From assembly GCA_013150955.1 (NCBI GenBank), contig JAADJD010000014.1, positions 1 to 35,046 on the forward strand: DNA of 35,046 bases, read 5' to 3'. Numbering within the stretch: the stretch's first letter is position 1; every line of letters starts with the position of its first letter. This DNA comes from Calditrichota bacterium. GTDB lineage: Bacteria > Calditrichota > Calditrichia > RBG-13-44-9 > J042. The translations under genes were made by a program, and so were the position numbers. Below, piece by piece: positions 1 to 35,046 of the stretch. The notes beneath the pieces were generated by a model. It saw only the letters and a list, made by a program, of their open reading frames with translations. It made no database searches and was not told where the DNA came from.

Positions 1-1157
1 CAAATGTTTTCAATAAATCGTTTGCTGTTGGACTGAATTGTTTTCCAGTTTTTTCTTTCCAAAGCATTAGCAATTTGATTCTGCAAATGTTCCACACTCT
101 CTACCCGATAAATCCCCTGGCTATGCCACAATTGGCTTCTTGCTAACAGAACAATTGGTTTCTCATAAAATATTGCTTCAAATTGGGAGGTGCTTGTCAT
201 GAAAACCAGTACATCACCTCTGGAAAACAATTGATGAAGATGTAGATCACGAATAACATAAACGTTAGATGAAATTAATGATTCATAATCGTATCGATCA
301 TTTGGATGGGGTTTAAAAATTAGCGCCAATGATGGGTCGTCCTGCACTAACTTAGCTAATTCAGAAAAGGCCTGTAAAGACGAACGAAAAACGGGACTAT
401 TTGCATGCGATTGCTGGCTAAATTCCGGGTAAGTCCCTGAAGCAAAATCGTCATCACCAAAAAACACTATTGTTTTCTTATTGATTAGGCGCGGGAATTC
501 AACATTTTGATTGGAATTGTTATATTTTGTTAATTTACGTCCAACGATCTTTTTCTTAATCTTTTTAAAAAGTTCAAAGTCATTATTTTTGTTTGAGCCG
601 ATATTCGTATTAAAAAACCGGGAAACAATAGGATTGTTAACCAAAACGCTCCAACCCCCGTGCCCTCTCGGTTCCAGCATATATGTACCGGGCAACAAAC
701 CCCTTTCAATTATCCAGCAGGAAATTCCCCTATTCTGTGCCAGATTTTGTAATAGTATGCTTTGTGGGAGTGAAGATCCCCAGGGTAGAATCAAAACAGG
801 ATTTAGTTCATCAATAATATTTTCCAATATTTTCCTGGCAATATGCCATCCTAAAGCGGACTCCACAATATCCCGCTTTTCATGAGTATTCCAAGACCGG
901 TCTCTCTCCAATAATGCGAATTCCCACGGAGAAAAATTCTTAAGATCTTCAACGGGAATCCCGTCATAAACTCTATAATAATCAGAAAGAAAGAAAGGAA
1001 TCTCAATTGTGGGCAAATTCTTGTGATTGATCTTGCTGGTTGTTAGTAATACTATTTTTAATTTATGCTTTTTTAAATGATCCTGTAATTGTTCCCAAAA
1101 TGTTAAAACTTCTCCCTCCAAAGGCATGAAGCATGATGCTAAAACGACTCTTTCCAT
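1..1157 (-). CDS. Capsule/polysaccharide biosynthesis protein, KPHP-motif type (partial)
   Basis: The frame is open from an ATG at 1157, with GGAGAGG just upstream, to the window edge, giving 385 codons without a stop; the C-terminus is missing. Translation begins MERVVLASCFMPLEGE. The second half contains FKPHPNDR, followed by DVLVFMTSTSQFEAIF and KPIVLLAR. This KPHP-then-ST-E arrangement is typical of the C-terminal half of GT-B-like capsule synthesis and CDP-glycerol/Kps-type transferases. It probably transfers or assembles a surface glycan in the cytoplasm; donor and acceptor cannot be told. It lies 15 bases downstream of the CMP-sugar synthetase fusion on the same strand, so the two are likely co-transcribed and the donor may be the CMP-sugar made by that neighbour (inference). 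Base composition is clearly more AT-rich than the rest of the window. Family assignment is moderately sure; substrate is unknown. Confidence 0.6.
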   Translation of the reverse strand, partial: MERVVLASCFMPLEGEVLTFWEQLQDHLKKHKLKIVLLTTSKINHKNLPTIEIPFFLSDYYRVYDGIPVEDLKNFSPWEFALLERDRSWNTHEKRDIVESALGWHIARKILENIIDELNPVLILPWGSSLPQSILLQNLAQNRGISCWIIERGLLPGTYMLEPRGHGGWSVLVNNPIVSRFFNTNIGSNKNNDFELFKKIKKKIVGRKLTKYNNSNQNVEFPRLINKKTIVFFGDDDFASGTYPEFSQQSHANSPVFRSSLQAFSELAKLVQDDPSLALIFKPHPNDRYDYESLISSNVYVIRDLHLHQLFSRGDVLVFMTSTSQFEAIFYEKPIVLLARSQLWHSQGIYRVESVEHLQNQIANALERKNWKTIQSNSKRFIENI

Positions 1158-1172
1158 TTCCTCTCCTTGAAT

Positions 1173-2471
1173 TTAAAACAACCCATATTTTTCCACTAAT
1201 TCATTGGTCTTTGCCCCTCGGGCAATATCAATGAGAATTAGCTTTTCCGTTGTTAACCGTTTTAAAGCCTCGTTAATTATTTCATTTTCATATCGTTTTG
1301 GGATAACAACAATGCCATCTTTATCTCCAAATATTAAATCATCCTTGTGAATACTGATGCCGTCAATCACCACCGTTTTATTCTTGGAAGTTACAATCCC
1401 CCGTTTACGCGTATCTTTGCAATAATTACCTTTCGAGAACACAGGAAAACCCATATCCGTCGTTTCTTTAGTATCCCGCGTAACACCATCGATAATTGCC
1501 CCGACGGCACCAGAACGAATGGCCAGATTGGCATTTAATTCACCAAAAAAAGCGAAATCAGGGGCATGGTTGGCCACCACAATCACATCATTGGAAACCA
1601 CATGGTCATATAAGTGTAAACTATCATAAATTTTTTTGTAATCGTCATCATCCGGGCAGATATCTATCTGGAGGGTTTTAGCACGGCCTAAGATCTTTGC
1701 ATTAGGGATATTTAATTGAAATGAACTTGATAATACCCCATTGAGCCCCATATCATCCAAAATATCCGACAATAACGCACTCGTTAATAATAGTTTTAGG
1801 TTCTGGAAATGCCGTCTTTCCTGTTCGCGTAATCCAATAGCAATTAAATTTGCTAACTCAAAATCTTTTGGCCAATTCACATCAACTGCTTCAAGAGGGT
1901 CAATTTCTAATAAATAAGGACGCTCACCAATGCGACGCTTTAAGCGAAGTACCGCTTCCCGACGCATCACATATAAACCCATCGATTCAATAATCGTGTC
2001 CGGTAAGTCTACACTATTGGGAATTTTATTTATATCATAACATGGCTGACCGTCCTCCCATGTATATAATTTTTCTCTTCGAATGGCCACAACGGAATCA
2101 TACTCAGGATAAGTTTTAAGTGTGTTTATAGCTTTTTCAATTGTTTCCGGGCGAATAAAGGGACTGGTACCAAGTAATTGTACACAAATATCCGCATCGG
2201 TGTGTTTCACTTCATTTAAGAACAACTGATTCCCGTCGGTACTATTGGAAGCCAAAAGTGGATCCCTTTTTAAAATTTTACATTTAACCTCAGAAGCTAA
2301 CTCAATAATTTCGGGGGACTCCGTATCCAGATACACTTCATCAATACATGGAATACTGATGAGCTTCTTTAAATTTCTTAAAAACATCGGCTCGCCATCC
2401 AAAAGCATCGTATTCTTATTTGGAAGGCGCGCACTACTCCCTTTAGCAGGTAAGAAAGCAGCTACTTTCAT
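1173..2471 (-). CDS. CMP-sugar (acylneuraminate-type) cytidylyltransferase fused to RraA-like aldolase domain
   Basis: The protein has 432 residues. The start at 2471 is chosen because AAGGGAG lies 8 bases before this ATG and MKVAAFLPAKGSSARLPNKN is the usual first strand and nucleotide loop of NeuA/KdsB-type cytidylyltransferases; a start at 2498 would add nine residues with no such support. Residues 1-215 are the cytidylyltransferase: LPAKGSSARLPNKN (7-20) and LLGTSPFIRPETIE (99-112). Residues 222-432 match the RraA/4-hydroxy-4-methyl-2-oxoglutarate aldolase fold: TSALLSDILDDMG (230-242), FFGELNANLA (308-317), GAIIDGVTRD (324-333) and GDKDGIVVIP (382-391). Arg332-Asp333 correspond to the substrate- and metal-binding Arg-Asp pair of pyruvate aldolases in this family, so the domain looks catalytically able, unlike the RNase-E-inhibitor RraA. 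The first half should activate a ulosonic acid with CTP; the second may make or break a C-C bond to pyruvate. The pairing in one chain is unusual. The next gene downstream is a glycan transferase. Confidence 0.85.
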   Translation of the reverse strand: MKVAAFLPAKGSSARLPNKNTMLLDGEPMFLRNLKKLISIPCIDEVYLDTESPEIIELASEVKCKILKRDPLLASNSTDGNQLFLNEVKHTDADICVQLLGTSPFIRPETIEKAINTLKTYPEYDSVVAIRREKLYTWEDGQPCYDINKIPNSVDLPDTIIESMGLYVMRREAVLRLKRRIGERPYLLEIDPLEAVDVNWPKDFELANLIAIGLREQERRHFQNLKLLLTSALLSDILDDMGLNGVLSSSFQLNIPNAKILGRAKTLQIDICPDDDDYKKIYDSLHLYDHVVSNDVIVVANHAPDFAFFGELNANLAIRSGAVGAIIDGVTRDTKETTDMGFPVFSKGNYCKDTRKRGIVTSKNKTVVIDGISIHKDDLIFGDKDGIVVIPKRYENEIINEALKRLTTEKLILIDIARGAKTNELVEKYGLF

Positions 2472-2673
2472 AAGTATATCTCCCTTGCTCCTGAGCAACG
2501 TTTTCCAGAAACACTGAAATTAAAGCAATGCATCCAAGATCATTCATTTCACAGGAAAATGGCACAGATAAACTGGACAGGAATGCTGTAACGTTCGGTA
2601 GGCAAATCCGTTTTTTATTATCCCCATACATGACAGCATCCTTGCCGTTTTGGGTTAATGTTAGAGTTCCTCT
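2443..2673 (-). pseudogene. Probable C-terminal remnant of an upstream polysaccharide gene
   Basis: A minus-strand frame is open from just after a TAG at 2674-2676 to a stop at 2443. It reads LTLTQNGKDAVMYGDNKK, then RICLPNVTAFLSSLSVPF, then CEMNDLGCIALISVFLENV. This is protein-like in composition with alternating strand and helix, but it has no ribosome site and its first ATG (2631) is internal to the readable stretch. It overlaps the start of the fusion gene by 29 bases, as a C-terminus in a tight operon would. The upstream part is cut off near a short inverted repeat (TTAGAG/CTCTAA, 2661-2677). I read it as the tail of a truncated gene, but I do not recognise the family, and chance openness over about 75 codons is possible. 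Confidence 0.35.
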
Positions 2674-3172
2674 CTAACTTGTATCAATGTTCGGCGAATT
2701 GATTTTGTAACTTTAAACTATTTTGTAAAAATAAATGCGAAAACGCATAATCGATAAGTTTAACAAGGGAAAGATATTCCAATTTGGACATAGGGATTGA
2801 ATAAGTATTGAACCCAACCTATGCATGAAACTGCGAATCGCGCGAATGCATCCAAAAAATATCCACAAAAATTGCGAATAACCCCCATCCAGATATCATC
2901 CAATGGATTTTATTTTTCTTATTTGTGTTTATTCGTGTCATTCGTAGGCTACGGCAAAATCCGGGTTTGAAAAATCATGCAGCGTTGGAAGGGAATCGGA
3001 TGCCATCGACACTCTTTCGAATCGCAAGATGGACCAAAGGCGGTTCATCTTTCCTGAGAAATCGGAAAGAAAGTTCGGAACCCATTTCCAGAATGGCCAC
3101 CCCTGAATGAAAACGAGATTTCTTACCGGGAATGCCAGAGGGATCGGGAATGACCTGCCCAGGGGATCTGGA
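2674..3172. other. Intergenic gap with one palindromic repeat
   Basis: This stretch holds a short inverted repeat ending at 2677, about 130 bases of AT-rich sequence without a convincing frame, and copy A of the dispersed palindromic repeat (2811-2968). The remaining 200 bases before the dehydrogenase stop show no gene I can support. Confidence 0.6.
2811..2968 (+). repeat. Dispersed palindromic intergenic repeat, copy A
   Basis: It opens with AACCCAACCTATGCATG and closes with GCAAAATCCGGGTTT, the imperfect reverse complement. The inner arms carry CGCGCGAATG and ATTCGTGTCATTCGTAGG. The core has CATCCAGATATCATCCAATGG and TTATTTGTG, which sets its orientation as forward, the same as copies at 4251, 14177 and 16451. 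It is the shortest and most diverged copy. Confidence 0.75.
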
Positions 3173-4174
3173 TTATTCCAGCGCCTGAATGATGGCCTCG
3201 GTATATTCCATGGTTGTTGCCGTTCCCCCAATATCTCTGGGGATGGTTTTGCCAGCGGCGATGACCCGGTGCACCGCCTGCTCAATCTGCCCGGCCGCAT
3301 CTTCTTCTCCCAGATGACGCAACATCAGCGCGCCACTCAAGATGAGGGCTGTGGGATTGGCAATGCCCCTGCCGGCAATATCCGGCGCCGAGCCATGAAC
3401 TGCCTCGAAAACGGCATAGTCTGTCCCAATATTTGCACTGGGCGCCATCCCCAATCCGCCAATCAATCCGCTGGTTAAATCCGAGATAATATCCCCAAAC
3501 AGGTTCTCCATCACCAGCACATCAAAATTGGCGGGATTCATCACCAGTTTCATGGCCGTGGCATCCACAATGGCTTCTTCGTATTCAATGTCTGGATACT
3601 GACGGGCCACCTGACGAGCAATCTCCAGAAACAGCCCATCGCTCATCTTTAATATGTTGGCTTTGTGTACTGCGGTGACCTTCTTGCGGCCATACCTGCG
3701 GGCAGTCTCGAAAGCAAATTTCAAAATGCGTTCCGACCCCTTCGCCGTGATAATCCGCAGACTTTCCACCACTCCCGGTACCACAATGTGTTCCAACCCG
3801 CTGTACAGCCCTTCGGTGTTTTCCCGAATCACGATCAGATCCACGTTTTCGTAACGGGAATTGACCCCTGGAATGCTTTTAGCCGGCCGGAAATTGGCGT
3901 ACAAATCCAGATGTTTCCGCAACTCCACATTTACCGATCGAAATCCCTTACCGATAGGCGTGCTGATGGGCCCCTTCAGTGCAACGCGATCCCGCATGAT
4001 GGCATCCAGCGTTTCCTGAGGCAGCGTGGTGCCATAGCGATTGAGCACTTCCTCCCCGGCCTGAAACACGTGCCATTCTATTTCCACCCCGGTAGCGTCG
4101 ATGACCTTGCGAGCCGCTTCGGTGACCTCTGGCCCTATGCCATCGCCGGGAATTAAGGTTACCGGATGAGCCAT
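3173..4174 (-). CDS. Isocitrate dehydrogenase, NAD-type (isocitrate/isopropylmalate dehydrogenase family)
   Basis: The protein has 333 residues and oxidatively decarboxylates isocitrate to 2-oxoglutarate in the citric acid cycle. The ATG at 4174 follows AAAGGAGAGG with a good spacer. LIPGDGIGPEV (7-17) is the family N-terminus. GFRSVNVELRKHLDLYANFRP (78-97) carries Ser80, Asn82, Arg86 and Arg96, the isocitrate-contact set; isopropylmalate dehydrogenase lacks the Ser-x-Asn pattern there. RENTEGLYSGLEH (117-129) holds the next Arg and the catalytic Tyr124. EAVHGSAPDIAG and IANPTA form the nucleotide-binding part. The short length and the SVNVELRK segment favour the NAD-linked IDH subfamily over the 415-residue NADP enzyme. 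Homoisocitrate or tartrate dehydrogenase are less likely alternatives. It stands alone, flanked on both sides by palindromic repeats A and B. Confidence 0.88.
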   Translation of the reverse strand: MAHPVTLIPGDGIGPEVTEAARKVIDATGVEIEWHVFQAGEEVLNRYGTTLPQETLDAIMRDRVALKGPISTPIGKGFRSVNVELRKHLDLYANFRPAKSIPGVNSRYENVDLIVIRENTEGLYSGLEHIVVPGVVESLRIITAKGSERILKFAFETARRYGRKKVTAVHKANILKMSDGLFLEIARQVARQYPDIEYEEAIVDATAMKLVMNPANFDVLVMENLFGDIISDLTSGLIGGLGMAPSANIGTDYAVFEAVHGSAPDIAGRGIANPTALILSGALMLRHLGEEDAAGQIEQAVHRVIAAGKTIPRDIGGTATTMEYTEAIIQALE

Positions 4175-4250
4175 TCTAACCTCTCCTTTCGTCTTTTAAA
4201 GCCGCTGAATTTAATAAAAAAATCCCATCGGAAAAACCTTTTGGATTTTT

Positions 4251-4460
4251 AACCCAAAATATGCATGACACCGCGAGTCCCGCGAATGAAATCAAAACAT
4301 ATCCCCAAAATCGCGAATAACCCCTGAAACACATTTTCATCCAGACACAATCCAATGTATTTTATTGGTTTTATTTGTGTTAATTCGTGTCATTCATAGG
4401 CTATTGCTTAATCTGGGATTAATTCGTGTCATTCGCGGTTCTAATGCATAATCTGGGATT
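4251..4460 (+). repeat. Dispersed palindromic intergenic repeat, copy B
   Basis: The left arm starts AACCCAAAATATGCATGACA. The core has CATCCAGACACAATCCAATG and TTATTTGTGTTAATTCGTG. The right arm is present twice: AATCTGGGATTAATTCGTG is followed by CGCGGTTCTAATGCATAATC and TGGGATT. The doubled arm suggests unequal exchange or slippage within the family. Orientation is forward. Confidence 0.8.
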
Positions 4461-4618
4461 ATTGGAATTAACCGCATCCTTTGGCAACCCATACTCCCAT
4501 CGTCAATGAATAAAAGATTTTTCGGGTACAAAGGCCGTCAGCGGAAAGAATGAGTGGAAACGCTTCACACCTTGAATGATCCGGATCTCTGGAATTTTAC
4601 AATGGGCCTGCACAAAGC
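4461..4618. other. Intergenic gap, nothing supported
   Basis: Together with copy B and the 5' leader of the dehydrogenase gene this makes a 444-base gap. The part from 4461 to the stop codon of the next gene holds only out-of-frame open stretches. No terminator hairpin with a T-run was found. Confidence 0.5.
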
Positions 4619-5539
4619 CTATTGCCGGGAGTACAAATCCTTCAGGGCATCCAGTAGCGTGGGAAATTGAAAGGTGTATCCCTGTTGAATCAGTCGCTGA
4701 GGCAGGACGCGTTGACTGGTAAAGATCATTTCCTCGGCCATTTCCCGAAGCAGTAGTTTCAGTGGCGTTGCAGGAATGGGCATCCAGCAGGGTCGTTTGA
4801 GAATGGTACCCAGAGTTTGGCAAAATTCGCGCAACGGAAGGGGCTCCGGTGCCACCAGATTGTAGACGCCGCTGGCATCCGGCTGACGAATAAAAAACTG
4901 AAGGATGCGGTAAATTTCATCCACGTGAATCCAGGAGAACCACTGTTTCCCGCTGCCGGGATATCCCCCCAGGAAAAGCCGCATGGGCCATTCCATACGT
5001 GGCAGGAATCCGCCATCCCTGCCCAGCACCACCCCGGATCGTAACACCACCCGTCGGATGGACCGATCTGGTGGACATTCGCCAGCGGCCTCCCATTCAC
5101 GAACCACTTCTGCCAGGAATCCTTTTCCCGGGGCCGTTTGTTCAGTAATCACCTCGTCCCCGCGATTCCCGTAAATACCGGTGGCGGACATCTGGCAGAA
5201 AACCAGCGGCCCCGTTACCCGCCTGGTCATCGCATCGACCAACAAGCTGGTGGATTGCACCCGGCTCTGGCGGATCTGCTCCCGGTAACCGGCCGTCCAA
5301 TAGCGAGCAATACTGGCCCCGGCCAGGTGGATGACCACATCCGCATCGATCAGCGCTGCCTCCCAGTCCCCGGAATGAACTGCATCCCAGGGATACACAG
5401 ACACGCTGGATCCGAACAGTTTCTGAGCTTTGCCGGGGCTGCGGGTCAGGATTCGAATCGCCTCCCCCGCCTCCAGAAAATGGGACACCAGGTGCCGCCC
5501 GATAAACCCGGTGGCACCGGTCATCACGATGGTTAACAT
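4619..5539 (-). CDS. TIGR01777/YfcH family NAD(P)-binding epimerase-like protein
   Basis: The protein has 306 residues, the normal length for this atypical short-chain dehydrogenase family. TGATGFIG (7-14) is the Rossmann glycine motif. HLAGASIARYWTAGYREQIR (71-90) is the characteristic family block, and SATGIYGNRGDE contains the active-site Tyr region. The last 50 residues (SQRVLPQRLIQQGY, then FPTLLDALKDL) are the DUF1731 C-terminal extension that defines the family. The biochemical role of YfcH-like proteins is not settled; a soluble nucleotide-sugar or quinone-linked function has been suggested but cannot be read here. Start: ATG at 5539, with only a weak upstream purine stretch (GGGAAAGCAG). 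It is a single gene between repeats B and C. Confidence 0.85.
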   Translation of the reverse strand: MLTIVMTGATGFIGRHLVSHFLEAGEAIRILTRSPGKAQKLFGSSVSVYPWDAVHSGDWEAALIDADVVIHLAGASIARYWTAGYREQIRQSRVQSTSLLVDAMTRRVTGPLVFCQMSATGIYGNRGDEVITEQTAPGKGFLAEVVREWEAAGECPPDRSIRRVVLRSGVVLGRDGGFLPRMEWPMRLFLGGYPGSGKQWFSWIHVDEIYRILQFFIRQPDASGVYNLVAPEPLPLREFCQTLGTILKRPCWMPIPATPLKLLLREMAEEMIFTSQRVLPQRLIQQGYTFQFPTLLDALKDLYSRQ

Positions 5540-5901
5540 GCGTTCTGCTTTCCCGTTATATGATGATTTTCTTCCCTGGACGGCTAATTCTTTTCAACCC
5601 AGATTGTGCAATCGCCTACGAATTACATGAATTAACCCAGATTATGCATTAGACCACGAATTACACGAATTAACACTAATAAAATTAATTACATTGATTA
5701 TATCTGGATGAAAATTCGTTTTGAGGTTCATTCGCGATTTTGTTTGTGTTTTCTGGTTTCAATCGTGTGATTCGCGGTTTAATGCATTACTTGGGTTCAA
5801 AAACCCACCGGAAAAATCGCTTAAATTCACTTTCGAAGGTGTATTCTGGCTTCAATTCCCGATTATCAGATTTAGATTCCTTTCCCCAGCGGCAACAACC
5901 A
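5540..5901. other. Intergenic gap filled mainly by a palindromic repeat
   Basis: About 200 of these 362 bases are copy C of the palindromic repeat. The rest (5798-5901) is AT-rich and directly follows the stop of the flavoprotein gene; no gene, terminator or promoter stands out. Confidence 0.5.
5596..5797 (-). repeat. Dispersed palindromic intergenic repeat, copy C (inverted)
   Basis: The left arm is doubled: AACCCAGATTGTGCAATCGC is followed by AACCCAGATTATGCATTAGA. The right arm ends GGTTTAATGCATTACTTGGG. The asymmetric core reads ACACTAATAAAATTAATTAC then TATCTGGATGAAAA, the reverse complement of the core in copies A, B, D and E, so this copy is inverted. Confidence 0.8.
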
Positions 5902-7125
5902 TCACTTAAACAACAATTTTAAATAGGTGAAGGGATTGGTGAGTTCGGACTTGGGTACATTTCCCGCCATCATGTTCGCAATCCACTGTTTCACCTCTTC
6001 GTTCCGCTGGGCCTTGGAAACTACCAGATTAATCAGTGGCCAGATGCGTCCCACCCGTTGCAGTTGATAAGCCAGATGCAACTCGGGACCCAACCGCTCC
6101 CACAAGCGTCGGGGATATTCCTGCAATGCATTGGCCGAATAGTCCTTCCCTGCACACACCTCTGTTAAAACCTGGGCGGCTATTTTCCCCGAGCACATAG
6201 CGTTACCAATTCCCTCGCCAGTGAAGGGGTCGATCAGGCCAGCCGCATCGCCCACCAATAAAAATCCGTTACCATGCACCCGACGACGCTTGCTTCCCAC
6301 AGGCAAATTCCAGCCCTGGATGTCATCCATCAATTCTGCATTTTCAAACCGTTCCCGAAAGAAGGGATGCCGGGTGGCCGCTTCGTGCGCCTGACGCAGC
6401 CGAATCCCTTTCTTCTTCAACTTGCTGTGAACCATCCCCAATCCCACATTGGCCAGGCCATTATCCGCAGGAAAAATCCAGAAATAGCCGGGCAAAATAT
6501 CCTTAATATAATGCAATTCGATGGAATCGTCCATCCCGGTGACCCCGCGATAATAAGCCCGGGTTGCCACCAGATGATGATCCGGATCCAGCTCATAAAT
6601 CCCCAGTTTTCGGGCTACGACGGAGCTGAATCCATCGGCGCCCACCACCACCCGTGCCGTAATGTCCAGTGTTTCGCCGGTATCGCGCTTTATCCGCACC
6701 CCAATGACCTGATCGTTTTCCAGGATGAGATCTTCAACCGGGGATTCTTCCAGGGTATCCATTTCCTTTTTAGCGGTCTGAAACAGCAAATTGTCAAACT
6801 CGATGCGCCGACAGATGAATCCGTGCAGGTCACCATTATCTTTATTGGGTTGAAAATAAATCTTTATGGAACTGGTATTGGGCGAGGAAAAGATCACTCC
6901 ATACACCACTTTGTGGGGAATTTGCTGAAGCTTGTCCAGTAGCCCCAGTTCCCGAAGGTAGGTAATGCTTTTACCGGAGATGGCATCGCCGCAAATTTTA
7001 TCGCGCGGAAATTTTTTCTTATCGATGAGCACCACTTTTAATCCCGCTCGGGCCGCATACAAAGCGGTGGTGGTACCGGCCGGACCTGCCCCCACTATCG
7101 CTACATCGTAATCGTAATCGATCAT
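5902..7125 (-). CDS. Geranylgeranyl-reductase-family FAD-dependent oxidoreductase
   Basis: The protein has 407 residues. The ATG at 7125 follows GGAAGGAGG. It is a flavoprotein monooxygenase/reductase fold: DVAIVGAGPAGTTTALYAAR (7-26) binds the FAD ADP moiety, FPRDKICGDAIS (39-50) carries the CGD signature of geranylgeranyl reductases, and LLVGDAAGLIDPFTGEGIG is the second FAD motif. This family reduces isoprenoid double bonds (chlorophyll side chain, archaeal lipids, menaquinone side chain). In a bacterium without visible photosynthesis genes a menaquinone- or polyprenyl-modifying role is the best guess (inference). It is divergent from rqcH across a 361-base gap, with a candidate promoter at 7169-7198. 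No partner gene indicates the substrate. Some family members are halogenases or hydroxylases, so the exact reaction stays open. Confidence 0.85.
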   Translation of the reverse strand: MIDYDYDVAIVGAGPAGTTTALYAARAGLKVVLIDKKKFPRDKICGDAISGKSITYLRELGLLDKLQQIPHKVVYGVIFSSPNTSSIKIYFQPNKDNGDLHGFICRRIEFDNLLFQTAKKEMDTLEESPVEDLILENDQVIGVRIKRDTGETLDITARVVVGADGFSSVVARKLGIYELDPDHHLVATRAYYRGVTGMDDSIELHYIKDILPGYFWIFPADNGLANVGLGMVHSKLKKKGIRLRQAHEAATRHPFFRERFENAELMDDIQGWNLPVGSKRRRVHGNGFLLVGDAAGLIDPFTGEGIGNAMCSGKIAAQVLTEVCAGKDYSANALQEYPRRLWERLGPELHLAYQLQRVGRIWPLINLVVSKAQRNEEVKQWIANMMAGNVPKSELTNPFTYLKLLFK

Positions 7126-7486
7126 TCTGAGCCTCCTTCCAACGGTGAATGCTGACTAAGAAGTATGGAATATAACCCATTTTTCCCCAATTTTGCAACC
7201 CTCCATTCATCGCACCTTTTTCGGCTTAAAACGCCAATCCGGCAGTCCAACCGAAATCACCAAAAATACAACAAACAAAGGCCGATCATTGGGGAACCGT
7301 CACTGTTTAGAGCAGAACTTCACAGGATCGCCAACACGCGCCGTTGCATTCAGGATCTGTCGAGCCAGATCTTCACAAGATTGGAGATTACGTTCCCCGA
7401 TGTATCATCCGGATTAAACATAAAACATTTTTTATCCAGAATAAAGCGATGCTAAATTGAATTGAAAGAAGACCACGGGCAACCAG
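7126..7486. other. Divergent promoter region between flavoprotein gene and rqcH
   Basis: This 361-base gap lies between two divergent genes. The left side holds the minus-strand promoter described separately. The right side must contain the rqcH promoter; a TAAATT at 7453-7458 is a possible -10 but has no good -35. No RNA gene or repeat copy is seen. Confidence 0.5.
7169..7198 (-). promoter_or_regulatory. Candidate housekeeping promoter for the flavoprotein gene
   Basis: On the minus strand a -35 TTGCAA (7193-7198) and a -10 TATATT (7169-7174) are separated by 18 bases. The predicted start site is about 37 bases before the ATG. The same -35 and a near-identical -10 occur before dnaE and the chelatase I subunit gene. 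Confidence 0.5.
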
Positions 7487-9154
7487 ATGCATGGGCATTA
7501 TTTTACATTAAAACGACAGGTCCAGGGTTTACAGTCCGATCTGGTGGGAAGCCGCATTCGCCAGAGCTTCACACAGATGAAAAATGAATGGATCCTGGAA
7601 ATCGAAACGACCACGGGAAATACCCACTTCCTGGAAATGAGTTGCGATCCGCAATATCCCTACCTGATCCTTACCGACACGGTACACCGGAGAGTAAATT
7701 CTACCGATGTGATGAAGGAGGTGCTGGGGCGAACGATCGCGCACATCGAGATGATTCCCCGAGAACGGGTCATCGTCGCAGACTTTGATGACGGTGCCAG
7801 CCGGTTGATTCTGCAATTTTTCACCCTGAACACGCATTTCTTTTTAATTAACAATGACAATCGTATTCTGAACAGCTTTAAAAAACAGAAAACCTTCATC
7901 GGACAGACCTTTACCCTGCCCTCTAACTCTCGAATGGATCCAACGGAAATGGACCCACAGGCCTTTCGCGATTATCTGTTGGAATTTAAAGACATGCCGC
8001 TGGGAAAAGGCCTAAAACAGAAATTTCTGTACCTCACCTCTCCGGTGGTCAATGAATTGCTATTTCGTTGTGGGCTGGACACTTCCGTGACTCCTGGAAA
8101 TCTAACTCCCGATGAGTTGGATACCCTTTACCACACCATCCAGGAGCTCCTTCAGCAATTTCAGCATGCTCCGCCTCATATTTATTATGAAGGGGACATT
8201 CCCATTCGATTTACGCTGGGGCCATTCCACAGTCTGGCAAAAAACCGCTCAGAAATCATCCCAGACCTGAACGCGGCCATTCGGCGATTCTGTTTTCAAA
8301 GCCTGCGCTTCCGCGACTTCATTCAGAAAAAACAACACTATCTCCAGCTACTGCAGAAGCGGAAGGAGCACCTTCAACAAACCATTCAAAAACTACAGCG
8401 ATCGGAAAATTCGTCCCGCAAAGAACATCTTCAGAAAATTGGGCAATTGCTTCTGTCCCAACCCCAGGCCTTTCAGCCGGGGTGTCAAACGGTCGAACTC
8501 ATCGATTATTTTGATCCCCAATTGCCCCGCATTACGGTCAAGGTGAAACCCGAGCTTTCCCTTCAGGAGAATGCCGAAAAACATTTCCAGAAGGCCAGGG
8601 AATGGGAACAGCGGCAGAAACAGCGACGCCAGCGATTGCAATCGCTTCAGGATCAGCTGAACCGCGTTGATCAATGGCTGGTGGAACTGGAGGGGATCAA
8701 TACGCATCGAAAATTACAGAAAATGCAGGAAAAAATGAAACAGGCCGGTCTGCTGCAACCCACGCAAGAAGAGGCACCGGCCTATCACCTACCATATAAA
8801 ACATTTCACTTCAAGAATTCTACCATCTGGGTGGGCAAAAGCGCCGCAGACAACGATGCGATGACGTTCCGCCATGCACATAAAGAAGACTGGTGGTTGC
8901 ATGTGCAGGGATATAGCGGATCTCACGTTATTCTGAAAAATCCAGAAAAGGCGGAGCATCCCCCACAGGATGCCCTGCATTACGCGGCGCGTCTGGCGGT
9001 AACGTTTAGCAAAGCCCGCCACGCCCGCTACGTACCGGTTCTTTTCACCAGGGTCAAATACGTACGCAAACCCCGAAAATCCCCACCGGGTACCGTCATC
9101 CCCACCCGCACCAAAACCTTATTTGTGGATCCCCTGCCAGAGGGTGAGGTGTGA
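7487..9154 (+). CDS. rqcH: RqcH/NFACT family ribosome quality control protein
   Basis: The protein has 555 residues, about the usual length. In bacteria RqcH binds stalled 50S subunits carrying peptidyl-tRNA and adds C-terminal alanine tails that mark the nascent chain for degradation. Residues 1-270 are NFACT-N, 280-430 a charged coiled coil (LQKRKEHLQQTIQKLQ and following), and the last 110 residues the NFACT-R domain: NDAMTFRHAHKEDWWLHVQG, GSHVILKN and KPRKSPPGTV. The ATG at 7487 begins MHGHYFTLKRQVQGL, a normal family start, although the ribosome site is weak. At the position of the Asp-Arg pair needed for tRNA contact in Bacillus RqcH I read Glu93-Arg94, a conservative change. It is the only clear plus-strand gene and converges with the receiver gene, with only 8 bases between stops. 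Confidence 0.92.
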   Translation: MHGHYFTLKRQVQGLQSDLVGSRIRQSFTQMKNEWILEIETTTGNTHFLEMSCDPQYPYLILTDTVHRRVNSTDVMKEVLGRTIAHIEMIPRERVIVADFDDGASRLILQFFTLNTHFFLINNDNRILNSFKKQKTFIGQTFTLPSNSRMDPTEMDPQAFRDYLLEFKDMPLGKGLKQKFLYLTSPVVNELLFRCGLDTSVTPGNLTPDELDTLYHTIQELLQQFQHAPPHIYYEGDIPIRFTLGPFHSLAKNRSEIIPDLNAAIRRFCFQSLRFRDFIQKKQHYLQLLQKRKEHLQQTIQKLQRSENSSRKEHLQKIGQLLLSQPQAFQPGCQTVELIDYFDPQLPRITVKVKPELSLQENAEKHFQKAREWEQRQKQRRQRLQSLQDQLNRVDQWLVELEGINTHRKLQKMQEKMKQAGLLQPTQEEAPAYHLPYKTFHFKNSTIWVGKSAADNDAMTFRHAHKEDWWLHVQGYSGSHVILKNPEKAEHPPQDALHYAARLAVTFSKARHARYVPVLFTRVKYVRKPRKSPPGTVIPTRTKTLFVDPLPEGEV

Positions 9155-9162
9155 ATGTTCAC

Positions 9163-9534
9163 TCAATCCGTTGCCTGCTGAATAAATATTTCCTCAATCA
9201 TGCGGCGAAATTCGGTGGGACGAATGGGTTTGGCCAGTATGTGTTGTACATTAAGCTCCCGTAATTCGGCAATCAACTCTTCATTTAATTGTCCGGAAAT
9301 GACCATGATCGGTATCGTCGGGTTTATGGCCCGGATTTTTTGAATCAATTCCACACCGTTCATGTTGGGCATCACGATATCGGTGATCAATAAATCATAT
9401 TTCTGGAATAACAACTTGTTGAGGGCCTCCTCACCATTGTACACCGCAATGACCTGAAATCCTTCCAGGGTGAGAAGAATATCGATGCTTCGACTCAAAT
9501 TCTTATCGTCTTCGGCTAACAGAATCTTTTTCAT
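9163..9534 (-). CDS. Stand-alone CheY-like response regulator receiver
   Basis: The protein has 123 residues and consists of one receiver domain with no output domain. The acidic pair is in AEDD (7-10), the phosphoacceptor is Asp52 in LLITDIVMP, and Lys102 in LAKPI completes the site. The MKKILLAEDD start (9534) is chosen over a longer frame beginning at 9642 because a consensus sigma-54 promoter ends at about 9570, so the upstream ATG would lie outside the transcript, and because GAGAATGAG sits before 9534. It may relay phosphate to another protein or act by protein contact; no direct partner is visible. It lies just downstream of the NtrC-type regulator gene (ends 9771), separated by 236 bases. 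Confidence 0.88.
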   Translation of the reverse strand: MKKILLAEDDKNLSRSIDILLTLEGFQVIAVYNGEEALNKLLFQKYDLLITDIVMPNMNGVELIQKIRAINPTIPIMVISGQLNEELIAELRELNVQHILAKPIRPTEFRRMIEEIFIQQATD

Positions 9535-9569
9535 GAATAACTCATTCTCATACATACAATCGTAAAAAT

Positions 9570-9585
9570 TGCAACATCCTTGCCA
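9570..9585 (-). promoter_or_regulatory. Sigma-54 promoter for the CheY-like gene
   Basis: The minus strand reads TGGCAAGGATGTTGCA: the GG of the -24 element and the GC of the -12 element are exactly 10 bases apart and both blocks match the TGGCAC/TTGCA consensus. Predicted transcription starts near 9559, leaving about 25 bases before the ATG at 9534, with a purine-rich ribosome site in between. Confidence 0.72.
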
Positions 9586-9686
9586 GCCAGGTTCTCCTCT
9601 GCACCTCCCTCCGATGCATAAAATGAATAAATTTACCGCCACCCCTCAGTCAACGTATTTTCAACAACTTACCTATCGCGATGGAT

Positions 9687-9697
9687 GGATCTGATCC
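9687..9697. promoter_or_regulatory. Possible activator site upstream of the sigma-54 promoter
   Basis: GGATCTGATCC is an inverted repeat (GGATC, one-base centre, GATCC) about 130 bases upstream of the predicted start site, a normal enhancer distance for an NtrC-family activator. The adjacent regulator gene at 9771-11135 makes it a candidate self-encoded target. Short palindromes occur by chance, so this is weak. Confidence 0.25.
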
Positions 9698-9770
9698 CAT
9701 CTATTCCTCCCTGCCACTTTTCATTCCATAAAACGGGATGGTTCCGGTCGTTTTTTGATGTGAAACTTTT

Positions 9771-11135
9771 TTACAATTCCACATCTTCAATCCCGTACTC
9801 TTCCAGCTTGTTGTAAAGGGAACGGCGGCTTATACCCAGGATTTTTGCTGCCTTTAGTTTGTTGCCCTTTACGGCTTTCAGGGTTTCCAGAATCATGGTT
9901 TTTTCCACTTCCGAAAGGGGGGTGCCCGGACGAAATGTAATCTGGGTGCGAGCAATGCCGGGTTTAACAATTTCCCTGGGTAGATGCTGAATCTTCAGTA
10001 CATCGCTGTCCCCCGCCGTCAAAACGGCGCGCAGCATGACGTTTCGAAATTCCCGAATGTTTCCCGGCCAGGGATAGCTCTGCAGGGCATCCAGAACCTC
10101 GGCAGCAATGTCCTGGATGTGCCGGCCCAGCTCCAGGTTAAACATTTCCCGGAAAAAATGGGCCAGATAGGGAATGTCCATTTCCCGCTCGCGCAATGGG
10201 GGCAATTCGATGGTGTACACGTTTAATCGATAGTACAAATCTTCCCGAAATTTGCTCTCTTCGATCAGACTCTGCAAATCCTCATTGGTTGCGGTAATGA
10301 TGCGCACATCAACGTGGATGGGGCGATTGCTGCCCACGCGTTCAATAATATGATTTTCCAGCACCCGCAACAGGCTGATCTGCACCGGCAAACTCATGGT
10401 GCTAATTTCATCCAGGAACAGGGTGCCTCCGTGGGCCTCCTCAAACTTTCCTTTCTTATCGGATATGGCCCCGGTAAAGGCACCTTTCAGGTGCCCAAAC
10501 AGCTCCGACGCGATGAGCTCCCTGGGGATGGCTCCGGTATTTACGGCCACAAATGGGCCATTTTTTCGTTTCGAATAATCGTGAATGGCACGGGCAACCA
10601 GCTCTTTGCCAGTACCGCTTTCACCGATGATCATGACCGATACATCCGTGGGGGCTACATCCCGTATTTTCCGATACACCTGCTGCATCTTCTTACACCG
10701 CCCCACTAATCGGTGAAAGTGAAAGTACTGGCTCAATCGTTGCAATTTTTCTTCTTCGGGAATTTCTTCTCCCGGCTCTTTTAATACCTGATCCACCACG
10801 GCCAGCAATTTCTGCGGCTTAACCGGTTTGGTGATGTAATTCATCGCACCGTGCTGCATGGCCTCCACGGCATGCTCAATGCTTCCGTATCCGGTCACCA
10901 TTATCACTTTCAAAGCCGGGAAATTTTCCTGCAAATGCTTCAAAAAGCGCATGCCATCCATTTCGTTCATGCGATAATCCGTAATCACCAGATCATACAC
11001 CCCCGAATCCAATCGCTCGATGCCCTCGCGGCCGTTTGCTGCACCATCGACTTCGTAGCCTTCTTCCTCCAGCAAGGTCATCATCCCAATGCGATGATTC
11101 TCATCATCATCCACCACCAGAATTCGGTAATTCAT
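9771..11135 (-). CDS. NtrC-family sigma-54-dependent response regulator
   Basis: The protein has 454 residues with the complete three-domain layout. The receiver (1-120) has Asp53 in LVITDYRM and Lys103 in ITKPV. The AAA+ domain (about 145-375) has Walker A GESGTGKE (171-178), the GAFTGA loop that touches sigma-54 (218-223) and Walker B GGTLFLDE (236-243). The C-terminal Fis-type helix-turn-helix is in NKLKAAKILGISRRSLYNKL. It should open sigma-54 promoters when phosphorylated by the kinase encoded 15 bases upstream. Nothing is missing in the catalytic motifs. The signal and full regulon are not visible; the sigma-54 promoter at 9570-9585 is a nearby candidate target. Confidence 0.95.
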   Translation of the reverse strand: MNYRILVVDDDENHRIGMMTLLEEEGYEVDGAANGREGIERLDSGVYDLVITDYRMNEMDGMRFLKHLQENFPALKVIMVTGYGSIEHAVEAMQHGAMNYITKPVKPQKLLAVVDQVLKEPGEEIPEEEKLQRLSQYFHFHRLVGRCKKMQQVYRKIRDVAPTDVSVMIIGESGTGKELVARAIHDYSKRKNGPFVAVNTGAIPRELIASELFGHLKGAFTGAISDKKGKFEEAHGGTLFLDEISTMSLPVQISLLRVLENHIIERVGSNRPIHVDVRIITATNEDLQSLIEESKFREDLYYRLNVYTIELPPLREREMDIPYLAHFFREMFNLELGRHIQDIAAEVLDALQSYPWPGNIREFRNVMLRAVLTAGDSDVLKIQHLPREIVKPGIARTQITFRPGTPLSEVEKTMILETLKAVKGNKLKAAKILGISRRSLYNKLEEYGIEDVEL

Positions 11136-11150
11136 ATGCCGCCCTCTTGA

Positions 11151-12959
11151 TTAAGTTGTTGGCAATTCCACATAAAATATGGTACCCACCCCTTCTTTGG
11201 ATTCAAAATATAATTGCCCCTCATGGGCCTCCACAATCCGTTTAGAAATGGCCAGTCCAATGCCACCACCACTTTCCTTGGTCGAGAAATACAGATCAAA
11301 AATGCGATCCTTAATGGAGTCCGGGATTCCCACGCCAGTGTCTTTAATGGAAATCCGTACCCGCCCGTCCTTCAATCCCGTGCGGATGTACAGATCGCCC
11401 CCTTCGGGCATGGCATCGAATGCATTGAGAATGAGATTGATGACCACCTGTTTGATTTGATCTTTGCTAATGTTCACCAGTGGCAGGTGATTTCCAAAGT
11501 ACTTGTGAATGGTCACATTGCGTTCAAACGCCTGCTGCTGAACCAGATCCAGCACCTCGCTAACCAGCTCGTTGATGTTTTCGTAACTGAGTTGAATGTC
11601 CCGGGATTTTGCCAGATTGAAAAACTGATCGATCATCTTCTGCAAACGCTCAATTTCAGCATTTAAAATGCTAATGGATTTGTGAATTTTCCGCGCTCGC
11701 TCCCTGTCCTTTACCGATTTGTTCACCAGACTGGCCACAATTTCGGTATGGATGGCCAGAGAACTCAGCGGGTTCCGAATCTCATGCCCAATACTGGAGG
11801 CCAGCTGAGAGATTAATCCGTACTTCATGCTCCGGTGGAGATTTTGCTCCAGCTCCTGCAGCAAACCCAGGTTCTTAAAATAGAAGATGATCGAACTGAC
11901 CTTGCCGTTTTCGGAGATGGGCATGGCATGCACCTGCACATTCACGGTACGTCCGTCCAGCAAACGCAGCGCCAGGATTTTGCGAACCGCATGGGTCATG
12001 GGATCCCGGGAACGGCGGTAAATTTCCACCAGCCGGGGATTCAGCTGGAAGATCTGGTAAATCTGCTTGTGGGGATCGCTGTACTTGCGGATCCGCAAAA
12101 TGTCCAGCAAATAATCGTTGTAGGTGGCAATGTTCATGTTCATATCGATGATCAGCAATCCCTCGTGAATCACCCGCATCATCGCCTGAATGCGCTTCTC
12201 CGATTCCCGAAAACTTTCGTTTAGATCGGCCGTCTTCTCAAACAACTTCTGCAATCCGGAATAAACCGGCTCAAACTCATCCCCCTTTTTCAGGGTGGGA
12301 CGGTAATCATAATTGGCTTCACTCAAATGCTCGATGGCCACGTTAATATCCTTAATGCTACTCTGGTAAATCCGGGAAGTCAACAGCACGGTCAACAGGA
12401 TGATGCCAAACGTAAAAAAACTGGCAAAATAGAGAATCTTTTTCCGGTTCTTGTAAAAATTCTGCAAATGCTGAACGGAGACCACCGTGCGTAAATATCC
12501 CTGAAGCTCCCCATCCTGATAAATCGGCCAGATGACATCCAGAATCTCAATATCGCCCTGCCAGGTGCGGTTCACCACCTGAGGATGTTCCGTTTGCAAC
12601 AACTGCAGTTCCCTGGGATTTTGATATTCCCAGCCCTCCACTTTGGGATCGGAACTGACCACGATGCGATTATTTCGATCGATGAGCAAAATGGACAGAA
12701 TCTTGGAATCTTCCCGGCTGAACCGTTTCAGGAACCGCCGCAGGGGATAGCGGTTGTACTTATCAATTTTCCGAAAATCAAATTGATCCGAAATGAGCAC
12801 ATTTTTGATTTGTTCCGTTAGCATGTAGGCGATTTTGCTGGACAGATCGGCATAGAAGGCATTGATGCTGGTGTACAGAAAATAAACAATGACCGCCTCC
12901 AGCAACAGGGTGGATACGCCAATGATCAATAATTTTTTGTGAAGGGTTTTAAATTGCAT
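11151..12959 (-). CDS. Membrane sensor histidine kinase (two TM, HAMP, PAS)
   Basis: The protein has 602 residues. TM1 is about 9-31, a periplasmic sensor region runs to 173 and TM2 is about 174-195. A HAMP linker (196-250) and a PAS domain (about 255-365, with VIHEGLLIIDMNMNIATYN) follow. The HisKA helix has the phosphoacceptor His392 in SSIGHEIRNPLSSL, and the ATPase domain has NLILNAFDAMPEGG, DTGVGIPDSIKDRIF and GGGIGLAISKRIVE. The periplasmic part (ILSILLIDRNNRIVVSSD, then WPIYQDGELQGYLRTVV) looks like a single Cache-type fold, so a small extracytoplasmic ligand is likely. It is co-transcribed with the regulator, making a ZraS/AtoS-like two-component pair. The ligand cannot be inferred. 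Confidence 0.93.
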   Translation of the reverse strand: MQFKTLHKKLLIIGVSTLLLEAVIVYFLYTSINAFYADLSSKIAYMLTEQIKNVLISDQFDFRKIDKYNRYPLRRFLKRFSREDSKILSILLIDRNNRIVVSSDPKVEGWEYQNPRELQLLQTEHPQVVNRTWQGDIEILDVIWPIYQDGELQGYLRTVVSVQHLQNFYKNRKKILYFASFFTFGIILLTVLLTSRIYQSSIKDINVAIEHLSEANYDYRPTLKKGDEFEPVYSGLQKLFEKTADLNESFRESEKRIQAMMRVIHEGLLIIDMNMNIATYNDYLLDILRIRKYSDPHKQIYQIFQLNPRLVEIYRRSRDPMTHAVRKILALRLLDGRTVNVQVHAMPISENGKVSSIIFYFKNLGLLQELEQNLHRSMKYGLISQLASSIGHEIRNPLSSLAIHTEIVASLVNKSVKDRERARKIHKSISILNAEIERLQKMIDQFFNLAKSRDIQLSYENINELVSEVLDLVQQQAFERNVTIHKYFGNHLPLVNISKDQIKQVVINLILNAFDAMPEGGDLYIRTGLKDGRVRISIKDTGVGIPDSIKDRIFDLYFSTKESGGGIGLAISKRIVEAHEGQLYFESKEGVGTIFYVELPTT

Positions 12960-13109
12960 GCCCGTCCAGCCGTTGATTTCGACATTTCCTGCAAAAAGAA
13001 GTTAGAAAATGCCACCCCGGAAAGCAATGTATGATTGGTTCCCTGTTCGGAAAAGACCGTTGCTACCCGGAACGGGCTTAAAAAGGAGAAAACGGGAAAG
13101 ATCCGACGA

Positions 13110-14111
13110 TCAATTGCCAAAGTCCAGCAGGATACCAATGCGGTGGCTGTTGCCCAACTCCCTGGCGTAATTCAGGAACGAGTAATCCACCCGAATGTGG
13201 GGAATTTTGACCCCAATACCAAAGGCAAAACGCTGCAATTCATCGATGCCGGCACGGAAGGATAAAACGCCCCGATATTGAAACTCTCCGCCAACGGCAC
13301 CGGTGAATATGCCTCCTTCAAAGTTGTACACGCGGGCATCTCCAGCTCCGGGCAGGGAAACACTCCGCAAAATGACATCCAGATTGGGGATGAAATACGC
13401 ATCCATACCAGGTACCCGAAAGCGATAGGCCGTTCCCAGGATTCCCATGGGATAAACCAGTTCCTTTTCCCCGGTATCCCAGGCGATCAGCGTGGTGGTC
13501 ATGTTTTTTAAGCTGAGCCCCAATCGCCAGTTGGGTCGCAGTTGAAATTGAAGGCCCCCATCCACCCCAATACCATTGGCATAATTTTCTCCCAGATTCC
13601 GACGAATCAGCTTCACACTAACTCCCCAGCTCAGGCGTTCGTTCCAGCGCTGCCCCAGCGCCACCGTGACCACGTAATCCGCGGAATTAAATCGGGTGAC
13701 CCGGCTCCAGTCCAGCCGCCAATCATCCCCCTGCTGAATCAGCGCCGCCCGGGTATCTGGAATGTCATCCACGGCCAGACGCGATACGCTAATCCCCAAC
13801 ACCCGATGATACCCAATGGGGTGTGCCACAGCCAGGTAATCAAAGTTCACAAAATTGACGAATTGCCAGGCATGCATGAAGGAAAACTGGGTGGCCTGCA
13901 AATTGACCAGTCCAGCGGGGTTGTAATAGCTGGCGGTAACGTCGTTGGCCAGGGCAACAAAACTACCACCCAGCGCCTGAGCCCGGGGCGAGACGTCGAT
14001 GGCCATAAACTCACCGGCATATTTGCGAAATCCCGTTCCGGCCAACAGGGCGACCACCAGCAGGCTATTCAAAAAGAGACCCTTGATAACCGCCCGATCT
14101 ATGCGCATCAT
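13110..14111 (-). CDS. PorV/PorQ family outer-membrane beta-barrel protein
   Basis: The protein has 333 residues with a signal peptide (hydrophobic stretch about 9-25, LFLNSLLVVALLAGTG). Directly after it comes the family block SPRAQALGGSFVALANDVTA (41-60) and YYNPAGL, typical of PorV/UPF0164-like relatives of the FadL barrel fold. The rest is alternating short strands and turns ending with the aromatic-rich GIGVKIPHIRVDYSF and GNSHRIGILLDFGN, as expected for a barrel. PorV acts with the type IX secretion system in Bacteroidota; in other FCB bacteria the many paralogues have unknown roles. Two tandem ATGs (14111, 14108) follow AAAGGAAG. The neighbouring genes do not point to secretion, so function is open. 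Confidence 0.8.
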   Translation of the reverse strand: MMRIDRAVIKGLFLNSLLVVALLAGTGFRKYAGEFMAIDVSPRAQALGGSFVALANDVTASYYNPAGLVNLQATQFSFMHAWQFVNFVNFDYLAVAHPIGYHRVLGISVSRLAVDDIPDTRAALIQQGDDWRLDWSRVTRFNSADYVVTVALGQRWNERLSWGVSVKLIRRNLGENYANGIGVDGGLQFQLRPNWRLGLSLKNMTTTLIAWDTGEKELVYPMGILGTAYRFRVPGMDAYFIPNLDVILRSVSLPGAGDARVYNFEGGIFTGAVGGEFQYRGVLSFRAGIDELQRFAFGIGVKIPHIRVDYSFLNYARELGNSHRIGILLDFGN

Positions 14112-14579
14112 GCGTTGCTTCCTTTTTTTAATGAACCAATATACAAACAGATTCGAAAACTCACCAAATAAAATTTAGCCTGGATTTTGCACTGGCCTAC
14201 GAATGACATGAATTAAACCCCAATAATACACCAACCCACGAATCACGCGAATGAGTTCGAAAAAAATCAAACAAAATAACGAATATATCCAGGAAAGTAT
14301 GGTCATCCACGCAGAATCGAGTGCATTTTATTATTTTTATTTGTGTTAATTTGTGTAATTCGTGGTTCTAATGCATAATCTGGGATGAATAATTAGAGTG
14401 AATTACGTCACCGGGATTGACCTGTCCACACGGGATTTGAAGGGAAGATCCGTAACCGGGATCTGGAGAGATCGGCTTGCGTCCTCAATCTTCTTGGGTA
14501 TCCAGAATGAATCGCTGATCTTTTCTACCCGGATCCTGTTGCACCTCTTTCTTTCGGGAGAATCCCCCTGCGCCTCGAC
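14112..14579. other. Intergenic gap with palindromic repeat D
   Basis: It holds the leader of the PorV-like gene (TATATT at 14122-14127 is a possible -10), copy D of the repeat (14177-14386), and about 190 bases downstream of the asparagine-synthase-like gene in which I see no gene, terminator or RNA. Confidence 0.5.
14177..14386 (+). repeat. Dispersed palindromic intergenic repeat, copy D
   Basis: The left arm is doubled and eroded (CCTGGATTTTGCACTGGCC, then CCCAATAATACACCAACC). The right arm is well kept: GTGTAATTCGTGGTTC and TAATGCATAATCTGGGAT. The core has TTATTTGTGTTAATTTGTG, so orientation is forward. Confidence 0.75.
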
Positions 14580-16367
14580 TCAACGTTCCCGCATCTCGGC
14601 CATAGAAAACGATTCCAATCGAATCATCTCTCGCCTGTTTAAATACGTGAGGAAGATGTCTGTAATGGGTCGCAACCAGGAAAGGTTCATGAACAACACC
14701 CGTTGATGATATCGCGAGAGCGATGCGAGAAATCGTCCGGCGGGACTCAGTAACCGGGTAAATGGCTCCCAGGCCAGATGATTTCTAATCTCCTGCAAAT
14801 TGCTTTTTACCATCTGAATTTTTGTTTGATAGACCAACCAGGGATCCTCTCCCGGTAGATGGCCGGGAAAATTCCGATTGCCGTAATAGCGGTACAGCTC
14901 AGGATGGTGCCGCTGCAGACACCGTTCCTGGAATGAATACCGAAGCTTCTCCAGCGGATGAAAATTCAACAGGTATTTCACATGATCGAGATCCAGATAG
15001 GGATAAACCACCGTGTGGCCGGACGGCAATAACCACTGGGACATCAATGCGGTGGCTCTTCGGATTCGGGTTAACAGAAAGAATATTTCGGCCCGGTTCA
15101 CATTATCGGGTAATCTCTCCAGAAACCGGGCGATGTCCTCGCGGGTTTCGTGGATGGTGGGCCACTGGAAAGGATCCAGGACTTTACCGAATTTGTTCTT
15201 AATTAAATTTTGCAAAATGGCCTCCACGCGGGCACGGGGATGACAGGAATAAAATTCAGGCTTTTTATAAGCCACCTTCCCTGCAAGGGCATCACCCGCC
15301 AGCCCATCAAAAATCAATACCGGTTCACCGGGAAGAGCCCGCATCAGGGGAATGATCCAGGTGTGCTCAAACGCCTCGCCACTGAATCGGTTGCGCCGGA
15401 AACGGTAATAATCCACAAATTCCTGGACTTTGGGGAATTCGATTACCCGATGATCAATCCCGAAATCTGCGCACATCTGGCTGGCGAAGCGCGCGTCCAG
15501 ATCCCGCATGCCCTTCTGTAAAATCCTGACGGTCATGGCTTTAAACGGCACCCGATGCTTCACCAGAAAGGCAAATATCCGTCGGCTATCGTATCCGCTG
15601 CTCAGGGGAAGAATGGTTTGACTGCCCTGTGCACCCAGTCGCAAACAGCGCCGCATGGCCCCCTGGAACAATTCTTCCGCTGTATCCACGGCGTTTTCGG
15701 TAATGGATTTTTCGCCTCCCGGCAGCTCATGATAACGGAACCACTGAATCCGTTCCATGCGCAAACCGTTAAACCGCAAGATGGTGCCCGCGGGAACGCG
15801 GCGAATTTCCCGGTAGATTGTCCGATCCGTGCAAAAATATTTGCTGTGCAAAAGGTTCCGCCAGCCCAGCCAGTCGGGATTTTCGTTACCTGTGATCAGG
15901 AATCGTGGATTGGTCGAAAATACCACGCCACTATCCATTTTACGGTAATACAATGGCGAAACGCCAAACGCATCGGTGATTAAATCCAGCCGGGCACCCC
16001 GATTCAGAATCCGCACCACGGAAAAAATCCCGTTGTGTTCTTTTTCCCGGGAATCCATCCAGTAATTTAAAATTTCTGGGGATGGCGACCAGGTATGTAT
16101 CGGTGGTTCCAGCAAATACCCCCGAAAGGCCACTGCATCAACAACTTCACGTTTGTGGTAACGAAGATGTATGGGCATCTGATGAGTCACTCCAAACGGG
16201 TTCCGGTTACCCAGCAGCACCCAATTACTGCCTCTATGTAATGCAGTCGGTTCCGCAATTTTCAATGGTTCTGAAAACGTAATCGCTTTCGGATGCCACA
16301 GGCCAAAAAAATAATCCTCCTGTATGAACGCGTGCTGAAATCGATCGAGATAAATGCCCAGCTTCAT
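14580..16367 (-). CDS. Asparagine-synthase-like protein lacking the N-terminal cysteine
   Basis: The protein has 595 residues. The ATG at 16367 follows GAGGATAAAGG. Residues 1-210 resemble the class II amidotransferase fold of AsnB (TDAFGVSPLYYRKMDSG, about 131-147, is the usual GxxPLYY block), but the protein starts MKLG, so the Cys2 nucleophile that releases ammonia from glutamine is absent. Residues 240-470 are the synthase domain: ILPLSSGYDSRRI (252-264) is the PP-loop (SGxDS) that binds ATP, and LIFDGLAGDALAG (351-363) matches the conserved FxGxGGDE region with changes. It can probably adenylate a carboxylate but must use another amine or free ammonia. Such variants occur near surface-glycan genes and in lasso-peptide-type ring closure. 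Here it is a single gene with no precursor peptide visible. Confidence 0.8.
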   Translation of the reverse strand: MKLGIYLDRFQHAFIQEDYFFGLWHPKAITFSEPLKIAEPTALHRGSNWVLLGNRNPFGVTHQMPIHLRYHKREVVDAVAFRGYLLEPPIHTWSPSPEILNYWMDSREKEHNGIFSVVRILNRGARLDLITDAFGVSPLYYRKMDSGVVFSTNPRFLITGNENPDWLGWRNLLHSKYFCTDRTIYREIRRVPAGTILRFNGLRMERIQWFRYHELPGGEKSITENAVDTAEELFQGAMRRCLRLGAQGSQTILPLSSGYDSRRIFAFLVKHRVPFKAMTVRILQKGMRDLDARFASQMCADFGIDHRVIEFPKVQEFVDYYRFRRNRFSGEAFEHTWIIPLMRALPGEPVLIFDGLAGDALAGKVAYKKPEFYSCHPRARVEAILQNLIKNKFGKVLDPFQWPTIHETREDIARFLERLPDNVNRAEIFFLLTRIRRATALMSQWLLPSGHTVVYPYLDLDHVKYLLNFHPLEKLRYSFQERCLQRHHPELYRYYGNRNFPGHLPGEDPWLVYQTKIQMVKSNLQEIRNHLAWEPFTRLLSPAGRFLASLSRYHQRVLFMNLSWLRPITDIFLTYLNRREMIRLESFSMAEMRER

Positions 16368-16719
16368 CCTTTATCCTCATTTTTACTTTAGCTCCAGGAA
16401 ACGAGTCCTCTAACCTATATTCTGAAATTTTACTAAAAAATTTACCTTTAAACCAAATTAATGCAATGAAACTCCAAAAATGCCTTTAACCGCGAATCAC
16501 ACGGATTAAACTAAAAAATATCAACAAAATCGCGAATAAACCCCGGAACAAATTTTCATTCAGATCTAATCCAATGTATCTGATTATTTTTATTTGTGTT
16601 AATTCGTGCAATTCGTGGTTTAATGCATAATCTGGGTTTATTGGTGTCAATTCGTGTAATTCGTAGGCTAATGCATTATTTGGGTTTAATGAAAAGTCCG
16701 GGTTAAAAAGAACGGTTTT
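16368..16719. other. Intergenic gap with palindromic repeat E
   Basis: Most of the gap is repeat copy E. The 5' leader of the asparagine-synthase-like gene contains TTGCAT, 16 bases, TAAATT on the minus strand (16439-16466), a weak promoter candidate whose -35 falls inside the repeat arm. Confidence 0.45.
16451..16687 (+). repeat. Dispersed palindromic intergenic repeat, copy E
   Basis: It opens AACCAAATTAATGCAATG. The core CATTCAGATCTAATCCAATG with TTATTTGTGTTAATTCGTG is close to copy B. The right arm is doubled: GGTTTAATGCATAATCTGGG and GGCTAATGCATTATTTGGG. Orientation is forward. It is the longest copy. Confidence 0.8.
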
Positions 16720-17316
16720 TTATCCCCCCGAAACCAGCCACAAAAAGACCCCCGGGGTTAGCCCCACCCACACGTTTTCGGCCGTTTCTGGCGCTATTAA
16801 TTCCACAATGGTGACGGTCAGTGCACCCAGGACATTCACCAGCGGTGTTGTCGGTTGCACGTTCCACAATACGATTGCACTCACGCTAAACATCACCAGC
16901 GCGCCCATCAGGGATTTGTTGCGGTGGATAAAGATCAGCGGTTGCCAGCGTCCCAGCAGGGCTGCCAGGGTATCGCCGAAGGTGAGGATCAGCATGGAGG
17001 GTAAAAAATATGAAGGGAAAAAGGTGATTAACATTGCGGCCGCCAGCACCAGCCAGGTGGCTCCGGTCATGCGTCCCTGCATTTCGGGCGATTTTAACAT
17101 CCACCCAAACCAGCGATAAAATCGATGTTGCCAGAAAGGAAGGCGATTCCGGCCCCAATCCAGCAGCACCATGGCCAGCGCCCACGCCCAGATGCCTGCC
17201 GTGGCCAAGGGATGTAAAACGAGGTAAATAAGCAGAAGTAATCCACCCCAGCTGATGTGAATGATCCTGCGGATGATGAAGGGAGTGTCTAACGGCCGGG
17301 CCATCTCCACACGCAT
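16720..17316 (-). CDS. Dolichol-kinase/diacylglycerol-polyprenol-kinase-like membrane protein
   Basis: The protein has 198 residues and is mostly hydrophobic, with six or seven membrane segments. IIRRIIHISWGGLLLL at the start and LTFGDTLAALLGRW with NKSLMGALVMF in the middle are the motif pair of the SEC59/DGK1/VTE5 family (GD-x-x-A-x-x-x-G and K-[ST]-x-x-G). IELIAPETAENVWVGLTPG-type C-termini, here EL followed by ENVWVGLTPG, are also typical. These enzymes phosphorylate lipid alcohols such as dolichol, phytol or diacylglycerol, usually with CTP. The bacterial substrate may be a polyprenol or geranylgeraniol (inference). Its ATG overlaps the rpe stop codon by one base (TGATG), so translation is coupled to rpe. 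Confidence 0.78.
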   Translation of the reverse strand: MRVEMARPLDTPFIIRRIIHISWGGLLLLIYLVLHPLATAGIWAWALAMVLLDWGRNRLPFWQHRFYRWFGWMLKSPEMQGRMTGATWLVLAAAMLITFFPSYFLPSMLILTFGDTLAALLGRWQPLIFIHRNKSLMGALVMFSVSAIVLWNVQPTTPLVNVLGALTVTIVELIAPETAENVWVGLTPGVFLWLVSGG

Positions 17317-18008
17317 CAGGTCAAAATGGTTCGTTTACGGGATTGTTGATCTTCGATGGCCTGCCGGATGCGCTGGATGGCCGCCCCGCGATCGGGCTGA
17401 CCAAAAATTGCGTTACCTGCAACCAGAAACTCCGCGCCCGCCTCATACACCAGCGGTGCCGTCTGCTCATTGATGCCACCATCCACTTCAATAATAAATG
17501 ACCACCGATGCTCCTCCCGCCAGCGGGCCAATTGCCGAATCTTCTCCAGCGAACTGTGAATAAACGCCTGCCCGCCAAAACCGGGATTCACGCTCATGAT
17601 GAGCACCAGATCCACTTCTTCCAGCACCCACCGGATGTTCTCCAGCGGGGTGGCCGGATTGATGGTGACCCCCACTTTGGCCCCCTGTTCCCGAATCAGG
17701 TTCAGGCTACGATGCAAATGTCGGGTGGCTTCCTGATGAATGGTGATAATATCTGCCCCCGCCTGTGCAAATTGCGGGATATATTCATCCACCCGATCGA
17801 TCATTAAATGCACATCCAGATGAAACGGGGTGTGGCGCTTCAGGGAAGCCACTACCTGAGGGCCAAAGGTGATATTGGGAACAAAATGGCCATCCATGAT
17901 GTCCACGTGCAGGTAATCGATTCCCGGCAGGTGAACTTCCAGCGCTTCCTCAACCAGTTTGCCGTGGTCGGCCGATAAAATGGATGGCAGAATCTTATAA
18001 TCGCTCAT
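17316..18008 (-). CDS. rpe: Ribulose-phosphate 3-epimerase
   Basis: The protein has 230 residues, the usual length. The start at 18008 is chosen because MSDYKILPSILSADHGKL is the normal family N-terminus; the frame is open further upstream but that part lies inside the PASTA gene. It interconverts ribulose-5-phosphate and xylulose-5-phosphate in the pentose phosphate pathway, in the cytoplasm. DYLHVDIMDGHFVPNITFGP (31-50) holds the metal-binding His34 and catalytic Asp36, HLMIDRVDEY follows the next metal His, VLIMSVNPGFGGQAF is the PROSITE-type block, and IEVDGGINEQTA holds the second catalytic Asp. Only one base separates its ATG from the preceding stop. Confidence 0.96.
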   Translation of the reverse strand: MSDYKILPSILSADHGKLVEEALEVHLPGIDYLHVDIMDGHFVPNITFGPQVVASLKRHTPFHLDVHLMIDRVDEYIPQFAQAGADIITIHQEATRHLHRSLNLIREQGAKVGVTINPATPLENIRWVLEEVDLVLIMSVNPGFGGQAFIHSSLEKIRQLARWREEHRWSFIIEVDGGINEQTAPLVYEAGAEFLVAGNAIFGQPDRGAAIQRIRQAIEDQQSRKRTILT

Positions 18009-18009
18009 A

Positions 18010-18804
18010 TCAGGGTTCCTGGTTTGATTGCGGCGTTTCCTCTTCCGGCAGGCGATCGGTGCTGACCACCAGATTGATGGAATCGGCCTCCACCACGGGA
18101 GTACCGGCGGGGATGGATTGTGCCACCACCGTTTCCGGCACCAAATCCGGTCGGTATTGATAATCAATGCGCCCCAGAGGAATGCCCAGTACTTCCAGCT
18201 CCTTTTTGGCAGCGATCAAACTTTTCCCTTTCAAACTGGGGACTTTCTGGGCCTCTGGCGGTGGGCCCAGACTGACGGTGATGTTTACCGATTGACCCTT
18301 TCGCAGGGTATCGCCCGGGGGTACCGATTGTGCAATCACCACTCCTTTGGGATAATATTCGGAAAAATCGTAAAATGTGCGGTTGAGCTGCAAGGCCTCT
18401 TCGGTTAATCGAAATTTGGCGTCCTGTGGTGTCAATCCCACCAGATTGGGCATGATCACCGGTTTCTCCCCGATGCTGACCACCAGATACACCCGGCGCC
18501 CTTTCTTTACCGTGGAAAACGGTAGCGGATTCTGCCGAAGCACGGTTCCCGGTGGCAAATCGGAATCGTAAACCGAATCCTGAATCACCGGGGTAAAGCC
18601 ATTTTGCTTTAAAATATCGATGGCCTGCTCGACTGGCAATTCGGTAATGTCGGGTAATTCGTACTCCTTACCGTGCTTGGTGTACCAGGGCATCACCAGG
18701 TTATCCATAATCAATACAAGGGCAAAAAAGCCAACCAGGTAATACAGAAGCTTCAGCATCCGTTGTTTCCAGCGGGACGGCTGGGCCTGTTGTTCCATTG
18801 TCAT
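18010..18804 (-). CDS. Membrane-anchored PASTA-repeat protein without kinase domain
   Basis: The protein has 264 residues. A short cytoplasmic N-terminus, one membrane segment (about 18-36, LKLLYYLVGFFALVLIM) and three PASTA repeats (about 46-111, 114-178, 183-250) with the usual LPxxxVxxxGLTxxxA pattern: ELPDITELPVEQAIDIL, IMPNLVGLTPQDAKFRL, KVPSLKGKSLIAAKKEL. The tail is acidic and low-complexity. PASTA repeats bind peptidoglycan stem peptides or lipid II in Ser/Thr kinases and some transpeptidases; here no kinase or transpeptidase is fused, so it may act as a periplasmic cell-wall sensor or scaffold (inference). The ATG at 18804 has GGAG five bases ahead. It is packed between dtd (2-base gap) and rpe (1-base gap). 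Confidence 0.88.
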   Translation of the reverse strand: MTMEQQAQPSRWKQRMLKLLYYLVGFFALVLIMDNLVMPWYTKHGKEYELPDITELPVEQAIDILKQNGFTPVIQDSVYDSDLPPGTVLRQNPLPFSTVKKGRRVYLVVSIGEKPVIMPNLVGLTPQDAKFRLTEEALQLNRTFYDFSEYYPKGVVIAQSVPPGDTLRKGQSVNITVSLGPPPEAQKVPSLKGKSLIAAKKELEVLGIPLGRIDYQYRPDLVPETVVAQSIPAGTPVVEADSINLVVSTDRLPEEETPQSNQEP

Positions 18805-18806
18805 GG

Positions 18807-19283
18807 TTACTCCGTCTCCTTCGCTCGCCTGGGTTTCAGCCGATCTTTGCTGTCTATTAAGATGGTAACCGGGCCATCGTTAAAGATCTTCACCAGCATC
18901 ATGGCACCAAAAATTCCCTTTTCCACCGGCACCCCTTTTTCCTGAACCTTTTGAATGAAATATTCATACATGGGTTCCGCCTTCTCCGGTGGCGCTGCAT
19001 CCACAAAACTGGGACGCCGACCTTTCCGGGTGCTGGCGTAAAGGGTAAATTGAGAAATGGCCAGCATGCCCCCCTTCACATCCATCAGGCTCCGATTCAT
19101 CTTGCCCGCTTCGTCGTTAAAAATGCGCAGCTGGACGATCTTCTCAGCCAGGTAATCGGCGTCAGCAGGCTCATCATCCACACCCACACCCAGCAGCACA
19201 ACCAGACCGTGTCCGATGGCGCCCACAACCTGTCCATCCACCTCCACGCTGGCTTCCCGTACCCGTTGCACCACCGCTTTCAT
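18807..19283 (-). CDS. dtd: D-aminoacyl-tRNA deacylase
   Basis: The protein has 158 residues; the family norm is about 145-150, with a short basic tail ([12 protein letters not shown]). It hydrolyses D-amino acids, and glycine wrongly loaded on tRNA-Ala, from t[20 protein letters not shown] is the family N-terminus. SQFTLYAS (77-84) and the GPVT of NDGPVTI (135-141) are the two active-site motifs, with the Gly-Pro cis-peptide that excludes L-amino acids. The ATG at 19283 follows CAGGCGGAATT. It lies 27 bases after dnaE in the same operon. Confidence 0.96.
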
Positions 19284-19310
19284 AATTCCGCCTGCGCTCC
19301 CACACCTCCG

Positions 19311-22300
19311 TTAGTTCAATATTTCAATATTATTTTTCCCCAGCAATTCTCTCAATTGATTCAAAAGATCATCGGTCAACACCACCTGAAATTTGCGCGA
19401 TCGAAGCAAGAAGCCGCTGCCGTTTCCGTTGGTGTAGACTTCAAACAGCAAGGGAATGCTTCCCGGATATTGTTTGACCAGTTTGTGAAGTTGATCGATC
19501 TGTTTGGGGGATAATTGATGGGTATCCACTTTCAACTTCAGCCCCCGGGCCAGCCGATTGCGGGTTTCTTCCAGTGGAATGATCTCGTCGCACAGCATCT
19601 TGAAGGTATTCTCGCTGCGATCACTCACCCGCCCGCGCACAAACACCAGGGCACCTTTGGATAAAAAGGGGCCATACTTTTCGTAAACGCTGGAAAAAAC
19701 CACACCTTCGAAGGAATTGTATTTATCCTCGAAAGTAACAAAGGCCATGAATTTTCCTTTTCGATCCATGTGTGTCTTGATGGCTGCAATCATGGCCGCC
19801 GTTCGCACCTCGCGGTTTTCTTCGTAGGTGTCGGGATCATCCCAGTCCAGATTGGAGAACATCTCAATCTCCTTCTGAAACCGATCCAGGGGATGGCCAC
19901 TAATGTAAAATCCCAGCAATTCCTTTTCTCGCGCCAGCCGCTCCTGAACCGACCATTCGGGCACCTCCGGTAAAGGCGGATATTGCAGCCCGGTGTCATT
20001 GGCCCCCTTTTGCTGACCATTTTCTTCCGCGATTAAATCAAACAAACTGATTTGTGATTTGTCCTTTTCCCGTTCCTGAAATTTTTGCGCAAAATTGATG
20101 GCCGCCTCGATAGCAGCAAATTTCTGGGCACGGGTACCTTCCAGCGAATCCAGCGCCCCGGCCTGAATGAGCGCTTCCAGAATCTTTCGATTGACCGACC
20201 GCAGATCCAGATGCTGCATGAATTGAAAAATATTGGTGAAAGGCCCGTGCTCCTGCCGCGCGCGAATGATGCTGCGAATGGCCGCTCGTCCCACATTCTT
20301 GATCGCCTCCAGCCCAAAGCTGATCTTTCCGTCCTCGGTCACCGTAAACTGCGCATCGGAATAATTCACATCCGGCGGAAGCACTTCGATGCCCATGTGC
20401 TTGCACTCATCGATCAGCACCACGATGCGAGAGGGATTGTTAATTTCCGAAGTCAGGGTGGCTGCCATGAATTCCGCGGGATAATGGCGCTTTAAATACG
20501 CCGTTTGATAGGCCAGCAGCGCATACGCCGCCGAATGGGATTTGTTGAAACCGTAGCTGGCAAACTTGAAGATCAAATCGTAAATCTGCTGCGCGGTTTG
20601 CTCATCGATGCCGTTTTTCAAACATCCATCGACGAATTCCTTCTGCATCTCCATCATCACTTCTTTCTTCTTCTTCCCCATGGCCCGGCGCAGCAAGTCC
20701 GCTTTCCCCAGTGTAAATCCCGCCAGCTCCGAGGCAATGCGCATCACCTGTTCCTGATACACAATAATGCCATACGTTTCTTTCAGGATGGGCTCCAGTT
20801 TGGGATGCAGGTACTCGATCTTCTCCCGACCGTATTTTCGGGCAATGTAGGTATCGATGTTTTCCATGGGGCCCGGTCGGTACAGCGCATTCATGGCAAT
20901 CAAATCTTCAATGCGGTTGGGCTGCAGCTTGCGTAGATATTCCCGCATGCCGGGACTTTCAAACTGGAAAATCCCCACCGTATTGCCTTCGCAGAAGATT
21001 TCGTAAGTTTCGGGATCGTCCAGAGGCAGGTTGTCCACATCAATTTCTACCCCGTGGCGCTGTTTCACCAGTTGCACACAATTGTGAATGACCGTCAACG
21101 TGCGCAGTCCCAGAAAGTCCATCTTTAACAGACCGATATCTTCGCAACCGGTCATGGTAAACTGGGTGGTGATCACCTTCTCCTTGTTCTGATCCTCCGT
21201 CATGTACAAGGGGACAAATTTGGTGATCTCATCCGGGGCAATGATGATTCCGGCGGCATGCACGGAAGCATGGCGCACCAGGCCCTCCAGTACCAGGGAA
21301 TGTTTGATCAGTTTCTGATAACGGGGATCCCCGCTTTCCAGGATTTCCTTCAATTCAGGGATTTCCTCGAAGGCTTTCTTCAGTGGCATGGGCTTGCCCT
21401 GGTGCACCGGGATGAGCTTGGCAATCCGATCTGCCTCGGCGTACTCAAATCCCAGCACCCGGGCCACATCCCGGATCACTCCCCGGGACGCCATGGTACC
21501 GAAAGTGATGATCTGGGCCACGTTGTTTTCCCCGTATTTGCGGCGCACGTAATCGATCACCTCATCGCGCCGCTCAAAACAGAAGTCGATATCGATATCC
21601 GGCATGGACACCCGCTCTGGATTTAAAAAACGTTCGAACAGCAGGCCATAACGCAGGGGATCCACCCGGGTAATCCCCAGCACGTACGCCACCATGCTAC
21701 CTGCAGCCGATCCCCGACCCAATCCCACCGGAATGTTCTGCTGACGGGCATAATCGATAAAATCTTTTACAATCAAGAAATACCCGGCATATCCGGTTTT
21801 TCGGATCACGCTCAATTCGTATTCCAGCCGTTCCTTGATTTCCGGGGTTACTTCTCCATAAAGCCTTTCGGCACCCTCAAAAGCGACCTTCTCCAGATAA
21901 TCATCCAGGGACATGGATTTGAATTCCGGCGGCAATTCGTACCGGGGCAATAAGGGACGCCCCATTTCGATTTCCAGATCGATCTTTTCGGCCACCCCCA
22001 GCGTCTGTTCCAGCACCTCGGATCGGTCGCGGAACAGATCGTACATTTCGTCCACGCTCTTCAGGTACAGCTCCTGAGTGTTATATCGCAAACGGTTGGG
22101 ATCATCCAGCGATTTTCCCGATTGCAAACAGAGCAAAATATCGTGCGATTCATGATGTTCTTTCAGCAGGTAATGGACATCGTTGGTGGCCAGAACGGGG
22201 ACACCCATCTCTTTAGCCAGCTTGTAGACCTTTTCGTAACCGGCTTCTTCCGGGATATGGTGGTTCTGGATTTCCAGATAGTAATCGTCGCCGAACATTT

Positions 22301-22796
22301 CCAGGTAATCTTCCACCACCTTCTGAGCCCCTTTCCAATCGTCCTGCGCCAGGTGGGTAAAGACCTCTCCCTTCATGCAGGCGGAGAGCACAATCAGACC
22401 TTCCTTATATTTTTGCAGGACTTCTCGATCAATGCGGGGTTTGTAATAAAAGCCTTCCAGATAGGCAATGCTGGATAACTTCATCAAGTTTTGATAACCG
22501 GTCTTGTTTTTGGCCAGCAACACCAGATGATAGGCTGCCTGACTGCCGCCGCGTCCACCGGATTTGCGATCGGTTCGGGATCCGGGAGCGATATACGCCT
22601 CCATGCCAATGATGGGTTTGATACCCGCACTTTTGCAGGCTTTATAAAACTCCAGCACCCCGAACATGTTGCCGTGATCGGTTATTGCCAGCGCGGGCAT
22701 ATTCAATTCCGCCGCCCGTTCCACCAGACGCTTCACCTCGTTGGCGCCATCCAGCAAGCTGTAATGGGTATGACAGTGTAGATGAACAAAAGACAC
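19311..22796 (-). CDS. dnaE: DNA polymerase III alpha subunit
   Basis: The protein has 1161 residues, standard for DnaE. The start is GTG at 22796 with GAGGTGG just ahead, giving MSFVHLHCHTHYSLLDGANE, the canonical PHP-domain start. The PHP domain covers about 1-280. The palm domain has PDIDIDF, the two catalytic metal Asp, and LLKMDFLGLRTL, the third. AHHAAGIIIA-type and GRGSAAGS motifs are present (VHAAGIIIA, GLGRGSAAGSMVAYVLG). Fingers, helix-hairpin-helix (SRIVVLIDECKHMGIEVLPP region) and an OB domain (MAFVTFEDKYNSFEGVVF) follow. There is no inserted exonuclease, so it is not PolC. It is the first gene of the dnaE-dtd-PASTA-rpe-kinase unit. Confidence 0.98.
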   Translation of the reverse strand: MSFVHLHCHTHYSLLDGANEVKRLVERAAELNMPALAITDHGNMFGVLEFYKACKSAGIKPIIGMEAYIAPGSRTDRKSGGRGGSQAAYHLVLLAKNKTGYQNLMKLSSIAYLEGFYYKPRIDREVLQKYKEGLIVLSACMKGEVFTHLAQDDWKGAQKVVEDYLEMFGDDYYLEIQNHHIPEEAGYEKVYKLAKEMGVPVLATNDVHYLLKEHHESHDILLCLQSGKSLDDPNRLRYNTQELYLKSVDEMYDLFRDRSEVLEQTLGVAEKIDLEIEMGRPLLPRYELPPEFKSMSLDDYLEKVAFEGAERLYGEVTPEIKERLEYELSVIRKTGYAGYFLIVKDFIDYARQQNIPVGLGRGSAAGSMVAYVLGITRVDPLRYGLLFERFLNPERVSMPDIDIDFCFERRDEVIDYVRRKYGENNVAQIITFGTMASRGVIRDVARVLGFEYAEADRIAKLIPVHQGKPMPLKKAFEEIPELKEILESGDPRYQKLIKHSLVLEGLVRHASVHAAGIIIAPDEITKFVPLYMTEDQNKEKVITTQFTMTGCEDIGLLKMDFLGLRTLTVIHNCVQLVKQRHGVEIDVDNLPLDDPETYEIFCEGNTVGIFQFESPGMREYLRKLQPNRIEDLIAMNALYRPGPMENIDTYIARKYGREKIEYLHPKLEPILKETYGIIVYQEQVMRIASELAGFTLGKADLLRRAMGKKKKEVMMEMQKEFVDGCLKNGIDEQTAQQIYDLIFKFASYGFNKSHSAAYALLAYQTAYLKRHYPAEFMAATLTSEINNPSRIVVLIDECKHMGIEVLPPDVNYSDAQFTVTEDGKISFGLEAIKNVGRAAIRSIIRARQEHGPFTNIFQFMQHLDLRSVNRKILEALIQAGALDSLEGTRAQKFAAIEAAINFAQKFQEREKDKSQISLFDLIAEENGQQKGANDTGLQYPPLPEVPEWSVQERLAREKELLGFYISGHPLDRFQKEIEMFSNLDWDDPDTYEENREVRTAAMIAAIKTHMDRKGKFMAFVTFEDKYNSFEGVVFSSVYEKYGPFLSKGALVFVRGRVSDRSENTFKMLCDEIIPLEETRNRLARGLKLKVDTHQLSPKQIDQLHKLVKQYPGSIPLLFEVYTNGNGSGFLLRSRKFQVVLTDDLLNQLRELLGKNNIEILN

Positions 22797-22839
22797 GCGA
22801 CCACCTCGTTTATTTCGTTGGAGCTAAAAACAATGAGCA

Positions 22840-22868
22840 AATTTATGCGCACCGAATGACAATTGCAA
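22840..22868 (-). promoter_or_regulatory. Candidate housekeeping promoter for the dnaE operon
   Basis: On the minus strand TTGCAA (22863-22868), 17 bases, then TAAATT (22840-22845). The predicted start is about 37 bases before the GTG. It matches the candidates upstream of the flavoprotein and chelatase I genes. Confidence 0.5.
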
Positions 22869-22869
22869 A

Positions 22870-24279
22870 GAGAAAAAATGCGGCTGGATGCAGGCAACCC
22901 TCACGCCTGCGCGGGGCTATCATCTGTTTGCCCTTCAGGCAAACACGCCCCAACGGGGCTAAATAACAACACCCGGGGCAACACCCCGGGATTCAAGGAA
23001 AAACAGAAAAAACCGCCTGTTTCATCCCGCCCCAACGGGGCAAAATAGGATAGCCAGGGGCAACGCCCCTGGTAACGGGAACACCCCTAACCACACATCC
23101 CCCTCCGCCCTGAAAGGGCAAAATAACAATCGCCCGGTGATTTTGGAACCCCCCAACCAAACACCTTCCATCGCCCCCGTAAACGGGCCAATTCAATTCT
23201 ATTGCTGCCCTTCAGGCAGCAAATGAATTGAGAGGCCTCCCCTGCCCCCCCGCGCCCTGCACGGGGCTGTCATCTGTTTGCCCTTCAGGCAAACGCACCC
23301 CAACGGGGCAAAAATCGGGTAATCCGTGGAAACATCCATGATAATAGGGAGACCCTCCAGACCATAAATCCATCCCGCCCCGAAGGGGCAAAATAAGATA
23401 GCCAGGGGCAACGCCCCTGGTAACGGGAACGCCCCCAAACACAAATCCCCCTCCGCCCTGAAAGGGCAAAATAACAACACCCGGGGCAACACCCCGGATT
23501 TCAGGAAACCACACGATTCATCCATGAAAACAAAAAATCCATCCGTTTCCTCCCGCCCCGAAGGGGCAAAATAGGGTAGCCAGGGGCAACGCCCCTGGTA
23601 ACGGAAACGCCCCCAACCACAAATCCCCTCCGCCCTGAAAGGGCAAAATAACAACACCCGGGGCAACACTCTGGGATTCAGGAGAAAACAGAAAAAACCG
23701 CCCGTTTCCTCCCGCCCCAACGGGGCAAAATAGGATAGCCAGGGGCAACGCCCCTGGTAATGAAGACGCCCCCAACCACAAATCCCCTTCCGCCCTGAAA
23801 GGGCAAAATAACAATCGCCCGGTGATTTTGGAACCCCAAACCACAACGCCCACGCCCCGGAAACGGGCAAATTCTATTGCTGCCCTTCAGGCAGCAGATG
23901 AATTGAGAGGCCTCCCCTGCCCCCCGCGCCCTGCACGGGGCTATCGTCTATTTGCCCTTCAGGCAAACGCGCCCCGAATGGGCAAAATAACAACACCCGT
24001 GGCAACACCCCGGGATTCAGGAGAAAACAGAAAAAACCGTCTGTTTCATCCCGCCCCGAAGGGGCAAAATAGGATAGCCAGGGGCAACGCCCCTGGTAAT
24101 GAAGACGCCCCTAACCACAAATCCCCTTCCGCCCTGAAAGGGCAAAATAACAATCGCCCGGTGATTTTGGAACCCCCCAACCAAACACCTTCCATCGCCC
24201 CCGTAAACGGGCCAATTCGCCAATTCTATTGCTGCCCTTCAGGCAAACACGCCCTGAAGGGGCAACACCCCATTTCCCA
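22870..24279. repeat. Array of GC-rich small hairpin repeats
   Basis: About 1.4 kb of non-coding sequence is built from short inverted repeats. A unit of roughly 150 bp recurs five times, starting near 23026, 23374, 23552, 23710 and 24050. Each unit carries in order GCCCC-AAC-GGGGC (or GAA loop), CCAGGGG-CAACG-CCCCTGG, GCCCT-GAA-AGGGC, and in most CCCGGGG-CAACA-CCCCGGG, linked by AT-rich spacers such as AAAATAGGATAG. A second block (CTGTTTGCCCTTCAGGCAAA, then CTGCCCTTCAGGCAGC and GAGAGGCCTCCCCTGCCCCC) divides the array into three larger units at about 22908, 23251 and 23923, with one, three and one copies of the small unit. Similar GCCCT-GAA-AGGGC palindromes are scattered in Bacteroidota and related genomes, and some resemble REP elements. 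No transposase, cas gene or reading frame of its own is present. Confidence 0.9.
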
Positions 24280-26157
24280 TCACCGAATTCGTTGAATCTC
24301 TGACCGCACCAGAGCGGTCACCACCTCGGACTGCACATCCGGTAAGTAAACGTAATGCCCTCCCAGCCAGTTGGCCAGCTGACGGGCATGCCCGTCGGGT
24401 ACAAAAATTTTCCGTGTGTCTATCACCAGGGAGGCCACCAGATGCTCCCGTAACTGCATTGCCAGCTGGCGCGCTTCCCGTTCCGCCTGCGCCCGTCTCT
24501 CCTGTTTATCCTCTCGAGGAGTCAGCGGTTCATTTCCCCGCCCATCGGTGATGAGCACCAGCATGCTCCCGGCAACCTTCCACCGGGAGGCGGCATTGCG
24601 GGTCATCTCCCAGACCTTCAAAAAGGCAGAGGGCAACGGGGTGCGTCCACCGGCGGGCATTTGCTTTAATATACGGGTGGCCCGTGCCAGTCCCCCGCCT
24701 GGAGGTAACAACAGCTGGGCCTCCTGCCGACAAAAATTCACCAGCGCGATCTTGTCCCGATACACATAGGCTTCTTTTAACAATTGAATCGCCGCCTGCC
24801 TGGCCGCCATCAGGCGATTCAATACCATGGAACCCGAACAGTCCACAGCAAAAATGATCAACAAACCCGATCGGCGACGAAACTGTTTGATCCGGATATC
24901 CTCGGGGCGTATTTCGATGGCCCGATCGCTGAGTGCCTTTCCCTGCAATCCTCCGCGCAGGGCTACCTGTTTTAACGTGGCCAGCACATCCAGCCGTCCC
25001 TGAGACAGGCGACCGGGCAGGGAACGCACATGCCGACCCCGCTGCCAGTTCAATCCAGCCGCATGGCGACCGGACGGCCCAAATCGCCCGCCGTTGCGCA
25101 CACCGGGCAACGGAACCGCACCGGCCATCTGGGAAGCTGCCTCCCGCCAGCCGGGATCGGCAATGGCGCGGCTGCCCATCCTTTCACCAGAGGCCGCCTG
25201 AGTATTTCTGGAGGTTTTCTCCACGGTCGCTTCGTTCGGATGAGTCGCCGCGGCCGTAGTCTCCCCCTGCCGCGCCGATTGCGGTGACGACCGGGACGCC
25301 TGTGCTGAACCTTCCGCCCGATCGAAAGCTGCGTCCATCTCCTCGGACACCGGGAGGGATTCGCCGCCACCGCGGGGCACAAACACCAGCCGGATGGCCA
25401 GATCCACATCGCCCTGAGTCACCATTGTCCGCCGATGCAACGCGGCATTGGCGCGGGCACAACGGACGGCAAAAATTTCTGCGCGATTGCCCTGCACCCC
25501 CGTGCGACTGGCCACAGCACAGATCTCCTGCAAGTGTCTCTTTGAAATCGTTACCGTGGGCAGAATCTTCCGGGCAAAATGCACGGCAGCCACCATGTCT
25601 TCCGGCAAAATCAATCGCTGCCCGGCCTGACGCGCAATAAAGAAGCGCGTTTCCACATCCTGCAACGTCCGGGTGCGCACCAGAAACGCCACCCGTTCCT
25701 GAAGCGCAGGCGGCAGTTCCCCTTCCGCTGGATTGCAGGTGCCAATCAAACAAAATTGCGCCGGAAACCGTCGGGATATCCCTTCTCGCTCCAGCACAAC
25801 CTGGCCCCGATCCAGAGTTTGCAGCAGGATGGCCAGCAGAGTGGGATCCAGCAAGTTGATCTCATCCACGTAAACCACGCCCCCGTGCGCCTGCGCCAGC
25901 AAACCCGGTTCCACGGACAGTACCCCGGAAGAAACGGACAACCCCATGTTCCATCCCCCCAACAGTCGATCCACCGTCACATGAAGGGGAATCTCCACAA
26001 AGGGTGTCCGGGCTGGCCAGAAGACCCGGGCGGCACGCGCCACCAGGGATTTGCCCGTTCCCGGCGGCCCGGCAATCACCACCCCACCCAATCCAGGATC
26101 GATTGCCAGTAAAGACAGGGCAAAAAGTGGATCGCGCAACCCCAGTAACGGTTTCAT
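24280..26157 (-). CDS. bchD: Magnesium-chelatase-type D subunit (AAA+ plus VWA)
   Basis: The protein has 625 residues. The AAA+ domain (1-260) has Walker A GPPGTGKS (30-37) and Walker B VVYVDEINLLDP (94-105), and the ATP loop is intact, whereas it is degenerate in many D subunits. A Gly/Ala/Arg-rich low-complexity linker (about 262-385) follows. The VWA domain starts at about 430, with a complete MIDAS motif DCSGS (439-443). With the I subunit this forms the ATP-driven motor of a metal chelatase that acts on a large H or CobN subunit holding the tetrapyrrole. Neither H nor CobN is in the window. The start codon overlaps the I-subunit stop (ATGA), so the two are translationally coupled. A function in cobalamin or another metal-insertion or MoxR-like remodelling reaction is possible. 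Confidence 0.88.
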   Translation of the reverse strand: MKPLLGLRDPLFALSLLAIDPGLGGVVIAGPPGTGKSLVARAARVFWPARTPFVEIPLHVTVDRLLGGWNMGLSVSSGVLSVEPGLLAQAHGGVVYVDEINLLDPTLLAILLQTLDRGQVVLEREGISRRFPAQFCLIGTCNPAEGELPPALQERVAFLVRTRTLQDVETRFFIARQAGQRLILPEDMVAAVHFARKILPTVTISKRHLQEICAVASRTGVQGNRAEIFAVRCARANAALHRRTMVTQGDVDLAIRLVFVPRGGGESLPVSEEMDAAFDRAEGSAQASRSSPQSARQGETTAAATHPNEATVEKTSRNTQAASGERMGSRAIADPGWREAASQMAGAVPLPGVRNGGRFGPSGRHAAGLNWQRGRHVRSLPGRLSQGRLDVLATLKQVALRGGLQGKALSDRAIEIRPEDIRIKQFRRRSGLLIIFAVDCSGSMVLNRLMAARQAAIQLLKEAYVYRDKIALVNFCRQEAQLLLPPGGGLARATRILKQMPAGGRTPLPSAFLKVWEMTRNAASRWKVAGSMLVLITDGRGNEPLTPREDKQERRAQAEREARQLAMQLREHLVASLVIDTRKIFVPDGHARQLANWLGGHYVYLPDVQSEVVTALVRSEIQRIR

Positions 26158-27203
26158 GCGGAGCTCCCCACAAACAGACCTTTCATGGCCTGGCGAATTT
26201 TCTCGCCACTTTCCATTTCATCCAGCGGATCCTTTCGCAGCCGATGCTGCAGACTCATCACCGCCACCCGACGGATATCCCGGGAGGTCACCCGCTTCCG
26301 ACCTTCAAAGGCGGCCATGGCCCGCGCCGCCCGCGAAAGGGTGATCTCCCCTCGATGCCCATCCACCTTCAGGCGCAAACACAATTCCACCATGCGCTGC
26401 AGAAGCGAATCGGGGATCTCCACCTCCGGCAGTAACTGACGGGCGTTCTGGATGCGCTGGCGCAGTTGCGCTTCCTCCTTCGCCCATTTCCGGGTAAATC
26501 CTTCCGGATCCCGCCGGAACGCCTCGCTACGATTCACCACCTCCATGCGCTGTTTCACATCCGTGATGGTCTCGATGTGCACGTAAAACCCAAACCGATC
26601 CAGCAACTGCGGCCGGAGATCGCCCTCTTCGGGATTTCCGGAACCCACCAGCACAAAGCGCGCAGGGTGGCGAACGCTTAAGCCTTCTCGTTCCACCACA
26701 TTCACACCGCTGGCGGCCACATCCAGCAGCAGATCCACCAGGTGATCCTCCAGCAGGTTGACTTCATCAATATAAAGGAATCCCCCATGTGCGCGCGCCA
26801 GCAATCCGGGTTCAAACGCTTTCTGTCCCCGTGCCAGCGCAGCTTCAATGTCCAGGGCCCCCACCACCCGATCCTCGGTGGCACTCAATGGCAAATCCAC
26901 GAATGGCACGGGACGCCAGCCAGCAGGCGCCCCATCCCCGGAAAATCGAACGCTCTTCTCCACAACACCGTCGGGTAGCGTCAGGGTAATGGTCAGCGGC
27001 TCATCGGGAATGGGCGGTAACAGCGCCGCCAGCGCCCGAACCGCGGTACTCTTTGCCGTACCCCGATGCCCCATAATTAGCACCCCACCAATGGAAGGAT
27101 CCACAGCCGTCAACAGCAGGGCGCGTTTCATTTCATCCTGCCCCACAATTGCGGTAAACGGATAAGACCGGGAACGGCTTTGTAAAAAGAAATCTTCTGA
27201 CAT
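26154..27203 (-). CDS. bchI: Magnesium-chelatase-type I subunit (AAA+ ATPase)
   Basis: The protein has 349 residues, typical of BchI/ChlI. YPFTAIVGQDEMKRALLL (14-31) is the family entry motif. GHRGTAKS (45-52) is the characteristic chelatase Walker A with Thr-Ala-Lys-Ser. GFLYIDEVNLLEDHLVD is Walker B, VLVGSGNPEEGDLRPQLLDRFG carries sensor 1 and the arginine finger region. The hexameric ring hydrolyses ATP to drive metal insertion through the D subunit. The ATG at 27203 follows a purine stretch (GTTGAGGCG). No photosynthesis or heme gene is next to it, so the metal and tetrapyrrole remain unknown; a CobN-dependent cobaltochelatase is the likeliest alternative (inference). Confidence 0.92.
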   Translation of the reverse strand: MSEDFFLQSRSRSYPFTAIVGQDEMKRALLLTAVDPSIGGVLIMGHRGTAKSTAVRALAALLPPIPDEPLTITLTLPDGVVEKSVRFSGDGAPAGWRPVPFVDLPLSATEDRVVGALDIEAALARGQKAFEPGLLARAHGGFLYIDEVNLLEDHLVDLLLDVAASGVNVVEREGLSVRHPARFVLVGSGNPEEGDLRPQLLDRFGFYVHIETITDVKQRMEVVNRSEAFRRDPEGFTRKWAKEEAQLRQRIQNARQLLPEVEIPDSLLQRMVELCLRLKVDGHRGEITLSRAARAMAAFEGRKRVTSRDIRRVAVMSLQHRLRKDPLDEMESGEKIRQAMKGLFVGSSA

Positions 27204-27237
27204 CGCCTCAACCTACTTAACTTTATTCCTATTCAGG

Positions 27238-27266
27238 AATATAATGAGAAGCAACGGGTTTTGCAA
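27238..27266 (-). promoter_or_regulatory. Candidate promoter and overlapping palindrome for the chelatase genes
   Basis: On the minus strand TTGCAA (27261-27266), 17 bases, TATATT (27238-27243), about 28 bases from the predicted start site to the ATG. A perfect 12-base palindrome GTTTTGCAAAAC (27258-27269) covers the -35 and could be an operator. Confidence 0.5.
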
Positions 27267-27314
27267 AACGTATCCGGCAACCCTGTCATTTCATCACTCA
27301 TCGCATCTTAATTT

Positions 27315-27523
27315 ATCCCAGATTATGCATTAGAACCACGAATTACACGAATTGACACCAATAAAAATAATAAAATGCATTTGATTCTATCTGGATGAAA
27401 AAATTTTCCCAGATATGTTCGCTATATTGTTGATTTTTATTGAATTCATTCGCGGGATTCGTGGTTTAACGCATTATTTGGGTTAATTCGTGTAATTCGT
27501 AGGCGAATGAAAAGTTTGGGGTT
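27315..27523 (-). repeat. Dispersed palindromic intergenic repeat, copy F (inverted)
   Basis: The left arm is TCCCAGATTATGCATTAGAA then CCACGAATTACACGAATTG. The core has AATAAAATGCATTTGATTC and TATCTGGATGAAAA, in the same orientation as copy C and opposite to the others. The right arm is GGTTTAACGCATTATTTGGG, followed by a second, shorter arm ending TTTGGGGTT. Confidence 0.8.
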
Positions 27524-27544
27524 AAACGAACCGTGGACTGCCCA

Positions 27545-28636
27545 CTACCCCATCCACCGCTTGCAAATATCAGCGCTAAAACGAATCAACCGAAAAGAGA
27601 GGTCTCCCCAGTGTCCATTCCGGGAATCGGTTGATGGGGAAAACGGCCGGGATTGTGCCAGATCGGTCTGCACCACCCGCTCTTCAAATTCCTGAATAAA
27701 GGTCGGCAGCGAAATAATGGCCACGATTTCCGGATGGATCCGATAGCTCCAGTAATCGAAATTGGAAGATCCCACAATCAGGTGGTGGGAATCGATCAGG
27801 ATGGCTTTCAGATGGGACATGCGGGGCTGGTAAAAATGCAGCTCCAGACCAGCCTCTGCTGCCCGGCGCTGAATGTAATGTTTCAAAAACCGGCGATTGT
27901 TATACTCCGGGGTGATGATGACCACGCGAAGGCCCCGGCGGGAAAGGCGGGTTAAAACATGCAATACCGGATCCATAAGGTATGGACTGTGAACGATAAC
28001 CCGCTCCCTGGCCCGTGACAGATACTGCATCAATTGCTGGAAAACCCGTTCGTTAGCACGCCCATCCAGGCAGAACAGCTGCACCTTTTCAAAATGGGCA
28101 TCGCGATACCGCGGACGACCCTGCCAGGTGGCCAGAAAGTCGGTTTTCAGGAAGTGCGCCATCCCGGAATGCTGAAAACGGATCATCATATCGTGCCACT
28201 CGAAATTATGATCGGAAAAATTGATACCCCCGATGTAGGCGATATGATCATCGATGACGATCAGCTTTTTGTGATCCCTGGCCGGTAGCCGGTGAAAAAA
28301 TTTCCCCAGCGGCCCACCAAATCGCACCCGCACACCCCCACGGCGTAGACGACGGATCAATCGATACGTGTTGCGATGTTCCCGCTGGAGTGGACGATTC
28401 AGGAGATTGTGTGGGGCAAAAAGCAGCCGATCGCTTAAAATCAGGCGCGTGTAATTGTCCACCAGAAGCCGTCGATCGGGTACCGGATGGCTGAGCAGTA
28501 CCTCCCCCAATCGCTCGCCGGTGCGATCGCCTTCAAACGAGAGGGTTTGAATGTAGATGTACTGACGGGCGGTTCGAATATCCTGCTCCAGAGCCGACCA
28601 GAATTCCCCGGAATCGATGAGCAACTGCACATGCAT
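27545..28636 (-). CDS. Phospholipase D family protein, cardiolipin-synthase-like
   Basis: The protein has 363 residues from the ATG at 28636, chosen over 28657 because GGTGGA lies seven bases before it. Two HKD motifs are present: HKKLIVIDD preceded by ARD, with GGINFSDHN (first), and HLKAILIDS with GSSNFDYWS (second), which together form the phosphatidyl-transfer site. There is no N-terminal membrane pair, unlike ClsA, so it resembles the ClsB/YbhO-type soluble or peripheral enzymes. It likely makes cardiolipin or a related phosphatidyl transfer product at the inner membrane (family knowledge). Its own operon is not evident: the next genes are 341 bases and 297 bases away. Confidence 0.88.
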   Translation of the reverse strand: MHVQLLIDSGEFWSALEQDIRTARQYIYIQTLSFEGDRTGERLGEVLLSHPVPDRRLLVDNYTRLILSDRLLFAPHNLLNRPLQREHRNTYRLIRRLRRGGVRVRFGGPLGKFFHRLPARDHKKLIVIDDHIAYIGGINFSDHNFEWHDMMIRFQHSGMAHFLKTDFLATWQGRPRYRDAHFEKVQLFCLDGRANERVFQQLMQYLSRARERVIVHSPYLMDPVLHVLTRLSRRGLRVVIITPEYNNRRFLKHYIQRRAAEAGLELHFYQPRMSHLKAILIDSHHLIVGSSNFDYWSYRIHPEIVAIISLPTFIQEFEERVVQTDLAQSRPFSPSTDSRNGHWGDLSFRLIRFSADICKRWMG

Positions 28637-28933
28637 GGCAATCCACCGCAATAACAATCATTCCCCTGGCCCAACAGGGCGAAACCGCCACCGGCTGCAA
28701 CGGAACGTTCACAGCCAAAAAACGGGTTGGGGATAAGAAGCTTCCGGTACAGGCCGGGTCGAATCCATCACAACGGCCAGACCGATTCTGTGTAGAAACA
28801 ATGGGAGTTACGCCCCTGACCAATCGAAGAAAATTCAAAAAACATCCCTTAAAAACTTCAGCATTCCCGCCTGTTGCGGGAAAAACACGCCTCAAAATAT
28901 CGCCTGGCCCCAGCAAAAAAGCAAGCCTTTCCA
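28637..28933. other. Gap between regulator and phospholipase D genes
   Basis: These 297 bases carry one hairpin (CCCGC-CTGTT-GCGGG, 28866-28880) just downstream of the regulator gene, without a following T-run on either strand. No promoter motif is clear for the phospholipase-like gene. Confidence 0.45.
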
Positions 28934-30316
28934 TCAACCCTCTGTCTGATCGGACTCCCGGAGATTCAGATCTTCCAGCTGATATTTCTTGATTTTGCGC
29001 CACAGGGTGGCCCGATCGACACCAATCAGCGCCGCTGCCTTCTGTTTGTTCCCCTTGCACACCAGCAACGCGCGACGAATGAACTGTTTTTCCATGATTT
29101 CCAGATAAGTGGACAACTTCCCCACTTCCGGAGTCGGGCTCTCCCCCGGCTGGGAAGAATCCAGCGCAAACATGATTTCTTCTGCAGAAAGGGTCGTGTT
29201 CCGCGAAAAAATAACCGCCTTCTCCAGAACATTTTTCAACATCCGAACGTTCCCCGGCCAATCGTGCTGCATCAACACCTGCAGGGCCGCTGGCGCAATG
29301 CCCAGAATGGTCTTGTTGTAGGTCTCGGCAAACTGTTTAAGAAAATATTCCGCCAGTAACGGAATGTCCTCCACCCGTTCGCGAAGGGGGGGAATATGAA
29401 TATGGATCATGTTGATACGATGAAACAGATCCTCCCGAAAGGCCCCTTCCTGGATCATCTCTTTCAAGCACTTGTTGGTGGCGGCAATCACCCGCGTGTC
29501 CACCTTCAATGGTTTCTGCTCCCCAATTTTCTCGATCTCACCATCCTGCAACACGGTCAACAACTTGGCCTGAGCAATGAGCGGTAGTTCCCCGATTTCG
29601 TCCAGGAAAATGGTTCCTCCATCCGCCTCCTCGAACTTACCCATTTGATCCCGGACGGCACCGGTAAAGCTGCCTTTTCGGTGACCAAAAAAGGTGCTTT
29701 CGATGAGTGTTTCGGGGATGGCGGCACAGTTCACTTTCACGAATGGTTTGGTTGCCCGCTTGCTCCTCAGATGAATGGCGCGCGCCACCAACTCCTTTCC
29801 GGTTCCCGTCTCCCCGGTAATCAGGACTTTTGCATCGGTGGGCGCGACCAGATCGATCTGGTGAAAGATTTTACGGATGGCCTCACTCTGTCCCACCATC
29901 TGATATTGACCACTCAGCTCATTCAGCAACAGATCCCGTTCCTGCAACCAGTTGAAATGATCAATAGCATTCTTCAATGTAATTAACAGCCGGTCGGTAT
30001 CTGAACCCTTCTCCAGAAAATCAAAAGCGCCAAACTTGATGGCATCCACTGCCATGGACAGGGTGCTCTGTCCGGAGATCATAATGATGGGGATTTGCGG
30101 ATATTCCTGCTTAATTTGTTGCAACAATGAAATACCATCCATGCCGGGCATTTTCACATCCAGCAGCAAACAGTGGTATGCATGTTCGGTTAGCAGTTGC
30201 AGGGCTTCGTAGGGATTGGTTGTGAGATCCACCTTGTAATGCTTTAATTGCAAGAGCTTTTTGACATGCTCCAGAAATTGCAGATCATCATCAATAGCCA
30301 GGATGCGGTACATCAT
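28934..30316 (-). CDS. NtrC-family sigma-54-dependent response regulator
   Basis: The protein has 460 residues from the ATG at 30316, preferred because GGAGAAGGGA precedes it and MMYRILAIDDD is the usual receiver start; an ATG at 30328 touching the kinase stop, or 30313, is possible. The receiver has Asp53 in LLLDVKMP and Lys103 in FLEKG, where the usual Lys-Pro is Lys-Gly. The AAA+ domain has Walker A GETGTGKE (168-175), the sigma-54 loop as GSFTGA (215-220) and Walker B GGTIFLDE. The C-terminus (NKQKAAALIGVDRATLWRKI) is a Fis-type helix-turn-helix. Partner kinase lies immediately upstream. A consensus sigma-54 promoter and TTGCAA palindromes upstream of the kinase suggest autoregulation. 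Confidence 0.95.
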   Translation of the reverse strand: MMYRILAIDDDLQFLEHVKKLLQLKHYKVDLTTNPYEALQLLTEHAYHCLLLDVKMPGMDGISLLQQIKQEYPQIPIIMISGQSTLSMAVDAIKFGAFDFLEKGSDTDRLLITLKNAIDHFNWLQERDLLLNELSGQYQMVGQSEAIRKIFHQIDLVAPTDAKVLITGETGTGKELVARAIHLRSKRATKPFVKVNCAAIPETLIESTFFGHRKGSFTGAVRDQMGKFEEADGGTIFLDEIGELPLIAQAKLLTVLQDGEIEKIGEQKPLKVDTRVIAATNKCLKEMIQEGAFREDLFHRINMIHIHIPPLRERVEDIPLLAEYFLKQFAETYNKTILGIAPAALQVLMQHDWPGNVRMLKNVLEKAVIFSRNTTLSAEEIMFALDSSQPGESPTPEVGKLSTYLEIMEKQFIRRALLVCKGNKQKAAALIGVDRATLWRKIKKYQLEDLNLRESDQTEG

Positions 30317-30328
30317 TCCCTTCTCCAT

Positions 30329-32770
30329 TTAAACCGTTTTTGCCTGAACCGGTAATTTTAAAACAAAAATAGTGCCAGTTAATCGAATGGAATTAAACTC
30401 GATGCTGCCTCCATGCTGAAGCACAATTTGCTTGGCAAATGCCAGTCCCAGACCGCTTCCCTCCTTCTTGGTGCTGAAGTGCGGCTCAAAAATGCGGTCT
30501 TTATAGGCCTCCGGAATCCCCTCCCCGTTATCCACAATCTTAATTTCAATCTGCCCTTTCTTCTTCGGGGATGGGTACACCTGAATCTGGATTTCTCCCT
30601 TGCCGTGAAGCGCATCCAGACTGTTTTCCACAATGCTGTGCAATGCCAGCTCAATCTGCCGCGCGTCCCAGCAAACAAATGTTGGTAGATCCTCTGCCAG
30701 CTCCAGATGCAGGGTTAGCTGATCACTGGTATACAGCAGAAAAGGCTCAATGCAGCGTTGAATGAACGGTTCCAGTTCAACCTTTTCGAGATTTAATTCT
30801 GCCAGTGCGCTGAACTTTAAAAAATCGCGGGAAATATTGCGGATGCGCAACAGTTCGGAATGAGCCGCCTCCAGTTCATTCTGGACTTCCCCAACCACTT
30901 CGGGATGAGCCTCGCGTAATCGCAGATAAATAGATTGCAATTTGATTTGCACTCCGGCCAGCGGCGTTTTTAGATCGTGCACAATCCGGCGAATGTTCTT
31001 TTGCCAGTTCAGCTGCCGCTCATGCAACACCTGCTGGGTGCTATCTTTGATTTCCACCAAATAGGCATTGATGAAATGGAAAAAGCTGTGAAAAGGCGTT
31101 ACCGTAACTTCCCCGATGAAGGTATCGTGAGCATCCTCAATCACAAAACTGGTGCTGATTTGTTGCCGATCGCGCATACACTGCTGGATGGCAGCAACGA
31201 CTTCAGGCCGGGATCGCAACCCCTCCTGAAAACTTTGACGGGTTTTTAAGGGAGGCGATAAATTGAGAAACTGGTTGATGTGCTGATTGAAGGTAATGAC
31301 CTTTCCCCGATGATCCAGCAAAATGATGGCGTTGCGCGAACGATGCAGCGAGTAAATAAAATACGAGGTGTACTGCCGAATCCGGTTTAAAATCCAGTGA
31401 ATCATCAACAGAAGCGATTGAAAGACCCCAAACATCAGCAAAACAGTTGGCCAGAACAACCATGCTCGGGGATTCTGTAAAACATTCAAATAAAAGATCT
31501 GGGACGTAAACGTGGCGGCCAGCGTGGGCCCCGGATAACCCGCGGTTTGAATGACCTCTATCGACAGCAGGGTTTCCTTTGAGGGAAAAGGATGAATGGC
31601 CTGCACTTTAAACTTGGGATTCAGCAGGTAAACGAATCGGTCATCGCGGGCAATAATTAACTTCCGGGATTGGAATTGAAACACACCTTCTATAACCAGC
31701 GATTGAGAGCCAGAAATTCTGCCTCGGCGAACAATCTGCAACCAGCCATCCAGAAAATAAATGGAGTCCTGGGCAACGGTTAGGTAAATCCCACTGGTAT
31801 CTGACTTCACGGATAATATATTGGAGGTAAATTTTCGTTGTGCCACCACCCGTCCCCGGATATCCCGCAATTGAACACTGTTGTTATCCGATTGAATCCA
31901 GAACAAAAAACAGGAAGGCTGAATTTTCGGGAGGGTGAGTACTTCCACATTCGTAAAGGCCGTCCCCAATTTTTGAGGGGGAAACAACGGTTGCAACCGG
32001 TTGTCCAGCATCACCAGCCAGGAATACTGATCGGAAAGCGGCACCGGCTTTTTAAAATTATTGGTGGAAGAATTCCGCAGCGCAATTTCGGGATATCCAT
32101 CGCCGTTCAAATCCTGTACGCGGGTATCCACATATCCCATATGATGGACAAATTGATGGGTAATACGTCGATCCTGCAGATCATAAATAAAAACCACACG
32201 GGGAGTCAACCTGAAACCGGTATTTAAAGCAATCAAAAGCTCAGGCCTGTTGTCTCGATTTATGTCCAGATAGTGCGCGTAAACCCGCGTAATGTCCCAC
32301 GAACGGTTCAACGAATCCCTTCCACAGGCAAATATGGGGCGCTCCTTTATCCGGAAGGTGAGACGCCGGACATCGATGATGGATAAAAAGAGCGAATCGT
32401 TATTGTGTGAAAAAGCAAAAATCTCTGCCCAGTTGTCATCATTCACGTCCGAGAAGCTCAGATAATCAAGCGCCAGGGGATGCTTAAAATTAAATTGATC
32501 GATGATCCCGCTGAGAAAATCTTTGTAAATCTTGATATAATAATTCCGTTTGGGATGATTGTTAATGAGCATCACCCGCTCATGATAACCATCCCCGTCC
32601 AGGTCAAAGAAGTACACCTTCTCCTGATCGGGTTTATATTTCGTGCCCCGGTTTTCAATGAATCGAATGGGAGTAAAATATCTTTTTATTGCGAAGGCAA
32701 TGCCGATGGTAAAGAATACACTGATCAGAAAGGTCACCAGATAAATTTTATAGAGTGGCTTAATATGCAT
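30329..32770 (-). CDS. Sensor histidine kinase with periplasmic FG-GAP-like region
   Basis: The protein has 813 residues from the ATG at 32770; the upstream extension to 32884 reaches beyond the sigma-54 promoter and so would not be translated. TM1 is about 9-28. The periplasmic region (about 30-436) has four calcium-loop-like FG-GAP/VCBS blocks: DLDGDGYHE (56-64), DVNDDNWAE (108-116), DINRDNRPE (169-177) and DLNGDGYPE (220-228), then further beta-blade-like sequence, consistent with a propeller. TM2 is about 437-461. A PAS domain (470-585), HisKA with His598 in RRIVHDLKTPLAG and an ATPase domain (HSIVENSLDALHGKG, VDNGEGIPEAYKDRIF, GSGLGLAFAKQIV) complete it. FG-GAP loops resemble those of integrin-alpha and lectin-like proteins, so a glycan or surface protein may be sensed (inference). 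It is co-transcribed with the regulator. Confidence 0.9.
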   Translation of the reverse strand: MHIKPLYKIYLVTFLISVFFTIGIAFAIKRYFTPIRFIENRGTKYKPDQEKVYFFDLDGDGYHERVMLINNHPKRNYYIKIYKDFLSGIIDQFNFKHPLALDYLSFSDVNDDNWAEIFAFSHNNDSLFLSIIDVRRLTFRIKERPIFACGRDSLNRSWDITRVYAHYLDINRDNRPELLIALNTGFRLTPRVVFIYDLQDRRITHQFVHHMGYVDTRVQDLNGDGYPEIALRNSSTNNFKKPVPLSDQYSWLVMLDNRLQPLFPPQKLGTAFTNVEVLTLPKIQPSCFLFWIQSDNNSVQLRDIRGRVVAQRKFTSNILSVKSDTSGIYLTVAQDSIYFLDGWLQIVRRGRISGSQSLVIEGVFQFQSRKLIIARDDRFVYLLNPKFKVQAIHPFPSKETLLSIEVIQTAGYPGPTLAATFTSQIFYLNVLQNPRAWLFWPTVLLMFGVFQSLLLMIHWILNRIRQYTSYFIYSLHRSRNAIILLDHRGKVITFNQHINQFLNLSPPLKTRQSFQEGLRSRPEVVAAIQQCMRDRQQISTSFVIEDAHDTFIGEVTVTPFHSFFHFINAYLVEIKDSTQQVLHERQLNWQKNIRRIVHDLKTPLAGVQIKLQSIYLRLREAHPEVVGEVQNELEAAHSELLRIRNISRDFLKFSALAELNLEKVELEPFIQRCIEPFLLYTSDQLTLHLELAEDLPTFVCWDARQIELALHSIVENSLDALHGKGEIQIQVYPSPKKKGQIEIKIVDNGEGIPEAYKDRIFEPHFSTKKEGSGLGLAFAKQIVLQHGGSIEFNSIRLTGTIFVLKLPVQAKTV

Positions 32771-32815
32771 GGAAACCCCGTTCTCTGCAGTACAAATTAA
32801 CCGAAATGGGAATAA

Positions 32816-32833
32816 GGTGCAAGAGGAGTGCCA
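32816..32833 (-). promoter_or_regulatory. Consensus sigma-54 promoter of the kinase-regulator operon
   Basis: The minus strand reads TGGCACTCCTCTTGCACC. Both the -24 (TGGCAC) and -12 (TTGCA) blocks are perfect and GG and GC are 10 bases apart. The predicted start site near 32807 leaves about 37 bases before the kinase ATG at 32770. This supports the shorter protein start. Confidence 0.8.
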
Positions 32834-33006
32834 AAAATGGTGAATTGAAATGGGCAAGCAAAAATCATAGGGGATGCCTTTCATCCGGCATGAATCGAGA
32901 GGTTACACCGGGGAACATCAGACTGCGTAAAACCTGGATTCATATGCTGTTCAATCACCGGCCGGTGCGTCACGGATAAAAATTTGTCCCTTTATAAAGC
33001 AGGGAA

Positions 33007-33081
33007 TGCCTTGCAAGGCAGGAATCCCCCGGCGTTGCAATTTTGCAATTTTTTTATATCATTTGTTGCAGCATTGCAACA
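33007..33081. promoter_or_regulatory. Cluster of three TTGCAA palindromes, candidate activator sites
   Basis: TGCCTTGCAAGGCA (33007-33020), GTTGCAATTTTGCAA (33034-33048) and TGTTGCAGCATTGCAACA (33064-33081, arms TGTTGCA/TGCAACA around four bases) lie about 200-270 bases upstream of the predicted start. Paired and tripled palindromes at this distance are typical enhancer sites for NtrC-type activators; the operon's own regulator is the obvious candidate (inference). Confidence 0.5.
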
Positions 33082-33285
33082 GATAAACGCTTCACAGAAC
33101 AGCGGATATGGAATCTCTGGTTGGGGATCGTGCCTTTTCTTTTTAAATGAGAATGCTTATTATTAAATTCGAACAGGTAACAATTAAACATTGTCTTCTT
33201 GAATTAACTGTGGTAGTAATCTAATCCATCCTTAACGCAAAACTACAAAAAAGCCAATAAATACAAGCATTACGAAATTTTTATT

Positions 33286-33305
33286 CCCACTACGGATTTC
33301 GTGGG
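33286..33305. repeat. Inverted repeat at the probable inner end of the insertion sequence
   Basis: CCCAC, ten bases, GTGGG sits directly after the transposase stop codon. It could be part of the terminal inverted repeat or a small hairpin. The other end of the element is outside the window, so the match cannot be tested here. Confidence 0.35.
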
Positions 33306-33306
33306 T

Positions 33307-35046
33307 CTAAAGGATTGTTTTCTTTCTGGCCAGGGGTTTGGGAGTAATCCCCAATGCATCGGCCACAAACCGATGAAAGGCCTCCGGCTCTGAGGTGTGA
33401 CGAATATGAATACGCTTGCCTGCCTCGGTGGTAAAACTGCTCATTAAGCGCTGTTGGGTGCCCAGCGCCTGACGAATGCTCGACCAACGCAGGTAGCAAT
33501 CCTTCTGGTGCAAATACCATTGGATGCACTGAACCACGTGATGGGCCAGCACAGTGATGAAGATGTGGGCTCGAATCCGGTCATCTTTCTGATGATAGTT
33601 GGGCCGTAGACCCAACTCCCCTTTAAGAGAGCGAAAACTGTCCTCCACGTCGGTCAGCATCACGTACAGATGCCAAATCTGCTGGGCCGTTAAATCCGTG
33701 CGACTGCTACGCAACAGATAACGCCCCGAAAAGCGATCATCCATGGCCTTCGGCTCCCTTAACCACCACCGAAGCTCCACCGCCACACCATTATGCTCCT
33801 GCAGCTCAATCTCATAATAGTGCGACACCCGACGGTGCTTTTCCCGAAGCCGACCAATCCGCTCCACTACCTTCTGGTAACGCTTGGTGGTGCCTTTGCG
33901 ATGAAGCCCGGCAGCCAGTGACTGAAGCGCTTCCTCAAACCGCTGTTGCAACAACGTGCGCATCGAGGCCTCCTTCTGGGCACGCCGCAGGCTCTGGCAA
34001 AATAACCAGCTCTCCTTGCCGTCCCGGTACAAACGGGCCTCTACCCGATGCTCCTGGCCAGTGCGAACAACCTCCAGCGGCCCCAACGACGCAGGCAACT
34101 CCTCCGGCCCCTTGCAGCGCGAAACCACCACGTAATCGTAGCCCAGCTCAACCATTCGCTTCAAATTCGACTCCGTCGCCACCCCCGCATCCAACACCAC
34201 CAGTGGCTTCTGGGGCCCGATCGATACCTCTTCACTCAATACCCCCAATACCTCCTCCAACGTCTGCTGCTCACTGATGTTACCTTCAAACACCCCGCTA
34301 TACAGCGGAAAACCATAACTGTTAAGGACTAAACCCACCGTCACCAACGGCGCATCATGACGCTTCTGCTTGCAACGCCCATAGCGCTTTAACTGACTGC
34401 GGCCAATCTCTCCTTCAAAGTAACTATTGGTCAAATCATACAAAATTATATGCGAGGCTATGGGAAATAACGCCTGCTCCTGACGGGTCAGATACGCCTC
34501 TATTTCCCGCTTATGTTGATAGAGCCGATCCCCTACCCGATACAGCCAGTTGTGGGAACGTTCCGAAAGCCGAAGCCCCAACAACTCCCCAATGGCACTG
34601 CGATGGCAGGCCCACTGCCAGCAACTCCATTCGCTGCCCGGAGCAACCATGCGCCCCACAATCAACAACTGGGCTATCTGAACCTCGGTCGGACTAAATC
34701 CCAGACGGGATAAGTACTCTCCAAACCCCAGGCGCTGGAGCATCGAAAGAGCCACCCACTCGGCCCCAATGCTGCGGCACTCCCGGCTCTGAAGCGAATC
34801 CACGTCCACCGACTCAAACTGCGGTGGGGGCGGGCTCGGTTCATCCTCCGGATGCAGACGTTTGGCAATCAAGAGCTGGGCATAATGCTGGGCCAGGCGT
34901 TCTACTTCCTCGCTTACCGGCTCGCCAAAGCGCAACTGCCCCCGGATGATCTCCTCGATGCGGTTGGCCAGTGCCTTCCACTGTTGTCGGGGCAGGGAGA
35001 GTTGGCCTAAAGACAAAAGCGTGCGTTGCCGGGGACCGTTGGGGGT
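33307..35046 (-). CDS. IS1634-type (IS4 superfamily) transposase, N-terminus cut by window edge
   Basis: The frame is open to the window edge (580 codons visible, reading TPNGPRQRTLLSLGQLSLP at the edge), so the true start lies beyond 35046; a TTG at 35016 is an artefact. DDE catalytic blocks: LYDLTNSYFEG (first Asp), VVLDAGVATESNL (second Asp) and FRSLKGELGLRPNYH followed by RIRAHIFI (Glu with the Y/R-x-E-like arrangement of the IS4 group). The -RTLLSLG- opening and the long insert between the second Asp and the Glu fit the IS1634 family. It cuts and pastes its element by transposition. The frame shows no stop or shift, so the copy may be active. No accessory gene is visible. Confidence 0.9.
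   Translation of the reverse strand, partial: TPNGPRQRTLLSLGQLSLPRQQWKALANRIEEIIRGQLRFGEPVSEEVERLAQHYAQLLIAKRLHPEDEPSPPPPQFESVDVDSLQSRECRSIGAEWVALSMLQRLGFGEYLSRLGFSPTEVQIAQLLIVGRMVAPGSEWSCWQWACHRSAIGELLGLRLSERSHNWLYRVGDRLYQHKREIEAYLTRQEQALFPIASHIILYDLTNSYFEGEIGRSQLKRYGRCKQKRHDAPLVTVGLVLNSYGFPLYSGVFEGNISEQQTLEEVLGVLSEEVSIGPQKPLVVLDAGVATESNLKRMVELGYDYVVVSRCKGPEELPASLGPLEVVRTGQEHRVEARLYRDGKESWLFCQSLRRAQKEASMRTLLQQRFEEALQSLAAGLHRKGTTKRYQKVVERIGRLREKHRRVSHYYEIELQEHNGVAVELRWWLREPKAMDDRFSGRYLLRSSRTDLTAQQIWHLYVMLTDVEDSFRSLKGELGLRPNYHQKDDRIRAHIFITVLAHHVVQCIQWYLHQKDCYLRWSSIRQALGTQQRLMSSFTTEAGKRIHIRHTSEPEAFHRFVADALGITPKPLARKKTIL

Follow-up and report, generated by a model that had tools for sequence, protein, structure and literature searches.

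To our knowledge, CMP-activated ulosonic acids are made by pathways whose first enzyme is a PEP-dependent synthase. In the flagellin glycosylation islands that use CMP-nonulosonic acids (Maf, FlmG), a CMP-sugar gene lies beside flagellin and glycosyltransferase genes. At the enzyme level, the residues that matter have been assigned in two comparable proteins: in NeuA, Gln104 and Asp209 form the metal/sugar site, Asp211 serves the second metal and Arg165 binds the sugar carboxylate (PMC2901514), while in HMG/CHA aldolase Arg123 stabilizes the enolate, Asp124 and Glu199 are the metal-binding acids and Thr145 positions the general-acid water (PMC5065237). Another RraA-family protein, FlDet, acts on a 2-keto-3-deoxy hexarate by dehydration/decarboxylation (PMC8563752). 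The RraA domain is also found as the C-terminal partner of sugar or keto-acid enzymes, namely, hexulose-6-phosphate synthase in PRK07028 and fumarylacetoacetate hydrolase in PRK12764; the protein analyzed here shares this arrangement, but its RraA domain is joined to a CMP-sugar synthetase.

The gene lies near the left end of the window, by which we mean the whole stretch of 35,046 nucleotides analyzed. A sequence-only reading had proposed a fusion of a CMP-sugar synthetase with an RraA-type pyruvate aldolase domain at this position. The coordinates given for the gene are correct, both domains were recovered by Pfam, and the coding strand is the minus strand: the minus frame runs for 432 codons from an ATG at 2471 to a stop at 1173, and the plus frame is full of stops. 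Both matches lie far over the Pfam cutoffs (CTP_transf_3 at residues 4 to 125, E = 2.5e-18, 67 bits versus a cutoff of 22.6; RraA-like at residues 233 to 388, E = 8.2e-27). The motifs named for the second half, Arg332-Asp333, FGEL (309 to 312) and FGDKDG (381 to 386), are all present. A structure predicted from a 10-row alignment had a mean pLDDT of 44 and was too poor for use. Features of the locus are collected in Table 1.

Table 1. Coordinates of the fusion gene, its parts and neighboring features in the window
Feature	Position	Strand	Remarks
Fusion gene, CMP-sugar synthetase plus RraA-type domain	1173..2471	minus	432 aa
Shine-Dalgarno-like GGGAG	2479..2483	minus	Shortly before the fusion ATG
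N-terminal cytidylyltransferase half	1857..2471	minus	Residues 1-205; KdsB/NeuA/PseF superfamily
Conserved linker (LANLIAIGLREQERR...)	1788..1856	minus	Residues 206-228; 70-91% identity in close relatives
C-terminal RraA/HMG-aldolase-type half	1176..1787	minus	Residues 229-432
Q98, D197, N199			Metal/sugar site of the synthetase half, by alignment to NeuA; roles per PMC2901514
Glu311 of E-X20-R-D	1539..1541	minus	Aligns with HMG/CHA aldolase Asp102; Gly in L024
Arg332-Asp333	1473..1478	minus	By alignment, Arg123 (enolate stabilization) and Asp124 (metal) of HMG/CHA aldolase
Glu409	1245..1247	minus	By alignment, metal-binding Glu199 of HMG/CHA aldolase
Downstream codirectional gene, cut by contig end	3..1157	minus	15-bp gap after the fusion; GT-B domain, Capsule_synth (KpsC/KpsS) type
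ATTCGTGTCATTCGTAGGCTA repeat sites	2931-2951, 4383-4403, 5612-5670, 14193-14213, 16650-16670, 27486-27506		

The fusion recurs well beyond this genome. Seven full-length homologs at 71 to 80% identity were found, together with one divided over two short contigs; the source MAGs of the close homologs are labeled Ignavibacterium, BRH_c32, Deltaproteobacteria, Holophagaceae and Verrucomicrobiales, and the full-length relatives at 71 to 80% come from independent assemblies in four other phyla, so that the fusion spans five phyla in all. Whole-genome searches added three close fusions, one contig-end fragment and two distant full-length fusions at 46 to 47% identity. Nonsynonymous divergence is alike in the CMP half, the linker and the RraA half (dN of about 0.13 to 0.27), whereas synonymous sites have reached saturation, a sign of strong purifying selection on both halves. 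A sequencing error or a chance join is ruled out by the full-length recurrence in independent assemblies, extending to the distant relatives, and by selection on both halves. Trees of the two halves agree at the supported groups (L023 with L024, and an Ignavibacteriota group).

Carriers are rare, at 1 of 40 genomes in the source phylum and 3/388, 1/347, 1/345 and 5/341 in the others (seeds included). This patchy presence, combined with the high identity across phyla, indicates horizontal transfer of the fusion between distant bacteria, as inferred from sequence comparison. No relative was found in the viral_contigs or phages collections, and a phage or viral origin was rejected. That the fusion is widespread and already assigned, which would have spoken against the earlier reading, was not borne out: the open literature searched, on the fusion itself and on RraA with CMP-sugar, Kdo or flagellin, held no account of the fusion, in agreement with the earlier statement that no characterized enzyme of this kind was known. 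Titles and abstracts on flagellin-Kdo glycosylation and on natural fusions of CMP-sialate synthetase with aldolase likewise held no account of it. We conclude that this is a rare but real bacterial fusion of two known enzyme families, in a combination previously undescribed in the open literature searched.

The neighborhood of the fusion points to sugar attachment: in most loci, a gene for a KpsC/GT99-like (β-Kdo-transferase-type) glycosyltransferase comes directly after it. In the window, the first domain of the gene directly downstream matches Capsule_synth (E = 7.8e-7), and a profile of seven such downstream domains gave a weak match to KpsC (6mgd, E = 0.0027). Homologous domains lie behind the fusion in L003, L007 and L028, and domains that align with it do so in L004, L005, L009, L026 and L029; in four loci (L003, L004, L006 and L026) the stop codon of the fusion overlaps the start codon of the next gene. 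The next protein in L006 combines a MAF/MptE-like stretch with a GT99 domain matching WbbB (5fa0, 1e-42), and WbbB is a retaining β-Kdo transferase (PMC9587256). No KpsC/GT99-like gene follows the fusion in L008, and the neighbors on the two sides of the L024 fusion are an ABC-2 permease and a Wzt-type ATPase.

A flagellin gene adjoins the fusion in L005, L009 and L026 and lies about 13 kb away in the genome of L028, and flagellin is encoded in 15 of the 16 carrier genomes. Within the Verrucomicrobiota, 5 of 6 carriers encode it, compared with 25 of the 240 genomes sampled; Fisher's test, which ignores relatedness, gives p = 1e-4. In the source genome the flagellins are on another contig (C12), and since the contig of the window stops before the fusion operon is complete, no linkage is visible there; the GT2-TPR protein beside these flagellins shares 36% identity with one in the L026 fusion island. 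The loci resemble the Maf and FlmG islands in placing a CMP-sugar gene beside flagellin and glycosyltransferases, in the MAF/MptE-like domains of L006 and L027 and in the TPR-GT2 protein beside the flagellin of the source genome. They differ from them in that no NeuB, PseI or LegI pathway genes were recognized beside the fusion and in that the transferase is of the KpsC/GT99 type. Because the fusion travels beside sugar-attaching enzymes, often with a flagellin gene, it may be a mobile, compact unit for making a surface sugar. Separately, in the source genome the flagellin cluster with the GT2-TPR protein has CRISPR-Cas-like genes, named by eye, in its vicinity (L046, 2608 to 9398 and 13829 to 17429).

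The second half matched 3k4i and the Pseudomonas putida HMG/CHA aldolase (3noj) in the PDB by sequence, and like both it keeps the enolate arginine, the metal aspartate and the metal glutamate. The earlier reading that aldolase active-site residues are retained is upheld by all nine aligned fusions, in which Arg332, Asp333 and Glu409 are invariant, the relatives at 46 to 47% identity included. Taken together with the linkage described above, these features are best explained, at a probability of about one half, by a bifunctional CMP-ulosonate synthetase in which the RraA half acts on the same 2-keto-3-deoxy acid and the product goes to a downstream flagellin or surface-glycan transferase. Substrate identity, catalysis by either half, the direction of the aldol reaction and any channeling are parts of this proposal that we infer. 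The N-terminal half would use CTP to attach CMP at the anomeric carbon of a 2-keto-3-deoxy (ulosonic) acid, and the RraA half would be a metal-dependent pyruvate-enolate enzyme, most likely an aldolase that either condenses pyruvate with an aldehyde to give the acid or controls the pool by cleavage. The reversible aldol reaction would be pulled forward by CTP activation, and the CMP-ulosonate would pass to the KpsC-like or GT99-like transferase encoded directly downstream and from there to flagellin or another surface glycan. A further-reaching version, which we offer tentatively and regard as somewhat improbable, is a natural one-chain route: an RraA-type class II aldolase would join pyruvate to an aldehyde, giving a new 2-keto-3-deoxy acid, and CTP activation would follow in the same protein. 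Such a chain would take the place of the PEP-dependent synthase of the NeuB/KdsA type in supplying CMP-ulosonic acids for flagellin or surface glycosylation.

Whether the RraA half makes the acid turns on where else the acid could come from. A true NeuB is absent from eight carrier genomes, among them the source genome, the only one of the eight with a stated completeness (99.7%); six other fusion carriers, and also the carrier of a split form described below, encode a true NeuB elsewhere in the genome. DAHPS/KdsA-type synthases occur in all carriers tested, and contig C64 of the source genome carries both KdsA and KdsB. With these two enzymes and no true NeuB, the source genome can make ordinary CMP-Kdo without the fusion and lacks a sialate-type synthase that could supply it. 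The possible makers of the acid there would be KdsA, a DAHP synthase and the RraA half itself, barring a route of another kind. A constant pairing of the fused form with Kdo8P or DAHP synthase was considered and rejected, as neither was seen near the fusion; no synthase or phosphatase gene of the PEP-dependent ulosonate pathway was recognized in the neighborhoods of the fused forms. The nearest stand-alone CMP-synthetases found, on Enterobacter and Escherichia coli plasmids, do have such genes beside them, one for a phosphatase and one for a NeuB-type synthase. That RraA is present in the fused form where these two genes flank the stand-alone form favors a synthetic role for RraA, without amounting to proof.

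A split form of the pair bears on the same question. In an acidobacterial genome, G480 (L025), the synthetase (9761 to 10495; 244 aa, 40% identity to the first half of the fusion) and RraA (10492 to 11115; 207 aa) are two genes overlapping by 4 bp, with a DAHP synthase just before them and a phosphohexomutase just after, in one apparent operon; the RraA-phosphohexomutase order is kept in G673 (L054), where the contig end falls inside RraA. This operon links the two activities even where the proteins are not joined. The split RraA keeps FGEL and TRD but scores nearly as high against 3k4i as it does with the fused domain, and it is mainly the place in the operon that marks it as an ortholog. The DAHP synthase is over one NCBIfam cutoff (TIGR01361), and as at least two stronger matches to the DAHP-synthase family exist elsewhere in the G480 genome, the copy in this operon may serve the CMP-sugar pathway specifically. 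As an observation in its own right, the set of DAHP synthase, CMP-sugar synthetase and RraA (8743 to 11115) suggests a CMP-activated heptulosonic or related acid.

Because the split operon has its own PEP-dependent synthase, the RraA half as maker of the keto acid is plausible but unproven. The earlier suggestion of a route to a CMP-ulosonic acid therefore stands in part: the KpsC/GT99-like neighbors and the absence of NeuB from several carriers support a role in such a route, in which the making or proofreading of the keto acid by RraA would be a further, conjectural step. A possible alternative, to which we give less than even odds, is that the RraA half edits or modifies, cleaving or decarboxylating noncognate or surplus keto acids or altering the ulosonate before CMP transfer, and that a PEP-dependent synthase (DAHP-, Kdo8P- or NeuB-type), nearby or elsewhere, makes the acid. 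The DAHP synthase of the split operon and the NeuB-type synthase and phosphatase beside the stand-alone synthetases allow for such a source, the DAHPS/KdsA-type synthases of the carriers could supply it at a distance, and FlDet is a known case of an RraA-family protein that dehydrates/decarboxylates a 2-keto-3-deoxy sugar acid (PMC8563752). Against it stand the bare surroundings of the fused forms, in which no such synthase or phosphatase was recognized, and the eight carriers that lack a true NeuB.

The family tests of the synthetase half address a second alternative, namely, that the fusion is an extra KdsB making CMP-Kdo for β-Kdo transferases, with the RraA half a minor Kdo aldolase. The closest solved relative of this half by PDB sequence match is PpNeuA (9t4z). 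As in NeuA, it has the CTP_transf_3 fold, and Gln98 and Asp197, invariant in the nine aligned fusions, correspond to Gln104 and Asp209; unlike in NeuA, Asn199 stands at the position of Asp211 and Ser153 at that of the carboxylate-binding Arg165 (alignment to 9t4z/1qwj and related proteins). Because of these two replacements, the half is, by residue tests, a predicted cytidylyltransferase other than NeuA. It also misses the NCBIfam equivalog models for PseF (51 bits versus a cutoff of 205.7) and for KdsB-type enzymes (about 46 bits or less versus cutoffs of 193 to 281) by a wide margin, and the attached RraA sets it further apart from NeuA, PseF and KdsB alike. GT99 (WbbB) and KpsC-like neighbors and the KdsA-type synthases in carriers would suit an extra KdsB, but the low scores against the KdsB models and the KdsB already present in the source genome make it unlikely.

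Returning to the RraA half, it differs from HMG/CHA aldolase in its attached nucleotidyltransferase, in the replacement of Asp102 by Glu and in scoring well under every such equivalog cutoff (78 versus 179 bits). In the window protein, Thr145 and Lys147 correspond to T354 and K356, for which relatives have V and R, M or S, respectively. This variation, the loss of Glu311 to Gly in L024 and the description of RraA proteins as oligomers with binding roles (PMC3814787, PMC5738090) would fit a noncatalytic half, an oligomerizing scaffold or allosteric keto-acid sensor comparable to the RNase E-inhibitor RraA proteins, but we consider this improbable, with Arg332, Asp333 and Glu409 invariant despite 46 to 47% identity, FGEL and TRD retained in the split RraA, and a score of 15 bits versus a cutoff of 241 for the enterobacterial RNase E-regulator model.

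If the RraA half is coupled to CMP activation in the bifunctional synthetase that we favor, the fusion would represent a shorter route and hint at a surface sugar not yet described, in several phyla with few cultured members; it would also be a ready-made biocatalyst whose logic is akin to that of chemoenzymatic cascades of aldolase and CMP-synthetase. Even if RraA only edits or modifies, the gene marks flagellin and surface glycosylation loci with KpsC/GT99-like transferases that were found nowhere described in the open literature searched.

Several minor observations were made along the way. In the plasmid capsule clusters (L048 and L049, both 7995 to 10905), the phosphatase beside the CMP-synthetase is of the inositol-monophosphatase type, and the NeuB-type synthase has 514 aa, of which the first ~237 residues are without a family match. 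In L026 (7884 to 9737) and L004 (50 to 1909), the fusion is immediately preceded by genes for proteins of 617 and 619 aa, respectively, with similar N termini; the former, which sits between fusion and flagellin, had no Pfam match, and its gene is unrelated to a 596-aa gene before the plasmid CMP-synthetase. In the window, the short repeat ATTCGTGTCATTCGTAGGCTA is dispersed in seven copies with at most three mismatches versus 0 expected, one of them upstream of the fusion gene. A GC-rich tandem array (22906 to 24218) with a period of about 339 bp and internal 159-bp copies lies between a DNA polymerase III alpha gene and chelatase-like genes (names by eye), and a transposase-like ORF, also identified by eye, occupies the right contig end (33307 to 35046).
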